DNA of 64,000 nt from Oscillospiraceae bacterium (GTDB lineage: Bacteria; Bacillota; Clostridia; Oscillospirales; Ruminococcaceae). The DNA lies in the NCBI GenBank assembly GCA_015067175.1, contig SVMX01000004.1, positions 124,001 to 188,000 of the forward strand, written 5' to 3'. The position numbers and the translations under genes were made by a program. Below are positions 1 through 64,000 of the stretch, piece by piece; the first letter of the stretch is position 1, and every line of letters begins with the position of its first letter. The notes beneath the pieces were generated by a model. The model worked only from the letters and a program-made list of their open reading frames with translations, did not search any database and was not told the DNA's origin.

Positions 1-255
1 GGACTTACACAGAGCCTTGCACGCGAGCTTGGAAAATACAATATCCGCGTAAATGCCGTTGCTCCCGGAGTTACGCGCACCGACATGGTTGCTTCGCTTC
101 CCGAGGAGATGGTAGCACGAGTTGCGGCGGGAATACCTCTCGGACGTGTGGGAGAGCCTGAAGAGGTCGCAAATGCGTTCCTGTTCCTTGCAAGCGATAT
201 GGCAAGCTACATCTCGGGTGCGATACTCGCCGTTGACGGCGCAACAGTGAACTGA
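1..255 (+). CDS. SDR-family oxidoreductase, C-terminal part (FabG-like)
   Basis: Only the last 84 codons are inside the window; the gene starts upstream. The visible part carries the C-terminal signature of classical short-chain dehydrogenases: a Rossmann-core stretch NIRVNAVAPGVTRTDM, then GRVGEPEEVANAFLFLASD and the closing SGAILAVDGA. This closely resembles 3-oxoacyl-ACP reductase FabG and related NAD(P)H-dependent enzymes. The catalytic Tyr-x-x-x-Lys pair and the cofactor loop lie before base 1, so substrate and cofactor cannot be judged. FabG of fatty-acid synthesis is one option; a sugar or steroid dehydrogenase of the same family is another. A hairpin terminator follows directly. Confidence 0.85.
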   Translation, partial: GLTQSLARELGKYNIRVNAVAPGVTRTDMVASLPEEMVARVAAGIPLGRVGEPEEVANAFLFLASDMASYISGAILAVDGATVN

Positions 256-264
256 TATATTTAA

Positions 265-300
265 AAGCTCACCGATATTATTTCGGTGAGCTTAATTTGT
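265..300 (+). terminator. Intrinsic terminator after the SDR gene
   Basis: An 11-bp perfect inverted repeat (265-275 with 283-293, loop of 7) is followed by a short T-rich tract. It lies 9 bases after the SDR stop codon. Confidence 0.75.
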
Positions 301-417
301 CGTTGTTTGCCGCGCAGACCTGTGTTCCGATAAAAAATAAGTCTTTGTACTTGATTTTTTATTGGTAAAGTAGTACAATATTATTAGTTGATACTATATC
401 TGACAGGGAGGGTTACA

Positions 418-1800
418 GTGAAGCTTCATTGGAATACAAGATACCTTACTATAGCGGCATACGCTGTAGGCTCAATAGTTGTGAGCGCTCTTGCTATACT
501 GCTTATCTTCAAATTTGACTCGGTCATGGAGAAGCTGTCGGTATTTGGCGCGATCGCAACGCCCATAATCATCGGCATATTTGTAGCCTATCTGCTCAAT
601 CCGCTTATGACGTGGATAGAGACTAAATGGTTCAAAAAATGGTCGAAATCGGAAGATCACAAAAAGCGCGGCAGAGCGCGTGCATTGGCGCTGACTCTTA
701 CAATGCTGTTTGTTGTTGCGGCATTGGCGCTGGTCGTTGTTATGGTTATACCTGAGCTAGTTGATAACATCATCACCATATTCTCGAATATGGATTCATA
801 CATCGCAACAGTAAACGATTTTCTTAATGAAACATTTGAAAACAATCCCACACTGCTCGAGTTTTTCGATAACCCTCTTAATAACTTCAGCCAGTTCATC
901 ACCAACCTATGGGAAGAGTACTCAAACGAGCTGCTCACATTTGCAGGAAACCTCGCAAACGGCGTTTGGTCTGTACTCTCCGCGATGTACAATTTCATCA
1001 TCGGACTTGTCATCTCGATATATCTCCTCGCTAAAAAAGAGATGTTCATCGGTCAGACGAAGAAGCTTATCTTTGCTTGTGTAAAGGTAAAGCGCGCTCA
1101 GCGTTTTCTTGCTATATGCCGCGAGGCGAGCAAGAAATTCCTTGGCTCTATCATGGGTAAGATCATTGAGGCGCTCATCGTTGCCTGCTTCTGCTTTATC
1201 GGCTGCACCTGCCTCAGCCTGCCGTATTCACTGCTTATTTCTGCGATAATGTTCGTATTTAACCTCATACCTTTTATCGGCCCGTTTATCGGCTGCATTC
1301 CCTGTACGCTGCTTCTGCTGCTGTCGGGCGACCCTATGAGCGCACTGTGGTTTGTGATATTCATTCTCATACTTCAGAATATCGACGGAAACATCATCTC
1401 TCCGTGGATACTGGGCGACTCTACAGGTCTTCCCGCTGTATGGGTGCTCATCGCCATTCTTATCGGCGGCGGATTCTTTGGCGTGCTTGGTATGCTCCTC
1501 GGTGTGCCTGTGTGTGCAGTTATCTATATGCTGTTCAAGGAGTTTATCGAGGGCAAGCTTCGAAAACGTAAGCTGCCGCTAAAAACAAACGACTATGTCG
1601 GCGATGTCGGGTATATAACTCCTGAATATCAATGCGACGAGTCTGAATATGAAGCTCCCATTACCGCTTCTGTTACTTCCGAGGTGCACAAGCCTACATT
1701 TAAAGAGGTGCTAGTCAATAAAAAGGACGAATATAAAAAGCGCTTCCATATAGGCGAGAAAAAGAAAAACGCTGACGAAAAGAAAGAACCAAAAAAATAA
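418..1800 (+). CDS. AI-2E family transporter (PerM/YdiK-type permease)
   Basis: A 460-residue polytopic membrane protein. It has an N-terminal transmembrane pair, a large central loop (about residues 100-200), a cluster of C-terminal membrane helices with the family-typical FNLIPFIGPFIG, and a charged lysine/glutamate-rich cytoplasmic tail. This architecture is that of the AI-2E/PerM superfamily (formerly UPF0118); members have been linked to autoinducer-2 export, Na+/H+ exchange and other roles, so the substrate is open. I place the start at the GTG at 418, because a GGGAGGG ribosome site ends 5 bases before it; an upstream TTG at 388 has no such site. The gene stands alone between two hairpin terminators. 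Confidence 0.85.
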   Translation: MKLHWNTRYLTIAAYAVGSIVVSALAILLIFKFDSVMEKLSVFGAIATPIIIGIFVAYLLNPLMTWIETKWFKKWSKSEDHKKRGRARALALTLTMLFVVAALALVVVMVIPELVDNIITIFSNMDSYIATVNDFLNETFENNPTLLEFFDNPLNNFSQFITNLWEEYSNELLTFAGNLANGVWSVLSAMYNFIIGLVISIYLLAKKEMFIGQTKKLIFACVKVKRAQRFLAICREASKKFLGSIMGKIIEALIVACFCFIGCTCLSLPYSLLISAIMFVFNLIPFIGPFIGCIPCTLLLLLSGDPMSALWFVIFILILQNIDGNIISPWILGDSTGLPAVWVLIAILIGGGFFGVLGMLLGVPVCAVIYMLFKEFIEGKLRKRKLPLKTNDYVGDVGYITPEYQCDESEYEAPITASVTSEVHKPTFKEVLVNKKDEYKKRFHIGEKKKNADEKKEPKK

Positions 1801-1807
1801 ACTGTAA

Positions 1808-1849
1808 AAAAGCTGCTTTCGGTATGAACTGAAAGCAGCTTTTTTTGAA
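1808..1849. terminator. Bidirectional terminator between convergent genes
   Basis: A 13-bp stem (1808-1820 with 1831-1843, loop of 10) is flanked by A-run and T-run, so it can end the permease transcript (+) and the glycosylase operon (-). Confidence 0.85.
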
Positions 1850-1857
1850 TAACTTTT

Positions 1858-2355
1858 TTATTTAAGATATTGCGCGATCGTTTGATAGCATTTTAGCATT
1901 TCCGCCTCGGATATAGTCCTGTTTGCAGGGCTTGTAGACGGCAGGCATATCGCAGATGGGAAGTCGTCTCCGAAAAACCTGCAATAAAGCGAATACGCCT
2001 TTTTGCCTGTAGTGAACACCGCTTTGATATCAGCCGTATCAAATATCTGTTTCAGATCATTTGGCACGGCATTTTTTATCGAAGCGTCTGAAGCGCCGTC
2101 TATATCACAGCTTTGCAGCACGTCCCAAAGAGCTATTCCATGCTTTTTGCACAGCATTTTTCTGCCCTCGATATCAGCAGGAAGCTCCTCGCCCAGGGCC
2201 TCGCTCAGCATACGCCAAAAACGGTTTTGCGGGTGCATATAGTAGAAACCCAGCGCTCTTGACTTAGGTGATGGGATAGAGCCGAGTATCAGCACCTTGG
2301 AGCTTTCGTCATACAGCGGCGGAAACTCATGAAAAACACGTTTTTCAGAACTCAT
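1858..2355 (-). CDS. Hypoxanthine/deoxyinosine-type DNA glycosylase (UDG superfamily)
   Basis: The 165-residue product has the N-terminal pattern of the family-6 uracil-DNA-glycosylase-like (Hdg) enzymes: LILGSIPSPKSRALGF, then YMHPQNRFWRML. The C-terminal part contains LPSTSPANR, matching the second active-site loop. Family members excise hypoxanthine (deaminated adenine) from DNA, which would make this a base-excision repair enzyme in the cytoplasm. I start at the ATG at 2355 (MSSEKRVF) rather than an earlier in-frame codon at 2412, because the extra residues lie inside the upstream Dabb gene and do not fit the family; the genes then overlap by 11 bases. It is the last gene of the GH5-Dabb-glycosylase unit. 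A true Ung is encoded separately at 58 kb. Confidence 0.8.
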   Translation of the reverse strand: MSSEKRVFHEFPPLYDESSKVLILGSIPSPKSRALGFYYMHPQNRFWRMLSEALGEELPADIEGRKMLCKKHGIALWDVLQSCDIDGASDASIKNAVPNDLKQIFDTADIKAVFTTGKKAYSLYCRFFGDDFPSAICLPSTSPANRTISEAEMLKCYQTIAQYLK

Positions 2356-2632
2356 AATCGCAGCTTGCGGACTCGGTGCGGATACTCTTGCAGAAATCCG
2401 AAACTGCCACATGAAGCGGATTTACGCTGTAGGACTTCAAGTCCTCCATGCTGTCAAACTCAGACACCAGCACGGCGTCATAGCTTCTTTCGGAGGGGTT
2501 GATGTTAATGCCTACCTCCATTGCGCGTATCTCGGGTATCTGACCCTTCAGCGCAAGAAGCTTATCACGGAAAAGCAGCATATTCTCCTGCTCGCCCTCT
2601 TTAAATCTCCACATTACAATATGCTTTACCAT
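2345..2632 (-). CDS. Dabb-family (stress-responsive alpha/beta barrel) protein
   Basis: The 95-residue protein opens with MVKHIVMWRFKEG and continues through a short ferredoxin-like fold ending in HVAVSDFCKSI, the pattern of Dabb domain proteins. These are small dimeric alpha/beta barrels found in many bacteria and plants; most bacterial members have no established activity. The start at 2632 follows an AGGTTAAAAAG ribosome site. It lies 18 bases after the GH5-like gene and overlaps the glycosylase gene, so the three are probably co-transcribed. Nothing in the sequence shows a metal site or a defined substrate. Confidence 0.82.
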   Translation of the reverse strand: MVKHIVMWRFKEGEQENMLLFRDKLLALKGQIPEIRAMEVGININPSERSYDAVLVSEFDSMEDLKSYSVNPLHVAVSDFCKSIRTESASCDYEF

Positions 2633-2650
2633 AACTTTTTAACCTCCATA

Positions 2651-3877
2651 TCATGCGGCTTCGCTTTCCTCTGCGGGAGTGTATGTGCCGTTAAGTATAG
2701 CCGTCATACGCTCTCCTGCAAGCTGAACGCAAGCCCACTGCTCTTTACCGTCATTGCTGGAGAACAGGTCGCGGTCTGTCCATGCCATAACGCCGTTCCA
2801 ACCGTTGTTGTATGCCCATTCATAGCAATCCTCGATAGGCTTGACGTCCTTTCTCGACACCTTTATACCCTCATGCGAGCATTCGCCGACAACGCGGGGC
2901 TTGCTTATGTCGATACCGAACTCCTCGGCAGTTGCAACGAACGGACAGCTGAACCACTGGTACTGCCAATCGTAATAATGCACAGATGTAAAGTCGATGA
3001 ATGCATTTTCGTTATCATAACGGCTCTGAAGGAATTTATCAGAACTATAATCGCCCTCGTGCTTAGCGCTATTGTACTTTATCATTCCAAAACCGATAGT
3101 AACCAGCATATCATCTGTGTTTTCGTGGATAGCCGCACAGGCTCTTGCGAAATAATCGCCGAGGCAGTCCCAAGATATCTGACCGCACTCTGCGTTTTCG
3201 TGCACCCAGTCAGGCTCGTTGATAAGGTCGATGCTCCACACATAATCGTTGCTGTCATAACGCTTGCAGAACGGGATAACATAGTTTTCTATGTAGCTGT
3301 CGATTTTCTCGGTGTCCTGCACCATTGCGCGCCAGCGGGTGTGCTTGTAGTTTTCGTCCTTGAAATGGTCAAACGACATGAGCGTTGCCATGATGTATAT
3401 CTCGTTCTCTGCTGCGAGTGTGAACAGCGAGTCGAGGTCCTGCCAATGCTTTTCGGTAGCACCCGAAACATTACCTCTTTCGTCGATCTCAACGCCATTG
3501 TTTCCGCTGCAGTTTATCCAGATACGGCAGGAATTGAAGCCCTTTTCGTTCATCATTGCAAAAACGTCCTGCCAGTAGTCCGCATTATAGCCGCCGCCGA
3601 AATCGTCCCACTTCTGCCACGGAACATTCATACCTGTGAGCCATACCTCTTCGCCTGCGAGCTTAAAGGTGTTGTCCTCGATATAAATGTTGGCTCCGTC
3701 ATACGGGCCAAGCTCGGGCTGCTGAGTATCGGCGTCTCCCGAAGAAGTGTTGTCCGAAACGGAAGTATCGCTTGATGTGCCCGAATCGCTCGTTGAGCTT
3801 TCGCCCGAATTGCCGCAGCCTGTCAGCAATACACAGCCTGTCAATAGAGCGGCTAATATTCTGGTGATCTTGTTCAT
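2651..3877 (-). CDS. Secreted lipoprotein, GH5-like glycoside hydrolase (mannanase/cellulase clan)
   Basis: A 408-residue lipoprotein: signal peptide with lipobox LLTGC (lipidated Cys about residue 21), a Ser/Thr-rich spacer to about residue 55, then a (beta/alpha)8 glycosidase domain. The acid/base glutamate is E221 in LINEPDW and the likely nucleophile is E332 in VVGECSHEG. This places it in clan GH-A, closest in look to GH5-type beta-mannanases and endoglucanases; the exact substrate cannot be read. It would be anchored to the outer face of the membrane and act on plant polysaccharide. A strong AAGGAGG site precedes the ATG. It begins just after the murA-walJ terminator and no separate promoter is obvious, so read-through is possible. 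Confidence 0.85.
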   Translation of the reverse strand: MNKITRILAALLTGCVLLTGCGNSGESSTSDSGTSSDTSVSDNTSSGDADTQQPELGPYDGANIYIEDNTFKLAGEEVWLTGMNVPWQKWDDFGGGYNADYWQDVFAMMNEKGFNSCRIWINCSGNNGVEIDERGNVSGATEKHWQDLDSLFTLAAENEIYIMATLMSFDHFKDENYKHTRWRAMVQDTEKIDSYIENYVIPFCKRYDSNDYVWSIDLINEPDWVHENAECGQISWDCLGDYFARACAAIHENTDDMLVTIGFGMIKYNSAKHEGDYSSDKFLQSRYDNENAFIDFTSVHYYDWQYQWFSCPFVATAEEFGIDISKPRVVGECSHEGIKVSRKDVKPIEDCYEWAYNNGWNGVMAWTDRDLFSSNDGKEQWACVQLAGERMTAILNGTYTPAEESEAA

Positions 3878-3896
3878 GTTTCCTCCTTAATAATTC

Positions 3897-3923
3897 CAAA
3901 ACAGCCCGCGCAGTGCGGGCTGT
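3897..3923 (-). terminator. Intrinsic terminator of murA-walJ
   Basis: A 9-bp GC-rich stem (3901-3909 with 3915-3923) is followed on the minus strand by TTTT. It lies 15 bases past the walJ stop and just before the GH5-like gene. Confidence 0.75.
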
Positions 3924-3937
3924 AAAGCTTATTGATG

Positions 3938-4735
3938 TTAAAGCGCTATGTATTGACCCTCGGTCACGATAGGTGCGATATCCAGCGTGAAATCACAGCC
4001 GCAGCGCATACCTTTTTTCTGCAAATAGGAGCAGGTGCATGAATATGCGGTGTTTGGAGTGTTGTTTTCACGGCTGAGATGTCCAAGGATCAATCTTGTC
4101 GTACCGCCGTTTATCAGCTTTTCTGCAAACTCTGCGGCGGCGGCATTTGAAAGGTGCCCGATATCAGACGCTATCCTGCGTTTTAGCACAGGCGAATAAT
4201 TCGGGTTTCTGCGGAGCATATCTATATCATAATTCGATTCAAGAAGCACCGCGTCACAACCGAGCAGGCTACGCTCAACCTCCTCTGTCACAGTGCCGAT
4301 ATCAGTACAAACAGCGATATTCAAGCCGTTGTAATTTATCCTGTATCCAACGCTTTCGGGCGTATCGTGAGGCGTGTGGAATGCCGTAACCTCAAACTCC
4401 GCACTTTTGTAGCCCTCTTTGAAGATATCAAAAAGCCTCGCCGTATCGGGAAGCGGATTTTTTACGCTGCTTTTCAGCGCTGCGATCGTCCCCGCGCTTG
4501 CAAATATTGGGATATTTGTATGTTTTGCAAGAACATTCAGTCCCTTTACATGGTCGATATGCTCATGCGTGATAAATATCGCCTCTATCTGTCCGATATC
4601 GGTGTCAATAAGCGACAGGGCGTTTTTCAGCGAGTTGAACGCACAGCCGTCGTCAATAAGGATACCGTGACCCTTTGTTCCGACAAAGGTGCAGTTTCCT
4701 GTGCTTGAGCTGCATATCGGATATATCCTAGCCAT
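3938..4735 (-). CDS. walJ: MBL-fold metallo-hydrolase, WalJ/YycJ family
   Basis: A 265-residue metallo-beta-lactamase-fold protein. It starts with the YycJ-type SSSTGNCTFVGTKGHGILIDDG, has the metal motif HEHIDH near residue 57, a CTDIG motif around residue 147 and LGHLSRENN near residue 220. YycJ/WalJ proteins of Firmicutes are usually tied to the WalRK cell-wall system and have been reported to have 5'-3' DNA exonuclease activity. Here there is no walRK; instead the gene follows murA, with the murA stop TGA sharing its A with the walJ ATG, so translation is coupled. The last residues sit right before a terminator. Confidence 0.85.
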   Translation of the reverse strand: MARIYPICSSSTGNCTFVGTKGHGILIDDGCAFNSLKNALSLIDTDIGQIEAIFITHEHIDHVKGLNVLAKHTNIPIFASAGTIAALKSSVKNPLPDTARLFDIFKEGYKSAEFEVTAFHTPHDTPESVGYRINYNGLNIAVCTDIGTVTEEVERSLLGCDAVLLESNYDIDMLRRNPNYSPVLKRRIASDIGHLSNAAAAEFAEKLINGGTTRLILGHLSRENNTPNTAYSCTCSYLQKKGMRCGCDFTLDIAPIVTEGQYIAL

Positions 4736-6033
4736 CAGATAGCCTTTCTAGCTTTCTTTTCAGACGCAACAGGGTCAGGCTCATCTACCTTTTCGATGTC
4801 AGCGCCGAGCAGGCGGAGCTTTTCCTCCATGTTCTCGTAACCGCGCTCCACATGATAGATGTCATATATTTCAGACACGCCTTCTGCGCCAAGTGCGGCA
4901 ACTATAAGCGCTGCGCCGGCACGAAGGTCGGTAGCCTTAACAGGTGCGCCCTTGAGCGAATCCACGCCCTCGATAACGGCAACTCTGCCCTCTACCGAGA
5001 TATTTGCGCCCATTCTGCGAAGCTCGTCAACATAACGGAAACGATTGTCGAAGATGCTTTCTGTCACCATACTTGCGCCCTTTGCACAGGTAAGCACTGC
5101 CGCCATCTGGGGCTGCATATCTGTGGGGAAACCGGGGTGCGGCTGAGTTTTAACGGTGGTGCCGACATAATTGTCGCCGCCGATAACTCTCACTGCGTCA
5201 TCGAACTGCTCTACCTTTACGCCGATCTTAACAAGCTTCTGAGTGATAGGCTCGAGATGTTTGGGAATAACATTTTTAATAAGGATATCGCTTCTGGTTG
5301 CGGCAGCTACGGCCATGAATGTACCCGCCTCGATCTGGTCGGGAATAACGCTGTAGTTTGTGCCGCGCAGATACTTCACACCGCGTATTTTAACCACATC
5401 GGTGCCTGCGCCGAGGATATCCGCGCCCATGGAGTTGAGGAAATTCGCGAGATCAACAACATGAGGCTCTTTCGCTGCATTTTCGATTATAGTAAGACCG
5501 TCAGCCTTTACCGCCGCCATGATTCCGTTAATGGTAGCGCCAACGGAGTTTTTGTCAAAGAATATCTGATTGCCGACAAGCCTGTCAGCGGTGAGGTTCA
5601 CCATACCGCCGTCGATAGTATAAGCAGCGCCGAGAGCTGCAAAGCACTTTAAATGCTGATCTATCGGACGATCGCCGAGATCGCAGCCGCCCGGCATGGA
5701 AACATGAGCCTCGTGAAAACGACCAAGCAGAGTGCCGAGGAAATAGGACGAAGCTCTCATGAGCTTAGCCTTTTCATAAGGCACAGGGATATTGCGCAGA
5801 GTACGCGGGTCGATCTCGACCGTTGTTTTGTTCAGCATACGAACATTTGCGCCCATCTCGGACATGATCTGAAGAATTATAGTGACATCGCTGATATTAG
5901 GTATATTTTCAATAACGCAGGGCTCATCGGAAAGGATAGCCGCAGGGAGTATCGCAGCAACCGCATTTTTTGCGCCGCTGATAACTACCTCACCGCTGAG
6001 CTTCTTTCCGCCCTTGATAACGTACTTTTCCAA
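4735..6033 (-). CDS. murA: UDP-N-acetylglucosamine 1-carboxyvinyltransferase
   Basis: MurA transfers enolpyruvate from PEP to UDP-GlcNAc, the first committed step of peptidoglycan synthesis in the cytoplasm. The 432-residue length is normal. The N-terminal KN pair is in SGAKNAV (residues 20-25), and the catalytic, fosfomycin-reactive cysteine is C117 in MPGGCDLGDRP. Late motifs HPGFPTDMQPQ and DLRAGAAL are also present. The C-terminal tail (about 12 residues, charged) is slightly longer than usual. It is first in a two-gene unit with walJ, driven by an extended -10 promoter about 115 bases upstream. Most clostridia carry two MurA paralogs; only this one is in view. Confidence 0.96.
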   Translation of the reverse strand: MEKYVIKGGKKLSGEVVISGAKNAVAAILPAAILSDEPCVIENIPNISDVTIILQIMSEMGANVRMLNKTTVEIDPRTLRNIPVPYEKAKLMRASSYFLGTLLGRFHEAHVSMPGGCDLGDRPIDQHLKCFAALGAAYTIDGGMVNLTADRLVGNQIFFDKNSVGATINGIMAAVKADGLTIIENAAKEPHVVDLANFLNSMGADILGAGTDVVKIRGVKYLRGTNYSVIPDQIEAGTFMAVAAATRSDILIKNVIPKHLEPITQKLVKIGVKVEQFDDAVRVIGGDNYVGTTVKTQPHPGFPTDMQPQMAAVLTCAKGASMVTESIFDNRFRYVDELRRMGANISVEGRVAVIEGVDSLKGAPVKATDLRAGAALIVAALGAEGVSEIYDIYHVERGYENMEEKLRLLGADIEKVDEPDPVASEKKARKAI

Positions 6034-6145
6034 AGAAACACTTCCCCTCGTCCCCTATAATCGGGACTGCAATAATATATTGAAACGCCGCCTCGCAGCG
6101 CTAAGTATCAAACACAGGCGAGAATGTATACACTCGCACGTTAAT

Positions 6146-6156
6146 ATTATATCATA
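6146..6156 (-). promoter_or_regulatory. Extended -10 promoter for murA-walJ
   Basis: On the minus strand the sequence TGATATAAT gives a perfect -10 box with the extended TGn element. The -35 region 17 bases upstream (TTTAAT) is poor, as is common for extended -10 promoters. It implies a leader of roughly 110 bases. Confidence 0.6.
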
Positions 6157-6465
6157 TTCAAACTGAAAATTAAAGTGGTTGAAGCAAAAAAAATGTCGAT
6201 TTTACTCTTTTTGTAACTTTCAACAAAAACATGGTTGAAAACTTTCTGTTTTTATCAAAGGATAAAGTATCGGCGCACATTTTCCGCTGCGTATATTATT
6301 GACCTGTGGGGCTAAAATAATCTTTCCGTAAGAAAAAACCTTAATAACATAAAAAATACTGCTACTCCGGACAACCGTACAAATTTTTTCTCAATCAGAA
6401 TAAACTATCTTCAATACTTTGAATGCCATTTTTGCAACACGACCGCCTATCTGCATTAAAACCCA
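6157..6465. other. Intergenic region between the divergent murA and dapL promoters, with repeats
   Basis: No gene is visible. The region is AT-rich and holds a 7-bp inverted repeat TTTCAAC/GTTGAAA (6218-6224 with 6234-6240, 9-base spacer). The octamer TGGTTGAA occurs directly repeated at 6176-6183 and 6232-6239. These could be binding sites of a regulator shared by the two cell-wall genes, but no protein can be named. Confidence 0.4.
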
Positions 6466-6494
6466 TTGACAAAACCGCAAAATTATAATAAAAT
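6466..6494 (+). promoter_or_regulatory. Sigma-A-type promoter for dapL
   Basis: TTGACA at 6466-6471 and TAAAAT at 6489-6494 are 17 bases apart, 38 bases before the dapL ATG. Confidence 0.85.
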
Positions 6495-6532
6495 AATAAT
6501 GTATTTTTATTACACGAAAGGACGCAACTAAA

Positions 6533-7735
6533 ATGGCAAAGCTTAACGAAAATTTTTTCAACCTGAAAAAGAACTATCTGTTCATTGATATCGCAAAGAG
6601 GATAAAGGCTTACACAGCGGCTCACCCCGATGCAAAGCTTATCAGAATGGGTATCGGCGACGTTACACAGCCCCTTGCTCCCGTAGTCGTTGAGGCTATG
6701 GAAAAGGCTTGCCGCGAGATGGGCGTTAAGGAAACGTTCCGCGGCTATGAGGACAGCGGTGCAGGCTATGACTTTCTGCGTGACGCAGTTTCTGACTACT
6801 ACAAGAGCTTCGGCGCTGATGTTCCCGCCGCTGAGATACACATCTCCGACGGTGCAAAGAGCGACTGCGGCAACATAATCGACATCTTCGGCGAGGGAAA
6901 TGTCGTGCTCGTTACCGACCCCGCATACCCCGTATATGTTGACTCTAACGTTATGAGCGGAAACTCCGTTCTTTACGCTGACTCCAACGAGGAGAACGGC
7001 TTCGCGGCTATGCCTCCCAAGGACATCAAGGCTGACCTCATCTATCTGTGCAGCCCCAACAACCCCACAGGCTCTGTTTACACAAAGACACAGCTCAAGG
7101 AGTGGGTAGACTACGCTCTTTCTAACAACGCTATAATCATTTTTGATGCCGCTTATGAAGCATTTATCACCGATCCCGATCTGCCCAGAAGCATTTATCA
7201 GATCGAGGGGGCGAAAAAGTGCGCTATCGAGATTTGTTCGCTCTCTAAGACAGCAGGCTTCACAGGAACACGCTGCGGCTACACTGTAGTTCCCGAGGAT
7301 ATCATTCAGAAGAACAGCAAGGGCGAGGATGTAAAGATCGCTGACCTGTGGAACAGACGTCAGGGCAGCAAGTTCAACGGCGTTTCTTACCCTGTACAGC
7401 GCGGTGCTGAGGCTGTGTTTACCACTGAGGGTCAGAAGCAGACAAAAGCTACTATCGCTTACTATCAGGAGAACGCACGCATGATAGCAAAGACCTGCGA
7501 CGAGTTGGGTATAAGCTACACAGGCGGAATTAATTCCCCCTACATCTGGCTTAAGTGCCCCAAGGGCATGGGAAGCTGGGATTTCTTCGACTACTTGCTG
7601 AATGAGATCCAGGTCGTAGGCACTCCAGGTGCAGGCTTCGGCAAGAACGGCGACGGCTGGTTCAGACTGACCGCGTTCGGCACACACGAGGCTACCGCAG
7701 AGGCTATGGAAAGACTTAAAGGTCTTTTAAAGTAA
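6533..7735 (+). CDS. dapL: LL-diaminopimelate aminotransferase
   Basis: DapL converts tetrahydrodipicolinate straight to LL-diaminopimelate with glutamate as amino donor, bypassing the succinyl or acetyl branches of lysine and peptidoglycan-crosslink synthesis. The 400-residue fold-type-I PLP enzyme shows the family opening FFNLKKNYLFIDIAKRI, the substrate stretch GIGDVTQPL, NNPTG at about residues 176-180 and the PLP lysine K239 in SLSKTAGFTGTRCGY. An AAAGGA site lies 10 bases before the ATG. It is transcribed alone from a near-consensus promoter and ends at a hairpin. LysA at 15 kb completes the pathway. Codon use is strongly biased, suggesting high expression. Confidence 0.95.
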   Translation: MAKLNENFFNLKKNYLFIDIAKRIKAYTAAHPDAKLIRMGIGDVTQPLAPVVVEAMEKACREMGVKETFRGYEDSGAGYDFLRDAVSDYYKSFGADVPAAEIHISDGAKSDCGNIIDIFGEGNVVLVTDPAYPVYVDSNVMSGNSVLYADSNEENGFAAMPPKDIKADLIYLCSPNNPTGSVYTKTQLKEWVDYALSNNAIIIFDAAYEAFITDPDLPRSIYQIEGAKKCAIEICSLSKTAGFTGTRCGYTVVPEDIIQKNSKGEDVKIADLWNRRQGSKFNGVSYPVQRGAEAVFTTEGQKQTKATIAYYQENARMIAKTCDELGISYTGGINSPYIWLKCPKGMGSWDFFDYLLNEIQVVGTPGAGFGKNGDGWFRLTAFGTHEATAEAMERLKGLLK

Positions 7736-7743
7736 ATAAATCA

Positions 7744-7775
7744 AGGCTGTACGCTGTATGTGTACAGCCTTTTTA
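7744..7775. terminator. Terminator between dapL and the sigF operon
   Basis: A 9-bp stem (7744-7752 with 7762-7770) with TTTTT after it on the plus strand; it can serve both convergent units. Confidence 0.8.
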
Positions 7776-8417
7776 TATCAGCTTCTCCCTAAGCTCCGAT
7801 AATATCTTACGCTCCCTGCGCGAAACCTGCACCTGAGTCATTCCCAGAAGTGCTGCGGTCTGGCATTGGGTGAGCTCCTTGACATAACGCAAAAGGATAA
7901 GCTTTCGGTCGGCTTCGTCAAGCTCCGACAGGCACTGCCGCAAAGCAAGCCTGTCCACAAGTTTCTCCTCGCCCGAGCCGACAGGTATCTCAAGCGCTGC
8001 TTCATCGTCCGAAGCAGGAGATAACGACAACGGCGGAGCACTTGCGCTTATCGCTTCGGCAGCGACCTCATTCGAGACCCCAAGGCTTTCGGCGATATCG
8101 GATATTCTAGGCTCCTTGCCCGCGGCGATCATGCGGTCGCGCTCCCTTGCAGCTTTCAGCGACAGCTCTTTAAGGCTGCGGCTGACTTTTACCGTACCGC
8201 CGTCGCGAAACAGCCGCTTTATCTCACCAAGGATAACAGGCACGGCATACGTCGAAAAGCACAAGCCCCGTGTATGGTCGAAATTGTCATACGCCTTGAC
8301 TAGCCCCATGCTTCCCGCCGCAAAAAGCTCCTCATATTCTATACCTCTGCCGCGAAAACGGTTTGCAAGCGAATGTACCAGCGGCAGATTGCTTTCTATA
8401 AACTCATCGCGCTGCAC
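7773..8417 (-). CDS. sigF: RNA polymerase sporulation sigma factor SigF
   Basis: SigF directs forespore gene expression after asymmetric septation. The 214-residue protein has region 2 (NLPLVHSLANRFRGRG, then FAAGSMGLVKAYDNFD and FSTYAVPVILGEIKR) and a region 4 helix-turn-helix at the C-terminus (TQCQTAALLGMTQVQVSRRE). Context settles SigF over the similar SigG: it is third in a spoIIAA-spoIIAB-sigF operon. The start codon is GTG at 8417, 2 bases after the spoIIAB stop, so translation is coupled. The gene ends inside the T-run of the shared terminator. Confidence 0.95.
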   Translation of the reverse strand: MQRDEFIESNLPLVHSLANRFRGRGIEYEELFAAGSMGLVKAYDNFDHTRGLCFSTYAVPVILGEIKRLFRDGGTVKVSRSLKELSLKAARERDRMIAAGKEPRISDIAESLGVSNEVAAEAISASAPPLSLSPASDDEAALEIPVGSGEEKLVDRLALRQCLSELDEADRKLILLRYVKELTQCQTAALLGMTQVQVSRRERKILSELREKLI

Positions 8418-8419
8418 GT

Positions 8420-8863
8420 TTATTTCTCCCGTCGGCTGAGCTTCTTCTCCATGATGACGGTAGTGCCTTTGCCTTGCGAGCTTTTTACACGAAGCTTGTC
8501 CATAAAGCTCTCCATCACCGAAAAGCCAAGACCCGAGCGCTCCTCGTCGGGCGCGGTAGTAAACAGCGGCGTCATTGCCTGCCCTATGTCCTCAATGCCT
8601 CTGCCCTTGTCCTTTACAGCTATGTAGATAACGCCATCGGAATAGCGGCGCAGCAGCAGCTCCACTACCCCAACGCTGTCGCGGTATCCGTGCACTACCG
8701 CATTCGTCACAGCCTCAGAAACAGCGGTCTTTATCTCTCCTATCTCCTGCACCGTAGGGTCGCACTGTGACGCAAATGTCGCAGCTGCCGAGCGTGCAAA
8801 GCTCTCATTCGCAGAATACGAGGGGAACTGAACCCTCGCCTCGTTTATCAGTTCTCTTTTCAT
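8420..8863 (-). CDS. spoIIAB: Anti-sigma-F factor SpoIIAB
   Basis: SpoIIAB is a GHKL-family serine kinase that binds SigF and keeps it inactive until SpoIIAA displaces it, and that phosphorylates SpoIIAA. The 147 residues contain the N-box EAVTNAVVHGY (about residues 49-59), the G1 box with DKGRGIED (about 84-91) and the G2 region ERSGLGFSVMESFMD, all needed for ATP binding. Length matches B. subtilis. Its ATG overlaps the spoIIAA stop by 4 bases (ATGA). Confidence 0.96.
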   Translation of the reverse strand: MKRELINEARVQFPSYSANESFARSAAATFASQCDPTVQEIGEIKTAVSEAVTNAVVHGYRDSVGVVELLLRRYSDGVIYIAVKDKGRGIEDIGQAMTPLFTTAPDEERSGLGFSVMESFMDKLRVKSSQGKGTTVIMEKKLSRREK

Positions 8864-9171
8864 GCATTAACTCCTTCCGCCAACAATCCCGACAGACCCG
8901 ACAGCTTTATCACTGCCGCAATGCTCGGACGGGCGTTTTTTATTATGATATCTCCGCCGCACGCCTGCACCGCTTTGAGCCTGCCAAGGATAAGCCCTAT
9001 ACCGGAGCTGTCCATAAAGCCCACGTTTTCAAGGTCGATTATCAGCATTTCGGGCGCAGAGCGCGCAATTACATTGTCCAGCTCCTCGCGCATCCTGCGT
9101 GCAGCATGATGGTCTATATCTCCGTAAAGCGCAGCGGTTATGCGCTTACCGTCATTGTACAGCTTTATCAT
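8860..9171 (-). CDS. spoIIAA: Anti-anti-sigma factor SpoIIAA
   Basis: A 103-residue STAS-domain protein that releases SigF from SpoIIAB when unphosphorylated. The conserved phosphorylation loop MDSSGIGLILGR is present, with the target serine most likely S56. A strong GAAGGGGG ribosome site lies upstream of the ATG. On the minus strand, ACAGGATAT at 9232-9224 matches a SigH -35 box, which would fit known control of spoIIA by SigH. I could not find a convincing SigH -10 at the right distance, so the promoter is unproven. First gene of the spoIIAA-spoIIAB-sigF operon. Confidence 0.95.
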   Translation of the reverse strand: MIKLYNDGKRITAALYGDIDHHAARRMREELDNVIARSAPEMLIIDLENVGFMDSSGIGLILGRLKAVQACGGDIIIKNARPSIAAVIKLSGLSGLLAEGVNA

Positions 9172-9365
9172 TTTGTTTCCCCCTTCGCTGTGTTTCGTGT
9201 AAATGATACCACATCTAAGGCAAATATCCTGTCGCTATTACACCAAAGAATATGTTTTATATAGGCATAAAACCAAAAAACCGCACACCCCGCGCCGAGT
9301 TAAAAAGACAATTATCATAAAAAGTCGTAATATACAGCGATTGGAAATAATTTTTTAAAACTATC

Positions 9366-9394
9366 TTGATTTATATGAGCAGTTGTTGTATAAT
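9366..9394 (+). promoter_or_regulatory. Sigma-A-type promoter for the GT4 gene
   Basis: TTGATT (9366-9371) and a perfect TATAAT (9389-9394), spacing 17; about 70 bases before the start codon. Confidence 0.85.
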
Positions 9395-9463
9395 TAGTCT
9401 GAGATATAATTGCTGTCAGTTGAGCCGCATAGGTTCATCTGTATTTGAAAGGAGCGCTCCCAC

Positions 9464-10846
9464 ATGAGCGATAAGCTTAATATATGTCTTATGAACGACT
9501 CGTTCCCGCCGCTCATTGACGGTGTTGCGAATGCGGTCGTTAATTATGCAAATGTGATTTCAAACGGTCTTGGTTCAACCACTGTTGTCACTCCAAGTCA
9601 CCCCGACGCCGAGGACGACTTCCCGTTTGAAGTTATGCGCTATAAAAGCATACCCACAGAAAAATGGTGCGGCTACCGCACAGGCTATCCGTTCAGCAGC
9701 AGCAGACTGCAAAAGCTGAGCAACAGCGGCTTTGATATCATTCACAGCCATTGCCCGTTTGCCTCTACAGTTATGGCAAGAGTGCTTCGCGAAAAGACGG
9801 ATATCCCGATAATACTCACCTATCACACAAAATTTGATATAGATATCCGCCGCGCATTGCCGACAAAATTCCTTGCCGACTCCGCAATAAAGCTGGTAGT
9901 TGCCAACATCGCCGCTTGCGATGAGGTGTGGACGGTAAGCAGAGGCGCAGGGGAAAATCTCCGCAGTCTTGGCTATGAGGGCGAATACTACGTTATGGAA
10001 AACGGCGTTGACTTCCCTTGCGGACGTGCCGACAGCGAGGACGTAGAAGAGCTTCGCAAGCTTTATGGCCTGTCGGAAGATATCCCAGTGTTTCTTTTCG
10101 TTGGCAGATTGCTTTGGTACAAAGGTCTAAGGCTCATTCTTGACGCGCTCAAAAAGCTCTCCGAAAAGAACATCGACTATCGAATGATGATAGTCGGCGA
10201 CGGTCTTGACCGCGAGGAGATAGAAGCCTACACCAAGGAGATAGAGATCGACGACAAGGTGATCTTCACAGGCGCTGTATACGACCGCGAAGATCTTCGT
10301 GTATACTACACTGCGGGCGATCTGTTCCTGTTCCCCTCTCTGTACGACACCAACGGTATCGTTGTGCGTGAAGCTGCCGCGTGCGGAGTGCCATCACTCC
10401 TGATAGAGGGAAGCTGTGCCGCTGAGGGTATAACTCACGGCAGGACAGGCATACTCACGCAGGATAATTCCGACGCTATCGCCGCCGAGCTTGAGTTTGC
10501 CGCTTCACACATGGACGAGATACATCAGATGGGTCAGCACGCAATGGACGAGGTATATCTGTCATGGGAAAGCGCTGTAAAACGCGCGTATGAGCGATAT
10601 CTGATAGTTGCGGATAACTGCAGAGCAGGTCAGACCCACCGACAGGAAAGCGTTATCTCAGAGGACTTTTTCTTCACAATGAACAGAATGACTGGAGCAG
10701 TGCAGAAATTCCGCAGTCTGCCTCACAGCATAAGAAAAACAGGCCGCCGCTTCGGCAAAAAGCTGCGCCGCCGCAGTTCAGAAAAGGAGCAGAACAGCGC
10801 AGCACTGCTGTCAGAAATTCCAACAGACGACTATACAAAAGAATAA
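9464..10846 (+). CDS. Glycosyltransferase family 4 protein
   Basis: A 460-residue GT-B fold enzyme. The N-terminal acceptor domain begins with NICLMNDSFPPLIDGVANAV, and includes HSHCPFAS and LTYHTKFD. The C-terminal donor domain has FVGRLLWYKGL and the EX7E-type region SLYDTNGIVVREAAACG with GVPSLL. The look is that of diacylglycerol glucosyltransferases and other GT4 enzymes that make membrane glycolipids (lipoteichoic acid anchors). The last 60 residues are rich in Arg/Lys, fitting peripheral binding to acidic membrane. Donor and acceptor cannot be read from sequence, and an exopolysaccharide role is possible. Monocistronic: own promoter and terminator. Confidence 0.87.
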   Translation: MSDKLNICLMNDSFPPLIDGVANAVVNYANVISNGLGSTTVVTPSHPDAEDDFPFEVMRYKSIPTEKWCGYRTGYPFSSSRLQKLSNSGFDIIHSHCPFASTVMARVLREKTDIPIILTYHTKFDIDIRRALPTKFLADSAIKLVVANIAACDEVWTVSRGAGENLRSLGYEGEYYVMENGVDFPCGRADSEDVEELRKLYGLSEDIPVFLFVGRLLWYKGLRLILDALKKLSEKNIDYRMMIVGDGLDREEIEAYTKEIEIDDKVIFTGAVYDREDLRVYYTAGDLFLFPSLYDTNGIVVREAAACGVPSLLIEGSCAAEGITHGRTGILTQDNSDAIAAELEFAASHMDEIHQMGQHAMDEVYLSWESAVKRAYERYLIVADNCRAGQTHRQESVISEDFFFTMNRMTGAVQKFRSLPHSIRKTGRRFGKKLRRRSSEKEQNSAALLSEIPTDDYTKE

Positions 10847-10852
10847 ACACAG

Positions 10853-10880
10853 ACCGCTGTCATTTTGACAGCGGTTTTTG
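10853..10880 (+). terminator. Terminator after the GT4 gene
   Basis: A 10-bp perfect stem (10853-10862 with 10866-10875) with a tight loop and a TTTTT tail. Confidence 0.88.
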
Positions 10881-10902
10881 TGTTAAAAATACCTTTCGCT
10901 AC

Positions 10903-10931
10903 TTGATTTATTTATCAAAAAATGTTAGAAT
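10903..10931 (+). promoter_or_regulatory. Sigma-A-type promoter for the esterase operon
   Basis: TTGATT (10903-10908) and TAGAAT (10926-10931), spacing 17, about 40 bases before the esterase ATG. Confidence 0.8.
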
Positions 10932-10970
10932 GTATATGTGTATCTATGACCTTTTTCGGAGGATAAAAAA

Positions 10971-11780
10971 ATGACTATCAAAACTTTCTATATCAATCAG
11001 GAAAAGACCGCATTCGTCAAGGCGTATATGCTTGACAATATCTCGGGACTGAAGTTCTGCGAAAAGCGCCCCGGTATCATCATCTTCCCGGGCGGCGGAT
11101 ATGAATTCTGCTCTGACCGCGAGGGCGAGCCTATCGCGCTTCAGTATCTTGCGCAGGGCTACAACGCTTTTGTTGTAAACTATACCTGCAACGCAAAGTT
11201 CCCCGCTTCTCTCGTTGACGCGGCTTATACATTCTACAAGGTGCGCATGAGAGCTGAGGAATTCGGCGTTGACAAGGACAAGCTCGCTGTGCTCGGCTGC
11301 TCCGCAGGCGGACATCTCGCAGGCTGCCTTGCAACAATGTGGGGTGACGTTCAGATAACCAAAGCCATCGGCTGCGAGCCAGAGGATCTGCGCCCCAATG
11401 CTGCTATCCTGTGCTATCCCGTTATCAGCGGCGTTACTGCTCCGCACGAGGGCAGCTTCAAGGTGCTTCTCGGTGAGGAAGCAAGCCGCAGCGACCTTTC
11501 GCGCCTTTCTCTCGAAAACAGAGTTACACCGAAAACTCCGCCCGTATTCATCTGGACTACCGCAAATGACGACTGCGTACCTGCGCACAACTCGCTCGTT
11601 ATGGCAAAGGCGTGTATCTCCAACAAGGTGCCTGTCGAGCTTCATATGTATGACGAGGGCCCTCACGGTCTTTCTACCTGCGACAAGGCTACAGGCTGGC
11701 ATGAGATGTTCTATCTCGACAACTGCCGCCGCTGGATAGGACTTTCCGTTGAGTTCCTTAACAAATACATGAACGTATGA
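10971..11780 (+). CDS. Alpha/beta-hydrolase, acetyl-esterase-like
   Basis: A 269-residue cytoplasmic serine hydrolase of the esterase/lipase type. The oxyanion-hole strand is IIIFPGGGYEFC, the nucleophile is S111 in GCSAGGH, the acid is D200 or D201 in TTANDDCVP, and the base is H232 in DEGPHGLS. The arrangement resembles the BD-FAE/acetyl-xylan-esterase-like group often found in plant-fibre degraders, which would deacetylate imported xylo- or manno-oligosaccharides. No signal peptide is present. The substrate is an inference only. Its stop codon overlaps the ATG of a 37-codon ORF, and a chain of small membrane and lipoprotein genes follows without a terminator. Confidence 0.86.
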   Translation: MTIKTFYINQEKTAFVKAYMLDNISGLKFCEKRPGIIIFPGGGYEFCSDREGEPIALQYLAQGYNAFVVNYTCNAKFPASLVDAAYTFYKVRMRAEEFGVDKDKLAVLGCSAGGHLAGCLATMWGDVQITKAIGCEPEDLRPNAAILCYPVISGVTAPHEGSFKVLLGEEASRSDLSRLSLENRVTPKTPPVFIWTTANDDCVPAHNSLVMAKACISNKVPVELHMYDEGPHGLSTCDKATGWHEMFYLDNCRRWIGLSVEFLNKYMNV

Positions 11781-11890
11781 CGAAGCCCCGATCTCCCCAT
11801 GGCAAGCGCAACAACGGACTTTACAACACCTGTGAATATCTGCACATCAAAGATTGGCGTGAGCTTATAGAACTTCTTAAAACGCTATAA
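11777..11890 (+). CDS. Candidate small protein, 37 residues, coupled to the esterase gene
   Basis: An ATG overlapping the esterase stop (ATGA at 11777-11780) opens a 37-codon frame ending at 11890. It is followed 13 bases later by the next gene, whose ribosome site (GAGGTG) lies right after the stop. The product starts MTKPRSPHGKRNNGLYNT and ends in a predicted amphipathic helix DWRELIELLKTL. It fills nearly all of the gap between two genes, as a coupled small gene would. I do not recognise it; it could also be the decayed end of a longer gene. No transmembrane segment or signal peptide is present. Confidence 0.45.
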   Translation: MTKPRSPHGKRNNGLYNTCEYLHIKDWRELIELLKTL

Positions 11891-11903
11891 ACGAGGTGAT
11901 CTC

Positions 11904-12518
11904 ATGTCGGAGCATATAGGCTATGCACGGGTAGATGACAGATACGGATTTTGCGCAAAGGGCACATTCCGCTGCCCTAGGAAGAAAGAGCCGCTCATGC
12001 TTGCTATAGCTGCGGCTGTGTATACTGCTTGTCTGCTGATCACGATCGTAAATGCGGTGATAGTGCTTACGAGCGATCTCAGTATGCCGATATTTGAATA
12101 CGATAAGACGATAGATGATTTTGTGCCTACCATTGATCTGTTCGGCGTGATCGTATCGGTGCTGCTTGTTGTAATTCTGACTGCTGCGGTAATATTGTCG
12201 GTTATAATAATTACAAACGGCAAGGAATACACCTACTTTGCAGATGAGATCAAAATGGTAATCACCGATCCCGATGGCGAAAAAACAGTATTCGAATACA
12301 AGGATATGGTATCCGTCACTTATGAAAAACTCACGCTGTTCAAAAGACGCCAGCGTGGGTTTGACGTATATATCGAAACAAAATACCGCACGCACAATTA
12401 TCAATACATCTACTCCGAAAACAAACTGCTGCGCAGCGAAAAGGACACGCCTTTCTTTATTTTAGAGGAACGTGCGGGGCTGAAGAAGCGCAGATACAAC
12501 GATGATATGGGTGCATGA
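11904..12518 (+). CDS. Membrane protein of unknown function (two TM segments, PH-like tail)
   Basis: A 204-residue protein with two strongly hydrophobic helices (about residues 33-57 and 80-104) and a soluble C-terminal half. The C-terminal half reads like a bacterial PH/YcxB-type beta domain: YTYFADEIKMVI, FEYKDMVSVTYEK, and a final mixed strand-helix. I recognise no catalytic motif. A GAGGTGATCTC ribosome site precedes the ATG. It is downstream of the esterase and the 37-residue ORF, and its stop is 1 base before the HAD gene, so it belongs to the same unit. Confidence 0.7.
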   Translation: MSEHIGYARVDDRYGFCAKGTFRCPRKKEPLMLAIAAAVYTACLLITIVNAVIVLTSDLSMPIFEYDKTIDDFVPTIDLFGVIVSVLLVVILTAAVILSVIIITNGKEYTYFADEIKMVITDPDGEKTVFEYKDMVSVTYEKLTLFKRRQRGFDVYIETKYRTHNYQYIYSENKLLRSEKDTPFFILEERAGLKKRRYNDDMGA

Positions 12519-12519
12519 A

Positions 12520-13152
12520 ATGAAAGATATCGAATGGTTGTTTTTTGACCTCGGCGGCGTGATAATGGACGAATCGCGCTCTTGGGAGGACAGAATACAG
12601 CGCACCTCAGAAAAGCACGGAATCTCCGCCGTTTTATTCCGCACTGAAATGGAGAAAGCCGCACATCAAAACCTCCACGAATACCGCGGCGCACTGGACG
12701 CGCTCGGCATAGGCTTCGGCGAGAAGTGGAATTCGCAGTTTATAACCCCCTACCCAGATGCGGCGGAAGTGCTTGCAGCACTGAAGCAGCGCCATAAGCT
12801 TGGCATTATCGCAAACCAGCCGCTTGACACCCGAAAGCGCATGGAAACGGAATGGCAGCTTGCAAAATTTTTCGACCTGATGATAATTTCCGCCGAGGTA
12901 GGATTTTCAAAGCCCGACCCGCGGCTTTTCCGCGAGGCGCTCTACAAAGCGCAGACCACAGCCGACAAATGCGTGATGATAGGCGACAAGCTGACTAACG
13001 ATATCACTCCCGCGAAAGCCCTCGGCTTTAAGACTGTATGGATAAAGCAGGAATGGGGCGGCTTGCAGACTGTCACAGATGACAGCATGAAGCCCGACTT
13101 CAGTGCCAAGTCTTTGTCGGAGCTGAAAAAGCTGCTGACAGACATAAACTAA
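12520..13152 (+). CDS. HAD-superfamily hydrolase
   Basis: A 210-residue haloacid-dehalogenase-fold protein. Motif I is FFDLGGVIM, in which the usual second Asp of DxD is replaced by Gly (DLGGV), a form common in subfamily IA enzymes such as epoxide hydrolase-like and haloacid-like proteins. Motif II is in GIIANQP (Asn where Ser/Thr is usual), motif III is the lysine in GFSKPDP, and motif IV is MIGDKLTNDI. A small-molecule phosphatase is the default guess, but the altered motif I makes the activity uncertain. The start at 12520 (MKDIEW) leaves a 1-base gap after the upstream stop; an earlier in-frame start at 12502 would sit in that gene. Confidence 0.82.
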   Translation: MKDIEWLFFDLGGVIMDESRSWEDRIQRTSEKHGISAVLFRTEMEKAAHQNLHEYRGALDALGIGFGEKWNSQFITPYPDAAEVLAALKQRHKLGIIANQPLDTRKRMETEWQLAKFFDLMIISAEVGFSKPDPRLFREALYKAQTTADKCVMIGDKLTNDITPAKALGFKTVWIKQEWGGLQTVTDDSMKPDFSAKSLSELKKLLTDIN

Positions 13153-13163
13153 TAAAATAAAGG

Positions 13164-14504
13164 GTGAGTAAATTGAAGCTGCGACTTATATGTATAATGA
13201 CTGCCGCCGTGCTGCTTGTCGGCTGCGGCGATACCTCGCAAAGCACCGAAAGCGTAAATTCTCAGGAGCTTTCGACCGAAGCAACGACTGCTTCTACCTC
13301 AGCTATAGCTGAAGCCGTTATCTCATCTGAAGAGCATACGACCGATATTGATGGCACAGAGCAAATTGGACAGCTCTCAGGCGGTGTTACGCTGACCGAC
13401 AAACACAAGGAGCTGAGAAAGCTTGTTTCGGGCGCAGAACAATTCTGCGATTTCGATGAGCTTGGCGTAAATCTCACCGTAAACAGCGATTTTATAGACC
13501 GGGCGCTTGCTATATCGGCACAGGCAGAGGATTTCGACCCCAATTACGACAAAAGAGGTCTTGGCGGTATTATAGGATATGATGATGGCTGTTTTTATTT
13601 TTATATATTGACTAATTACGGATATATAACAGAGGAAGGCGAATTTGCCACTATGTATCCTGCAGAGGGCAAAACGACCGTAGAACATAGATATGACCAT
13701 TTCTGTCTGGACTGCGACAGCGGCGAGCTAACGCAGATATTTCCGTGCGAGGGCTACTCAAAAATAACCAATATAAGCAGCGATGTCATGGTGGTATCAG
13801 ACGGCTCGTCCTATGCTATGGTTCACAGGGACAGCGGCTATATGGAACAGCTCCCCGATGATATAAAGTATCCGATCCTTGTTAATGATAAGCTGTTCTA
13901 TCCAACTCCCGCAGATGGTCATTACGATTTATTCTATAGCAGTATTGACGAAAATGAATTGTACAGCACAAAAATCAAATATACATCTTCACCTTACTTC
14001 AAACGAGGTATCAATAATATTGTCTATAATATGTACGACTACGGCGATTATGTGTATTTTGATATTTTAGGCAATGAATATCTGACAAGCGAGCCTGCCG
14101 AGCGAATGAAAGACTATATATTTGACACCTACTATCAGTGCACCGCTATGACAGAGCAAAATCTTCTCGGCTGGAGAACAAGGCTCAGTATAACAGACCA
14201 AGATGGCAATGAGTCGGTAATAGGATATATGCAGACCAAAACCAAGCCTGACATAGATTTTGAAATAAAGCTTCATGCTACAAAGGACGGGATAATTCTT
14301 CTTCGTCTTTCCGATGAACAGTCCATAGTCCTGCTTGGAAAAGAGAACGATTTCAGCGAAATGAAAGCGGCGTTTTTGCCCGATATTACGATTTCGTATC
14401 ATTACGATATATTCTGTGATGATGACAGGCTTTATATCTTCAGCAATATTGATAACACTTTAATAACGCTGTCAAAAGAAAATGCAGGAGGAGATGTGTC
14501 ATGA
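13164..14504 (+). CDS. Secreted lipoprotein of unknown function
   Basis: A 446-residue lipoprotein: signal peptide with lipobox LLVGC (Cys about residue 21), a Ser/Thr-rich linker to about residue 65, and then a beta-rich body with repeated pieces of the type GCFYFYILTNYG, SYAMVHRDSGYMEQLP, NKLFYPTP. This suggests a beta-propeller-like fold (DUF5050-like proteins look similar), which I infer rather than recognise. The start is either GTG at 13164 or TTG at 13173; AGGGTGAG sits better for the TTG, and both give the same signal peptide core. It overlaps the next gene by 4 bases (ATGA), so the two are coupled. Confidence 0.75.
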   Translation: MSKLKLRLICIMTAAVLLVGCGDTSQSTESVNSQELSTEATTASTSAIAEAVISSEEHTTDIDGTEQIGQLSGGVTLTDKHKELRKLVSGAEQFCDFDELGVNLTVNSDFIDRALAISAQAEDFDPNYDKRGLGGIIGYDDGCFYFYILTNYGYITEEGEFATMYPAEGKTTVEHRYDHFCLDCDSGELTQIFPCEGYSKITNISSDVMVVSDGSSYAMVHRDSGYMEQLPDDIKYPILVNDKLFYPTPADGHYDLFYSSIDENELYSTKIKYTSSPYFKRGINNIVYNMYDYGDYVYFDILGNEYLTSEPAERMKDYIFDTYYQCTAMTEQNLLGWRTRLSITDQDGNESVIGYMQTKTKPDIDFEIKLHATKDGIILLRLSDEQSIVLLGKENDFSEMKAAFLPDITISYHYDIFCDDDRLYIFSNIDNTLITLSKENAGGDVS

Positions 14505-14830
14505 GCGTACCCGATAAGCTTAGCTTCACCAAAGGCGAAAAGATTGCCGAAATAATATGCGCTGTGCTATTTGCGGTTCTTACTGTGCTATATATTGTTC
14601 TTATAGTGGTCGGGTATCTTTCGGGAGAAGCAATAATTATGCTTGTGTGTAACGGTATTCTTTATACGATTTGCACTCTATGCTCGGTATGGCCGCAGGG
14701 AACAAATCTTGTAAGCAAGCCTGAAAATTACAGCGAAAAAGGTTTACACAGGCTGAGAAAGGGTTGTATTGCGGCGGCTTACATCTTCCTTGCTGCGATA
14801 TTTATCATTACTGTTATCGGGAGAGTCTGA
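14501..14830 (+). CDS. Small membrane protein, three TM segments
   Basis: A 109-residue protein with hydrophobic helices at about residues 17-40, 44-64 and 88-107 and a short charged loop (SKPENYSEKGLHRLRKG). It starts within the stop codon of the preceding lipoprotein gene (ATGA), with a GGAGG ribosome site inside that gene, so the two products are made together and probably work together at the membrane. I do not recognise the family. No terminator follows before the lysA promoter. Confidence 0.7.
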   Translation: MSVPDKLSFTKGEKIAEIICAVLFAVLTVLYIVLIVVGYLSGEAIIMLVCNGILYTICTLCSVWPQGTNLVSKPENYSEKGLHRLRKGCIAAAYIFLAAIFIITVIGRV

Positions 14831-14838
14831 AAGCCCTC

Positions 14839-14867
14839 TTGACAAACATATTTAATTGTGATATTAT
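14839..14867 (+). promoter_or_regulatory. Sigma-A-type promoter for lysA
   Basis: TTGACA (14839-14844), 17-base spacer, TATTAT (14862-14867). Confidence 0.88.
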
Positions 14868-14870
14868 AAG

Positions 14871-14890
14871 GTTAGTTAGAAAAGACTAAC
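14871..14890 (+). repeat. Inverted repeat at the lysA transcription start
   Basis: GTTAGT and ACTAAC (14871-14876 with 14885-14890) flank 8 bases. The repeat begins 3 bases after the -10 box, so it covers the expected transcript start. It could be an operator or a 5' mRNA hairpin. Confidence 0.4.
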
Positions 14891-14911
14891 TCAAAGAAAG
14901 GAACATACATC

Positions 14912-16177
14912 ATGAAAACACCATTTGTAACCAAGGAACAGGTCGAGGAGATAGTAAAAACCTACCCCACACCGTTCCACATCTACGACGAAAAGGCTAT
15001 CCGCGAGAACGCGCGCGCACTTAAAGCGGCATTCTCATGGAACAAGGGCTTCCGCGAGTATTTTGCGGTAAAGGCAACTCCCAACCCCTTTATTTTAAAG
15101 GTGCTTCAGGAGGAGGGCTGCGGCTTTGACTGCTCCAGCTACACAGAGCTTATGATGAGCGATCAGGTCGGCGGCAAGCAGCACGACATCATGTTCAGCT
15201 CTAACGCTACTCCCGATGAGGATTTCCTGCTTGCTCACAAGCTGGGCGCTATCATCAATCTTGACGATTTCACTCATATTGACGTGCTCGACAAGCTGAC
15301 AGGCATTCCCGAGACCATCTGCTGCCGCTACAACCCCGGTGGAGAATTCAAAACAGACGGCAGCCCCAATGTTATGGACACTCCCCGTGACGCAAAGTAC
15401 GGCTTCACACATGAGCAGATAATCGAGGGCTATCGTATCCTCAAGGAAAAGGGTGCGAAAAAGTTCGGTATGCACGCTTTCCTTGCCTCCAACACTCTTA
15501 CAAACGACTACTACCCCACACTTGCAAGAATAATGTTCCGTGCGGCTGTTGAGATAAAGGAAAAGTCGGGCGTACAGCTCAGCTTCATTAATCTCAGCGG
15601 CGGTGTTGGAATCCCCTACAAGCCCGACCAGCCCGCAAACGACATCGCGATTATCGGCGCTAAGGTAAAGGAAGCTTATGAGGAGATACTCGTTCCTGCA
15701 GGCATGGGCGATGTTGCTATCTTCACAGAGCTTGGCAGATTTATGCTTGCTCCATACGGACACCTTATCGCAAAGGCTATCCGCGAAAAGCATATCCACA
15801 AGGAATATATCGGTCTTGACGCTTGTGCTGCTAACCTCATGCGTCCCGCTATCTACGGCAGCTATCACCATATCACCGTGCTCGGCAAGGAAAACGCAGA
15901 GTGCGACCATAAGTATGATGTAACAGGCGGTCTGTGCGAGAACTGCGACAAGTTCGCTATCGACAGAATGCTCCCGAAGATCGACATCGGCGATTATGTT
16001 GCTATCCACGACACAGGCGCACACGGCTTCTCAATGGGCTACAACTACAACGGTAAGCTGAGAAGTGCAGAGCTGCTACTCAGAGAGGACGGCAGCGTTA
16101 AGCTTATCCGCCGCGCCGAAACTCCCGAGGATTATTTCAGAACATTCGATTTTGCTGAGGGCAAGTTTGAGGTTTGA
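14912..16177 (+). CDS. lysA: Diaminopimelate decarboxylase
   Basis: LysA decarboxylates meso-diaminopimelate to lysine, the last step of the pathway in which dapL (6.5 kb) acts earlier. The 421-residue fold-type-III PLP enzyme has the Schiff-base lysine K54 in YFAVKATPNP, the PLP phosphate loop around NLSGGVGIPY and the C-terminal HDTGAHGFSMGYNYNG. It is a longer variant than typical LysA from Bacillus and belongs to the group seen in Clostridia and Bacteroidetes; activity on a related substrate is less likely given dapL. An AAAGGA ribosome site lies upstream. It has its own consensus promoter and terminator. Confidence 0.92.
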   Translation: MKTPFVTKEQVEEIVKTYPTPFHIYDEKAIRENARALKAAFSWNKGFREYFAVKATPNPFILKVLQEEGCGFDCSSYTELMMSDQVGGKQHDIMFSSNATPDEDFLLAHKLGAIINLDDFTHIDVLDKLTGIPETICCRYNPGGEFKTDGSPNVMDTPRDAKYGFTHEQIIEGYRILKEKGAKKFGMHAFLASNTLTNDYYPTLARIMFRAAVEIKEKSGVQLSFINLSGGVGIPYKPDQPANDIAIIGAKVKEAYEEILVPAGMGDVAIFTELGRFMLAPYGHLIAKAIREKHIHKEYIGLDACAANLMRPAIYGSYHHITVLGKENAECDHKYDVTGGLCENCDKFAIDRMLPKIDIGDYVAIHDTGAHGFSMGYNYNGKLRSAELLLREDGSVKLIRRAETPEDYFRTFDFAEGKFEV

Positions 16178-16189
16178 TTGAATATACGA

Positions 16190-16224
16190 ACTCCCTGTCG
16201 CTGGTGTGGCAGGGAGTGTTTGTT
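16190..16224 (+). terminator. Terminator after lysA
   Basis: An 8-bp stem (16190-16197 with 16210-16217, 12-base loop) followed by GTTTGTTTG. Confidence 0.75.
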
Positions 16225-16233
16225 TGCTGTTCA

Positions 16234-16262
16234 TTGACTTTTGCTTATATTATTGTTATAAT
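16234..16262 (+). promoter_or_regulatory. Promoter for the isochorismatase-like gene
   Basis: TTGACT (16234-16239), 17-base spacer, perfect TATAAT (16257-16262). Confidence 0.88.
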
Positions 16263-16301
16263 AAATTTAATGACAAGCAAAAAATTAATTGGGAGAAAAA
16301 C

Positions 16302-16754
16302 ATGTCAAAGGCATTGCTTATAATAGATGTGCAAGAGGGTTACATAGAAAAATACTCACCCTTATTAATTGCCTGCATAAACGAAAGAATCCAAGAAGCA
16401 ACCGCCAACAAAGAGCTTATTGTATACGTCAAAAATACAAAACGGCTCAAAAGCGGTAAAAAAACAAATGAGTTGGCAAAGGATTTGAACGTCTGCTCTG
16501 AATACATAATATGCAAAGAAAAGGCTAGTGCTTTTTCTAATTCAAAGCTACAAGAAACTTTGAAGCAAAACCATATTACAAAAATTGAAATCGCAGGAAT
16601 TGACGGAAATTCCTGTATAGCAAGTACCGCAATTGATTCCGTGAAAAACACATATAAAACGATAGTGCAATATAAGTGCATAGGGATACAAAATATCCAA
16701 CGATTTGAAAAAACAAAAAGAACACTTTTTGAGAAAGGGATCATTGTAAAATAG
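16302..16754 (+). CDS. Isochorismatase-like cysteine hydrolase
   Basis: A 150-residue protein of the isochorismatase/nicotinamidase fold. The catalytic Asp is in ALLIIDVQEGY (about residue 9) and the nucleophilic Cys is in AGIDGNSCIAST (about residue 105), with the family's cis-peptide region just before. The lysine expected between them is plausibly in VKNTKRL. Substrate unknown: members hydrolyse amides such as nicotinamide, ureidoacrylate or N-carbamoyl compounds. It is shorter than most relatives. It uses more A/T-ending and AGA/AAA-type codons than its neighbours and stands alone between two terminators, which hints at recent acquisition. The start at 16302 follows a GGGAGA site; the open frame upstream runs over the promoter. 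Confidence 0.8.
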   Translation: MSKALLIIDVQEGYIEKYSPLLIACINERIQEATANKELIVYVKNTKRLKSGKKTNELAKDLNVCSEYIICKEKASAFSNSKLQETLKQNHITKIEIAGIDGNSCIASTAIDSVKNTYKTIVQYKCIGIQNIQRFEKTKRTLFEKGIIVK

Positions 16755-16787
16755 GCAAATGCGAATATACCATAAAGTGATAAATAA

Positions 16788-16828
16788 AGATCCGGAGAAG
16801 CTCTAACGTCTTCTCCGGATCTACTTTT
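16788..16828. terminator. Terminator between the isochorismatase-like gene and proS
   Basis: A 13-bp perfect GC-rich stem (16788-16800 with 16810-16822). T-rich tracts lie on both sides, so it can stop transcription from either strand. Confidence 0.85.
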
Positions 16829-16862
16829 ATGTCCGTTTCACATTGTTTCGGCTTCGCGAAGA

Positions 16863-18593
16863 TCAATCCTTCACAGCAAGCTTTTCCTTGATGATATCGC
16901 AAACTCTGTCTGCAACTGCCTCTGGAGCAAGCTTCTCACTGAAACTCTTATCTCTTGCTGCAACCTCTATAACGCCGTCCTTGAGGTTTCTGGGGCTTAC
17001 CACCAGTCTGATGGGGCAGCCCAGCAGGTCTGCGTCGGAGAACATAACGCCTGCGCTTACATTAGCGCGATCGTCGTAGATAACCTCAACGCCGCGGCTC
17101 TGAAGCTCTGCATACAGCTTATCAGCCTTTTCCTTAACTTCAGCGTCGTCTGCTCTCACCGCACAGATGTGTACCTGCCACGGAGCGATAGCCATGGGCC
17201 AGATGGGTCCGTAATCATCGTGATGAGCCTCGCAGACAGAAGCCGCAAGACGTCCTACACCGATGCCGTAGCAGCCCATTATGGGAGTCTGTGTGTTACC
17301 GTCCTTGTCGAGATAGGTCATTCCCATGGATTTAGAGTATTTCGTGCCGAGCTGGAAGATGTTGCCCACCTCAATGCCGCGCGAAATGCTTATCTCATGT
17401 GCGCCGCACTCGGGGCAAATGCCGCCGTCGATTATCTTTGCAAGGTCGATGTACTCCACCTCGCCGATATCACGTGCGATATCAAGACCTGTGAAGTGAT
17501 ACTCCTCCTTGTTTGCACCGCAGGAGAGATTATTCGTATTCATCAGCGACTTGTCATACAGCACTGTGCAGCCGCCGTTTACGTTAAGTCCAACAGGGCC
17601 GATATAGCCTGCGTTAAGTCCGCATTCCTCTGTGATAACAGCAGGGTGAACATCATAGCCGAGGTGATTTGTCAGCTTTGTTTCATTGATATCGAGGTCG
17701 CCTCTGATGAATATTACGATGAAATGATCGTCGCTGTTTCTCTGATATACCACAGCCTTGCAGCTCTTATCAGTGGGAGTTTTAAGGAAATCGCATATAT
17801 CCTCAATGGTGTGGATATTGGGAGTATATACTTCTTTCAGCTCCTCGGAAACTGCGTCACGGGTGTTTTCGATAATGCTCTCGGCAGCCTCCATATTAGC
17901 GCGGTAGCCGCACTTTTTACAGATAGCGATGCTGTCCTCACCGATGGGAGTAAGCAGCATGAACTCATGCGAAATGCTGCCGCCCATCATACCGCTGTCA
18001 GAAGCAACGGAGATAACTTCAGGGATACCTGCTCTCGCATAAATACGCTCGTAAGCCTTGTGACAACGATAGTAGTATTCCTCCAGATCCTCCTGCGAGG
18101 TATGGAAAGAATACGCGTCCTTCATAGTGAACTCGCGCACACGTATAAGACCGCCGCGGGGTCTTGCCTCGTCGCGGAACTTGGTCTGGATCTGATATAT
18201 CATAAAGGGGTATTTTGTATAGCTGTTTGCGTACTCGCGCACCAGATGTACGGCAGCCTCCTCATGGGTCATACCAAGCACCATCTGCGCCTTGTTTCTG
18301 TCGGAGAAGCGCAGCAGCTCGCTGCCGATGCTCTCATAACGTCCCGATTCCTGCCACATGGTCGCAGGCATAACAACAGGGAACATTACCTCCTGTCCGT
18401 CGATAGCGTCCATCTCCTCGCGGATTATCTGCTCGATCTTGCGTGTAACGCGCTTCAGCGGCATATAGCTGGAGAAGATACCGTTTGCAACGTACTTCAT
18501 ATATCCGCCTCTCACCATCAGTGCATGGCTGTCAATGTTGCAGTCAGAAGGGCGCTCTTTAAAACGATCGCCTACAAGCTTGTCAAGTTTCAT
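16863..18593 (-). CDS. proS: Prolyl-tRNA synthetase
   Basis: ProRS charges tRNA-Pro. The 576-residue length and the central insertion (about residues 220-390, YbaK-like editing domain with PTDKSCKAVVYQ and GYIGPVGLN) mark the bacterial type. Class II motifs are present: motif 2 with FRDEARPRGGLIRVREFTMKD split across two segments, and motif 3 in GCYGIGVGRLAAS. The anticodon-binding domain is at the C-terminus (PWQVHICAVRADD to the end). The start at 18593 follows a GAAAGGAAG site; a longer frame runs back into the T-box and is not real. Expression is expected to be controlled by the T-box upstream, which senses uncharged tRNA-Pro. Confidence 0.95.
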   Translation of the reverse strand: MKLDKLVGDRFKERPSDCNIDSHALMVRGGYMKYVANGIFSSYMPLKRVTRKIEQIIREEMDAIDGQEVMFPVVMPATMWQESGRYESIGSELLRFSDRNKAQMVLGMTHEEAAVHLVREYANSYTKYPFMIYQIQTKFRDEARPRGGLIRVREFTMKDAYSFHTSQEDLEEYYYRCHKAYERIYARAGIPEVISVASDSGMMGGSISHEFMLLTPIGEDSIAICKKCGYRANMEAAESIIENTRDAVSEELKEVYTPNIHTIEDICDFLKTPTDKSCKAVVYQRNSDDHFIVIFIRGDLDINETKLTNHLGYDVHPAVITEECGLNAGYIGPVGLNVNGGCTVLYDKSLMNTNNLSCGANKEEYHFTGLDIARDIGEVEYIDLAKIIDGGICPECGAHEISISRGIEVGNIFQLGTKYSKSMGMTYLDKDGNTQTPIMGCYGIGVGRLAASVCEAHHDDYGPIWPMAIAPWQVHICAVRADDAEVKEKADKLYAELQSRGVEVIYDDRANVSAGVMFSDADLLGCPIRLVVSPRNLKDGVIEVAARDKSFSEKLAPEAVADRVCDIIKEKLAVKD

Positions 18594-18608
18594 AGTTGTT
18601 CTTCCTTT

Positions 18609-18858
18609 CAAAATAATAAAGCCCTGAGCCTTGTTTGGCTCAGGGCGAACTTTTATAAGTCCGTGGTACCACCTGAATTCGGAGAGATATCTCCGCACTC
18701 TCTCCCGATAACGGTGGGAAACCGCCGCCGCTTACTCGGAAATACCTTTCGGGGCGAGGCTCAAAGACGGGTTCGGCAAAACTTCGACAGCGGCTCGCAC
18801 CAAACGCCGCCTCTCTGATATCTCTGCAATGCCTACTGTTTCTTATCACAGCCTTTAT
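18609..18858 (-). promoter_or_regulatory. T-box riboswitch in the proS leader
   Basis: On the minus strand the leader contains the T-box core AGGTGGTACCACGG (within 18680-18661), complementary to the tRNA acceptor end. It is followed by a strong 10-bp terminator stem (18646-18637 with 18630-18621) and a T-rich tail. Stem I lies upstream; a CCC proline codon at 18771-18769, in the context GAACCCGTC, is my candidate specifier. The mechanism is standard for this class: uncharged tRNA-Pro stabilises the antiterminator and proS is transcribed. The specifier assignment is inference; the T-box identity is clear. Confidence 0.92.
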
Positions 18859-18870
18859 TCAACTTTTATT

Positions 18871-18899
18871 AGTATATCACGAATTTTCAGCGTTGTCAA
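18871..18899 (-). promoter_or_regulatory. Promoter for T-box-proS, inside the 3' end of the upstream gene
   Basis: Minus-strand TTGACA (18899-18894), 17-base spacer, TATACT (18876-18871). The -35 box and nearly all of the spacer lie within the last codons of the carboxypeptidase gene. Confidence 0.85.
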
Positions 18900-19908
18900 G
18901 CGGTATATCCGCCGCATATTCATATTCGCCTCTGTAATATGAGTCGATACCGAGATATTCCTCAAGCGTAAAACCGCTGTTGTGTACCTTCTCCGCAAGC
19001 TCATTGCCGAGATATCTGATATGCCAAGGCTCATACATATAGCCTGTAATATGCTCCATGCCCTCGGGATAGCGTATGATAAATCCGTATTTATAGCAGT
19101 TTTCGGCAAGCCACAAGCCCTCGGGAGTATCCGCAAACTCAAACTCAAGAGAATTTACATCAAAAGAAAGTCCAAGCTGGTGCTCGGAATGTCCTGGGCG
19201 CGCAGATATCCTGTCGGCCTGTCCGTCGGGATATTTAACGCACCAATTCTCATACACCTTCTTTTGATAGCTGTATCCGCGATAACCCGACAAGAACGTT
19301 ATATTAAGCCCTTCGGTCTTAGCGTCCGAAATCAGCTTTTTAAGTGCATCATACGCCTCGCTTGAGATACCCGGATCGTAGTCCTTTGGAAGCGGATAGG
19401 TCTTGTTTGCGATAGGAATGCCATTAACCATTGGCACAAAATCCACATCTGCCGCAGTATCCACCACGTGAACGTCAAGAGTGCCCATAACGCTTTCGGT
19501 GCTGTCATACACTCTAAGCGTAACTATTCCCTTTTGCACGCCTGTAAAGCGTCCGTCAGCGGCAATATTGCCTGCGTCGCCTATGCATTCCCAAAGGAAC
19601 TCTGCCTCCTCACTGTCAGGCTCGGGAATAAACTCATTTTTAAAATCAAAATACTCGCCTGTATAAACCATGTTAGGGCCGAGAATGGTCACACTGCCGT
19701 TTATGTAAGGAAGCTCCTCGACAGGCTCCTCGGTCTGCTGTATAGATGTTGAAGTCGTCTGCGGCTTCTCGGTCTGCTCAGAAGAAACAGACGATTGAGC
19801 GCTTAAAGCCTCAGAAGCGTCTACGCTCGGCAAAGACGGCTCTGTAACAGGCTTAGCGCAGCCTGCAAAAAGCATACATAAAGCGATGGCTGTTATTATT
19901 CTTTTCAT
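18877..19908 (-). CDS. Lipoprotein D-alanyl-D-alanine carboxypeptidase, M15B (VanY-like)
   Basis: A 343-residue lipoprotein that should trim the terminal D-Ala of peptidoglycan stem peptides outside the membrane. Signal peptide with lipobox MLFAGC (Cys 17), Ser/Thr-rich linker to about residue 65, a beta-sandwich Big2-like domain (about 70-150), and a C-terminal M15B peptidase domain. The zinc site is H243 and D250 in SEHQLGLSFD and H296 in EPWHIRYLG, with E293 as probable base. The Big2-like module is an inference from its position and pattern. Its ATG overlaps the capA-like stop by 4 bases. Nothing links it to vancomycin resistance: no vanRS, vanH or vanA-type ligase is nearby. Confidence 0.88.
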   Translation of the reverse strand: MKRIITAIALCMLFAGCAKPVTEPSLPSVDASEALSAQSSVSSEQTEKPQTTSTSIQQTEEPVEELPYINGSVTILGPNMVYTGEYFDFKNEFIPEPDSEEAEFLWECIGDAGNIAADGRFTGVQKGIVTLRVYDSTESVMGTLDVHVVDTAADVDFVPMVNGIPIANKTYPLPKDYDPGISSEAYDALKKLISDAKTEGLNITFLSGYRGYSYQKKVYENWCVKYPDGQADRISARPGHSEHQLGLSFDVNSLEFEFADTPEGLWLAENCYKYGFIIRYPEGMEHITGYMYEPWHIRYLGNELAEKVHNSGFTLEEYLGIDSYYRGEYEYAADIPLDNAENS

Positions 19909-21095
19909 AGCAGTTCTATCACCCCGTTATCGTCAATGGATACTCCGTAAGGGGCGGAAAGCTCCTGACACAGCTTGATTATCTCGCTATACATCGGCTC
20001 TTCCGCACCGAGCAGCTTTGATTTGCAGTATGAAATAAACACAGGCGAAAGCTTACCCTTTACAAAACCGTCTTTGTCTATCTCCATTTCAAATATCGCA
20101 GTCTGCCCCGCGTAATCGTCCATTTTGTAGAACAAAAAATTGCCGAGGCTGTAGAATATAACGCTGTCGTTATACTGCTCTATCGGCTGTAGAACATGAG
20201 GGTGATGTCCGAGTATCACATCAGCTCCGCTGTCGCACAGCATATGACCGAATTTTTGCTGCTTAGAACTAAAATTATACATATATTCAAGTCCCCAATG
20301 CACCGAAACAAGCAGCACATCACACTGCTTTTCATACTCGGATATAAGGTCAAGATACCACTGACAATCGTCCAAGTCAACGCAGGCAAGCCCCGCGCGC
20401 TCCTCGGTTGCATACCATGTTGAATTGTGATTTATCATATTGCAGGCAGTAAAACCGATAGTCAGACCGTTCACTTCATATGTAACAAGCTTTTGCGCTT
20501 CGGCAAGGTCGCTGCCCGCACCAACAAAATCCAAGCCGTATGCTTCAAGATTATCAAACGTGTCGGCAAGTGCGTCCATGCCGTAGTCACGCGCATGATT
20601 GTTCGCGCAGGATACGATATCTATTCCCGCAAGCGTGTACACCTCAAGATATTCGGGCGGTGTTCTGAAGCCGTAGCCCTCTTTCTTTTCGCTTTGACCT
20701 CGGTCGCTGACACAGGTTTCCAAATTAACAAAAGCAATATCGGCGGCACTGAATATCGGCGCAACGTCCTCAAACGGATATTCCATCGAGCGCGAGGCTG
20801 TCGCATCGGCAAAAACATCTGATTGAGTGGTATCGCCCGCAAATGCGATCACAGCAGTTCCCGAGCCCTCGGGCACAGGCTCCTCGGTTTCAATATCGGC
20901 CGTCGCGCTCTCTGTAGTAGAGGCCGAGGATTGCGAGGAAGTAACTGTCGTCGCTGTTGATGTCGGCTCTGTGGCAGAAGTTGTGATCTGCTCGGATTTT
21001 TCCGCAGAAGAAGCACTCTGCGAGCTTTCGGTATCGGCAGAACAGCCGCAAAACAGCAGCGCCGATGTTAAGCATAAAGCTATTATTCTTTTCAT
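19905..21095 (-). CDS. CapA-family lipoprotein (poly-gamma-glutamate synthesis-like phosphoesterase fold)
   Basis: A 396-residue lipoprotein. Lipobox LFCGC near residue 18, a Ser/Thr-rich spacer to about residue 75, then the CapA/PGA_cap metallophosphatase-like domain. Family motifs are AVIAFAGDTT, NLETCVSD, CANNHARDYG, VSVHWGLEY and GHHPHVLQP, with YSLGNFLF near the end. CapA proteins take part in poly-gamma-glutamate capsule export in bacilli, but most clostridial homologs sit outside cap operons, as here. Pairing with a carboxypeptidase suggests a cell-envelope role. Upstream TTGACA lies at the right place for a promoter (minus strand, near 21135) but the -10 is weak. Confidence 0.85.
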   Translation of the reverse strand: MKRIIALCLTSALLFCGCSADTESSQSASSAEKSEQITTSATEPTSTATTVTSSQSSASTTESATADIETEEPVPEGSGTAVIAFAGDTTQSDVFADATASRSMEYPFEDVAPIFSAADIAFVNLETCVSDRGQSEKKEGYGFRTPPEYLEVYTLAGIDIVSCANNHARDYGMDALADTFDNLEAYGLDFVGAGSDLAEAQKLVTYEVNGLTIGFTACNMINHNSTWYATEERAGLACVDLDDCQWYLDLISEYEKQCDVLLVSVHWGLEYMYNFSSKQQKFGHMLCDSGADVILGHHPHVLQPIEQYNDSVIFYSLGNFLFYKMDDYAGQTAIFEMEIDKDGFVKGKLSPVFISYCKSKLLGAEEPMYSEIIKLCQELSAPYGVSIDDNGVIELL

Positions 21096-21150
21096 TTCAA
21101 CACCTCATATTTTCTGCTGTCTGTACTTTACTGTCAAAAAATAAATATAA

Positions 21151-21192
21151 AACAAAAAGCTGTTTAACCCTAAGATCAAACAGCTTTTTGTT
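21151..21192. terminator. Terminator after the tRNA-Tyr gene
   Basis: A long stem (21151-21165 with 21178-21192) containing AAAAAGC/GCTTTTT, directly after the tRNA 3' end on the minus strand. Confidence 0.85.
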
Positions 21193-21276
21193 GGTGGGAG
21201 CGGGTGGATTCGGACCACCGAAGCGAAACGCAACAGATTTACAGTCTGCCCCCTTTGGCCACTCGGGAACGCTCCC
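21192..21276 (-). tRNA. tRNA-Tyr (GTA), CCA encoded
   Basis: An 85-base gene with a 7-bp acceptor stem (GGGAGCG/CGCTCCC), a long variable arm as expected for tRNA-Tyr, anticodon GTA at 21242-21240 in the loop of a CAGACTGTAAATCTG stem-loop, TTC-type T-arm (GGTCCGAATCC) and encoded CCA. Confidence 0.97.
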
Positions 21277-21300
21277 ATAATATTTAATTAGAGAAAAAAT

Positions 21301-21376
21301 TGGAGCTGGTGGACGGACTCGAACCCCCGACCTGCTGATTACAAATCAGCTGCTCTACCAACTGAGCTACACCAGC
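21301..21376 (-). tRNA. tRNA-Thr (TGT), CCA encoded
   Basis: A 76-base cloverleaf with acceptor GCTGGTG/CACCAGC, D-arm AGCTCAGTTGGTAGAGC, anticodon TGT in CTGATTTGTAATCAG, T-arm GGGTTCGAGTCC and encoded CCA. It precedes tRNA-Tyr by 24 bases in the same transcript. Confidence 0.97.
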
Positions 21377-21407
21377 TTATTGCGTGTCACTTCCTGACGA
21401 CTAGTAT

Positions 21408-21436
21408 ATTATATCACAGCTCTTTTGATTTGTCAA
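21408..21436 (-). promoter_or_regulatory. Promoter of the tRNA-Thr/tRNA-Tyr unit
   Basis: Minus-strand TTGACA (21436-21431), 17-base spacer, perfect TATAAT (21413-21408), 32 bases before the tRNA-Thr 5' end. Confidence 0.92.
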
Positions 21437-21492
21437 TACTTTTTTGAAAAATTTTTAAAAAATATTTTTATATTGGTCTTTGTCGCAATATC

Positions 21493-21521
21493 TTGACTTT
21501 TGTGACATTATGTAATATAAT
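21493..21521 (+). promoter_or_regulatory. Promoter for the small membrane protein at 21578
   Basis: TTGACT (21493-21498), 17-base spacer, perfect TATAAT (21516-21521). Confidence 0.88.
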
Positions 21522-21526
21522 TTTTA

Positions 21527-21543
21527 TAGACAAGATTTGTCTA
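21527..21543 (+). repeat. Inverted repeat at the transcription start of the 21578 gene
   Basis: TAGACAA and TTGTCTA (7-bp arms, 3-base spacer) begin 5 bases after the -10 box, where the RNA start is expected. It is a candidate operator. Confidence 0.4.
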
Positions 21544-21577
21544 ATAAAGTACTAAATAATAATCGGAGGTAATTATC

Positions 21578-21787
21578 ATGATGCTTATCGGCGGCGCAAT
21601 TGCGGCTTTGCTTGGCCTGATACTTTTGATCGTTGGTATCGTACAAAACAACAGTTTAGAGGGACTGCTCTATGCGGCTCTGGGTGGAACTGCTCCCGGA
21701 ACAGCATGGATCGTTATAGGAATCATTCTTATGATCGTAGGCATAGGTCTTGTAGTAGTAACCTACATGAAAAAGAAAAAGCAGTAA
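21578..21787 (+). CDS. Small membrane protein, two TM segments (69 residues)
   Basis: The product is almost wholly hydrophobic: one helix at about residues 3-24 and one at about 44-63, joined by a Gly/Ala-rich loop, ending MKKKKQ. Function unknown. A CGGAGG ribosome site lies 8 bases upstream of tandem ATG codons at 21578 and 21581, and it has its own consensus promoter and terminator, so it is a genuine, probably well-expressed gene. The topology puts the basic tail in the cytoplasm. Confidence 0.75.
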   Translation: MMLIGGAIAALLGLILLIVGIVQNNSLEGLLYAALGGTAPGTAWIVIGIILMIVGIGLVVVTYMKKKKQ

Positions 21788-21804
21788 TTTTCCCTTATAC
21801 TTAT

Positions 21805-21833
21805 AAAACCGATGCTTAAAGCGTCGGTTTTAT
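21805..21833 (+). terminator. Terminator after the 69-residue membrane protein gene
   Basis: AAAACCGATGC pairs with GCGTCGGTTTT (one G-U pair), followed by TATCTTT. Confidence 0.82.
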
Positions 21834-21848
21834 CTTTGACAAAAATTG

Positions 21849-21878
21849 AGGCCTCCGCATAAGCGGAAGCCTTTTTTG
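21849..21878. terminator. Second hairpin terminator before the convergent 21895 gene
   Basis: A 10-bp stem with one mismatch (21849-21858 with 21863-21872, loop ATAA), T-run on the plus side and A/T-rich on the other. It probably ends the minus-strand gene. Confidence 0.7.
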
Positions 21879-21894
21879 CTTTGCAAATTCCGTA

Positions 21895-22158
21895 TTATTT
21901 CATAATCTTGAGATAAACAAGAACAATAATAACAACACCTGCAAGTGTGTACAGACCTACAAGGCTGCCGATGATACCAAGAACCCAGCAAAGGATCGTT
22001 CCCACAACAGGAATGCCTCCCAGCAGCATAGCGGGGAGCGCGATGAGAGCGCCTGCAATGATGCCGATAACCACATAAATGAGAATACCTATTACAAGAT
22101 TATTTACAGTGTCGGACTTCTTGTAAGAAATAGGGAAAAGTGTCTTCAAAATATCCAT
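21895..22158 (-). CDS. Small membrane protein of unknown function (87 residues)
   Basis: After a short polar N-terminus (MDILKTLFPISYKKSD) the protein is hydrophobic to its end, with about three membrane segments rich in Gly, Ile and Val and a closing KIMK. The N-terminus and the pattern VNNLVIGILIYVVIGIIAG resemble a group of small Firmicutes integral membrane proteins of no known function. It is monocistronic with a consensus promoter. Confidence 0.75.
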   Translation of the reverse strand: MDILKTLFPISYKKSDTVNNLVIGILIYVVIGIIAGALIALPAMLLGGIPVVGTILCWVLGIIGSLVGLYTLAGVVIIVLVYLKIMK

Positions 22159-22210
22159 TATCTAATACTCCTAATCATTTTTTCGCGGAATCACTTTCCG
22201 CTACCAGTAT

Positions 22211-22239
22211 ATGATATAACAAAAATCGTCATTTGTCAA
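22211..22239 (-). promoter_or_regulatory. Promoter for the 87-residue membrane protein
   Basis: Minus-strand TTGACA (22239-22234), 17-base spacer, TATCAT (22216-22211). Confidence 0.85.
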
Positions 22240-22264
22240 CTATTGCAAACGTTTTCGCACTTTT

Positions 22265-23686
22265 TTATACAAAAAAGTCAAAAATCTCGTTTTTTTGCAT
22301 TTTCATATCATTAAATCTGTCTAAATATTCATAGGGAAATTTGTGGTTGCAAAGACGTTTTATTCGTGCGCCGTCTGTATCGACAAGCTTTGTCGAAGCG
22401 CCTGCGCCTACTGCGAGAATAGTCTGAAGCTCCTCCATGATAAACATATTGTAAAGGCTCTCTGTATCGGGCAGCGCATAGCCTGTGTTCTCCTGATTGT
22501 CTGCGGTGTTCTTCTGTCTGTAGAGATAATACGGCGAATATCCCGCGTTTTGCAGCGACTTATGTGTGTAGTCTATCATCTCTGCGGCGCCGCCGTGCGT
22601 CTTTCTGTCCTGCTCATGGAATAGCGTTGCGGCGCGTTTGAGTGACAGACTGTGTACCGTGACATTTTCGGGACGAAGCTCAATAACTCTGTCAAGGCTG
22701 TATCTGAAGCCCTCCGTATCATCTGTCGGAAGCCCCGCAATAAGGTCCATGTTTATGCACTTAAAGCCTACCTCGCGTGCAAGCGCGTAAGCCTCCTCGG
22801 TCTGCGCCGCAGTATGCCGTCTGCCTATAGCATCCAGCACGCTGTCACGCATGGTCTGCGGATTTACGGAAATCCTGTCTGCGCCCGCTTCTTTTATTGC
22901 GGCAAGCTTTTCTCTTGTGATGGTATCGGGTCTGCCCGCTTCGACCGTAAATTCTCTTACATAACTGCGGTCAAAGCTGTCAAGCGCGGAAAACAGGCGT
23001 TTAAGCTGCTCCGCAGACAGCGTTGTAGGCGTTCCGCCGCCGAAATATATCGTATCCAGCCGCAGCGAAAGCTGCTTTGCAATATCCGCGGTCTGCTTCA
23101 TCTCCTCAATTAGACGATCTATGTATTCCTCCATTCGAGCTGCCGCCTTATCGACCGAGTGCGAAACAAAGCTGCAATAGCTGCACCTCGTAGGACAAAA
23201 CGGTATCGAAACATAAAGGCTGAATGAGTTTTTCGGGATAGCCGCTATCATAGGCTGCTGCACCCTGTCGATAGCCTTTGCAAGCGCTGTTTTTTCGCTT
23301 GAAACAAGCAGCTTTTCCTGTGCTTCGCTATCCGACAGCTTAGACAGCACCTTTACGGGACGCACGCCCGTCAGTATTCCCCACGGGATCTCAACGCCCG
23401 TGTACTCGCTCAGCACCTTGTAAAGCAACACCGACATAACGCGCTCCTGCTCTTTTTCGGGAGTATCGGAGGGCACGCGCTGCTCGCGGCTGATATCCTT
23501 TACGTCAGCGCACAGTCTTACGGAAAGCACAGCCTCGCTACCGTCAAAGCTGCGCTGTGTAAGGCAATATTCGCCCTCTGCGTCAGCCTTGTCCGTTGAA
23601 AGCGCTATCTTTATCGGCGGAAAAAACGCGCGGAAAAGGCGCTCTATCTCATACTGGAATTTGTGGTCTGAAAAAATTAACGTCAT
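22265..23686 (-). CDS. HemZ-like radical SAM enzyme (coproporphyrinogen dehydrogenase-like)
   Basis: A 473-residue radical SAM protein. The 4Fe-4S ligand motif is CPTRCSYC at about residue 165, followed by the family features YFGGGTPT and ISVNPQTM (in HemN-like enzymes the latter is typical of the coproporphyrinogen-like group) and MDLIAGLP. The N-terminal 150 residues, with PWGILTGVRPVK, match HemZ of Bacillus and the clostridial HemN-like proteins that keep this extra domain. True oxygen-independent coproporphyrinogen oxidase activity is not assured: no other heme gene is in view. It follows the MBL hydrolase gene by 42 bases, at the end of the long recJ-rel region. Confidence 0.85.
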   Translation of the reverse strand: MTLIFSDHKFQYEIERLFRAFFPPIKIALSTDKADAEGEYCLTQRSFDGSEAVLSVRLCADVKDISREQRVPSDTPEKEQERVMSVLLYKVLSEYTGVEIPWGILTGVRPVKVLSKLSDSEAQEKLLVSSEKTALAKAIDRVQQPMIAAIPKNSFSLYVSIPFCPTRCSYCSFVSHSVDKAAARMEEYIDRLIEEMKQTADIAKQLSLRLDTIYFGGGTPTTLSAEQLKRLFSALDSFDRSYVREFTVEAGRPDTITREKLAAIKEAGADRISVNPQTMRDSVLDAIGRRHTAAQTEEAYALAREVGFKCINMDLIAGLPTDDTEGFRYSLDRVIELRPENVTVHSLSLKRAATLFHEQDRKTHGGAAEMIDYTHKSLQNAGYSPYYLYRQKNTADNQENTGYALPDTESLYNMFIMEELQTILAVGAGASTKLVDTDGARIKRLCNHKFPYEYLDRFNDMKMQKNEIFDFFV

Positions 23687-23728
23687 AGCTTCCTCAACAA
23701 TAACAGGGACGCAAAGCGCCCCCGAATA

Positions 23729-24340
23729 TTACATAAAAGGATTGTTCTCTTTCTCGAATAAAAGAGTAGTCGGCTCGCCGTGACCGCTGTAAATGCGGTA
23801 ATCGCCCTCTATTGCCGCTATCTTGTCAAGCGATCTGCGCATTTCTGCGCCGCTTGCGGAGTAGCCGTCTGTTCTGCCAATAGAGCCGCAGAATATGGTA
23901 TCTCCTGCAAAGATAACGTCATCGCAGAACAGCAGACAGCTTCCCGCGGTGTGTCCGGGGGTCGCCATAACGCGGAACGAGATTCCGCAGGCTGTGAATT
24001 CCTCGCCATCGGAAAAGCTTCTGTCAAGCGTTACAGGCTCGAACTCCATATACGGCATAAAATCCGCCCAGCTTTTCGCCGCACTTTTGAACATCTCCTC
24101 GTCGGGCTTCGTGCCGATTACCTCGCAGTCGGTGCGCCTTTTAAGCTCTGGGACGCCCGCAAAGTGGTCAAAATGTCCGTGCGTTAGGATTATTGCGCCG
24201 AGCGTGAGATTTTTGCTGTTCAGAAATCTGATGACCTCAGCAGAGGACGCAGGGTCTATCACGACAGCCTTGCTGTCCTCGCCCTCAAGAACGTAGCAGT
24301 TGGTCTGAAGTGCGCCGAGGGGAAATTCGTATATTTTCAT
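23729..24340 (-). CDS. MBL-fold hydrolase, glyoxalase-II-like
   Basis: A 203-residue metallo-beta-lactamase-fold enzyme. The metal motif is ILTHGHFDHFAG (about residues 52-63), with further ligands in TPGHTAGS (about 130) and FAGDTIFCGSIGRTD, and the late HGEPT. This is the compact YcbL/glyoxalase II-like subgroup; hydroxyacylglutathione hydrolase activity is unlikely in a clostridium without glutathione, so a related thioester is more probable. An AAGGAGA site lies before the ATG. Between a small membrane protein gene and the hemZ-like gene on the same strand. Confidence 0.85.
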   Translation of the reverse strand: MKIYEFPLGALQTNCYVLEGEDSKAVVIDPASSAEVIRFLNSKNLTLGAIILTHGHFDHFAGVPELKRRTDCEVIGTKPDEEMFKSAAKSWADFMPYMEFEPVTLDRSFSDGEEFTACGISFRVMATPGHTAGSCLLFCDDVIFAGDTIFCGSIGRTDGYSASGAEMRRSLDKIAAIEGDYRIYSGHGEPTTLLFEKENNPFM

Positions 24341-24352
24341 AGGCTCTCCTTT

Positions 24353-24571
24353 TTATGATACAGAGTAAATTACAATGCAGACTATTCCGATCACTGCAAG
24401 AACTATTCCGACCACGAAGAAAATGATCATTCTTCTGCTCAGTCTGATATAGATATCTTTTTCTCCGTCAAGCAGATTATAGTATCCGTGTCGATTCAAC
24501 GCGGAATATAACAAGGATAAAACACCGACAATAACGCTTATAATACCAACTATCAACAATAGTATCTCCAT
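24353..24571 (-). CDS. Small membrane protein, two TM segments (72 residues)
   Basis: One helix at about residues 2-21, a polar loop with RHGYYNLLDGEKDIYIRLSR, then a second helix at about 48-70. Start supported by GGGGGAAAGG upstream. Function unknown. It lies 12 bases before the MBL hydrolase gene on the same strand. Confidence 0.65.
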   Translation of the reverse strand: MEILLLIVGIISVIVGVLSLLYSALNRHGYYNLLDGEKDIYIRLSRRMIIFFVVGIVLAVIGIVCIVIYSVS

Positions 24572-24678
24572 GCCTTTCCCCCGTAAAACCTGCTTAGTGG
24601 GTGAGGATAATTGTATTGAGTAGAAATTCGCATATCCTTATTTGAATACTACTTATTACAAAAAGCGATTTAGAGCTT

Positions 24679-24960
24679 TTACTGTTTTTCGTTTTTCTTT
24701 TTCAGATATGTTATTCTAAACTTTACAATACCCATAACCAATATCAATAAGGCAATTGCAATTAGTGCTATTCCTAAAATAACATTTTCTTGAAACGCCG
24801 CCAGACCCGCAAACACCATTAATCCAATTACGCCAACAAAAAACAATATAACGATTGCTATCAATGGATATCTGATAAATTTAGGCACTTTGACACTTTT
24901 GCTTAATTCGACTGTTCCTTCCGCGATCAGCTCAAATAAAAGTTCAAATATAAAATCCAT
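24679..24960 (-). CDS. Membrane protein of unknown function (93 residues)
   Basis: The N-terminal helix MDFIFELLFELIAEGTVEL is followed by KVPKFIRYPLIAI and two membrane segments. Short proteins of this type, with an amphipathic helix and then a RYPL-type entry into the first membrane helix, are common in Firmicutes but uncharacterised. I start at the ATG at 24960. A GTG at 24999, which overlaps the GIY-YIG stop codon (GTGA), would add 13 residues and would couple the two genes, so it cannot be excluded. Confidence 0.65.
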   Translation of the reverse strand: MDFIFELLFELIAEGTVELSKSVKVPKFIRYPLIAIVILFFVGVIGLMVFAGLAAFQENVILGIALIAIALLILVMGIVKFRITYLKKKNEKQ

Positions 24961-24995
24961 ACCTATAACTTCAAAAGAACTATCTCTATTGTAAG

Positions 24996-25508
24996 TCACT
25001 TCTTCGTCAGCTTCGCGCCGCCCTTAGTCTTATTGTAAGAATTAGTTGCATGAAAAGCGTCTATCAGCTTCTTCTCCATATCATTCAGCTTCTTTACCTT
25101 GCAGGGGATTATCCTTACATAAGCCTCCATACCGTACTTGATATCGGCGTAGACATCGCCCTTGCCCTTGCCGCTGAAATGGTTATGCACCCGCTGACAA
25201 ACGTTCACAGACTGCCCGATGTAGATATTATCATAGTTTTTGAAGCGTCCGAAATGCACCTTTTTCTCGAAAATCATTATAACATAGCAGCCCGAAAAAT
25301 CGTTGTATTTATAGCCTGTTTTCGTGCCATCGTCAGCCTCGGTGCGCCAATTTTCTTCAAAATCGGTGTAGTGGATAAACCTACCCGAGCGTATTCTTTT
25401 GCGCAGCCTTGCCGCCGTAACATGCTTGCTGTTGTGAACGCATATCCATATCAGCACCAACACACAAAGCGCCGCAATAAGCCAAAGCTGCTGCTCTGTA
25501 AGCTTCAT
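24996..25508 (-). CDS. Membrane-anchored GIY-YIG domain protein
   Basis: A 170-residue protein with one N-terminal membrane helix (about residues 8-24, LWLIAALCVLVLIWIC) and a C-terminal GIY-YIG nuclease-type domain. The domain shows GCYVIMIF, then NIYIGQS, the usual Arg in CQRVHNHF and the catalytic-type Glu in MEKKLID, ending NKTKGG. The active-site set looks intact, so nuclease activity is possible. Its ATG shares a base with the rel stop codon (TGATG), so it is translated after Rel. A membrane-tethered single GIY-YIG domain is unusual; the role is unknown. The start codon at 25511 (GTG) would add one residue. Confidence 0.8.
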   Translation of the reverse strand: MKLTEQQLWLIAALCVLVLIWICVHNSKHVTAARLRKRIRSGRFIHYTDFEENWRTEADDGTKTGYKYNDFSGCYVIMIFEKKVHFGRFKNYDNIYIGQSVNVCQRVHNHFSGKGKGDVYADIKYGMEAYVRIIPCKVKKLNDMEKKLIDAFHATNSYNKTKGGAKLTKK

Positions 25509-27685
25509 CACTGCTTTCCTGTTCTCTCGACCGAGATAACACCGGGGATCTTCTTCACCTTTACCATGAGATTTGTAAGCTGCTCCATGCCCGCTATCTC
25601 AACGGTAACGATAAGATTTGCATTGCCGTTTTTAAGCTGATGAGCGTTCATTTCGTGAATAGGGATACGATGTGCCGCTATCGCTACAGTAACATCTGCA
25701 AGCAGCGATGTTCTGTCCTCTGCGATTATATCAATAGTCGCACGGTAGTTTGCGGTATCGTCCGCGCCCGCCCAGCTTGCCTTTATCCAGCGCTCCTTGT
25801 TCTCCTCGCTCTCCATGTTGTTGATCACGTTTATGCAGTCAAGCTTATGGATAGACACGCCGAAGCCCCTCGTTACAAAGCCGATAACAGGGTCACCCGG
25901 AAGCGGATTGCAGCACTGCGCGAATTTAACCAGACAGTTGTCAACGCCCTCAATGATGATACCCTTGCGGCGGCTACGCTGGTTGTTCGCTTCAATGTCC
26001 TCAAAAGGCTTGGGATTAAGCGAAGCCTGCTCCTTCTGATGACGAAGCTGCTCCTCCTTTATGCGCTGGATTATCTTTGAAAGCGATACGCCGCCGTAGC
26101 CTACAGCCGCATAAAGGTCGTCCACCGTGTCAAAGCGCTGACGCTGTGCGATGGTCTTTAACATCTCAGGCTCGGGAAGTATACCGTTTCTTCTGAACTC
26201 ATGCTCAAGATCCATCTTGCCGCGTTCAATATTCTCCTCACGTCGCTCCTTTTTGAACCAAGAGCGTATCTTGCCCTTTGCCTCTGACGTTTTTGCTATA
26301 TCCAGCCAATTTCGGTTGGGACCGTAATTTGCAGAGCCTGTGGTGAGTATCTCAACGATATCGCCTGTTTTAACGACATAGTCAAAGCTCACCATTCTGC
26401 CGCCGACCTTTGCGCCCGTCATTTTGTTGCCGACCTGCGTATGTATAGCATATGCGAAATCTATAACGGTAGAGCCTATCGGCATTGAGATAACATCACC
26501 CTTTGGTGTGAACACATACACATCATCGGGGGCAAGGTCTGTCTTTATCGCGTCGGTTATCTGCTCAACATCGTCAGCCTCCTGCTGACGCTCAAGAAGC
26601 TGTCTTATCCAGTCAAAGCGCTGCTCGCCTGCGGTGGATTTATTTATGCCTGCCTTGTATTTCCAGTGCGCCGCGATACCGTACTGCGCGGTATTATGCA
26701 TTTCAACCGTGCGTATCTGCACCTCAAAAGGTCTGCCCTCTCTGCCGATAACAGTAGTGTGAAGCGACTGATAGCGGTTGGGCTTTGGTGTTGCAATATA
26801 GTCCTTAAAGCGATACGGAATAGGTCTGAACATATCGTGAATTACGCCCAGAACATTATAGCACTCTATCACCGACTGAACTATCACGCGCACCGCATAG
26901 ATATCATAAATCTCGTCAAAAGGCTTATTCTTGACATAGACCTTTTTGTAAATGCTGTATGCCGATTTTACTCGTCCCTCGATTATCGGCTCGGGCTTGA
27001 TATCGGTTATGCGCTCTCTGATACGGTTTTTGATGGTATCGATAAATTTGTCGCGCTCTTCTTTCTGAAGCTCAAGCTGACGCTCTATCTCCTTACAGCC
27101 GTAGGGGTCAAGATAGTGGATAGCGATATCCTCCATCTCCTCCTTAACGTCGCTCATACCGAGTCGGTGAGCGATAGGCGCATAGAAGTTCATCGTTTCA
27201 AGAGAAGTCTTGCGCTGCTTGTGCGGAGGTCTTGCGTCAAGAGTGCGCATATTGTGGAGCCTGTCAGCAAGCTTTATGATGATAACGCGGATATCCTTAG
27301 ACATCGCCATAAGTATCTTTCGGATATTCTCAGCCTGCTGCTCCTCCTTGGTGTTGAGCGGAACCTGACCTATCTTTGTAACGCCGTCAACAAGCAGCGC
27401 CACGTCATCGCCGAATTTCTTTCTTATCTCCTCAAGCGATATGTCGGTATCCTCCACCACATCATGAAGCAGAGCCGCAACGATGGTATCGGTATCCATG
27501 CAGTAATCAAGCAGAATCGAAGCCACCGCCAACGGGTGCGATATATAAGGATCACCCGAGGAACGCACCTGTCCCTCGTGAGCATTATCCGCAAGCGTGT
27601 AAGCCTGCATTATCTTGTCAAGATCGTATTGCTTATCAACGTCCTTAATACGCTGGACAAGCTTTTCTATGGTCGTACACTCCAC
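25508..27685 (-). CDS. rel: Bifunctional (p)ppGpp synthetase/hydrolase
   Basis: Rel makes and degrades the stringent-response alarmone (p)ppGpp. Domains in order: HD hydrolase (AHEGQVRSSGDPYISHPL, then LLHDVVEDTD, about residues 30-150), synthetase (GRVKSAYSIYKK, EIYDIYAVRV, about 200-330), TGS (VYVFTPKGDVISMPIGST, about 385-445), and a C-terminal zinc-finger/ACT region with CNPLPGD and KKIPGV. I use the GTG at 27685, 8 bases after an AGGAGGG ribosome site; the frame runs further upstream but without a site. 725 residues is normal. It follows recJ on the same strand by about 120 bases, the common Firmicutes order (recJ, then apt, then rel) with apt missing here. Confidence 0.95.
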   Translation of the reverse strand: MECTTIEKLVQRIKDVDKQYDLDKIMQAYTLADNAHEGQVRSSGDPYISHPLAVASILLDYCMDTDTIVAALLHDVVEDTDISLEEIRKKFGDDVALLVDGVTKIGQVPLNTKEEQQAENIRKILMAMSKDIRVIIIKLADRLHNMRTLDARPPHKQRKTSLETMNFYAPIAHRLGMSDVKEEMEDIAIHYLDPYGCKEIERQLELQKEERDKFIDTIKNRIRERITDIKPEPIIEGRVKSAYSIYKKVYVKNKPFDEIYDIYAVRVIVQSVIECYNVLGVIHDMFRPIPYRFKDYIATPKPNRYQSLHTTVIGREGRPFEVQIRTVEMHNTAQYGIAAHWKYKAGINKSTAGEQRFDWIRQLLERQQEADDVEQITDAIKTDLAPDDVYVFTPKGDVISMPIGSTVIDFAYAIHTQVGNKMTGAKVGGRMVSFDYVVKTGDIVEILTTGSANYGPNRNWLDIAKTSEAKGKIRSWFKKERREENIERGKMDLEHEFRRNGILPEPEMLKTIAQRQRFDTVDDLYAAVGYGGVSLSKIIQRIKEEQLRHQKEQASLNPKPFEDIEANNQRSRRKGIIIEGVDNCLVKFAQCCNPLPGDPVIGFVTRGFGVSIHKLDCINVINNMESEENKERWIKASWAGADDTANYRATIDIIAEDRTSLLADVTVAIAAHRIPIHEMNAHQLKNGNANLIVTVEIAGMEQLTNLMVKVKKIPGVISVERTGKQ

Positions 27686-27807
27686 TGTGAACGCCCTCCT
27701 TTTTCGGTTTTTGCAGAAAAGCCGCAAACTGATTTTTATTTTATAACGCATATCAAGATATCCCGAAGTTTTCTGTGTAAACTCGGGAACGCCGAACATC
27801 AAGCCGC

Positions 27808-29820
27808 TTATTTAAGCTGAACTTTAAGTTCAGCAAGAAGTCCCTCTTTGAAAAGGTCTCTCTTCTCCCTCACAGGAAGAACACTGCTGCGCTCGGCATT
27901 TGGCGTGATGGTGACCATCTCCGCCTCGGCAAACGCGTCAAGCGCTATCCTCAGCATACAGTAGTTTACATCGCCGCCATAAACGCACATATCCTCCGCC
28001 GACATACGCTGACCGTCTTTTCTCACCATGTCGTAGATATCCTTAAGCGCGTCCCTGTCGGGAATTATCCTCGGAGCAAGGCGGCTGTCGCAGCCCTCGC
28101 CTCTTGCAATCTCCTCGTAAACACGCTGCGCGGCAAAAAATCTGTCCTCGTTGAAATCCGACGGACGTATCTCATGTACCTTTAAACTAACAGAGGTCGT
28201 TCCGTTATATTCGTTTATCTCTGCTATCGCCATTATATCAACACTGCTGCCGACCTCAGGATAAAACTCAGCAAACGGTATCTTAAAGCTGAGCGCTTTA
28301 AGCACAGTCTTTCCCGACTGCACCTCAAAGCTTGTAAATCTGCCGTCCTTGAGCGACCTTTTTGAACGAACCGTACAGCCTTTAAGCAGAAACACGGGCT
28401 GTCTGTTGCCCTCGCCAAAAGGCTCTAAGCGCGACATCAGCCGCACATTATCCTCAGTGAGCATGCGGCAGTCTGTTTCCATATCCGCACTTGCAGTATG
28501 CACGGGCATTTTCGGATAGCAGCGCGCACAGTATTCATACACCATACGGCGAAACTCGTCTATCTTGTCGGCAGGCAGCGAAAAACCTCCCGCCTTTGGG
28601 TGACCGCCGAATTTTGTCAGAAGCTCTCCACAGTGCTCCAAAAGCTTGTATATCGAAAAGCCCTCAAAGCCTCTTGCCGAGCCTCTGCCCTCGCCGTTTT
28701 CAATACCGATAATTATTACAGGCTTTCCGTATCTTTCAAGAAGCCTTGCGCCGACAATGCCGATAATACCATGATGCCAGCCCTCGCCAGATACCACCAG
28801 AACACGCTGAGATAACAGCTTCGGCTCGGCTTCAAGCCTTGCGTTCACTTCATCAAGCACCGCGGCCTCTGTTTTTCTGCGCTGCTCGTTCAGCATTTCA
28901 AGCTCCTCTGCGAGAAGCGCAGCAGTATCGGGACTGTCCGCAAGCAGCAGCCTTGCCGCTTTCTCCGCGTGAGCCATTCGCCCTGCCGCGTTTATCCTCG
29001 GACATACGGAATATGCTATCGCTGTGGAAGTAACCTTATCCGGCGAAACGCCCGCTATCTTTAACAGTCTTTCAAGTCCTAAGTTCTGACAGCTTTGTAT
29101 ATTTTCAAGACCTCTGCGCACTATGTAGCGGTTTTCTCCCGTCAGCGGCATAACGTCGCCGATGGTGCCGATAGCAGCAAGCTCTGCATACTGTTCCATG
29201 ACGAATTCTTCGTCCTCCTCGAGCGCACACAGAAGCTTAAGAACAACGCCTGCGCCGCAAAGCTGCTTATATGGAGAATTGTCATCAGCGCGGTGTGGGT
29301 CAACACACGCTCCGCACACAGGTATATCCTGAGGCGGCTGGTGATGATCGGTTATAACAAGCTCCACGCCATGCTCGCGCAGAAAATCTGCTTCCTCAGC
29401 GGCGGAAATGCCGTTGTCAACGGTGACAACAAGCTCCGTTCCGTTTGCGATTATCCTCTCCAGCGCGGGTATGTTCATTCCGTAGCCCTCGGAGCGGTCG
29501 GGGATATAAAACTCCACCTCTGCGCCCATGGCTTCAAGATAGCTGTACAGCATCACCGTAGCAGTAATGCCGTCACAATCGTAATCACCGAAAACGGTAA
29601 TGCGCTTGCCCTCGTCGATAGCGTCACGAATAAGCTCTACCGCCCTGTCCATATCACGAAGCAAAAACGGGTCGCCAAGCGAATCACACGCGAAAAACTC
29701 CTGCGCACGCTGCAGAGTGTTAATACCGCGTGCCGCAAGAAGGTCACCCAAAAAATCGCCGAATTCCCGTCTCATTTCGGAGTTTTCAGCGGGAACTGCG
29801 GCACAAAGCCATTTTTTCAT
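27808..29820 (-). CDS. recJ: Single-stranded-DNA exonuclease RecJ
   Basis: RecJ degrades single-stranded DNA 5'-3' in recombination and repair. The 670 residues carry the DHH phosphoesterase motifs: FGDYDCDG (D79, D81, D83), DNGIS, DHHQPP (158-163), GTIGDVMPLTG, and in the DHHA1 domain GEGWHHGIIGIV and SARGF and GGHPKAGGF. The C-terminal OB-fold and a short extra domain are present. Start ATG at 29820 gives the usual KKW opening. A promoter is seen about 130 bases upstream; rel follows. Confidence 0.94.
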   Translation of the reverse strand: MKKWLCAAVPAENSEMRREFGDFLGDLLAARGINTLQRAQEFFACDSLGDPFLLRDMDRAVELIRDAIDEGKRITVFGDYDCDGITATVMLYSYLEAMGAEVEFYIPDRSEGYGMNIPALERIIANGTELVVTVDNGISAAEEADFLREHGVELVITDHHQPPQDIPVCGACVDPHRADDNSPYKQLCGAGVVLKLLCALEEDEEFVMEQYAELAAIGTIGDVMPLTGENRYIVRRGLENIQSCQNLGLERLLKIAGVSPDKVTSTAIAYSVCPRINAAGRMAHAEKAARLLLADSPDTAALLAEELEMLNEQRRKTEAAVLDEVNARLEAEPKLLSQRVLVVSGEGWHHGIIGIVGARLLERYGKPVIIIGIENGEGRGSARGFEGFSIYKLLEHCGELLTKFGGHPKAGGFSLPADKIDEFRRMVYEYCARCYPKMPVHTASADMETDCRMLTEDNVRLMSRLEPFGEGNRQPVFLLKGCTVRSKRSLKDGRFTSFEVQSGKTVLKALSFKIPFAEFYPEVGSSVDIMAIAEINEYNGTTSVSLKVHEIRPSDFNEDRFFAAQRVYEEIARGEGCDSRLAPRIIPDRDALKDIYDMVRKDGQRMSAEDMCVYGGDVNYCMLRIALDAFAEAEMVTITPNAERSSVLPVREKRDLFKEGLLAELKVQLK

Positions 29821-29947
29821 AAAAAGCGGTCAGCTCTGTCTTTTCACCGAAGTACCTCTGTATCAAAAACAGATGAAAATTTCGGCTCGACAGAATACTC
29901 CTTTGAGATAAGTAATTACGTACTTTTGCAATAATAAATACACTAAT

Positions 29948-29976
29948 ATTGTAACATAAACCGCTAATTTATACAA
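29948..29976 (-). promoter_or_regulatory. Promoter for recJ
   Basis: Minus-strand TTGTAT (29976-29971), 17-base spacer, TACAAT (29953-29948). Confidence 0.75.
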
Positions 29977-30069
29977 GTGCTTTTGCAAAAATAAGCAAAA
30001 GCGAAATGACGTGAATATATCGGAAAAAACCGCCAACAATACTTATATATTCAGGAAAGGAGAGCATTT

Positions 30070-30603
30070 ATGGATATAAAGGGTACAAGGACAGAAGCAA
30101 ATCTTATGTCTGCATTTGCGGGCGAAACTCAGGCACGCAGCAAATACGACTATTTCGCGCGAACTGCACAGGGTGAGGGCTTTGAACAGATAGCAGCGAT
30201 ATTCCGCGAGACTGCAAACAACGAAATGGCGCACGCATTCATGTGGTTCAAGCTGCTGGGTCAGCCGATGAATACCACCGCAAATCTCAAAAACGCAGCC
30301 TCGGGCGAGCATTTCGAATGGGCTGACATGTACAAAAAATTCGCACAGGAGGCTGACGAGGAGGGCTTTTCCGAAATTGCGGAAAAGTTCCGTCAAGTGG
30401 CTGATATCGAGGAATGGCATGAAAAGCGATTTTTGCAGCTTCTCAGCAACACTGAGCTTCAAAAGGTGTTTGAAAAAGCAGGCGAGGAAATGTGGCAATG
30501 CCGCAACTGCGGACATATCGTGATAGGCAAAAAAGCGCCCGACAAATGTCCCGTTTGCTCCTACCCAAAATCGTATTTCGAGATAAAGGCTGAAAATTAT
30601 TGA
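30070..30603 (+). CDS. Rubrerythrin
   Basis: Rubrerythrin reduces hydrogen peroxide in anaerobes using a di-iron ferritin-like site and a rubredoxin iron. The 177 residues start with the ferritin-like domain, with the ligand patterns FAGETQARSKY, ETANNEMAHA and ADIEEWHEKRF. A C-terminal rubredoxin-like domain holds CRNCG and CPVCSYP (residues about 143-165). It is the normal order for classical rubrerythrin. A GGAAAGGAG ribosome site precedes the ATG. Monocistronic, with a terminator after it. No peroxide regulator (PerR) is in view. Confidence 0.94.
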   Translation: MDIKGTRTEANLMSAFAGETQARSKYDYFARTAQGEGFEQIAAIFRETANNEMAHAFMWFKLLGQPMNTTANLKNAASGEHFEWADMYKKFAQEADEEGFSEIAEKFRQVADIEEWHEKRFLQLLSNTELQKVFEKAGEEMWQCRNCGHIVIGKKAPDKCPVCSYPKSYFEIKAENY

Positions 30604-30609
30604 TAACGA

Positions 30610-30640
30610 AACGGCGGAGTTTTGCTCCGCCGTTGCTTTG
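30610..30640 (+). terminator. Terminator after rubrerythrin
   Basis: A 10-bp perfect stem (30610-30619 with 30625-30634) followed by GCTTTG; short T-run. Confidence 0.7.
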
Positions 30641-30660
30641 TATAAGATTATTTCATGCAA

Positions 30661-30873
30661 TCAATATCTGCGTTCCCGCTCGTTGGATAGCTCTAAGATA
30701 TAATCTGAGGTGGTGTTGTACATTTTCGCAAGCGCAATGAGTATCTCGGTAGGGATATCGCGCAGCCCAAGCTCATAGTTGCTGTAAGCCTGCTGAGAGC
30801 AGCAGAGCCTTTGCGCGACCTGCTTCTGAGTAAGGTCGCTGTCCTCTCTGAGATCTCTTATTCGCCTGTACAC
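30661..30873 (-). CDS. XRE-family transcriptional regulator (70 residues)
   Basis: A single Cro/C1-type helix-turn-helix protein: RIRDLREDSDLTQKQVAQRL, then CSQQAYSNYELGLRDIPTE and a stabilising fourth and fifth helix with LAKMYNTTSDYILELS. It lacks any sensor domain, so it likely acts as a constitutive repressor or needs a partner. GGGAGGTGATGG upstream is its ribosome site. It is divergent from the surface protein at 31012; the shared 138-base gap contains two related 16-base sites that I take as its likely operators. Confidence 0.88.
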   Translation of the reverse strand: MYRRIRDLREDSDLTQKQVAQRLCCSQQAYSNYELGLRDIPTEILIALAKMYNTTSDYILELSNERERRY

Positions 30874-30912
30874 ACCATCACCTCCCGTTTGTTTATACTG
30901 CTATTATGCCAC

Positions 30913-30953
30913 ACAACATTTTGTGGTATCGACAAATACAACAAAATGTGGTA
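30913..30953. repeat. Two operator-like 16-bp sites, 25 bp apart
   Basis: ACAACATTTTGTGGTA (30913-30928) and ACAACAAAATGTGGTA (30938-30953) match at 13 of 16 bases. Each is a near-palindrome (ACAACA...TGTGGT). They lie between the divergent XRE regulator and surface-protein genes; the second falls between TCGACA and TACATG, a weak -35/-10 pair for the surface gene. Confidence 0.6.
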
Positions 30954-31011
30954 CATGATTCTGCAAAAATACGCGCACTTGCGCGAACAATTAAAAATGG
31001 AGGAAAAAACT

Positions 31012-31968
31012 ATGAAGCTAAGAAGAATTATGTCAGCTATGCTGGCAACGGCATTTGTGACAAGCACTGTCGCATTCGCGGAGGACGCTTCAACTGAGGG
31101 CGCTCTTGGCGTAAACTTCACTATGGAAAACGAAAAGGGTACGTATACCTTTACCGATGAGGAGCTTGCAGCATTTGTCGATTACAACATCGAGGTCAAC
31201 GGTTCCAGCGAGGACACGACTTTCGTAAACGAGCCATGCGGCATTTTCGGAGAAGACAGCCGCTTTATCGTTGCTGATGGTACGAGCTTCAGCCTGAATG
31301 AAGTGTACCGTATTGAATTTGAACTGATAGATATTGAAAAGGACGCAGATGGCAACACAAGCTTCAGACAGCTTAATACATTATGGAATCGCTATACTGT
31401 AGCACGATTAGTAGCAATATGGGGACCTTGTCCTACAATGGGTCCTGATTACTCTACTACTCTTGAAGCGTCCGATTTGATTGAGATAATCAATAAACAC
31501 GGTGAATTTGAACTGAACGAAGATATGGGTCGCGGTCCCGAATATGCCTTTACCTATGATGATGTAGATATGGTGGTTGTCGCATTCTACATTAATGATG
31601 AGCTTGATGAAGACGGATATGCTGTATATCCTTCGTCCGACAGCAATTACCGTGTCATTACTCAATGGCTTCTCACTGAACAGGGCGCAACTATGCTGAA
31701 CGAAGCAAACGCAGGTGCTACTGCTCCTGAAACTCCCAATGATACCACAGGCGATAGCGATGGCGCTACCACAGATGACAAAAACACTTCAGGTGACGGT
31801 ACAGACACCTCTGTTGGCGATGGTGCTTTCGACAACGCAGGCAGCACCGAGGGCGCTGACGGCAAGGACAAGAATTCCGCCGACACAGGCGCACATAGTG
31901 TTGCAGCGGCAGCAGGTATCGCACTTGCGGCAGGTGCGGCAGTTCTGTTCTCACGCAAGAGAAAGTAA
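31012..31968 (+). CDS. Secreted surface protein with C-terminal anchor-like tail
   Basis: A 318-residue exported protein of unknown function. A signal peptide ends near residue 23 (STVAFAED). An acidic, beta-rich domain follows (about 30-225, with TYTFTDEELAAFVDYN), then a Thr/Asp/Gly-rich linker (about 235-285). The tail SADTGAHS, a hydrophobic helix and SRKRK resembles a sortase anchor, with DTG in place of the LPxTG core; ruminococcal proteins often end in such NPxTG/xxDTG forms. I infer wall or membrane attachment. The start at 31012 follows GGAGGAAAAAAC; the frame extends upstream over the regulatory gap and is not used. Probably controlled by the divergent XRE protein. Confidence 0.8.
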   Translation: MKLRRIMSAMLATAFVTSTVAFAEDASTEGALGVNFTMENEKGTYTFTDEELAAFVDYNIEVNGSSEDTTFVNEPCGIFGEDSRFIVADGTSFSLNEVYRIEFELIDIEKDADGNTSFRQLNTLWNRYTVARLVAIWGPCPTMGPDYSTTLEASDLIEIINKHGEFELNEDMGRGPEYAFTYDDVDMVVVAFYINDELDEDGYAVYPSSDSNYRVITQWLLTEQGATMLNEANAGATAPETPNDTTGDSDGATTDDKNTSGDGTDTSVGDGAFDNAGSTEGADGKDKNSADTGAHSVAAAAGIALAAGAAVLFSRKRK

Positions 31969-31991
31969 ATCTTCCAAAAAATATAACGCAG

Positions 31992-32023
31992 AATCCCCCG
32001 ATTTTATCATAAATCGGGGGATT
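31992..32023. terminator. Hairpin between convergent surface-protein and whiA genes
   Basis: A 13-bp perfect stem (31992-32004 with 32011-32023, loop TATCAT); flanks are A/T-rich but without a long T-run on either side. Confidence 0.7.
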
Positions 32024-32036
32024 CACTATTTATTAA

Positions 32037-32984
32037 TTATCCATTCGGACTACCCTTTCGTATCTCCTCAGCAAGTCTTGACAGCTTTTTCAATCGGTGA
32101 TTTAGCCCGCTGCGGCTTATGGGCTTTTTGAACTGTCCGCACAGCTCCGAAAGCGGCATTTCGGGGTTTTCCATGCGAAGCTCCGCGGTTTCGCGAAGCT
32201 CGTCCGACAGCCACTCCGCTCCTTTTTCGCGGTAGATAAGCTCAATATCCTCAACGCTTTTTCCAGCCGCCGCGACCGTCTTATCAAGATTTGCACTCTC
32301 GCAGTTCACCGAGCGGTTGACACGGTTGCGAAAATCCTTCATTATCTTCACCTGCATTATCTCAAGCGAATGAGCCGCCGCACCGATGTAGGTGAGAAAA
32401 TCCTCGATAAGTTCGCTCTCCTTTGCGTACAGCACGAGACTGCCCGAGGTGTGAGCATTTCCGTTTTCGTCAATGACCCTTGCTCTGCGGGCGCGTACAG
32501 TGGTCTTAAACGCCATGCCGTGCTCGTTTATAAAACTGTGCAGCGCCTTTGCCCTGCCGCCGTCGGGGTGAACTATCTCAAGGTGATATTCCTTGTTGGG
32601 GTCAGTAACCGAGCCGCACGCTGCGAAAACTCCGCGCAAGAATGCTCCGCTCTCGTTGTCGTTGCCCGAAACAACGTCCGAGCTTATCTCGGAAAGCTCC
32701 CCGAAACGACTGCGCACCGCCTCATAACCGTCTGTTATCCTGAACGTGTAGAGCGAGCCACCGTTTTTCACGAGCCGCACAGTTTCGTGCTTAACATCGG
32801 GGAACACCTCGTCGCAAAGCGTACGCACGGCATTCAGCAGATACATCTTTTCGGTCTGCACCACGGGCATTCCCTCTGAAATACGAGAGGAAAAAAATAT
32901 CCCGTAAAGCATGGCGGTCATCTCGCCAAGCGGCATATCCTTAACATCGCACAGTTCCTTTTTTATATCCGATGAAAACGACAT
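32037..32984 (-). CDS. whiA: DNA-binding protein WhiA
   Basis: WhiA combines a homing-endonuclease-like (LAGLIDADG-derived) fold with a C-terminal helix-turn-helix; in Firmicutes it affects cell division and chromosome segregation, in actinomycetes sporulation. The 315 residues begin with SFSSDIKKELCD, include FLRGVFAACGSVTDP (the LAGLIDADG-like segment, about 122-136) and end in the HTH with LSELCGQFKKPISRSGLNHRLKKL. Ribosome site GAGGAAGAT lies just upstream. It is last in hprK-glcK-murB-rapZ-whiA, 7 bases after rapZ. Confidence 0.94.
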   Translation of the reverse strand: MSFSSDIKKELCDVKDMPLGEMTAMLYGIFFSSRISEGMPVVQTEKMYLLNAVRTLCDEVFPDVKHETVRLVKNGGSLYTFRITDGYEAVRSRFGELSEISSDVVSGNDNESGAFLRGVFAACGSVTDPNKEYHLEIVHPDGGRAKALHSFINEHGMAFKTTVRARRARVIDENGNAHTSGSLVLYAKESELIEDFLTYIGAAAHSLEIMQVKIMKDFRNRVNRSVNCESANLDKTVAAAGKSVEDIELIYREKGAEWLSDELRETAELRMENPEMPLSELCGQFKKPISRSGLNHRLKKLSRLAEEIRKGSPNG

Positions 32985-32991
32985 ATCTTCC

Positions 32992-33849
32992 TCATTTCTT
33001 TGCAGCGTCGCGGTGCAGCATTCTCACTTTCAGCTCCTTGCGGCGAAGATGCGCCGCAGTAAGCTCCGCAAATGTAACGCTGCGGTGCTTACCACCTGTG
33101 CAGCCGAATGCTATTACAAGACGGCTCTTTCCCTCCGAAACATAATGCGGAATAAGAAAATCAATAAGGTCAAACAGCTTGTCCCGAAGCGTTGCGGACT
33201 GCGGGAAGCTCATAACGTAATCCCGCACTTCCTTATCAAGACCTGTTTTTTCCTTTAATTCGGGAATATAAAACGGGTTAGGCAGACAGCGCACATCAAA
33301 AACAAGGTCCGCTTCCCCCGGAGCACCGTATTTAAAGCCGAAGCTCATACAGCTTACCATCATAGCGTCAGAAGCTTTTTCAAGGAACAATCCTGCGATC
33401 TGTTCCTTAAGCTGTCCTGTACTGAGCAGGGAGCTGTCAACTATGTACTCCGCGTTCTCACGGATATTGCCGAGAAGCTCCATCTCAGCGTCAACAGCCT
33501 TGCCGATATCACCGCCCGAAGCCTCGTCAAGCGGGTGCTTGCGCCTTGTTTCCTTGTAGCGCTTTATCAGCACCTCGCGCGAAGCCTCCAGAAACAGCAC
33601 CTTTACGTCAATACCGCGCAGATGCAGCTTTGTTATACTGTCCTCAAGCTTGAAAAACATCGCGCCGCCGCGAATATCTGTAACTATTGCGACCTTGGAT
33701 ATCTCATTGTTTTCGTTACACATCGCAGCGAAGTCGGGAATAAGCTGAGGCGGCATATTGTCAATACAAAAATACCCGATATCCTCCAGTACCTTGACCG
33801 CCGAGGATTTTCCTGAGCCTGAAAGTCCTGTTACAATTACAAATTCCAT
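32992..33849 (-). CDS. rapZ: RNase adapter / nucleotide-binding protein RapZ (YvcJ)
   Basis: A 285-residue P-loop protein. The Walker A motif is GLSGSGKS (residues 8-15), with a Walker B-like TDIRGG and the C-terminal domain signature YVSEGKSRLVIAFGCTGGKHRSV, which in E. coli senses glucosamine-6-phosphate and controls GlmS via small RNA. In Firmicutes the YvcJ homolog binds nucleotides and affects competence; the glmS link is not established there. It lies 3 bases after murB and 7 before whiA. The yvcK gene that normally sits between rapZ and whiA is missing. Confidence 0.94.
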   Translation of the reverse strand: MEFVIVTGLSGSGKSSAVKVLEDIGYFCIDNMPPQLIPDFAAMCNENNEISKVAIVTDIRGGAMFFKLEDSITKLHLRGIDVKVLFLEASREVLIKRYKETRRKHPLDEASGGDIGKAVDAEMELLGNIRENAEYIVDSSLLSTGQLKEQIAGLFLEKASDAMMVSCMSFGFKYGAPGEADLVFDVRCLPNPFYIPELKEKTGLDKEVRDYVMSFPQSATLRDKLFDLIDFLIPHYVSEGKSRLVIAFGCTGGKHRSVTFAELTAAHLRRKELKVRMLHRDAAKK

Positions 33850-33852
33850 AAT

Positions 33853-34755
33853 TTACTCCAATATCAGCATTTCGCACTCAAGCTCCACGCCTTTCTGCTC
33901 CTTTACCGTCCTTTTTATGTGCTCCACCAACGCCATGATGTCATCAAAGCTTGCGTTATTGCGATTGATGACAAATCCGCTGTGCTTTTCACTCACCTGT
34001 GCGCCGCCGACTGTGTAGCCTTTAAGCCCACATTCTTCAATAAGCGCCGCCGCAAAGTATCCCTCGGGACGCTTGAATGTGCTGCCGCAGCTCGGAAATT
34101 CCAACGGCTGCTTGTCGCGGCGTTTTTGCATAAGTTCGTCCATCTTCGCTTTTATCTCGGTCTTGTCGCCCTTTTGCAGCTCCATAGTTACGGAGGTGAT
34201 AACGCACTTTTTGCCCGAAAAGTAGCTGTGCCTGTACGAAAGCTGCATTTCATCGGCATTCATTTCCTGATACTCGCCGTTTTCATCGACATAGCGGCAG
34301 CTTTTTACAATGTCCTTCATCTCTCCGCCGTAAGCGCCTGCGTTCATGTACAGCGCGCCGCCGACAGACCCAGGAATACCATACGCAAATTCAAGCCCCG
34401 TAAGCCCGTTTTCAAGCGCCGCCATGCAGACGGATTTAAGGCTTGCGCCTGCCTGTGCAGTTATCTTGCCATCACAAACGTCCACTGCTGAAAAGTCCTG
34501 CGACAGAAGAATTATACAGCCGCGATAACCCTTGCCGCTGACAAGAACATTACTGCCTTTACCAAGCACAAAATACGGGATATTCTCTTTTTTACACAAG
34601 GAAACTACTTCACGGACAACATATTCGCTTCCCGCGTGAACAAGTATATCGCACTCACCGCCGACTTTCATAGAAGTATGGAAGCCGAGCGGCTCGTTTA
34701 AGCTGTATTTCGCACCGATATCACAACACAGTTTTTCAAGTGAAGAGTAATCCAA
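33853..34755 (-). CDS. murB: UDP-N-acetylmuramate dehydrogenase
   Basis: MurB reduces UDP-GlcNAc-enolpyruvate to UDP-MurNAc with NADPH and FAD, directly after MurA. The 300-residue type IIa enzyme shows HTSMKVGGECDI, LGKGSNVLV (FAD), GIPGSVGGALYMNAGAYGG (FAD and substrate), the catalytic serine region FPSCGSTFKRPEG and QVSEKHSGFVIN. A GGAGGG ribosome site precedes the ATG at 34755. It lies in the hprK operon behind glcK, separated by a strong hairpin without a T-run. Confidence 0.95.
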   Translation of the reverse strand: MDYSSLEKLCCDIGAKYSLNEPLGFHTSMKVGGECDILVHAGSEYVVREVVSLCKKENIPYFVLGKGSNVLVSGKGYRGCIILLSQDFSAVDVCDGKITAQAGASLKSVCMAALENGLTGLEFAYGIPGSVGGALYMNAGAYGGEMKDIVKSCRYVDENGEYQEMNADEMQLSYRHSYFSGKKCVITSVTMELQKGDKTEIKAKMDELMQKRRDKQPLEFPSCGSTFKRPEGYFAAALIEECGLKGYTVGGAQVSEKHSGFVINRNNASFDDIMALVEHIKRTVKEQKGVELECEMLILE

Positions 34756-34781
34756 AACGCTGCCCTCCGTATGAATAGTAG

Positions 34782-34803
34782 GGCGGGCTGCTCTCAGCCC
34801 GCC
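34782..34803. other. GC-rich hairpin between glcK and murB
   Basis: A 9-bp GC-rich stem (34782-34790 with 34795-34803, loop of 4). No T-run follows on the minus strand, so it is not a convincing terminator in the operon direction; an mRNA processing or stability element fits as well. Confidence 0.5.
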
Positions 34804-34818
34804 GTATAATTATTATAA

Positions 34819-35775
34819 TTACTCAGCCAGTGTATAAAGATACGCTGCACCGATAATTCCCGCATCGTTTCCGAGCTTTGCGATATCAAGCTTTGTGGAG
34901 CGTGTGGGGTCTATACAGTAGCTCTCACGGCTGATAAACTCGTTCAGCGGCTTTGTGAGGTTCTCGCCCTCCTTGCAGATGCCGCCGCCAATGAGCAGCA
35001 CCTCGGGCTGGAATGTATTCACGATATTTGTAAGACCGCAGCCGAGATAGTTGATGTACATATCCACAACGCTGCAAGCGGAGGAATCGCCCTCTCTCCA
35101 ACCGTCAAATGCAGTCTTGCCGTCAACGTTGTTGATGTCGCCGCCGCAGATCTGCCACATCTTGCTGTCTTTATTCTCCTCCATGGCTTCCTTGGTCATG
35201 TTGATAAGCGCTGTCGCGGAGGAATAAGCCTCAAAGCAGCCCTTTCTGCCGCAGCCGCACTGTCTGCCGCCGTAATGGATAACGCTGTGGCCAAGCTCAG
35301 CGCCGCAGAAATTAAAGCCTGTGTATATCTTGCCGTCAATGATGATACCGCCGCCAACGCCTGTGCCAAGCGTTACCACAACAACGTCCTTATAGCCCTT
35401 GCCTGCGCCGTTCAGCACCTCGCCGAAAGCCGCTGCATTAGCGTCATTTTCAACGTATATCTCCTTATTCAGCTTCTTCTGAATGAGAGAACGCAGGTCG
35501 GTGTTGTTAAAGCCGAGATTGCAGCTGTACAGCACGATTCCGCTGTTGCGGTTTGCAACGCCTGGAGTGCCTATACCGATGCTGTTTACCTCGCCGATCG
35601 TTACCTTAGCCTCGTTCAGTGCTACCCACACGGTTTCAACGATAGCATTTGCTATCTCCTCCGCAGGACGGGGAAGATTTGTCTTTGCTGTAGCCTTTGA
35701 TACGATGTTGTAATTTTCGTCAACAAGACCTACCTTGATATTGGTACCGCCGAGGTCTATTCCTATATTGTACAT
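34819..35775 (-). CDS. glcK: ROK-family glucokinase
   Basis: Glucokinase phosphorylates glucose (or a related hexose) with ATP in the cytoplasm. The 318 residues have the phosphate-1 motif GIDLGGTNIKVG (5-16), the catalytic Asp in ENDANAAAFGE (about 109-119), the LGTGVGGGI phosphate-2 loop, and the ROK signature with E160-LGH and the zinc cysteines of CGCGRKGC (C173, C175, C180). No N-terminal HTH is present, so it is an enzyme, not a repressor. It follows hprK by 27 bases, linking sugar phosphorylation to carbon control. Confidence 0.93.
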   Translation of the reverse strand: MYNIGIDLGGTNIKVGLVDENYNIVSKATAKTNLPRPAEEIANAIVETVWVALNEAKVTIGEVNSIGIGTPGVANRNSGIVLYSCNLGFNNTDLRSLIQKKLNKEIYVENDANAAAFGEVLNGAGKGYKDVVVVTLGTGVGGGIIIDGKIYTGFNFCGAELGHSVIHYGGRQCGCGRKGCFEAYSSATALINMTKEAMEENKDSKMWQICGGDINNVDGKTAFDGWREGDSSACSVVDMYINYLGCGLTNIVNTFQPEVLLIGGGICKEGENLTKPLNEFISRESYCIDPTRSTKLDIAKLGNDAGIIGAAYLYTLAE

Positions 35776-35802
35776 TGGTTTGTATTTCCTTTCGATCTTT
35801 TA

Positions 35803-36774
35803 TTATAAATTCATGTCGGACATTATCTCTTCACTGTCCGAGTCGATGCCAAGCTGCTTCAGCAGATCCTTTGCCGCATTGTAGCCCATCTTCTTCTGAC
35901 GATTGTTCATAGCCGCAACCTCAAGAATGACCGCAAGGTTACGTCCGGGCTTTACAGGGATAGTCAGCAACGGCACCTTAACGCCGAGAATGGTCATAAA
36001 GTGTGTGTCAACGCCCATTCTGTCGTAGGTCTTTTCGGGATTCCACAGCTCCATCTCAACCACCATGTCGATCTTTTCGGTGAGCTTTACTGCGCCCACA
36101 CCGAAGAGCTGTCTTGCATTTATAATACCTATGCCGCGAAGCTCAAGAAAATGACGGATATTATCGGGGGAGCTTCCTACAAGCGTGATGTTAGAGGCTT
36201 TCTTTATCTCTACCGCGTCATCTGCGATAAGTCTGTGACCGCGCTTTACAAGCTCGATAGCGGTCTCGGATTTACCTACGCCGCTTTCGCCGAGGATAAG
36301 CACACCCTCACCGTATATCTCGATAAGAACGCCGTGACGTGTAATTCTCGGAGCAAGCTGAAGATTTAGGAACGCAACAAGCTTTGATATAAATACCGAG
36401 GTGCTTTCCTCAGTGCAGAAAATCGGCATATTAAATTCTGCCGCAAGCTCTGTCATTTCAGGAAACGGCTCAAGTCCGCGTGTGATGATCAGCGCAGGAA
36501 AATGATATCCGAACAAGTCTGCAAGGCGCTGACGGCGGGTATCCGCGTCAAGTCCGTTGAGGTAAGCGTACTCCATATTACCCATTACCTGAATACGCTT
36601 GTTGTCAAAATACTCGTAAAATCCCGAAAGCTGAAGTCCGGGACGGTTGGTGTCGTTGCTGGAAATAAGCTTGTTTCCGCCGTTTTCGGGCATATAAACA
36701 ATGCGCAGACGGAACTCGTCGATTATTTTCTGAAGGGGGAATGAAAACTCCCTGTTAATTTCTTCGAGAGGCAT
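35803..36774 (-). CDS. hprK: HPr kinase/phosphorylase
   Basis: HprK phosphorylates Ser46 of HPr when glycolytic intermediates are high and removes the phosphate otherwise, the hub of carbon catabolite repression in Firmicutes. The 323 residues have the N-terminal regulatory domain, the Walker A motif GESGVGKSE (162-170), the catalytic ADDAVEIK region, LELRGIGIINA (HprK signature, about 214-224) and the C-terminal GRNLAVILEVAAMN. It is the first gene of a five-gene operon. Confidence 0.95.
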   Translation of the reverse strand: MPLEEINREFSFPLQKIIDEFRLRIVYMPENGGNKLISSNDTNRPGLQLSGFYEYFDNKRIQVMGNMEYAYLNGLDADTRRQRLADLFGYHFPALIITRGLEPFPEMTELAAEFNMPIFCTEESTSVFISKLVAFLNLQLAPRITRHGVLIEIYGEGVLILGESGVGKSETAIELVKRGHRLIADDAVEIKKASNITLVGSSPDNIRHFLELRGIGIINARQLFGVGAVKLTEKIDMVVEMELWNPEKTYDRMGVDTHFMTILGVKVPLLTIPVKPGRNLAVILEVAAMNNRQKKMGYNAAKDLLKQLGIDSDSEEIMSDMNL

Positions 36775-36825
36775 AAAAACAGTCCTTTCTCAATTGCGTC
36801 GTTAAAGCATAGTGCTTCATATATC

Positions 36826-36854
36826 ATTATACATTATAGGCGAAATTATTTCAA
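36826..36854 (-). promoter_or_regulatory. Promoter of the hprK-glcK-murB-rapZ-whiA operon
   Basis: Minus-strand TTGAAA (36854-36849), 17-base spacer, perfect TATAAT (36831-36826). Confidence 0.88.
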
Positions 36855-36971
36855 GTATTTTAATGATTATTTTAACTATGTTAGAAAGAAATATCCCAAA
36901 ATTCAAATACGGGGCAACAAGCTTTTGAATGATTTTCAAAAATTCACCTTCACCTCGGTTTAAACTGCGTT

Positions 36972-36989
36972 TCACAGTCAATACTGTGA
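36972..36989 (+). repeat. Inverted repeat upstream of spoIIR
   Basis: TCACAGT and ACTGTGA (7-bp arms, 4-base spacer) lie 28 bases before the spoIIR ATG. It is a candidate operator or leader hairpin. I found no convincing SigF-type promoter nearby. Confidence 0.35.
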
Positions 36990-37017
36990 TTACCAACGAC
37001 AGCAAAGGAGCATACAT

Positions 37018-37614
37018 ATGAAAAAAACGACAGTCGATATAATAATGGCAGCAGGAATAGCAGCAGCGCTGCTGCTTTCGGGCTTCAGAGGCTTTGCGGC
37101 TGAATGTGAGAGAGTTCAGAACGAGGTGCTGCGGCTGCATATCCCAGCAAACTCCGACAGTAAGCACGACCAAGAGATAAAGCTGCGGCTGCGCGACTAT
37201 GTTTTGAAACAATACGGAACGCGGCTCTCCTGCGAAAATGATATCGAACAGGCTATCGCGCAGACCGAAGCGCTGCTGCCCGAAATCGAAGCAGACTGCA
37301 ACGAATTTCTCGCAAACGAGGGCGTAAACTACACCGCAAAAGCGGAGCTTACGGAGATGTATTTCACCACGCGCACCTATGAGGAGGTAACGCTTCCTGC
37401 GGGCACCTACACTGCGCTTCGCATAACGTTAGGCAGCGGCGAGGGCAAAAACTGGTGGTGCGTGATGTTTCCGCCGCTGTGCGTTCCTACAGCCTGTGTA
37501 CAGCCGACAAATCAGCTTCCCGATGTTATGGTGAACGCCAATCAAAACGAGGGCGTGAAGATAGAATTTGCACTGTTTGAGTTTGTGAAATGGCTGCTGG
37601 GCGGCTGTAAATAG
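37018..37614 (+). CDS. spoIIR: Stage II sporulation protein R
   Basis: SpoIIR is made in the forespore, exported to the intermembrane space, and triggers SpoIIGA to process pro-SigE in the mother cell. The 198 residues begin with a signal peptide-like helix (about 9-28) and carry the family signature LRLHIPANSDSKHDQEIKL (just after it), KLRLRDYVL and the late NWWCVMFPPLC. An AAAGGAG ribosome site precedes the ATG. It is monocistronic and divergent from hprK. Together with spoIIAA-spoIIAB-sigF, it supports a working early sporulation program. Confidence 0.93.
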   Translation: MKKTTVDIIMAAGIAAALLLSGFRGFAAECERVQNEVLRLHIPANSDSKHDQEIKLRLRDYVLKQYGTRLSCENDIEQAIAQTEALLPEIEADCNEFLANEGVNYTAKAELTEMYFTTRTYEEVTLPAGTYTALRITLGSGEGKNWWCVMFPPLCVPTACVQPTNQLPDVMVNANQNEGVKIEFALFEFVKWLLGGCK

Positions 37615-37616
37615 CA

Positions 37617-37650
37617 AATATCCCGAGTTTTCAGCTCGGGATATAATAAT
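37617..37650. terminator. Terminator between spoIIR and the MoxR operon
   Basis: A 9-bp stem (37619-37627 with 37635-37643, loop TTTTCAG) between convergent genes, with AT-rich flanks on both sides. Confidence 0.75.
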
Positions 37651-38567
37651 TATACAGGAACGGGAATGTCGTTCAAAATCTTCTCAACAAGCTGCTCAGC
37701 GCTTCCAAATTGCTGCTGACCCGATGCAAGTATCAGCCTGTGCGACAAAACACTAACAGCTGTGCTCTTTACATCATCGGGAGTAACGAAGCTGCGCGCG
37801 TTTATCAGCGCCATCGCCTGAGCCGCTTTATACAAAGCGATAGAAGCACGCGGGCTTGCTCCAAGCTTTACAAGCTGCGGGTCATTTCGCGTTGCTCCGA
37901 CAACAGCGAGGATATAAGCCTTTATCTGCTCCGACACAGTGACATTCTTAGCCGCACCGCGAAGCACCATAAGCTCGTCAAGCGTCATCACCGCGGACAC
38001 CTCGGCGGTCTGCGGCATAACATCAAGCATAGCAAGCTCCGACGCGCGGTCGGGATAGCCCATCGAAACGCGCATCAAAAAGCGGTCAAGCTGCGCCTCG
38101 GGCAGATGATAGGTACCATAGGTTTCTATAGGATTTTGCGTTGCGAGGGTCATAAACGGCACAGGAAGCGCGTGAGTAACACCATCAACGCTTATCTGCT
38201 TTTCCTCCATCGCCTCAAGCAGCGCAGACTGCACCTTTGGCGAGGTGCGGTTTATCTCGTCAGCCAAGAGGAAATTGCACATTGCAGCGCCCTCTTTGTA
38301 CTCAGATTTGCCCGTATTCATGTCAATAGCGGTGTAGCCGATAACGTCCGACGGCATAAGGTCGGGCGTGAACTGAATACGTCTAAAGCTGCCCGAAACG
38401 CTTTTCGCAAGAGTTTCCGCAAGCAGCGTCTTGCCAACGCCGGGCACGTCCTCAATGAGAACATGGCCCTCCGCAAGCATGGCGCAGATTATCTTGATGA
38501 TAACATCGCGCTTTCCGAGGATTACTTTTTCTATGTTATTTATAAGTTGTTCTATCTTTGGGTTCAT
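37650..38567 (-). CDS. MoxR-family AAA+ ATPase
   Basis: A 305-residue AAA+ ATPase. It has Walker A in EDVPGVGKT (about residues 39-47), Walker B FLLADEINRTSPK, sensor 1 LATQNPIETYGTYHLPEAQ and the lid domain with ASPRASIALYKAAQA. MoxR ATPases act as chaperones for maturing metal-centre or membrane protein complexes, often with a DUF58 or von Willebrand domain partner. Here the partner is not obvious: a four-helix membrane protein gene lies just upstream on the same strand. The start at 38567 follows GAGGTATAAC; the frame runs back into the upstream gene and is not used. Confidence 0.9.
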   Translation of the reverse strand: MNPKIEQLINNIEKVILGKRDVIIKIICAMLAEGHVLIEDVPGVGKTLLAETLAKSVSGSFRRIQFTPDLMPSDVIGYTAIDMNTGKSEYKEGAAMCNFLLADEINRTSPKVQSALLEAMEEKQISVDGVTHALPVPFMTLATQNPIETYGTYHLPEAQLDRFLMRVSMGYPDRASELAMLDVMPQTAEVSAVMTLDELMVLRGAAKNVTVSEQIKAYILAVVGATRNDPQLVKLGASPRASIALYKAAQAMALINARSFVTPDDVKSTAVSVLSHRLILASGQQQFGSAEQLVEKILNDIPVPV

Positions 38568-38568
38568 G

Positions 38569-39060
38569 TTATACCTCAGTTTTCTCGTTTTCTGTTTGCT
38601 CAGGGGTGTTTTGCGGTGCTTCTTGTTCGGTGATGTCGACGGTTCCATTATCGGTCATGGCAAACACAAAAGCGGCGGTTATCATCATAACAAAATCGGT
38701 CGCCAACAAAGAAATGCCGAATAAAAAATCCCCCAGTCCCGCCAAAAATTTTCCCGAGAACAGAGCGCCCGACGGCGTCATAATTCCTTTTATTAAAAAG
38801 AATACTCCTGCAACGGCAGTAAGTGCATATAAAAGCCAGAGCTTTTTTGTGCCGCTTACGCCCTTAGTTTGTTCGAGCCTTTTGCAGACGATAGCCGGCA
38901 CTATTCCAAGCACGACACTGATAAGCAGTGCCAGACACAATCCGACACCGCTCAATCCGACCAACAGCCCGACCCACAGACAATAATTTAGCAAAGCAAG
39001 CCCCGTCATTATAACAGCGCCGCCAAGAATAAACGCGGAAATGATAAAAGCTTTTTTCAT
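38569..39060 (-). CDS. Membrane protein of unknown function (163 residues)
   Basis: About four hydrophobic segments (residues 4-25, 29-50, 70-90 and 105-135) separated by short loops, and an acidic, Thr/Glu-rich C-terminus (EQEAPQNTPEQTENEKTEV). Start at 39060 supported by GAGGTGTGAT. One base separates its stop from the MoxR ATG. Its partner role with MoxR is an inference from position. Confidence 0.75.
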   Translation of the reverse strand: MKKAFIISAFILGGAVIMTGLALLNYCLWVGLLVGLSGVGLCLALLISVVLGIVPAIVCKRLEQTKGVSGTKKLWLLYALTAVAGVFFLIKGIMTPSGALFSGKFLAGLGDFLFGISLLATDFVMMITAAFVFAMTDNGTVDITEQEAPQNTPEQTENEKTEV

Positions 39061-39075
39061 ATCACACCTCACGGC

Positions 39076-39105
39076 AAAAACGGCGCGGCTTTTTGAGCCG
39101 CGCCG
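39076..39105 (-). terminator. Terminator of msmX
   Basis: A 10-bp GC-rich perfect stem (39105-39096 with 39090-39081) and a TTTTTG tail on the minus strand, before the 163-residue membrane protein gene. Confidence 0.9.
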
Positions 39106-39119
39106 CAATTTAAGCGATA

Positions 39120-40265
39120 TTAGCCGAGGAGAGAGTGCTCATCGGAAGCATCGAACAGGTGTATCTTGTTGGGATCCATAGCGAGCTTAACAACGTCCTG
39201 GGGACGAGCGGTGCATCTGGGAGATACACGAGCTGTGAGCGGGATACCCTCGCAGGTGAGGTACAGATATGTCTCAGCACCGAGCATTTCGGTTACGTCA
39301 ACAGTAGCCTCGATGATACCGTTGTTCTTAGCGTTGGATATGAACATTTCTTCATCGTGAATGTTCTCGGGACGGATACCAAGGATAACGTCCTTGTCAA
39401 CATAGTACTTGAGAGCGTCGTTGTCAGCCTTAGCTGCGGGAAGCTCAACATAGAACTTGCGGCCTCTGGAGGTCTTGGTGTCCTCGGAACCGAACTCTAC
39501 AACGTACTTGCCCTCTCTGTTGAGGAGCTTTGCGTTTACGAAGTTCATCTGGGGAGAACCGATAAAGCCTGCAACGAACTTGTTTACAGGGTTCTCGTAA
39601 AGGTTGATAGGAGAATCGATCTGCTGAATGTAACCATCCTTCATAACTACGATTCTGTCACCCATTGTCATAGCCTCTGTCTGGTCATGGGTTACGTAGA
39701 TAAAGGTTGTACCCAGCTTCTTATGCAGCTTGGAAAGCTCAGTTCTCATCTGTGCACGGAGCTTAGCGTCCAGGTTGGAGAGCGGCTCGTCGAGAAGGAA
39801 TACCTGAGGATCACGAACGATAGCACGACCGAGCGCTACACGCTGACGCTGACCACCGGAGAGAGCCTTGGGCTTTCTGTCGAGCAGATGGCCGATATCG
39901 AGGATCTTAGCAGCCTCTTCAACCAGCTTCTTGATCTCGTCCTTGGGAACCTTACGGAGCTTAAGACCGAATGCCATGTTATCGAATACTGTCATATGAG
40001 GATACAGAGCGTAGTTCTGGAATACCATCGCAATATCTCTGTCCTTAGGAGCAACGTCGTTTACAAGGCGGTCGCCGATGAACAGCTCGCCCTCGGAGAT
40101 CTCCTCAAGACCTGCAACCATTCTAAGTGTTGTGGACTTACCGCAACCGGAAGGACCTACGAGTACGATAAACTCCTTGTCCTTGATGTTCATTGTGAAG
40201 TCGGAAACGGCTACAACGCCGCCGGGATAACGCTTGTATATGCCTCTGAGTGATAAGCTTGCCAT
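39120..40265 (-). CDS. msmX: Sugar ABC transporter ATPase, MsmX/UgpC type
   Basis: The energy subunit shared by several carbohydrate ABC importers in Firmicutes. The 381 residues have Walker [11 protein letters not shown] (37-46), Q-loop [12 protein letters not shown], signature [16 protein letters not shown], Walker [17 protein letters not shown] and the switch histidine in [10 protein letters not shown]. The C-terminal OB-type (TOBE) domain with [11 protein letters not shown] follows. No permease or binding protein is in the window, so it probably serves importers encoded elsewhere, as MsmX does in B. subtilis. It uses very biased codons (few rare ones), a mark of high expression. Confidence 0.93.
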
Positions 40266-40676
40266 TTTAATATGACCTCCTGATGTACTTGATTTTCGGG
40301 AATTTGTCAGTCGATGTGATATCGACCATCAAATTCTCATGCCATTTGGCGCTAATAATATAATACCAAAATAAACGTAAAAATAAAAGAGCCTAAGTCA
40401 ACAAATATTTTTTAATTCCTTTATATAATTTCACTAACAGCTACAAAAAACCCACAAAAAAACGCTTCTCAGATAGTGTTATTGCACAAAAAAAGCAGTT
40501 TTTTACATGACTTTCAGCAAGCCTGTTTCTTTTTTTGGATAATGTAACAAATCCCCCAAATGTTTTTTGTGCATATCAGCACAATATATTGGGCATTATT
40601 GATAGGAGCATACACATATAATCTATCGGGCGGACAAAAACTCCGTCGATTTTTGTGCAATATGCAGGAGGCAATG
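40266..40676. other. Intergenic region upstream of msmX and the DUF4830-like gene
   Basis: No gene is visible in these 411 bases. Near msmX lies an inverted repeat GTCGAT/ATCGAC (40310-40315 with 40321-40326), which could be a sugar-repressor site. The msmX ribosome site AGGAGGTCA is within 40266-40283. The rest is AT-rich; I could not assign a clean promoter to either gene. Confidence 0.35.
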
Positions 40677-41132
40677 ATGACAAAGAAAAATACACGCGGC
40701 GGCGCAGCGCTGCTTGCAGGCGCGGTGCTGCTCATTGCGGCGGCTATATGGGGACTTGTTAAGCTTTCGGGCGGCGAGACTGCACCTGACGGCTCAACTA
40801 ACAGTGCGCGCATATCATTCATAAACGGCTGCGGCTGGGAAACGGAGGCTACTCACTGCGAGCTGAACGAGGTACGCATTCCTGTCAATTTTGACGAAGT
40901 TTACGAAGAATACAACGAGCTTCAGCTAAAGCAAGGCTTTGACCTGCGCCCATACAGAGCACATTCAGTAAAACAGTATACATATCTTATAACAAACTAC
41001 CGCGACAACAACAGCGGCACTGCTTTGCCCGACATATACGCCGACCTGCTGGTTGAAAACGGCAGCATAATCGGAGCCGACATCTCCTCAGGAGAAGCAG
41101 GAAGTTTTGTTACAGTGCTGAAGCACGACTGA
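40677..41132 (+). CDS. DUF4830-like membrane-anchored protein
   Basis: A 151-residue protein with a short basic N-terminus, one membrane helix (about residues 10-29) and an extracytoplasmic domain. The domain pattern RISFINGCGWETEATHC, EVRIPVNFDEVYEEYN, QGFDLRPYRAHSVKQYTY and IYADLLVENGSIIGADI matches DUF4830 as I remember it from clostridial proteins. Function unknown. I choose ATG 40677, 5 bases after GGAGG; the ATG at 40674 is too close to it. Monocistronic as far as can be seen. Confidence 0.72.
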   Translation: MTKKNTRGGAALLAGAVLLIAAAIWGLVKLSGGETAPDGSTNSARISFINGCGWETEATHCELNEVRIPVNFDEVYEEYNELQLKQGFDLRPYRAHSVKQYTYLITNYRDNNSGTALPDIYADLLVENGSIIGADISSGEAGSFVTVLKHD

Positions 41133-41142
41133 TACCTTAAGT

Positions 41143-41171
41143 TTGACAAATCCTACTGTGCGATATATAAT
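41143..41171 (+). promoter_or_regulatory. Promoter for the transglutaminase-like gene
   Basis: TTGACA (41143-41148), 17-base spacer, perfect TATAAT (41166-41171). Confidence 0.92.
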
Positions 41172-41214
41172 ATAGAAAACAATACGTTCTCATATCAAGT
41201 CGGGAAGTGAAAAA

Positions 41215-42357
41215 ATGAAAAAACGCGAAATTGCCATACTCTCCATACCTGTATTAATTTTATGTGTGGGAATTGCTTGGCTTGCCATCAACATATTCTC
41301 CGCGGAAGACGCGCCTGATTTCATATACACCTCTCAGATGCAGACATCAGGGAGCGCTGCAGCTACAGCTGCGACCTCCGCTTCGCAAGCGCCGCCCACT
41401 TCCTCGGCGACTACGACTGTTACAACCGAGAGCACGAGCGAACCAACCGAGAGCTTTCCGATACTGCTCACTACCAATGACCCCGAAAACTATGCCGAGC
41501 TTCAGCTGCAAGGCAACACCTTTTATATAAAGGGATATTTCAATTCGGACGAAGTCACTGGGGTCTTTGTAGGAGACAATAGCGTAAAACCCGCGTATAA
41601 CGATGACGGCACTTTTGAAGCTAAGCTTGAAATTCAAAACGACGGCTATAATAACGTTACGCTGAAGTTTTCCGAGGACAAACCGCAAAGCTTCCGTTTT
41701 TACTGTGACTCAAACGAAGCACATATCGTATTCTGTGATAACATCGCAGAGCAAAGCGAAAATGCTTTGCAGCATATCATTGATATACCTCAAACTGCCG
41801 TTGATGATTACATCGTAACAAACGGTACTGATGAGCAGCGTGAAACAACGCTCGAAGAGATAGCTGAGATAAGCGCACAGGTCTGCGACGGACTTCACAG
41901 CGACTACGACAAGGCGCGCGCACTGTCCGAATGGGTGTCACTAAACATCTATTACGACAGCGACGCATATAACAGCTCCGTCACCACAGAAACGCTGTCG
42001 CTTTGCAAAACGTTGGAAGAGCACCGCTCTGTCTGCGGTGGCTACGCAAATCTTTACGCCGCGCTGTGTCAGTCGCAAGGCATAGAATGTTACATCGTTC
42101 AAGGGTCTGTGGTACAGAACAACTACTCCTTTGAGGAGGACGTGGATATCGCGCCTAGCCACGAATGGAACGCTGTTTTTATAGACGGACGATTTATTTG
42201 GGTAGATTCTCTTTGGAACACCGATAACTTCTACAAAAACGGTAAATACGTCGAATCTGTGCAAGGTCTGAAATATTTCGATATCACGACCGAAGCACTC
42301 TCGCAAAATCACTGCGCAAAGCGCGTTGAACGCCGCGAATTTTTCGGCATTTCTTGA
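41215..42357 (+). CDS. Membrane-anchored transglutaminase-fold protein
   Basis: A 380-residue protein: N-terminal membrane helix (about residues 7-27), Ala/Thr/Ser-rich linker (about 45-85), a beta-sandwich-like domain (about 90-180), and a C-terminal transglutaminase-like domain. The catalytic triad fits C274 in SVCGGYANL, H316 in APSHEWNAV and D331 in WVDSLWN. Such extracytoplasmic domains act as cysteine proteases, crosslinkers or peptidoglycan amidases; which one cannot be told. It has its own consensus promoter and ends before a terminator on the opposite strand. Confidence 0.85.
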   Translation: MKKREIAILSIPVLILCVGIAWLAINIFSAEDAPDFIYTSQMQTSGSAAATAATSASQAPPTSSATTTVTTESTSEPTESFPILLTTNDPENYAELQLQGNTFYIKGYFNSDEVTGVFVGDNSVKPAYNDDGTFEAKLEIQNDGYNNVTLKFSEDKPQSFRFYCDSNEAHIVFCDNIAEQSENALQHIIDIPQTAVDDYIVTNGTDEQRETTLEEIAEISAQVCDGLHSDYDKARALSEWVSLNIYYDSDAYNSSVTTETLSLCKTLEEHRSVCGGYANLYAALCQSQGIECYIVQGSVVQNNYSFEEDVDIAPSHEWNAVFIDGRFIWVDSLWNTDNFYKNGKYVESVQGLKYFDITTEALSQNHCAKRVERREFFGIS

Positions 42358-42372
42358 TACAAGCGTCAATAA

Positions 42373-42408
42373 CAAAAGCCGCCGCTGAAATTACATCAAC
42401 GGCGGCTT
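42373..42408 (-). terminator. Terminator of the cmk-plsC-ispH/S1 operon
   Basis: A 9-bp stem (42408-42400 with 42384-42376, 15-base loop) followed on the minus strand by TTTTGTTATTG. Confidence 0.75.
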
Positions 42409-42425
42409 AAATATTATGCTGTTAA

Positions 42426-44381
42426 TTACTCAGCGTCTGTTTCCTCTGCGGGAGCAGCGTCCTCCATGAGAGCCTTCATAGAGAGGGAAACTCTGTTCTT
42501 ATCAGCGTCGATATCGATGATCTTAACGTCAACCTCCTGACCAACAGCGAGAACGTTAGCAATGTTTGTAACTCTCTCTGTGGAGATCTGGCTGATGTGG
42601 ATAAGACCGTCAACACCGGGAATGATCTGTGCGAATGCACCGAACTCTGTGATGCTTACTACAGTAGCCTTGATAACATCGTCTACAGCGTAGTCAGCAA
42701 CGAACTTTGTCCAGGGATTCTCATCGGGATCCTTAGCGGAGAGAGAAACTCTCTTCTTCTCGGGATCGTAGGACTTAACGATAACAGTGATCTTGTCGCC
42801 GATGCTTACGATATCCTTGGGGTGCGAAACTCTGTTCCATGTAAGCTCAGAGGTGCGTACCAGACCATCAACTGCACCGATGTCAACAAATACACCGTAA
42901 TCCTCGATGGAGCGAACCTCGCCCTCGAACTTCTGACCAACCTCGATAGACTCCCAGAACTTTGCCTTCTCAGCGTCGCGAACCTCACGGTTTGCCTGTC
43001 TGATAGAGCCAACAACTCTGCCGCGCTGCTCGTTGATCTCGATAACCTTGAACTGTACAGTCTTCTTTACAAGATCCTCAAGCTTGCCGCTGCGGGGAAC
43101 ACCTGTCTGAGAAGCAGGGATAAATACGCGTGTGCCGTTAGTGATAACGATAACGCCGCCCTTAACTGCTGCAGAAACAACACCCTCAAGAGTTTCGTTA
43201 GCTTCCTTGGAAGCTGCGATCTTCTCCATACCGAGAGCGGAATCAACCTTCTTCTTGGAGAGGAAGATAACGCCGTTGGAATCGTCAACCTTAGTTACGA
43301 TAGCGTCGATCTCATCACCGATGCTTACTACGTCAGCAACTGTAGCGTTGGGGTCGTTTGTCAGCTCGTCCAGCGGTATGTAACCGGTCTGCTTTGTGCC
43401 GAGCTCAACTACTGCTTCATTTTTGTTGATGCCTACAACTGTAGCTTTTACTCTGTTGTTGGTATATACTCTTCTAAAAGACTGTTCGAGCATTGAAGCA
43501 AAGTCTAACTCCTCATTTTCATTTGTTTTGATAATCTCGTCCATAGTTCTATGAACCTCCCTTATAGTGTAGGCTGGAGTCGATGCTCCCGCCGTAATTC
43601 CGATAATACTATCGGAGCGCAGCCCTTTGACAAGCCGCTTGGAAAGTTCGGCGGCATTCTCCACGAACACGGTCGTGCAGTGCCGTGCGCAAATTTCCGC
43701 AAGCTTTCCTGTGTTTGAGCTGTGTTTTCCTCCGACAACAATCATCAGTTCAGCTCTTTTTGCAAGCTCCTCTGCATTCTTTTGACGCTCTGAGGTAGCG
43801 CTGCATATTGTGTCATATATCGTTACACGGCTGTAGTGTTTCCGAATTTCCTGCGAATATTCAAGAAACCTGCCGCGGTCGAAGGTAGTCTGAATGACGA
43901 GCGCCGCGTCCTTGTCAAGAGAAAGCGTGCCGCTGTCGAACAGTGCTTTTATATCAGCGAAGTCCTTGCAGACAAACGCCCTGCACCTTGCATGACCCTT
44001 TATTCCGATGACCTCGGGGTGCTTCTCGTCGCCGAGTATTATCACCGCCGCGCCCTCGGGCTGCTCCGATACGATCTTGTGGATCTTTTTCACAAACGGA
44101 CAGGTCGCGTCAATGCAGTCGGAGCATACCGCTTCAGCTTGTTCCTGTACTTTTCTTGTAACACCGTGGGAGCGTATCACCAGCGGCTTTCCCGCAGCCT
44201 GTTCAATATCTGCGGCTATATGGATACCCTTTTTTTCAAGGGAGTCGGTAACTGTTTCGTTATGGATAAGCGGGCCGAGTGTATACACCTCGCCGTGCTT
44301 TTCAGCAGCCTGCTCGGTAAGCTCTATCGCCCTTTCAACACCAAAGCAGAAGCCTGACTTATCAGCTATCTCAATCAACAT
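42426..44381 (-). CDS. ispH: IspH (HMBPP reductase) fused to ribosomal protein S1-type domains
   Basis: A 651-residue fusion. Residues 1-285 are IspH/LytB, the 4Fe-4S enzyme that makes IPP and DMAPP in the last step of the MEP pathway; cluster cysteines are in SGFCFGVERA (C12), DATCPFVKKI and YDTICSATSERQ. After a short linker, about residues 300-640 hold four S1 RNA-binding domains (for example VGQKFEGEVRSIEDYGVFVDIG, shortened here to its core GVFVDIGAVDGLV), ending in an acidic tail. This fusion is known from Clostridia. Whether the S1 part acts at the ribosome is not settled. The start at 44381 overlaps the end of plsC and follows AGGAGA. Confidence 0.93.
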   Translation of the reverse strand: MLIEIADKSGFCFGVERAIELTEQAAEKHGEVYTLGPLIHNETVTDSLEKKGIHIAADIEQAAGKPLVIRSHGVTRKVQEQAEAVCSDCIDATCPFVKKIHKIVSEQPEGAAVIILGDEKHPEVIGIKGHARCRAFVCKDFADIKALFDSGTLSLDKDAALVIQTTFDRGRFLEYSQEIRKHYSRVTIYDTICSATSERQKNAEELAKRAELMIVVGGKHSSNTGKLAEICARHCTTVFVENAAELSKRLVKGLRSDSIIGITAGASTPAYTIREVHRTMDEIIKTNENEELDFASMLEQSFRRVYTNNRVKATVVGINKNEAVVELGTKQTGYIPLDELTNDPNATVADVVSIGDEIDAIVTKVDDSNGVIFLSKKKVDSALGMEKIAASKEANETLEGVVSAAVKGGVIVITNGTRVFIPASQTGVPRSGKLEDLVKKTVQFKVIEINEQRGRVVGSIRQANREVRDAEKAKFWESIEVGQKFEGEVRSIEDYGVFVDIGAVDGLVRTSELTWNRVSHPKDIVSIGDKITVIVKSYDPEKKRVSLSAKDPDENPWTKFVADYAVDDVIKATVVSITEFGAFAQIIPGVDGLIHISQISTERVTNIANVLAVGQEVDVKIIDIDADKNRVSLSMKALMEDAAPAEETDAE

Positions 44382-44982
44382 CGGGGGCATTCTCCTGAAG
44401 CTTTGCTATCTCGCCCATTATGTCGCTGCTGAGTGCTTTCAGCTGGCGGCGGTCCTCTATGTCGATGTCGAATTTCTCCGCGGGCATCATCTCGCCCACA
44501 GATACCTGTATACGGCGGCGGAATTTGCGCTTTTTGCCGTATTTTATAAACACAGGCACCACTGGAGCCTTCGCCTGAGCCGCAATGAGCGTAACACCGC
44601 TCTTCGGTCTGCCAAGCGTTCCGTCCTTTGAACGTGTACCCTCGGGGAATATAACAAAAATGTGACCCTGTTCAAGACTTTCAAGAGCCTTTTCTATCGC
44701 CTGCGCACCGTCCTTTGCGCCCCTTTTTACGGGAAACGCGCCGAGCTGTTTTATCAACCATGTGAAGAAAGGATTTTTGTGAAACAGCTCTTCCTTCGCC
44801 ATGAAGTTGTATCTACCCTTAAAGGTAACGCCGATAACAGGCGGGTCGTTGTTGGAAACATGGTTTGACGCGATTATGTAGCCGCCCTTCATGTCAGGCA
44901 TATTTTCCTTGCCGATGACAGTCATCTTGTACATTATAACATAGAACAGCTTCGCGCATTTGCGGAGAAACGCGTAGAACAT
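44371..44982 (-). CDS. plsC: 1-acyl-sn-glycerol-3-phosphate acyltransferase
   Basis: PlsC adds the second acyl chain to lysophosphatidic acid at the membrane. The 203-residue enzyme has the NHxxxxD-type motif ASNHVSNNDPP (with one extra residue shift, about 38-46), the substrate motif FPEGTRSKDG (about 113-122) and a late PVVPV. An N-terminal hydrophobic stretch anchors it. It directly follows cmk (TAA-ATG) and overlaps ispH by 11 bases; cmk-plsC-ispH is a conserved clostridial cluster. Confidence 0.9.
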   Translation of the reverse strand: MFYAFLRKCAKLFYVIMYKMTVIGKENMPDMKGGYIIASNHVSNNDPPVIGVTFKGRYNFMAKEELFHKNPFFTWLIKQLGAFPVKRGAKDGAQAIEKALESLEQGHIFVIFPEGTRSKDGTLGRPKSGVTLIAAQAKAPVVPVFIKYGKKRKFRRRIQVSVGEMMPAEKFDIDIEDRRQLKALSSDIMGEIAKLQENAPDVD

Positions 44983-45657
44983 TTACACTCTCTCCTTTAT
45001 TATATTGCATACAAGCTCGCAGGACTGCTCAAAATCAAGCTCGGAAGTGTCTGCAAGCACCGCGTCGTCAGCCTGCTTCAGCGGAGCAGTTTCGCGGTGA
45101 GAATCATTATAGTCCCTTGTGTTGAGATCGGATAAAACCTCTTCAAAAGTGGTTGCAACGCCTTTTGCGCAAAGCTCGTCATAGCGGCGCTTTGCACGTA
45201 TCTCAGGCTTTGCGGTGAGAAATATCTTCACCGTTGCATTCGGAAGAACGACAGTGCCTATATCCCGACCGTCCATAATAACGCTGTTTGTTTCGGCCAT
45301 GTTCCTTTGCAGGTCAAGCAAAGCCGCTCTCACAGCGGGAATAGCGGAAACAGCAGAAGCCGCCATGGATATCTCGGGAAGCCTTATCTCCTCAGAAACA
45401 TCTTCTCCGTTCAGATATATATGCTGAACGCCATCGATAAGACGTATTTCAGGGCGAACTTCGGTCAAAACCGACTCTACAGCGGAAGCGTCGGCAATAT
45501 CTACCCCGCTTCTTTTGCAGAAAAGACCCACAGCTCTGTACAATGCCCCTGTATCAACATAGATATAGCCAAGCGTTTTTGCGGCATTTCGCGCGATACT
45601 GCTTTTGCCTGCTCCGACAGGACCGTCGATAGCAACCGAAACATGAGGCTTTGCCAT
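44983..45657 (-). CDS. cmk: Cytidylate kinase
   Basis: Cmk phosphorylates CMP and dCMP. The 224 residues contain the P-loop DGPVGAGKSSIAR (about 9-21), YVDTGALYRAVG (CMP binding, about 33-44), the lid arginines in MDGRDIGTVVLP and AKRRYDEL, and NTRDYNDSHRETAPL typical of the family. I start at 45657, after AAGGAG; a longer frame extends upstream toward the promoter without a ribosome site. First gene of the operon. Confidence 0.94.
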   Translation of the reverse strand: MAKPHVSVAIDGPVGAGKSSIARNAAKTLGYIYVDTGALYRAVGLFCKRSGVDIADASAVESVLTEVRPEIRLIDGVQHIYLNGEDVSEEIRLPEISMAASAVSAIPAVRAALLDLQRNMAETNSVIMDGRDIGTVVLPNATVKIFLTAKPEIRAKRRYDELCAKGVATTFEEVLSDLNTRDYNDSHRETAPLKQADDAVLADTSELDFEQSCELVCNIIKERV

Positions 45658-45756
45658 AAGCTTACTCCTTATTATGACAGCGAAAATACGCCGCCGTAAT
45701 ATTTTACCAAAAGGCGCTAAAGGGTACAATTCCCCCTTTATAACCTATCAGAAGTT

Positions 45757-45785
45757 ATTATAGCATAATAATTTCAAAATTGCAA
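45757..45785 (-). promoter_or_regulatory. Promoter of the cmk operon
   Basis: Minus-strand TTGCAA (45785-45780), 17-base spacer, perfect TATAAT (45762-45757). Confidence 0.88.
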
Positions 45786-45881
45786 GAACTTTTTTGCATT
45801 TTCACTGAATTTTCACGATTTATTTGAAATTTATAGTGTGAAAACACTGTTTTCTGAAAAAATGACACGTATTACATATTA

Positions 45882-45910
45882 ACAAAACCGCCTAAAACAG
45901 GCGGTTTTGT
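45882..45910 (-). terminator. Terminator after the paralog pair
   Basis: A 12-bp perfect stem (45910-45899 with 45893-45882, 5-base loop) with TTTTGT on its 3' side, 8 bases past the stop of the 281-residue protein. Confidence 0.88.
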
Positions 45911-45917
45911 GATCTTA

Positions 45918-46763
45918 TTAAAGCTCGATAGGCTTTTCAGCCGACATAGATGGTTCCGTTTTCTTTGCAGTGCGGTTTACACCTGCGCTTTTGCTGTTAT
46001 TAAAGGTGTTAAAATCCATAGCTACGTCTAAGTCGGCATCTGCAGTTTTCACCATCTTGGAAGAAGCTGTATTATTCAGCGCTTCCTGAAGCTTTCTGCT
46101 TTCAAGTGCATTCTTTTCATAACGTTCATTAGCAGCCTCGACATTTGCTTCGTGTGTAACGAGATCATTCTCATATTGCTCACGTGCGGCTTTATCGTTC
46201 TCGAACTTCTCAAAATCCGCACTGAACAGATTGAACATTCGGTTCATGATGCGCTTGAATAAATTCGGTCTTTTCGGCACAGGTACTTCAGCGGGAGGCT
46301 CAGGCTCAAAAACTGTAGGGAACATATCAACAGGCTCGTTTTGGATATCTACCAGCCCTATGAGCGGCGATCTCTCATCAGCCGCCAAGCCCATTGAAGT
46401 CAATATCGAAAGATGGCAAAGCACCTTTTTATAGTTGCCGTCGTGTATCTCGCCGTCAAGGTAATTGTAAGGCTTGCCCGATATCGTTATTCGCTCGGCA
46501 AGATTTCTTACATCTTCAACAGTAACATTATTGATATTAAGCTGATCTTTTTCCAACATCACTGCAAAAATGCCGCCAAGATGCATCTCGGCATGAAGCA
46601 TACCCTCATGAAGTGAATCCGCGCTCACATCTGCACGCAGAACATCTGCCTGATAGCGCTGCGCAAGCACTATTCCGTATGTTTTATTATCCCGCGGAAA
46701 AAGACGCCTGATAGTTCTTATCGCAGCCCTGTCATAGCGCTCCGAAAGATCGATACCTGCCAT
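45918..46763 (-). CDS. Uncharacterised protein, paralog B of a tandem pair
   Basis: A 281-residue, soluble, charged protein with no signal peptide or membrane helix. It has an alpha-rich N-terminal domain (1-150) with INNVTVEDVRNLAERITISGK (about 75-95, cut here for length at the T/V core VTVEDVRNL), then PLIGLVDIQNEPVD, a proline linker (EPEPPAEVPVP), the basic motif PKRPNLFKRIMNRMF (about 165-180), and a long coiled-coil stretch to about 240. The whole layout repeats in the gene upstream. I do not recognise the family. Downstream of paralog A by 44 bases, then a terminator. Confidence 0.72.
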   Translation of the reverse strand: MAGIDLSERYDRAAIRTIRRLFPRDNKTYGIVLAQRYQADVLRADVSADSLHEGMLHAEMHLGGIFAVMLEKDQLNINNVTVEDVRNLAERITISGKPYNYLDGEIHDGNYKKVLCHLSILTSMGLAADERSPLIGLVDIQNEPVDMFPTVFEPEPPAEVPVPKRPNLFKRIMNRMFNLFSADFEKFENDKAAREQYENDLVTHEANVEAANERYEKNALESRKLQEALNNTASSKMVKTADADLDVAMDFNTFNNSKSAGVNRTAKKTEPSMSAEKPIEL

Positions 46764-46807
46764 AATTCAAAACCACCTTTACTGTAATCTCTGTGCAGTC
46801 TTTTTCT

Positions 46808-47662
46808 TTAATGATTGCCACCCATCGAAAGCTGTTTCTCAACAGTTTTATCTTTTGCGTTGGGCTTTTCGTTAGTCTGCACATTTACGTTGATACCTGC
46901 TTCCTCCATAAGACGAGCAGCACTGATTGGCTTATCAATATGGTTGTTTATTTCATTACGTTTTTCTTCAACATTCAACTCATTCATCTGTCCTTTGACC
47001 AATTCGCTGAAATTCACACTCGCGCCGTAGTTATCGTCAAAACGCTCATCAATTGCGGCGCAGCGCTCGTTATATGCTGCCAAACGCTCGTCGTATTTAT
47101 CGTAAAATTCCTTATTGCGATCGTATTCCTCGAACTCCACGCGATAAGAGCCAAACATTTTATTGAGCAATCTCTTGAAGATATTGGGACGCTTAGGACG
47201 ATCGCCGCGGACAGGCGCAGCACCCTTAAAAACATCTGTCGTTACAGTAAGCGGATTACCTTCGTTGTCGACAAGCCCCATCACAGGGCCCTCCCTATCA
47301 CCGGACAAGCTCTTTGACATGCTTGCGCCAAGCAACCCCAGAATGCTCTTGTAATTGCTTTCGTCGATATCCTCTCCGTTTACTTCAAATCTATTTCCGT
47401 TAAGAGCGGTCATATTAACGATATCTCTCACTTCATTAACGGTAACGTCATCAATGGTAGCGTCATCTCTGCCGATCATCTTGCTGAAAACGCCCTTTAG
47501 GTGAATATTGGCATGCGGATCGAAGAAATGTCTAGGAATATTAAAATCTCGAGTTTTCACAAGGTCAAACGCCTGTTCATACATTCCATCAGGAAGCCCG
47601 AGGTCACGGACAAGACCTGCCGCTTCTTCATTATAGTAATGCCCAGCAATCAAATTCGGCAT
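46808..47662 (-). CDS. Uncharacterised protein, paralog A of a tandem pair
   Basis: A 284-residue soluble protein, organised as paralog B: N-terminal helical domain with HLKGVFSKMIGRD and DDVTVNEVRDIV, then PVMGLVDNEGNP, a short linker and PKRPNIFKRLLNKMF (about 160-175), then a charged coiled coil (EEYDRNKEFYDKYDER) and an Asn/Lys-rich tail. Residue matches with B are concentrated in the VTV.EVR segment, the GLVD strand and the PKRPN.FKR motif. The start at 47662 follows GGGGTG; an in-frame GTG 9 bases upstream overlaps that site. It lies 70 bases after the flavoprotein gene with no terminator between. Confidence 0.72.
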   Translation of the reverse strand: MPNLIAGHYYNEEAAGLVRDLGLPDGMYEQAFDLVKTRDFNIPRHFFDPHANIHLKGVFSKMIGRDDATIDDVTVNEVRDIVNMTALNGNRFEVNGEDIDESNYKSILGLLGASMSKSLSGDREGPVMGLVDNEGNPLTVTTDVFKGAAPVRGDRPKRPNIFKRLLNKMFGSYRVEFEEYDRNKEFYDKYDERLAAYNERCAAIDERFDDNYGASVNFSELVKGQMNELNVEEKRNEINNHIDKPISAARLMEEAGINVNVQTNEKPNAKDKTVEKQLSMGGNH

Positions 47663-47732
47663 GATATTCACCCCTTTTAAATGTTTTTATATCCTCTATA
47701 AATATTTACGCAGCTATCCGCCAAACGTAACA

Positions 47733-48962
47733 TTACTGCGCTTTTTCACAAATCGCGCTTGCTGCGGCATGACCTGTCGAAAACGCTATCTGCAGGTTAA
47801 AGCCGCCCGTATAGCCGTCGCAGTCGATTATCTCGCCCGCAAAATACAAATTATTGCACAGCTTTGACTGCATAGTTTTCGGCTCTATCTCCTTTACCGA
47901 AACGCCGCCGCGCGTAACGATAGCCTCCTCGATAGGACGAAAGCCCGACACGTCAAACGACAGCTCTTTGAGCTGTTTAAGCAGCGCCGAACGCTCAGAT
48001 CTTGATATCTCGTCAACCTTTTTCAAAGGGTCTATCCCGCAGCGCTTCACTATCATCGGAACGAGCTGTGCAGGAAGAAGTCCGCGCAGACTTTCGCCGA
48101 ACTGCTGCCCTCTGCGCTCCGAAAAATCCCTGAGGATGCGCGCGTCAAGCTGCTTTTCGCTCAGCGCAGGCTTCAGGTCTATCTTTATAGAATAGCGGTC
48201 CCGTTCCATTTTTGGGATATGCGCCGAAGCACTCAGCACCGTAGGACCCGATACGCCGTAGTTCATAAACGTAAGCTCACCGAAATCCTCATATATACAC
48301 TTGCCGCCGTCAACTAGCTTCATTGATATGTTGCGCAGATTAAGACCTGCGGCTTCAAGCGGCTTTTGCACCGTTTCCATAGCGGACAGTGACGGCTCGG
48401 GTGGAACTATCGTGTGACCCGCCTGCTTTGCCAAAGTGTATCCAAACCCGTCTGAACCTGTCAGCGGATAGGAGCAGCCTCCTGTTGCAACGACCGTTGC
48501 GGTCGCCTTTATCTCGCGCTTTTTCGTCTTTGCGCCAAGGCAAACTCCGTCCTCTATAATAAGCGCCGTGCAAGCCTCGCATATCACTTCGACTTTAAGT
48601 CGCGATATTTCCTTTTTCAGCGCCGACACTATATCATGCGCCTTGTCGGACTGCGGAAAAACTCGGTTTCCGCGCTCGGTCTTAAGCGGCACTCCAATGC
48701 TCTCGAAAAACTCCATCACATCAGCCGCCGAAAACTGCGAAAGCGCACTGTACAAAAAGCGTGCATTGCGCGGTATATTCTTCATTATCGTATCATTATC
48801 GCAGTTGTTGCAGACATTACAGCGCCCCTTGCCCGTTATCGCAAGCTTTTTGCCAAGGCGGTCGTTCTTTTCAAGCAGCGCAGTGCGCATACCTTTTTTC
48901 GCTGCGGTAACAGCGCACAGCATTCCTGCCGCGCCGCCGCCGATTATCAAAATATCAAACAT
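47733..48962 (-). CDS. HI0933-type FAD-dependent oxidoreductase (BaiN/YhiN family)
   Basis: A 409-residue flavoprotein. The N-terminal FAD motif is DILIIGGGAAGMLCAV, followed by the family signature LAITGKGRCNVCN (about 44-56), RVFPQSDKAHDIV, the GGCSYPLTGSDGFGY strand and the C-terminal TRGGVSVKEIEPKTM and AGEIIDCDGYTGGFNLQ. Members of this family include BaiN, proposed to act in bile-acid dehydroxylation, but most are of unknown substrate. Start at 48962 with an AGGT site 10 bases upstream; it overlaps the 3' end of the RpiR gene by 8 bases, so they are co-transcribed. Confidence 0.88.
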   Translation of the reverse strand: MFDILIIGGGAAGMLCAVTAAKKGMRTALLEKNDRLGKKLAITGKGRCNVCNNCDNDTIMKNIPRNARFLYSALSQFSAADVMEFFESIGVPLKTERGNRVFPQSDKAHDIVSALKKEISRLKVEVICEACTALIIEDGVCLGAKTKKREIKATATVVATGGCSYPLTGSDGFGYTLAKQAGHTIVPPEPSLSAMETVQKPLEAAGLNLRNISMKLVDGGKCIYEDFGELTFMNYGVSGPTVLSASAHIPKMERDRYSIKIDLKPALSEKQLDARILRDFSERRGQQFGESLRGLLPAQLVPMIVKRCGIDPLKKVDEISRSERSALLKQLKELSFDVSGFRPIEEAIVTRGGVSVKEIEPKTMQSKLCNNLYFAGEIIDCDGYTGGFNLQIAFSTGHAAASAICEKAQ

Positions 48963-49815
48963 CTTTTTTATAGACCTCGTTGCGCTCCCAAAGGCGCTCA
49001 AGCTTATTGAAATTAAGCTCTACGCTTTCGCGGTTGCGGTCGGAAACGGCAACGATAAGCGCATTTATAAGGCTCATCGGAGCAACTATACTATCCACAA
49101 ATGAAACCATGTCCGAATACGCATAAAGCGGACAATCGGCATACTGCACGAGCGGCGAGCTTTCGCTGTCGGTTATTGCAATGATATGCGCACCGCTGTC
49201 ATACGCGAATTTGCAAGCTTCAATAGTACTTGTGGCATAGCGCGGAAAGGACAGAGCGATAAGCACGTCGCCTTTGCCGATATGCACCATCTGCTGATAC
49301 AGCTCATTCGTGCCGACAGCGCCGATGTGGCTTACATTATCAAAAATAAGTCGGAGGTAATAGTGCATGAAATTAGCGAGTATTCCGCTGCTCATAGCGC
49401 CCTGTATATAAATATTCTTTGCCGAGCATATTATGTCCACAGCCTTGTCAAACGCCTCATGGCTTACGGAATCCATAGTGCGGCGTATCTTGTCAATATC
49501 CTGATTAAGCACGCCCTCAACAGGGTTTAGCGTGCCAATTCTGCTGCGGGTGACATCCATACGCTGGATAGACGTAAGGCGGTTTTTGATATGGCTCTGC
49601 AACGAACGCTGAAGCTGTGGATAGCCCTCAAAATCCAGCTTATTCGCAAAGCGCACAACTGTAGACTCGCTGACATTGACGGTATTGCCAAGCTTCAGCG
49701 CGGTCATGTAAGCCGCTTTTTCATAGTGCTCAAGAATATATTTAGCAATAAGCTTCTGACCCTTTGAAAACTCGGGCATCATTTCAGATATGCGCTGCAG
49801 CAGATCGTCCTTCAT
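48955..49815 (-). CDS. MurR/RpiR-family transcriptional regulator
   Basis: A 286-residue regulator. The N-terminal HTH_6 domain shows FSKGQKLIAKYILEHYEKAA and VSESTVVRFANKLDFEGYPQ (about 50-70). The C-terminal SIS domain (about 125-250, with YIQGAMSSGILANFM and LIALSFPRYATST and ITDSESSPLVQYAD) binds phosphosugars in relatives such as MurR and RpiR. The ligand is unknown; MurNAc-6-P or another sugar phosphate is the usual class. It is first in a unit with the flavoprotein and probably the paralog pair. Own promoter upstream. Confidence 0.9.
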   Translation of the reverse strand: MKDDLLQRISEMMPEFSKGQKLIAKYILEHYEKAAYMTALKLGNTVNVSESTVVRFANKLDFEGYPQLQRSLQSHIKNRLTSIQRMDVTRSRIGTLNPVEGVLNQDIDKIRRTMDSVSHEAFDKAVDIICSAKNIYIQGAMSSGILANFMHYYLRLIFDNVSHIGAVGTNELYQQMVHIGKGDVLIALSFPRYATSTIEACKFAYDSGAHIIAITDSESSPLVQYADCPLYAYSDMVSFVDSIVAPMSLINALIVAVSDRNRESVELNFNKLERLWERNEVYKKDV

Positions 49816-49861
49816 GCTTTTAAACCTCTCTTAGCAGGAAAAATTCTTTTTAATTATAATT

Positions 49862-49890
49862 ATAATACACCTTTTATATATATTTTGCAA
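49862..49890 (-). promoter_or_regulatory. Promoter for the RpiR-type gene
   Basis: Minus-strand TTGCAA (49890-49885), 17-base spacer, TATTAT (49867-49862). Confidence 0.82.
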
Positions 49891-50034
49891 GTGTTTTGAT
49901 AAAATCTTTCGCATTTCCGCGTCAAAAGTACCGTTTTCGAGAAAATTACGCCCCAAAATGACGGAACGACCCTCAAAATGCCATGCAAGCCACCATGACT
50001 TCTTATTCACTTGGAAAATATTTTTCAAAAACAC

Positions 50035-50063
50035 TTGACAAATCGAAACGATAGTGTTATAAT
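50035..50063 (+). promoter_or_regulatory. Promoter of the tRNA cluster
   Basis: TTGACA (50035-50040), 17-base spacer, perfect TATAAT (50058-50063), 31 bases before tRNA-Gly. Confidence 0.95.
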
Positions 50064-50094
50064 AATTAAGCGTTATGCAACGCATATGTTTCCC

Positions 50095-50168
<74 letters not shown>

Positions 50169-50192
50169 AGCGCTCTAGCGCTTATGGGCTAT

Positions 50193-50269
<77 letters not shown>

Positions 50270-50274
50270 TACAT

Positions 50275-50352
50275 GGTGGGTATGGCTTAGTTGGTTAAAG
50301 CGTCGGATTGTGGTCCCGAAGATCGTGGGTTCGATTCCCACTACCCACCCCA
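50275..50352 (+). tRNA. tRNA-His (GTG), CCA encoded
   Basis: Acceptor GTGGGTA/TACCCAC with an additional genomic G at position -1 (50275) opposite C73, the hallmark of bacterial tRNA-His. Anticodon GTG in TCGGATTGTGGTCCCGA; CCA encoded. Confidence 0.97.
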
Positions 50353-50357
50353 CACAT

Positions 50358-50388
50358 AAAAGGCATAGGTTTATTCCTGTGCCTTTTT
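50358..50388 (+). terminator. Intrinsic terminator inside the tRNA cluster
   Basis: A 12-bp stem with one G-U pair (50358-50369 with 50376-50387) and a T-run, between tRNA-His and tRNA-Gln. tRNA-Gln begins 8 bases later, with no space for a promoter. Confidence 0.8.
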
Positions 50389-50396
50389 AAATATTC

Positions 50397-50472
50397 TGGG
50401 ATGTAGCCAAGCGGTAAGGCAACGGACTTTGACTCCGTCATCTCGTGGGTTCAAATCCCGCCATCCCAACCA
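50397..50472 (+). tRNA. tRNA-Gln (TTG), CCA encoded
   Basis: A 76-base cloverleaf: acceptor TGGGATG/CATCCCA, anticodon TTG in CGGACTTTGACTCCG, T-arm GGGTTCAAATCCC and encoded CCA. It starts right after a terminator, so its expression must rely on read-through. Confidence 0.97.
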
Positions 50473-50510
50473 AAATAAAAAGGACACTGAAAAAGTGTCC
50501 TTTTTATTTT
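50472..50510 (+). terminator. Terminator after tRNA-Gln
   Basis: A 17-bp stem (50472-50488 with 50494-50510) whose 3' half runs into TTTTTATTTT; very strong. Confidence 0.92.
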
Positions 50511-50688
50511 GGTTGCAAACTCTCGGCTCGCAGTGCCCCTACGGCACTGCGTTTTTGCTTCGCAAAACCGATCACGTTCGCATGTTGTCTCTTTGATTGT
50601 ATTGTAAAAAGTCTTTTTTCACTCAGTATAACCAAAACAAGTATTGCCAATTAACCCTCACACTCCCTTGGTTTCCAATATCTTTGCA
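50511..50688. other. Gene-free stretch with a second hairpin after the tRNA cluster
   Basis: An 8-bp hairpin GCAGTGCC/GGCACTGC (50530-50537 with 50543-50550) followed by GTTTTT looks like a back-up terminator, then a smaller TTTTTGC/GCAAAA repeat. I see no gene, att core or integrase remnant. Confidence 0.5.
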
Positions 50689-50717
50689 TTGCACCACCGC
50701 GTATATTATGCTATAAT
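50689..50717 (+). promoter_or_regulatory. Promoter of the Cys-rich peptide gene
   Basis: TTGCAC (50689-50694), 17-base spacer, perfect TATAAT (50712-50717), giving a leader of about 50 bases. Confidence 0.88.
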
Positions 50718-50775
50718 TAGATTATCCCAAGGGGGGTGCACCAAATCGGGAAATACAACGAGGAGGTATAACACG

Positions 50776-50847
50776 ATGTGCAATTTCTTTACATTTTTCT
50801 GTGACTTCTCCGCGCTGTGCGAGTGGTTCAAGGGCCTTTGCGGCTAA
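50776..50847 (+). CDS. Cysteine-rich hydrophobic micropeptide, 23 residues
   Basis: A 23-codon frame starting MCNFFTFFCDF and ending KGLCG, with four cysteines (positions 2, 9, 15, 22), seven aromatic residues and only one lysine. It has a perfect AGGAGG ribosome site 9 bases before the ATG, its own consensus promoter and a perfect 13-bp terminator 34 bases after the stop, so it is a complete small transcription unit. No family is known to me. Options: a membrane-active or secreted peptide, a type I toxin, a redox or metal-binding peptide, or a translated leader of a small RNA. It has no classical signal peptide; the whole peptide is too short for one plus a mature part. Confidence 0.6.
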   Translation: MCNFFTFFCDFSALCEWFKGLCG

Positions 50848-50881
50848 TTTGACATAACAGGTGCATAAGCACTGTATAAAA

Positions 50882-50922
50882 GACCCGCTTCTGATATTAT
50901 GTCAGAAGCGGGTCATGTTTTT
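50882..50922 (+). terminator. Terminator of the micropeptide transcript
   Basis: A 13-bp perfect stem (50882-50894 with 50902-50914, 7-base loop) followed by ATGTTTTTTC. It may also serve the minus-strand gene ending at 50936. Confidence 0.92.
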
Positions 50923-50935
50923 TCAGAAATCTCGC

Positions 50936-51688
50936 TCAATCCCAACAGCGTTTGCAGGCAATATGCCCCGCCTCCAGCGCTTCGTCAAGCGACATTTCGG
51001 TGAAAGATTTCATTCCCGAGCAATTTGATTTGCTGTGATATTTTCCTGTGGAGCTTACATATACCGTAACGCCCTCATATTCCACAACAAGCTGAGAGGA
51101 AGCGCTTGTCGCGGGCGTTTGAACTGCGGTAGTCTGCGCAGTAGTTGATGTAGTCTGGACAGGAGGCTTTGACGTTTCAGACGAAGCTTCGTTCTGTGAG
51201 TGTTCAGGTTCAGATACTGTGCCAGCATTTTTATCTGAGGAGCTTACAGCAGGCTCCGTGCGCTCGGTCTTGCTCTCGCTTTTATAGGTCTGTGCTATCT
51301 CTTTTTCCGCGCCTGCGACAATGCAATCCTCAAGCGTAAACACATCATCGCTCACTGCGACAAGAACACCACTGACCGAAAGCTTCTCTCCGACGGAATA
51401 TTTTCCGCTGAGCGGCGCGATTATAGTAACATCGGGATCATCAAACTCAAATATATACTTCCCGTCAGCACATGATGAAATGGGCGCTGAAAACTCTATC
51501 GAAATGCCGTCTGACGGTGCGAACAGCTCACCTGTTTTTGACGCATTTTCTCTCGCACCTGTATTCTCGTAAGCCGCGCTGACATTCATCTCCGCCGACA
51601 TATTCGCCGCATTAACAACTGCCACGGCATATACCGCCGCCATAGCTGTGCCGCAAGCAATGAATTTAGCCTTTCTTTTACCGAGCAT
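50936..51688 (-). CDS. Secreted protein with C-terminal Cys-rich (Ada-like zinc ribbon) domain
   Basis: A 250-residue exported protein: N-terminal hydrophobic signal or anchor (about residues 8-28), an OB-like beta domain (about 50-125, with the pattern APLSGKYSVGEKLSVSG and FTLEDCIVAG resembling the YdeI/tRNA_anti-like OB fold), a Thr/Ser-rich linker, and a C-terminal module. That module runs VYVSSTGKYHSK.NCSGM, LDEALEAGHIACKRC; two cysteines, a histidine and a CxxC suit zinc binding, and it is often found at the end of secreted Firmicutes proteins. Start at 51688 follows GGGAG; a GTG 9 bases earlier overlaps the site. Own promoter. Confidence 0.82.
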   Translation of the reverse strand: MLGKRKAKFIACGTAMAAVYAVAVVNAANMSAEMNVSAAYENTGARENASKTGELFAPSDGISIEFSAPISSCADGKYIFEFDDPDVTIIAPLSGKYSVGEKLSVSGVLVAVSDDVFTLEDCIVAGAEKEIAQTYKSESKTERTEPAVSSSDKNAGTVSEPEHSQNEASSETSKPPVQTTSTTAQTTAVQTPATSASSQLVVEYEGVTVYVSSTGKYHSKSNCSGMKSFTEMSLDEALEAGHIACKRCWD

Positions 51689-51719
51689 AGCTGACACTCC
51701 CTCAAGTCATTCTACACTC

Positions 51720-51748
51720 ATTATAATACAGATATCAAACAATGTCAA
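51720..51748 (-). promoter_or_regulatory. Promoter for the secreted Cys-domain protein
   Basis: Minus-strand TTGACA (51748-51743), 17-base spacer, perfect TATAAT (51725-51720); it starts inside the gap after the ABC exporter genes. Confidence 0.9.
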
Positions 51749-51769
51749 TCTTTGTCGAAATATGCAGAA

Positions 51770-53602
51770 TTATGCATAGATATCGGTGCAGTATTTCTTA
51801 GCCTGTACATTCCACATTTCGGCATAAGTGCCGTTATTTTTAAGCAGTTCGCTGTGCGTTCCGCTTTCAGCAATACTGCCGTTTTCAAGGAGTATTATGC
51901 GGTCAGCGTCCTTTGTAGTGGAAAGGCGGTGCGAAATAAGTATGACCGCCTGATTTTCCGCATTTTTAAGCATACTCTTGTTCAGCCTGTACTCAGCGAT
52001 CGGGTCAAGAGCAGAGCTTGGCTCATCGAGTATTGCAATAGGCATATCGCGCATAAACATTCGTGCGATCGCCGCTTTCTGCCCCTCGCCGCCCGAAAGC
52101 ATGGTTCCGTTCTCGGAAAACTCCTTGGTAAGCTCGGTGTCGATACCGTTTTCGAGAGTTTTAAGCTTAGCGCCAAAGTCCGCTCTTTTCAGAGCCTCAA
52201 CTATCTTGCCGCTGTCATTTTCCGAAACAAAATCTGTCTTTACGTTTTCCGCAAGCGTAGCGCCGTATATCTGGAAATCCTGAAATACTGTACCTATCTT
52301 CTCACGGTACGCCTTTGTGTTAAGCTTTCGTATATCCACACCGCCGAAAAGTATCTCGCCCTCGGTCACGTCATAAAGGCGCATGATAAGCTTTATCAGC
52401 GTGGACTTTCCTGCGCCGTTTTCGCCGACAAGAGCAAGCTTCTCGCCCTTTCGTATAGTCATGCTTACGTTTTTAAGCACATATTTTTCATTATCCTTAT
52501 ACTTAAAGCTTACATTTCTGAGTTCGAGCGTGCAGTCGTTTTCGGGAACAGACACCTCTCCCTCACAGCCCTCTATGTTTATTTCATAATTCATAAAGCG
52601 GCGGAATTTTTCGGCATACTGTCCAACATTCTGAAAATCCACAAGAGCATAGTTCATCTGGTCAAGATGGCTCTTTATACCGTTTGTTGCGTTTTTAAGA
52701 GAAGCGACCTCACCGAGCTGAATGGATTTCTTTTCAATAGCAAGATACGCAAGGTACACAGGTACGGCATAGAATTGGCACAATGTAAATACGGTTATCC
52801 AGTTAATGAGGGTCGGCACGATTATTTTAAGAGAGTAGCCAAGCGCCATCTTGCGCTCCTCCGCGATAGCCTCATCGTATTGCTCCATAAGCGCCTCTTC
52901 AATGCCCGTCAGCTTTATCTCCTTTGCGTATTCGGGCTGGTAAAACACGCGCTTTGAATAGTCTGCTTTTCTCCCGATACGCTGCTTTTCAAGATTGTAT
53001 TCATACTCTAGCTTTGTTATCATAAATCTTGTAATGATGTTGACGATAAATCCAACCACGGGGAAAACTATCACAACAGGATTTATCGTGACAATCATAG
53101 TTCCCGCAACAAGCATTGACACGATATTTGCGGCAATGCTGCCTATGCTCATTATGGCTTTTTTGCACATCTCCTCAGACTGTGACGCAGCGATAACGAA
53201 ATCATCATAATACTCAGGGATATCGTAACACTTTAGATCCATCAGCTGTGCTTTTGTCATAAGCTCACGCTGGACTTTGCCCTCAAAACCTATCATCTTC
53301 GTCCAGAAATAATTTTCAAGAACACGGAAGATGACCATTCGCACAATGTGCAGCACAAACATCACCGCAAGCACATTCACAACGCTGAGAATGTCGGCGG
53401 TCGTGGTGAAAATGTCGATGATCTGCATGAGCAAAAAGGTGTCGATAAACGCACCTAAACCCATGAAAACACAGCGGCTCACGATATACGATAAAGGCAG
53501 CTTTTTATCATGACGGAATGCATATTTCACAACATAGAGAACGTTGGAAATAAGACGCTTCATTTTTATTTTATCTTTTTTCTTTTCTTTTTTTACGCTC
53601 AT
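51770..53602 (-). CDS. ABC exporter half-transporter B (permease-ATPase)
   Basis: A 610-residue protein with an N-terminal basic stretch, six membrane segments (about residues 35-330) and a C-terminal ATPase. Walker A is VGENGAGKST (about 393-402), signature MLSGGEGQKAAIAR and Walker B IAILDEPSSALDP. The GGEGQK/GGEAQK variant of the signature marks a Firmicutes group of heterodimeric exporters often near peptide or antibiotic-resistance genes; the cargo is unknown. There is no N-terminal C39 peptidase, so it does not process a leader peptide itself. The start at 53602 follows GGAGGTGA and overlaps the stop of half A by 4 bases (ATGA). Catalytic glutamate after Walker B is present. Confidence 0.9.
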   Translation of the reverse strand: MSVKKEKKKDKIKMKRLISNVLYVVKYAFRHDKKLPLSYIVSRCVFMGLGAFIDTFLLMQIIDIFTTTADILSVVNVLAVMFVLHIVRMVIFRVLENYFWTKMIGFEGKVQRELMTKAQLMDLKCYDIPEYYDDFVIAASQSEEMCKKAIMSIGSIAANIVSMLVAGTMIVTINPVVIVFPVVGFIVNIITRFMITKLEYEYNLEKQRIGRKADYSKRVFYQPEYAKEIKLTGIEEALMEQYDEAIAEERKMALGYSLKIIVPTLINWITVFTLCQFYAVPVYLAYLAIEKKSIQLGEVASLKNATNGIKSHLDQMNYALVDFQNVGQYAEKFRRFMNYEINIEGCEGEVSVPENDCTLELRNVSFKYKDNEKYVLKNVSMTIRKGEKLALVGENGAGKSTLIKLIMRLYDVTEGEILFGGVDIRKLNTKAYREKIGTVFQDFQIYGATLAENVKTDFVSENDSGKIVEALKRADFGAKLKTLENGIDTELTKEFSENGTMLSGGEGQKAAIARMFMRDMPIAILDEPSSALDPIAEYRLNKSMLKNAENQAVILISHRLSTTKDADRIILLENGSIAESGTHSELLKNNGTYAEMWNVQAKKYCTDIYA

Positions 53603-55401
53603 GCCGTCACCTCCTCTGCAAGATAATTCTGAGCCTGCAGCTTCCACATCTCCGCGTATTTTCCGTTCAGCGCCATAAGCTCGGAATGTGTTCCCTGCTC
53701 TATCACCGTACCATGCTCAAACATATAGATACGGTCTGCGTCGCGGGTCGCGGAAAGACGGTGAGAAATGAATATCACCGTTTCACCGTCCGTTGCGGTG
53801 ATCATATTTTTGTACATATTATATTCCGCGATAGGGTCAAGCGCAGAGCTTGGCTCATCGAGAATAACTATATCAGGCTTGCGCGCGAAAACTCTCGCAA
53901 TGGCGATTTTCTGAGCCTCGCCGCCCGAAAGCCCCATTCCGTTTTCGTCAAACTCCTTGGTGACCATTGTATCAATGCCATTTTCAAGGCTGTCAAGCTT
54001 ATCGCCGAACTGTGCTTTTCTGAGGGCGTCCTCAACAAGTCTGCGCTCCTCGTCATTCTTAGGCTTGCGCATAAGAACGTTGTGTGACAGCGGAAGCGCA
54101 AACACCTGCAGATCCTGAAAGACTGTACCGAAACGACGATGCAAAGATTTCGGCTCATATTTTGAGATATCCTCGCCGCTTATCTTCATTTCGCCGACAG
54201 TAGGCTCGTAAAGCCCCATGAGCAGCTTTACAAGGGTAGTCTTTCCTGCGCCGTTGTGACCGACAATAGCGATCTTCTCGCCTTTTCTGATGCTGATATT
54301 CACATCATGGAGAGTAGGCTTGTCAGCGCCCTCATAAGTGAAGCTCATATCCTTTATTTCGATATCGGAAAGATTTTTCGCCTTGATAAGCTCATCTGCA
54401 TTCGTCTTTGGCTTATAGGATAAAAACTCACGCAGATTAGTTACAAATGCGCTCTCCTTTGCAAGCGCAACGATAAGCTCCACTGCGTCGGAGGTGCGCC
54501 ACGACAGCGTTGAAAGTGCAGGAATCATCGCAACATAAGCCGCGGTCTGCACTTCGCCCTCATTCAGCACAAATGCTATGTAGAGATACGGCAGAATCGT
54601 AGAAAGAATATTGTATAATATCCACTTTAATGGCTCGATAACGCACAGCTTTCTGCGAATTTTTCTTGTACGCTCCTCCATTTCTTCATAAGCCTTTTCG
54701 TGACGGGACAAAAGCAGCTTTCCTATACCGAAAAGACGCAATTCACCTGCGTATTTCTTCTCATAGAACACGCGCTTTGCATAGCCGCCGATTCGTCCGT
54801 CGCGAGTATTGGACATATCAAGGGAATAGTAAAGGTCGCCCTCTTTCTTGCCAAACAGCATTGAAATCGCAACCATCGGTACGATAAACAGCAGCAGCCA
54901 AGGGTCTACATCTGCGACTATAATAGTAGCCGCAATCACCGAGGCGATTCCCGCAACAAGGTATGCAGAGAAATAAAGAATATTGTTTCCTCTCCACTGA
55001 CATTCGTTCAGCGCACGGGTGTATTTATCATAAAAATCTGGGCGCTCAAACTCAGCGTATTCCATCGAGATGGATTTGCGTATAACGCGCTTGTAAAAAT
55101 CCTGATACATCTTCGGCAAAAATTGCTTCTCGCAAAGCTGATGTATCGCCGCTGTGATATGTATTCCGATATGACCGATACACATTGCCCCAACAAATGA
55201 AGCAAGCGCCGTAAACGGCGTTTTATTTTCTATCGCCACATATATCCACTCTGTCAGATATACCGAAAATAACGTCCAGAACACGTTCTCGTTAAATTCC
55301 TTTATGAACGTGTATATGACGTAGCCCTTGCTTCCACGCCACAATATCTTCAGCATATACATTACATTTGACAGCGCGGAGGTCTTTTTCTTTTGTTCCA
55401 T
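53599..55401 (-). CDS. ABC exporter half-transporter A (permease-ATPase)
   Basis: A 600-residue partner of half B: membrane segments over about residues 30-320, then the ATPase with Walker A VGHNGAGKTT, Q-loop TVFQDLQVFAL, signature GLSGGEAQKIAIAR and Walker B IVILDEPSSALDP, switch His in ISHRLSATRD. Both halves keep the catalytic Glu, so both ATP sites may work. The start at 55401 (MEQKKKTS) follows AAGGAAG; the ATG 6 bases upstream is too near the ribosome site. It is first in the two-gene unit, whose leader has a hairpin. Confidence 0.9.
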   Translation of the reverse strand: MEQKKKTSALSNVMYMLKILWRGSKGYVIYTFIKEFNENVFWTLFSVYLTEWIYVAIENKTPFTALASFVGAMCIGHIGIHITAAIHQLCEKQFLPKMYQDFYKRVIRKSISMEYAEFERPDFYDKYTRALNECQWRGNNILYFSAYLVAGIASVIAATIIVADVDPWLLLFIVPMVAISMLFGKKEGDLYYSLDMSNTRDGRIGGYAKRVFYEKKYAGELRLFGIGKLLLSRHEKAYEEMEERTRKIRRKLCVIEPLKWILYNILSTILPYLYIAFVLNEGEVQTAAYVAMIPALSTLSWRTSDAVELIVALAKESAFVTNLREFLSYKPKTNADELIKAKNLSDIEIKDMSFTYEGADKPTLHDVNISIRKGEKIAIVGHNGAGKTTLVKLLMGLYEPTVGEMKISGEDISKYEPKSLHRRFGTVFQDLQVFALPLSHNVLMRKPKNDEERRLVEDALRKAQFGDKLDSLENGIDTMVTKEFDENGMGLSGGEAQKIAIARVFARKPDIVILDEPSSALDPIAEYNMYKNMITATDGETVIFISHRLSATRDADRIYMFEHGTVIEQGTHSELMALNGKYAEMWKLQAQNYLAEEVTA

Positions 55402-55425
55402 AAGCATCTTCCTTTCTCTAAGTTT

Positions 55426-55456
55426 AAGCGCTGTTTTCTCTTTATTTTCAGCGCTT
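55426..55456 (-). promoter_or_regulatory. Leader hairpin of the ABC exporter mRNA
   Basis: An 8-bp perfect inverted repeat AAGCGCTG/CAGCGCTT with a 15-base A-rich loop in the 5' leader, about 25 bases before the start codon. No T-run follows, so it is not a terminator; it could be a protein or RNA control site. Confidence 0.45.
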
Positions 55457-55485
55457 GAAAACAATCGTTTTACATCATGTGATTT

Positions 55486-55514
55486 ATTATACTACTTCAC
55501 CCTTGATTTGTCAA
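55486..55514 (-). promoter_or_regulatory. Promoter of the ABC exporter operon
   Basis: Minus-strand TTGACA (55514-55509), 17-base spacer, perfect TATAAT (55491-55486). Confidence 0.92.
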
Positions 55515-55561
55515 GTGCTTTTTATATCAGCACAGCAAGAGAAATTAAAACATATCCCGTA

Positions 55562-55614
55562 ATATACAAAAACGCCGCACAACGTTCCATGATTTCAGAA
55601 AGATGTGCGGCGTT
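55562..55614 (-). terminator. Terminator of the flavin reductase-to-MIF operon
   Basis: An 11-bp stem (55614-55604 with 55581-55571, 22-base loop) followed on the minus strand by TTTTTGTAT. Confidence 0.75.
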
Positions 55615-55635
55615 ATCATTTACAAAAACCGAGTA

Positions 55636-55977
55636 TCAGAAATTTCTGCCGTTCCAGCCCCAGTCGTCTGTAGCGGAATACTTGACATATATCTTGTCTG
55701 CGGGAATACCCAGCACCTCGCCGTAAATGCGGCATATCTCACCTGTAAGCTTGCTGTAGGACGAGGACGAAGCTCCGCCGAAAAGGCTTACTTCAACAAA
55801 AGCGATCTTTTCGCTCTTTTCGCCCTTAAAATACATAGAACAATTCTGCTCAAATCCCAGCATAAGCCAGCCCTCGCTCTTGCCGACAAGGGCGATAGCC
55901 TCGCCGAGTGCGGATTTGATGGCAGTTTCCTGCTCGGGTGTGATGGAAGCGGAATACTTTGTGTTGATATATGGCAT
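55636..55977 (-). CDS. MIF-like tautomerase-family protein
   Basis: A 113-residue protein of the macrophage migration inhibitory factor/phenylpyruvate tautomerase fold. It has the catalytic Pro2 exposed after Met removal (MPYINTKYS), K33 as in MIF Lys32, the core EGWLMLGFEQNCSMYFKG, AFVEVSLFGG, and the MIF-like end DDWGWNGRNF. Length matches mammalian MIF (115) rather than the 60-residue 4-OT enzymes. Bacterial MIF homologs are uncommon; they are known in cyanobacteria and some gut Firmicutes. No signal peptide. Last gene of the operon, 16 bases after the AGCS gene. Confidence 0.9.
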   Translation of the reverse strand: MPYINTKYSASITPEQETAIKSALGEAIALVGKSEGWLMLGFEQNCSMYFKGEKSEKIAFVEVSLFGGASSSSYSKLTGEICRIYGEVLGIPADKIYVKYSATDDWGWNGRNF

Positions 55978-55993
55978 GATGTTATCCTCCTGT

Positions 55994-57415
55994 TTATTGA
56001 TATTTTTCTATAGTTTTACGTTTGTCATAGGCTCGCGTTTCTGCCGCGACAACTCCCGACAGAGCGATAAGCGCTATGATGTTCGGGATAGCCATAAGGC
56101 CGTTGAAGATATTCGCAATAGTCCATACCGCAGAAACCGTCATGTAAGGGCCAATTGCAACCGCCGCGATATATACCCAGCGGAATATTTTTGTTACGAT
56201 AGGTTTTGAACCTGCAAGATAAGCAAGGCAACGCTCGGAATAGTAATTCCAGCCAAGTATTGTAGTGAACGCAAAGAACACAAGACATATCATCAGTATG
56301 AACGCAGGCACTTCAGACGGCAGGAACGAAAGTCCGTTCTGGAATGCGTGAGTAGTTACCTCAACGCCCTCAAGACCAAGCTCGGGTGCGTAGCTTCCGC
56401 CGATTACTATAGCAAGTCCAGTCATGGTGCAGATGACGATGGTATCAATAAATGTACCCGTCATCGTGACCATACCCTGACGCACTGCATCGTTTGTCTT
56501 TGCGGCAGCCGACGCGATAGGCGCAGAGCCGAGTCCTGCCTCGTTTGAGAAGATACCGCGGGAAATACCGCTCTTCATTGCGATAAGTATTCCCACAACG
56601 CCGCCTGCGACCTCGTTTATCTCAAAGCTGAACGCGCTTTCCACAACTGCGCATACAGCAGCAGGTATCTCTGTTACATTTGCAACAAGTATAACCATAA
56701 CGCACAGCACATAGATTATCGCCATAAAAGGCACGACTACCTGCGAAATGGAGGAGATGCGCTTGATTCCGCCGATTATTACCAGCGCCGCGCAAATCGT
56801 AACGATAGCGCCTGTGATTATTGTGGTGAGCGTATATTCCGCACCGAAAAGCTGTACCGTGCAGGATTTCGTAGGATCAAAAAAGTTATTTGCTGCAGAA
56901 GTGATTCCGTTTATCTGCGTAAATGTGCCAATTCCGAACAATCCCACGCACACACCAAGCGCCGCAAAAAGCTTCGCCATCCATTTCCAGCGCTTGCCCA
57001 TGCCATTCTCTATGTAGTAGAACGGACCGCCAAGCTTGTTGCCGCTTGAATCGGTAACGCGGTATTTTATCGCTAAAAATCCCTCGGCGTATTTTGTCGC
57101 CATGCCGAACAGCGCCGCGACCTCCATCCAGAACAGCGCGCCGGGACCGCCTATGCATATTGCGGTCGCAACTCCGACGATGTTGCCTGTTCCGATTGTC
57201 GCAGAAAGCGCTGTACACAGCGCCGCAAAGCTGCTGACGTCACCGTCGCCGTCTGCCTCGTTCATTACCATGTAGCGAAGAGATGTGCCAAGCCGCCTTA
57301 TTTGCAGACAGCGCGTGCGCACCGTAAGCCAGATTCCGCAGCCGAGTATCAGCACGATAAGCGGTATGCCCCACACCGCGTCGTCTATCGTAGATAATAT
57401 CTGTTCAAATGTCAT
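55994..57415 (-). CDS. Alanine/glycine:cation symporter (AGCS family)
   Basis: A 473-residue membrane carrier that takes up alanine or glycine with Na+ or H+. About eleven hydrophobic segments; family motifs include LSATIGTGNIVGVATAICIGGPGALFW (shortened: GTGNIVGVATAI), GPFYYIENGMG and FSNEAGLGSAPIA, and FTTILGWNYYSERC. The substrate may also be D-alanine or glutamine. Sits between a lipoprotein gene (15 bases) and the MIF-like gene (16 bases), so all are in one transcript. Confidence 0.93.
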   Translation of the reverse strand: MTFEQILSTIDDAVWGIPLIVLILGCGIWLTVRTRCLQIRRLGTSLRYMVMNEADGDGDVSSFAALCTALSATIGTGNIVGVATAICIGGPGALFWMEVAALFGMATKYAEGFLAIKYRVTDSSGNKLGGPFYYIENGMGKRWKWMAKLFAALGVCVGLFGIGTFTQINGITSAANNFFDPTKSCTVQLFGAEYTLTTIITGAIVTICAALVIIGGIKRISSISQVVVPFMAIIYVLCVMVILVANVTEIPAAVCAVVESAFSFEINEVAGGVVGILIAMKSGISRGIFSNEAGLGSAPIASAAAKTNDAVRQGMVTMTGTFIDTIVICTMTGLAIVIGGSYAPELGLEGVEVTTHAFQNGLSFLPSEVPAFILMICLVFFAFTTILGWNYYSERCLAYLAGSKPIVTKIFRWVYIAAVAIGPYMTVSAVWTIANIFNGLMAIPNIIALIALSGVVAAETRAYDKRKTIEKYQ

Positions 57416-57430
57416 CTATATCTCCCTTTT

Positions 57431-58090
57431 TTATTGCTGTTTTGATTCAAGCACCAGAAGCTTGCACATCACGCACTCTTCGCCGTTAAAGCTGCACTCT
57501 AACGCTACAGCTTCCTTTGTGCTTCCTGTTTCTACTCTGTAGGCGGTGTAGTCCGCAGGATTTATGTAAGAGTAGAAGTTTTCATACGCGCCGCTGTCTA
57601 TCTCGCTTTGCGCCATAGAGCACAGCTTTTCCACGCTCATAAGCTCTCCGTCATACTGCACCAGCGTGAGCTTCTTGTACTCCCCCGACATCTCCTCTAT
57701 AAAACAATATCCGGCATACGCCGAAAGGTACTCGGAATAGCTGCTGTCAGAGCGCACGCCGCGATAAAAAGACACCTTTTCGCTAGGCTCGCCAAAGCCC
57801 GTTGTGAGGTACACCTTGGTTTTGCCGCTCTCGTCCTCTGTTGTCATAACATTCGCAAGCAGTATCTTTGAGGGATTTTCCGCATCAAAACCAAAGATGC
57901 TTTCAAGCACCGCGTAACGGTCTCCCAAAGCGCTTTTAAGCTGCTCGTTCTCTACGGTAATATCCGCTGTGATGCCGTCAACTGTCACAGCCTGAAGTCC
58001 TGCGTCAGGCTCTATCATTGAGTTCGCCGAACACGCTGTACATATCACCGCAAGCGCCGCCGCGCAGACGATACGCAATATATTTTTCAT
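57431..58090 (-). CDS. Lipoprotein of unknown function (DUF4825-like region not certain)
   Basis: A 219-residue lipoprotein: signal peptide with lipobox VICTAC (Cys about residue 20) and a single mixed alpha/beta domain. Recognisable pieces are VKDRYAVLESIFG-like GDRYAVLESIFGFD, KVYLTTGFGEPSEK and a C-terminal NGEECVMCKLLVL with a CxxC-like pair. I do not recognise the family with confidence. Its ATG overlaps the ung stop by 4 bases and AGCS follows 15 bases later. Confidence 0.7.
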   Translation of the reverse strand: MKNILRIVCAAALAVICTACSANSMIEPDAGLQAVTVDGITADITVENEQLKSALGDRYAVLESIFGFDAENPSKILLANVMTTEDESGKTKVYLTTGFGEPSEKVSFYRGVRSDSSYSEYLSAYAGYCFIEEMSGEYKKLTLVQYDGELMSVEKLCSMAQSEIDSGAYENFYSYINPADYTAYRVETGSTKEAVALECSFNGEECVMCKLLVLESKQQ

Positions 58091-58755
58091 GTTAGCCTCC
58101 AGTCAATAGGCTGTATACCATTCTTCACAAGAAATTCATTTGCTTTTGAGAAATGCCTGCACCCGAAAAATCCGTTGTACGCTGACAGCGGACTGGGGTG
58201 AGCACACTGCAAGATGAGATGTGCGCGGTTGGTGATAAGCTTTGCCTTTGCGCGCGCGTTTCCACCCCACAGAATAAAAACTATCGGCTGTGTGCGCTCA
58301 TTCAGCAGCTCAATAACACGGTCGGTAAGTATCTCCCAGCCCTGTCCGCGGTGGCTGTTAGCCTGACCCTCGCGCACTGTAAGCGCCGTGTTTAACAGCA
58401 GCACTCCGCTTTTCGCCCAAGCAGTAAGCTCGCCGTGAGATGGCGGCTGTATGCCAAGGTCAGCGTTAAGCTCCTTGAATATATTCTGAAGCGATGGCGG
58501 CGGCTGAACTCCTTTTTTCACTGAAAAGCAAAGCCCATGTGCCTGACCCATACCGTGATAGGGGTCTTGCCCCAGAATTACCGCCTTGACATCGCTGTAC
58601 GAAGTATAACGCAATGCATTAAAGATATCATTCATCGGCGGAAATATATTGCGGCTGCTGTATTCAGCTTTCAGAAATTCACGCAAACGCAGATAGTATT
58701 CTTTATTGAACTCATCAGCGAGCAGCGTGTCCCATTCGTTGCCTATATGTACCAT
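58087..58755 (-). CDS. ung: Uracil-DNA glycosylase, family 1
   Basis: Ung removes uracil from DNA. The 222 residues contain the water-activating loop GQDPYHGMGQAHGLCFSV (about 63-80, D65 catalytic), LLLNTALTV, FILWGGNARAK and the HPSPLSAYNGFFG loop (about 185-197) with catalytic His. Length and motifs are standard. Four bases after the flavin reductase stop and overlapping the lipoprotein gene. Confidence 0.96.
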   Translation of the reverse strand: MVHIGNEWDTLLADEFNKEYYLRLREFLKAEYSSRNIFPPMNDIFNALRYTSYSDVKAVILGQDPYHGMGQAHGLCFSVKKGVQPPPSLQNIFKELNADLGIQPPSHGELTAWAKSGVLLLNTALTVREGQANSHRGQGWEILTDRVIELLNERTQPIVFILWGGNARAKAKLITNRAHLILQCAHPSPLSAYNGFFGCRHFSKANEFLVKNGIQPIDWRLT

Positions 58756-58759
58756 GATA

Positions 58760-59356
58760 TCACTTCTTCTTTTTCTTGTAGTGAGGATTTTTCGCCCTTT
58801 TCGGCTTTACAGAAAAACCGAAGCTGCCGATCTTCTTGCCGAGCGCAAAATAAGTACCGTGCGCGTAAGCCATAAGGCCTGCTTTCTCAATCATAAGTCT
58901 GCCCTTTTCGTCGATAAGGTGCTCCGCGATGTTTACCGAAACTATCTCCGCAATAAACATATCGTGGCTGCCCTGAGGAAGCACGTCCGTCACCTTGCAT
59001 TCAAGCGAGATGGGGCACTGCTCTATCTGCGGCGCAGAAACAATGTTGCTTTTCTGAGCGGTAAGGCGCTGCTTTGCAAGCTTATCCTCATGCTTTCCCG
59101 ACTTTATGCCGCAGTAATCTACCTGCCTTACAAAGCCCGAGGGCATCATATTTATAACAAATTCGCCGCTGTTCTTGATAATATCATAGCTGTTGCGGCT
59201 GGGTCTTACAGAAATATAAGTCTTAGGCGGATCGGAATTGATTATTCCCGTCCACGCGATAGTGATAGCCGCAGGCTTTTCAACAGTGCCGCAGCTTACC
59301 AGCACAGCAGGCACGGGAGCAAGCAGCGTACCGCCTTTCCATTGTACTTTTTCCAT
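58760..59356 (-). CDS. Flavin reductase / flavoredoxin-like FMN-binding protein
   Basis: A 198-residue protein of the split-barrel flavin reductase family. Visible features: an N-terminal VPAVLVSCGT, ITIAWTGIINSDPPKTYISVRPSRNSYD (only parts cited: SDPPKTYISVRPSR) and GEFVINMMPSG, EQCPISLECKVTDVLPQGSHDMFIAEI. FMN or FAD would bind in the barrel. Flavoredoxin-type proteins carry electrons in anaerobes; partner unknown. The C-terminus is very basic (KNPHYKKKKK), unusual for the family. First gene of the operon that runs to the MIF-like gene. Confidence 0.88.
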   Translation of the reverse strand: MEKVQWKGGTLLAPVPAVLVSCGTVEKPAAITIAWTGIINSDPPKTYISVRPSRNSYDIIKNSGEFVINMMPSGFVRQVDYCGIKSGKHEDKLAKQRLTAQKSNIVSAPQIEQCPISLECKVTDVLPQGSHDMFIAEIVSVNIAEHLIDEKGRLMIEKAGLMAYAHGTYFALGKKIGSFGFSVKPKRAKNPHYKKKKK

Positions 59357-59398
59357 TGTCGTTCCTTTCCTATATCTTTTTTCAAAAAATACTTTTCT

Positions 59399-59427
59399 AT
59401 TATATCACTTTTGGTAGCATTATGCAA
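59399..59427 (-). promoter_or_regulatory. Promoter of the flavin reductase-ung-AGCS-MIF operon
   Basis: Minus-strand TTGCAT (59427-59422), 17-base spacer, perfect TATAAT (59404-59399), right after the rimI stop. Confidence 0.9.
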
Positions 59428-59429
59428 CC

Positions 59430-59852
59430 TCAAGCAAACGAAAGCTTATATATCACTGCGTCATCATCGCCGTAATAGCCCTTGCGTACCGATATCTTTT
59501 CATAGCCGAGGCTTTCATACAGCGCCGCCGCTGCCGAATTTCTGCTTCTAACCTCCAGAAAGCAGCAGACTGCGCCGCGCTCGCGCATTTTTTCGTGAAG
59601 CGCTGTCAGAAGCTCATTTCCTATATGCTGTCTGCGGTATTCGGGAAGCACGCCTATCTGATACAGCTCCGCTTCGTCTGCAACTATCTTGCCAAGCGCA
59701 AAGCCCACGATACTGCCGCCGCGTTCTGCCGTAACAACGGCGCACAAGGGGTTGTTTACCTCCTCCAGCAGCATCTCTTTCGTCCAGCTTCCGTGAAAGC
59801 ACTGCTGCTCAACCTCGTTAAGCTGCTGCTCTTCTTTACCACTCAGCTTCAT
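59430..59852 (-). CDS. rimI: Ribosomal-protein-alanine N-acetyltransferase
   Basis: A 140-residue GNAT-fold enzyme. The acetyl-CoA motif is IGVLPEYRRQHIGNELL (about 68-84), and the RimI-specific ECFxxxW-type opening appears as EQQCFHGSWTKEML; the later FLEVRSRNSAAAALYESLGYEK is typical of RimI. It may acetylate the S18 N-terminus or another protein. RimI often neighbours tsaB/tsaD; here it follows a DUF3592-like gene instead. The start at 59852 lies inside the upstream gene (17-base overlap), preceded by AGGAAGA. Confidence 0.85.
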   Translation of the reverse strand: MKLSGKEEQQLNEVEQQCFHGSWTKEMLLEEVNNPLCAVVTAERGGSIVGFALGKIVADEAELYQIGVLPEYRRQHIGNELLTALHEKMRERGAVCCFLEVRSRNSAAAALYESLGYEKISVRKGYYGDDDAVIYKLSFA

Positions 59853-60579
59853 AGTCTTCTTCCTGCTCAGGCCGGTTTTCAAGCAGTGCTGCGAAATCAA
59901 TATAATATTCATCGGGGTTTTTGGGATCGAAGCAAATATCGACCTCTCTGCCCTTTAAATGACCAAGTTCTTTATATACTTTTTCGGAGCGGAATTTGTA
60001 TACCGCTTTGGTTTCGGGGTCTTCTACTTCGCACTCTGCCCAACTGGGAGAAACTCCGTTCACAGAAACACTTGTGTCAGTGTAAACATCAACGATAACG
60101 CCTTTAACATGAATACCGTTTTTCTGCAGCTTTTTCGCTCTTTTTTCCTTGCCGACAGCTTTGAGGAACATGACAAGACCAACTATCGTAACAGGAGTGC
60201 CTATCAGTATAAAAAACAGCTCGCTCGTCACTGCCTTGGGTCTTACTCTCTCGGGATTTCTGGAGTCATAATGAATATTGATCACACTGCCGACATCAGC
60301 GAAACCGTCAACGTCAACATCTCTCACTTTTGTGTGGATAAGCTGCCCGTCAACCGTAAATTCAATATGATAATAGCGACTGCGGTTTTTATCATGCGAA
60401 TTAAAAGTTTTACTTTCCGATTCTATATCGGTCACCGTTGCCACTGCTTCTACCGCATTATTCATAAAAGTGAGCGAATCAAAAATAAGCGCCGTTCCGA
60501 CGATCAATATTGCCACTCCTATGAAAAGTATAACAAGACCTGCTTTTTTCTTTCCGCTGTAAATTGATGCTTTGCTCAT
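59836..60579 (-). CDS. DUF3592-like membrane protein
   Basis: A 247-residue protein with two membrane helices (about residues 12-34 and 120-142), each followed by a soluble beta-rich domain. The first, with AVATVTDIESESK, HIEFTVDGQ and VGSVINIHYDSRNPERVR, and the second, with VKGVIVDVYTDTS and KGREVDICFDPKNPDEYY, are clearly two copies of one DUF3592-type domain. Function unknown. It sits between polA (12 bases) and rimI (overlapping) on the same strand. Confidence 0.78.
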   Translation of the reverse strand: MSKASIYSGKKKAGLVILFIGVAILIVGTALIFDSLTFMNNAVEAVATVTDIESESKTFNSHDKNRSRYYHIEFTVDGQLIHTKVRDVDVDGFADVGSVINIHYDSRNPERVRPKAVTSELFFILIGTPVTIVGLVMFLKAVGKEKRAKKLQKNGIHVKGVIVDVYTDTSVSVNGVSPSWAECEVEDPETKAVYKFRSEKVYKELGHLKGREVDICFDPKNPDEYYIDFAALLENRPEQEEDYEAEW

Positions 60580-60591
60580 TTTTTCCTCCTG

Positions 60592-63084
60592 TCAATGTGC
60601 TTCGTACCAGTTGCTTCCGTTTTTAGCCTGTGCAGTGAGCGGTACAGACAGCTTTACAGCGTTCTGCATCTCCTCGGTCAATATCCTCGCTGCCTTTTCC
60701 GCAAGCGCATCAGGCACTTCAACGATAAGCTCGTCATGCACCTGAAGTATAAGTCTTGCCTCGGGCAGCTCATTTTTAAGCCGTTTATACACCCGCACCA
60801 TAGCGATTTTGATTATATCCGCAGCTGTACCCTGAATGGGGGTATTCATAGCGATACGTTTTCCGAGAGCCTTTACTACCTTGTTCGAGGAAAGAATTTC
60901 GGGAATCGCTCTGCGGCGTCCGAACATCGTGACAGCATAGCCGTCCTTTTCCGCCTCGGCTGTAACTTTGCTCATATATTCACGCACTCCCGCAAAATTT
61001 GCAAGATAATCGTCAATATACTTTTTCGCCTCGGCAACCGATGTGCCGATGTCCTTTGCAAGTGAAAATGCTCCGATTCCGTAAACTATACCGAAATTTA
61101 CCGCCTTTGCGCTGCGGCGCATATTTTCATCGACCCACTCCGCGGGCACTCCGAAAACGCTTGCCGCTGTTTCAGCGTGGATATCACCGCCATCGCAGAA
61201 TGTTTTTATCATAATCGGGTCATCTGCAAGATGCGCAAGCACTCTGAGCTCTATCTGACTATAGTCCGCGTCGACCAGCACCTTGCCCTCTTCCGCTGTG
61301 AAGAAACGGCGAAAATTCCGACCAAGCTCTGTGCGCACGGGGATATTCTGTATATTCGGCTCAGCAGAGGATATACGTCCTGTACGGGTCTCTGTCTGCT
61401 TGAATGTGGTGTGCATACGTCCATCGGGAGAGACCGCACCCTCCAAGCCCTTGACATAGGTGTTGAAAAGCTTTGTAAGAGAGCGGTATTCCAGTATCAG
61501 CGGCACTATCGGGTGCTTGTCGGAAAGCCCCTCCAGCGTTTCCGCGTCAGTGGAATATCCCGTCTTTCGCTTTTTGCCCGAGGGCAGCGCAAGCTCCTCG
61601 AAAAGCACAGTGCTGAGCTGCTTCGGAGAGCCGATGTTGAACTCGTGACCCGCAAGAGAATACACCTGCTGCTCTATTTCAGCTATCTGCGGCTTTAGCT
61701 GCTCGCCGAAATCATGCAGAGCATTCATATCCATCGCAATACCGTAAAGCTCCATAGAGGACAGCACCTCGGCAAGAGGTATCTCTATCTCTGTCAAAAT
61801 ACCGAACATCTTTTCCTCATGGATACGGGTGAAAAGTGATTTATTCAGCAAAAACAGCGACTCTCCCAGACGCGCTTCGTCATAGGTTACTCCGTATTCT
61901 GCACAAAGGCGCTCTATCGAATAATCGTTAGAATTAACATTCAGCAGATACGCCGCAAGCGTTGTGTCAAAAATGGTGTTTTTTAGCTCTATATCATTTT
62001 GCAGACAATATCGGTACAGTGCCTTTGCGTCTACTGTGCGCTTGGGTGTTTCGCCTTCCAACAAAGCTGCTGTATGCCCCTCCACTCTTTTTCCGCCTTT
62101 GAAAATACGGATACTCTCACCAACAGTTACTATGTCATATGCGTCGGCGGTAAACTCAGGAATTTCTTCCGCAGGTATTGCCGCTTGTACCGCAGGCTTT
62201 TCCTGCTTTTCATCGGGCTTTACCGCAGACGGCTGAAGCGAAAGCTTTTTCAGTATCGAAAACATCTCCATCTCAGTGAGTATCTGCGAAGCCCTCTCGC
62301 TCACCTCGCCGAGCTTGTAATCCTCCATGTTCTCCGATACGAGCGCATGAAGCTCTATCTCCGCAAGCTTTCGGCTGAACTGTGCGCTTTCCTTGCCCTT
62401 TTCAAGCTTTGCACGGACTCCGTTAGTCACCTCGATAGTGTCAAGATTATCGTAAATATATTCAACTGAATGGTATTTTTGTATGAGCGATAAAGCGGTC
62501 TTTTCGCCTATTCCCGCAACACCCGGGATATTGTCGGAAGTGTCGCCCATAAACGCCTTTACTTCGAGCATCTCACGCGGAGTTACGCCATAAACCTCGT
62601 TTATTTTATCGGGAGTGTACATCACATCGCCCTTTGTCGAGGGGTAGCGCACCGTCACTCTGTCGTTTATAAGCTGGAAGCTGTCACGGTCGCCTGTCAT
62701 TATTACGCAGTCCATGTCCTGCTCTGCCGCAGCACGGGAGAGCGTTCCGATTATGTCATCGGCTTCATATCCGTCTTTTTCGATGATAGCAACGCCAAGT
62801 GCCTTTAACAGCTCGCGTATCACAGGCATCTGCTGTATAAGCTCATCGGGAGCCTTGCTGCGCGTGCCCTTATAGCCGTCGTACATATCATGTCTGAAAG
62901 TAGGCGCGCCTGTATCAAATGCCGCCGCAACGAGGTCGGGCTGCTCCTCTTTCATAACGCGGAGATACGTGTTCATAAAGCCTGTCAGCGCATTTGTGAA
63001 CTGCCCTTTTTTGTTGGTGAGCAGTCTTATCGCGTAAAAAGCGCGAAAAAGGATATTATTGCCGTCTATAAGAAGAAGCTTCAT
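60592..63084 (-). CDS. polA: DNA polymerase I
   Basis: PolA fills gaps and removes RNA primers. The 830 residues have an N-terminal 5'-3' nuclease domain (LLIDGNNILFRAFYA, then YEADDIIGTLSR and IMTGDRDSFQLI, GDTSDNIPGVAGIGEKTA) to about residue 290. A degenerate 3'-5' exonuclease-like region follows (about 310-450) in which the expected DxE metal motif is absent, so proofreading is unlikely. The polymerase domain has DADYSQIELRVLAHL (motif A), RSAKAVNFGIVYGIG (motif B) and QVHDELIVEVP (motif C). Start ATG at 63084; 15 bases after the pyroglutamyl-peptidase-like gene. Confidence 0.95.
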   Translation of the reverse strand: MKLLLIDGNNILFRAFYAIRLLTNKKGQFTNALTGFMNTYLRVMKEEQPDLVAAAFDTGAPTFRHDMYDGYKGTRSKAPDELIQQMPVIRELLKALGVAIIEKDGYEADDIIGTLSRAAAEQDMDCVIMTGDRDSFQLINDRVTVRYPSTKGDVMYTPDKINEVYGVTPREMLEVKAFMGDTSDNIPGVAGIGEKTALSLIQKYHSVEYIYDNLDTIEVTNGVRAKLEKGKESAQFSRKLAEIELHALVSENMEDYKLGEVSERASQILTEMEMFSILKKLSLQPSAVKPDEKQEKPAVQAAIPAEEIPEFTADAYDIVTVGESIRIFKGGKRVEGHTAALLEGETPKRTVDAKALYRYCLQNDIELKNTIFDTTLAAYLLNVNSNDYSIERLCAEYGVTYDEARLGESLFLLNKSLFTRIHEEKMFGILTEIEIPLAEVLSSMELYGIAMDMNALHDFGEQLKPQIAEIEQQVYSLAGHEFNIGSPKQLSTVLFEELALPSGKKRKTGYSTDAETLEGLSDKHPIVPLILEYRSLTKLFNTYVKGLEGAVSPDGRMHTTFKQTETRTGRISSAEPNIQNIPVRTELGRNFRRFFTAEEGKVLVDADYSQIELRVLAHLADDPIMIKTFCDGGDIHAETAASVFGVPAEWVDENMRRSAKAVNFGIVYGIGAFSLAKDIGTSVAEAKKYIDDYLANFAGVREYMSKVTAEAEKDGYAVTMFGRRRAIPEILSSNKVVKALGKRIAMNTPIQGTAADIIKIAMVRVYKRLKNELPEARLILQVHDELIVEVPDALAEKAARILTEEMQNAVKLSVPLTAQAKNGSNWYEAH

Positions 63085-63099
63085 GTATTACCTCCGTTT

Positions 63100-63588
63100 T
63101 CACATCATACAAGGGATTCCTGCTATGCCGCCTATATAGCCCTCGACCGCTGTTATCAGCTTGTTTATATCGGAAATATTGTTCATCGTCGGAACGTGCA
63201 GAAATATACAGCACACGCCGCGTTTAAGACATTCAAAATATATATGGTTGCAATAGGAAGTGCCGCAACCGCACGAGGAGATATAAGCCCCATAGCCGCT
63301 CTGCTTTATAAGCTCTGCTGAAGTCGTAACGTCCATAGGCGTGTGCAGTGTTTCACAACCGCATCTTGCCGTAGGCTCTACCGATATTTTATTGCGGATA
63401 CGCGGCTTTTGCCCAAGCATTATCACTACGCTTGTTTCTGCGCGGTCTATCTCATCGAAAAGCGCCTTAACGCTGCGCTCTTTGTCATTCGGAAGTATCA
63501 CTTTGCGGCAGCCGCACTCCGCACGCTCGGTAACGATACGCGCAGGATTGTTCTCTCCGTCAAAACCTGCAAGAATCACTCTGTTCAT
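63100..63588 (-). CDS. Compact pyroglutamyl-peptidase-like (C15) protein
   Basis: A 162-residue protein that reads as a shortened member of peptidase family C15. The catalytic set fits: E71 in KISVEPTA, C113 in GTSYCNHIYFECL and H131 in FLHVPTM, with LAGFDGENNPA matching the family's GFDPFG-type start and IMLGQKPR the later strand. Normal pyroglutamyl peptidases are about 215 residues. The protein has three CGC or CxC clusters (residues 25-27, 76-78, 106-108) not usual in the family, so the activity may be changed or metal-bound. It overlaps the hepS-like stop by 4 bases. Confidence 0.75.
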   Translation of the reverse strand: MNRVILAGFDGENNPARIVTERAECGCRKVILPNDKERSVKALFDEIDRAETSVVIMLGQKPRIRNKISVEPTARCGCETLHTPMDVTTSAELIKQSGYGAYISSCGCGTSYCNHIYFECLKRGVCCIFLHVPTMNNISDINKLITAVEGYIGGIAGIPCMM

Positions 63589-64000
63589 ATATTCCTCACT
63601 GTATCAAGAACTTTTGCGCTGAGCTTTTTCAGCAGCAGCATGGTACAAAGTCCCGTAAAAACGCCGCCAATTATCGCGGACGACAGCAATATCGGCGCAT
63701 AAGCAAATACAGAAAGACTGCCGTAAAAAAAAGCCGCCGTCAATAGCTGCCCCACAATATGAAGCACTGCTCCCGCAACACCGACAAAAGGCAAAAAAGC
63801 TTCACTCTTTTCTTTCGGCAAAAGCCGTTTTGCCGCTGCCATCGAGAAAAGAGCAAGCGTTCCTCCGACTGCGCCGAAAGCCATGCTCATAACAGAGCCT
63901 GTGATAAGCCCCGCAACGCCGCACCTAAGCACTGCAATACACAATGCGTCACGCACACGCCATTTGCCGCCAAGATACAAAATGAACATCGTCACCGTGT
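63585..64000 (-). CDS. Gx transporter/heptaprenyl diphosphate synthase component I-like protein, 5' end outside window
   Basis: The frame is open to the window edge, so the N-terminus is missing. The visible 138 codons encode a polytopic membrane protein (four hydrophobic segments with RDALCIAVLRCGVAGLITGSV, SMAFGAVGGTLALFSM and VAGAVLHIVGQLLTAAFF, each shortened here) matching the family called heptaprenyl diphosphate synthase component I or Gx transporter. It is an S-component-like membrane protein related to ECF transporters in fold. Function is uncertain. First visible gene of the unit that continues to rimI. Confidence 0.82.
   Translation of the reverse strand, partial: TVTMFILYLGGKWRVRDALCIAVLRCGVAGLITGSVMSMAFGAVGGTLALFSMAAAKRLLPKEKSEAFLPFVGVAGAVLHIVGQLLTAAFFYGSLSVFAYAPILLSSAIIGGVFTGLCTMLLLKKLSAKVLDTVRNI

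Follow-up and report, generated by a model that had tools for sequence, protein, structure and literature searches.

ECF sigma factors usually autoregulate. In B. subtilis, SigW, SigM and SigX read promoters composed of TGWAAC, about 16 nt and CGT, which precede cell-envelope genes. A second relevant precedent is the C-terminal membrane-targeting helix of MinD type, which is short, basic and amphipathic. For the ECF factor Tt-RpoE1 of Thermoanaerobacter tengcongensis, the experimentally defined promoter is tGTTAC-N16-CGTC (PMC3397946). Here we describe a pair of orphan genes in a 64,000-nt stretch of an Oscillospiraceae genome (the window) that carries a promoter of this kind, together with the dispersed genes of the same assembly that have it in common.

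The gene pair and its paralogs

The pair comprises the minus-strand ORFs P0002 and P0001 (Table 1). As the preliminary description had proposed, these are tandem paralogs, 28% identical in alignment with E between 2e-30 and 7.5e-32. Both contain the segments VTVEDVR/VTVNEVR, GLVD and PKRPN(L/I)FKR(I/L)(M/L)N(R/K)MF, and both are preceded by a ribosome-binding-site-like sequence identified by eye. A degenerate DNA pattern of the PKRPN motif had two matches in the window, and 100 shuffles gave none. The strong terminator described earlier was recovered 3' of P0001 (-18.9 kcal/mol, z -5.5). Elsewhere in the window, positions 41215-42357 hold a transglutaminase-like ORF with an N-terminal membrane segment, as judged by eye.

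Searching the genome itself revealed four further paralogs, P0003-P0006, at separate sites on contigs C1, C13 and C7. P0006 alone was a weak match (E 0.47 with P0002), yet has the same layout. Aligned, the six proteins consist of a helical front, an IDGKPYPV consensus region, a short strand, a linker, the motif and a coiled coil; (K/R)PN(I/L)FKR is retained in five of the six and degenerate in P0006. G+C content of the P0003-P0006 genes (L056-L059) was 0.44-0.47, against about 0.50-0.52 for most flanking genes. Several of the C-terminal tails of P0001, P0002, P0003, P0005 and P0006 contain AG(M/V/I) or DGM followed by K.T, and P0002, P0003 and P0005 finish with sequences like M(S)MGG or MSGG. 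Recurring behind a variable coil, these tail motifs are possibly a signal, to judge from sequence.

The description of the family as unrecognized held across every collection searched. There was no match at the curated cut-off in Pfam (P0001-P0006) or NCBIfam (P0001, P0002) and none in PADLOC for P0001-P0006; the best E values were 0.05 in PHROGs (P0001, P0002) and 0.35 for a PDB sequence profile. The acylglycerol kinase C-terminal family (AGK_C, PF19712) came closest to P0001, at 25.9 bits against a gathering cut-off of 27 over residues 154-221, spanning motif and coil, with no match for P0002. DUF3490, Mod_r, Sec10_N, GapR, TcdB_N, hAT-like and other candidates each fell under their own cut-off. 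With the six-row alignment as input, AlphaFold2 modeled P0001 (mean pLDDT 71, pTM 0.63) as a folded core plus one helix spanning residues 168-177 and a single further helix spanning 181-256, the latter with mean confidence below 60 from about residue 241. This long predicted helix lies behind the basic motif, consistent with the coiled coil suggested earlier. Neither Foldseek nor a second look with VIA returned a significant structure match for the model in PDB or BFVD.

The pair lies between genes that we take, from their sequences, to encode a BaiN-like flavoprotein and cytidylate kinase (cmk). Loci around BaiN were fetched from 16 of the 38 other genus genomes with a BaiN match. In 14 of these 16, cmk follows BaiN without the pair, so the pair appears to be an insertion. 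The distance between the BaiN and cmk matches was 140-378 bp in 13 loci and 762 bp in L042, where an acetyltransferase-like gene (5396-6157) occupies the gap; given that gene, the gap may accept insertions repeatedly. Other genes follow BaiN in G027 and G017, the nearest genomes by BaiN identity. At the P0004 site, the neighboring membrane-protein gene and LepA occur together without P0004 in 13/13 fetched genus loci. This is not a clean empty site because the relatives also lack the gene that precedes P0004, leaving BaiN-cmk as the sole clean one. The neighbor of P0006 was found in just three other genus genomes, with different genes beside it.

Table 1. Features of the gene pair (positions in the window) and of the other promoter-bearing units (contig:positions in the assembly)
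Feature	Position	Strand	Basis or remark
P0002, first gene of pair, 284 aa	46808..47662	-	ORF and own-genome search
P0001, second gene of pair, 281 aa	45918..46763	-	ORF and own-genome search
PKRPN(I)FKR motif of P0002, opening a predicted basic amphipathic helix	47160..47197	-	pattern match, helix score
PKRPN(L)FKR motif of P0001, opening a predicted basic amphipathic helix	46240..46277	-	pattern match, helix score
P0001 residues 181-256, one long predicted helix	45996..46223	-	structure model
Candidate ECF-type promoter TGTTAC-N16-CGTA	47707..47732	-	directly behind BaiN stop codon
Intrinsic terminator closing the pair	45882..45910	-	symmetric stem; + strand in scan listing
BaiN-like flavoprotein (presumed), upstream neighbor	47733..48962	-	named from sequence
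Cytidylate kinase, cmk (presumed), downstream neighbor	44983..45660	-	named from sequence
Promoter units of first family: P0002-P0001; P0003; P0004; P0005; P0006			
P0008, 812 aa	C1:321724-324162		
P0009, 761 aa	C1:268550-270835		
P0010, 520 aa	C13:105971-107533		
P0011, 673 aa	C4:31585-33606		
Secreted-looking protein, 247 aa, signal-peptide-like start, hydrophobic tail	C6:113891-114634		by eye
Exopolysaccharide operon: glycosyltransferase-like gene, Bac_transf sugar transferase, Wzy_C ligase	C6:55779-60593		glycosyltransferase-like gene by eye

A common promoter and the genes behind it

The pair had been suggested to form a regulated unit, and it does have its own promoter within the 70 bp that separate it from the flavoprotein gene, the one exact match to TGTTAC-N16-CGTA in the window (0.03 expected); the pair may also be co-transcribed from BaiN. 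Control through the neighboring RpiR gene, implied earlier, was not supported: 14 genus genomes have the RpiR-BaiN-cmk run without the pair, and its ECF-type promoter is common to its dispersed paralogs. P0002, P0003, P0004, P0005 and P0006 are each preceded by TGTTAC-N16-CGTA(T/A)A; the promoter thus stands before every transcription unit of the six paralogs (5/5), always with a 16-nt spacer. The exact pattern was present in 28 of 80 loci, all 28 covering family genes of this genome, and in none of 49 loci of other genomes (343,112 bases, some overlapping).

The whole assembly (2,144,111 bases) contains 13 exact matches. Ten of these with a longer consensus formed the matrix set; the other three (C2, C5, C14), which have no fitting gene downstream, were left out. 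With the full-width matrix the ten sites scored 28.2 or more, and the next site 19.3. Using the -35/-10 columns only, the ten took genome ranks 1-10 with scores of 22.9-27.1. Rank 11 (21.7) went to the site before P0011, which is absent from the matrix; the following site scored 18.8 and the reversed-genome maximum was 16.6. The same site ranked 10 of 1576 ORF upstream regions. P0011 was discovered through homology to P0009 (E 4e-27), not through its promoter, which reads TGTTAC-N16-AGTATAAA and begins 70 nt before the ATG. AGTA replaces CGTA in this site, which reached only 8.6 in the full-width matrix. That low score counts against the regulon, whereas the genome-wide core ranking counts for it. 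A matrix built from the five family promoters alone gave 28.0-30.0 for P0009, the secreted-looking protein and the exopolysaccharide operon, against a reversed-genome maximum of 21.3. P0010, at 21.4, was level with that maximum. Owing to its different spacer, P0008 reached just 15.2, less than several chance sites; both match the exact TGTTAC-N16-CGTA pattern.

Eleven sites therefore top all others in the assembly: ten orphan proteins lie behind nine of them, and the remaining two precede the secreted-looking protein and the exopolysaccharide operon, respectively. The domains of this operon include Bac_transf (PF02397) and Wzy_C (PF04932). This common -35/-10 pair, at fixed spacing before dispersed genes, is the arrangement of an ECF regulon, and a regulon of about eleven promoters is well supported. 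The orphans include two groups of established paralogs, since P0008 and P0011 are both homologous to P0009. Profile comparison of P0001-P0006 with P0009 and P0010 gave no significant homology, and the first family is linked to these two by promoter and layout alone. The exopolysaccharide operon suggests a link between the regulon and surface polysaccharide. As the assembly is 84% complete by estimate, it may lack the sigma gene or additional members of the regulon.

The basic amphipathic helix and its occurrence elsewhere

Each of the ten orphan proteins has a basic amphipathic segment, namely the motif in P0001-P0006 and LSLWDRIIRFFKNLF, FSIWRAILRFFGIEL, VSLLIRILRFFNIIK and PWWKKLFNLLFGKK in P0008-P0011. 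These segments, chosen by eye before scoring, were compared in 14-residue windows with 62,475 genome segments using the HeliQuest score (0.944 x moment + 0.33 x charge). Nine of the ten proteins scored at or above the 95th percentile, with P0009 at 86.6. The best window of the protein overlapped the motif in eight of ten (in P0003 by tie) and lay elsewhere in P0009 and P0010. The segments thus combine a basic amphipathic helix with a high hydrophobic moment, as in MinD, weakly so in P0009. Hydrophobic residues (F, I/L, M, F, also W) occupy the conserved motif positions and recur with the period of a helix, a predicted lipid-facing pattern.

Occurrence was surveyed in genus, order and class sets that include this genome and overlap, the genus set holding 42 other genomes. 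Full-length matches to the six-row profile came from the source genome only, in the genus (1/43) as in the order (1/394) and class (1/391) samples. Partial matches occurred in five other genus genomes, one genome of the order sample and two of the class sample. All but L015 were opened and, except for one Agathobaculum protein, were unrelated or convergent. Weak matches in L014, L021-L023, L027, L028, L036, L053 and L054 were likewise opened and judged unrelated or convergent; the inspection left out L015, L029 and L030. The preliminary description had made the reading depend on homologs that retain PKRPN. Such homologs exist within this genome (five of six paralogs); outside it, the Agathobaculum protein alone shares the motif convincingly.

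That protein, P0007 (697 aa; L055 1901-3994; L055/L061; G358), has PAPKKPGFFKKMLNK plus a coil, a module that stands behind an Ntox11 match (71 bits, cut-off 25). With Ntox11 in mid-protein rather than terminal and PKKPGFFKK and coil behind it, the order is unusual for a polymorphic toxin. A search of 295 order genomes found one relative, a 462-aa ORF that stops before the module. The A2 module profile included the Agathobaculum segment, so its strong match there arises by construction. A 39-letter degenerate motif pattern, in which one place must read AGR or AAR and which would not detect even P0002, hit four loci in the genome contig collection (Agathobaculum and three judged chance) and none in viral contigs. 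Protein searches found no relatives in viral contigs (including with P0011), phages (P0002), plasmids (P0001, P0011) or the genome contig collection (P0002).

Tandem TPR-like paralogs were observed in genus relatives (L021 1600-2220, L023 970-1596, and L022). One paralog each in L021 and L023 has a C-terminal TKKPN(V/I)FKRIF..LFKK, a helix motif that seems to have arisen there. The adjoining genes presumably encode partners of toxin-antitoxin type, resembling HEPN (L021, L022) and MNT (L022).

Proposed function and relation to known systems

We consider it somewhat better than an even chance that these genes, with their roughly eleven promoters, form an ECF-type envelope regulon and that its orphan products attach to the membrane by their helix. 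One ECF-type alternative sigma factor would read all the promoters, that of the pair included. An envelope or surface signal would free this factor, so that P0001-P0006, P0008-P0011, the secreted-looking surface protein and the exopolysaccharide synthesis operon would be made together. The orphan proteins would be soluble, with the basic amphipathic helix (PNIFKRLLNKMF in P0002) attaching them to the cytoplasmic membrane from the inside, in the manner of a MinD-type targeting helix. In P0001-P0006 the long helix behind the motif may serve as a scaffold or partner arm.

The promoter set could be real and yet serve an alternative sigma factor outside the ECF class, or depend on an activator, which we regard as quite unlikely. 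The promoter was absent from the 400 bases ahead of all 13 sigma-like ORFs examined, out of 15 found in the genome (best core score 6.2). The autoregulation expected of a candidate ECF factor is thus not seen among them, which speaks for a different reader, as does the resemblance of GCGTAT to SigB-type -10 elements. Against this, both the -35 element (tGTTAC) and the exact 16-nt spacing are those of the characterized Tt-RpoE1 promoter, and the -10 element likewise starts with CGT, being CGTC there and CGTA(T/A)A here (PMC3397946). With a promoter this close to identical, an ECF factor is the likeliest reader, and we infer that the set is read by one. A literature search found nothing joining an ECF sigma factor, exopolysaccharide and Ruminococcus.

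Rather than docking inside the cell, the orphan proteins may be cargo exported without a signal peptide, as antagonism or adhesion factors, with the proline-rich linker, basic helix and coil as an export module behind variable parts. Co-regulation with the secreted-looking protein and the exopolysaccharide operon would fit, as would the fact that they are strongly diverged and, in the samples, confined to this genome; moreover, in the only convincing outside match to motif plus coil, P0007, the mid-protein domain is a polymorphic-toxin one. We nevertheless think export unlikely: P0001-P0006 and P0008-P0010 have no toxin domain above cut-off, Ntox11 (PF15521) included, and the ORF of the one relative of P0007 that was found stops before the module. 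Binding of nucleic acid by the motif, with the proteins as condensing or regulatory factors, is very improbable. The motif is basic and a long predicted helix follows it, but the hydrophobic spacing described above points to lipid, no DNA-binding family was matched above cut-off, and the GapR match of P0005, at 12.2 bits, stayed below its cut-off of 22.6. The helix statistics would favor membrane docking over such binding.

Orphan families usually stay 'hypothetical' as no process is tied to them. Here, a short exact promoter links ten proteins with no recognized relatives to exopolysaccharide synthesis and a secreted-looking protein, turning unknown function into a testable regulon. This suggests that taxonomically restricted genes can be jointly recruited by a single alternative sigma factor. 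As a sequence handle, the promoter can further help to find equivalent sets in other Clostridia, whose proteins are perhaps too diverged for protein searches. The regulon may even be private to a single species, its nine dispersed units supplying ten fast-evolving orphans that all carry a helix for membrane docking or export and jointly form a surface coat, aggregation or antagonism machine. We regard this as possible, if on the doubtful side; if true, the machine would be lineage-specific and without described counterpart.

The motif resembles MinD-type helices in being short, basic and amphipathic and in having an F-K-R-L-F-like core. Unlike the C-terminal helices of MinD, it is internal, with a long helix behind it in P0001-P0006, and no ATPase family was matched. 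P0007 resembles the pair in a proline-rich stretch, PKKPGFFKKMLNK and a coil; it belongs to another family of the same order, and its Ntox11 domain and remainder are unmatched in the paralog family. The B. subtilis SigW, SigM and SigX regulons differ in that orphan proteins dominate here and full-length relatives of P0001-P0006 occur in no other sampled genome, but they are alike in promoter type and in their cell-envelope genes.
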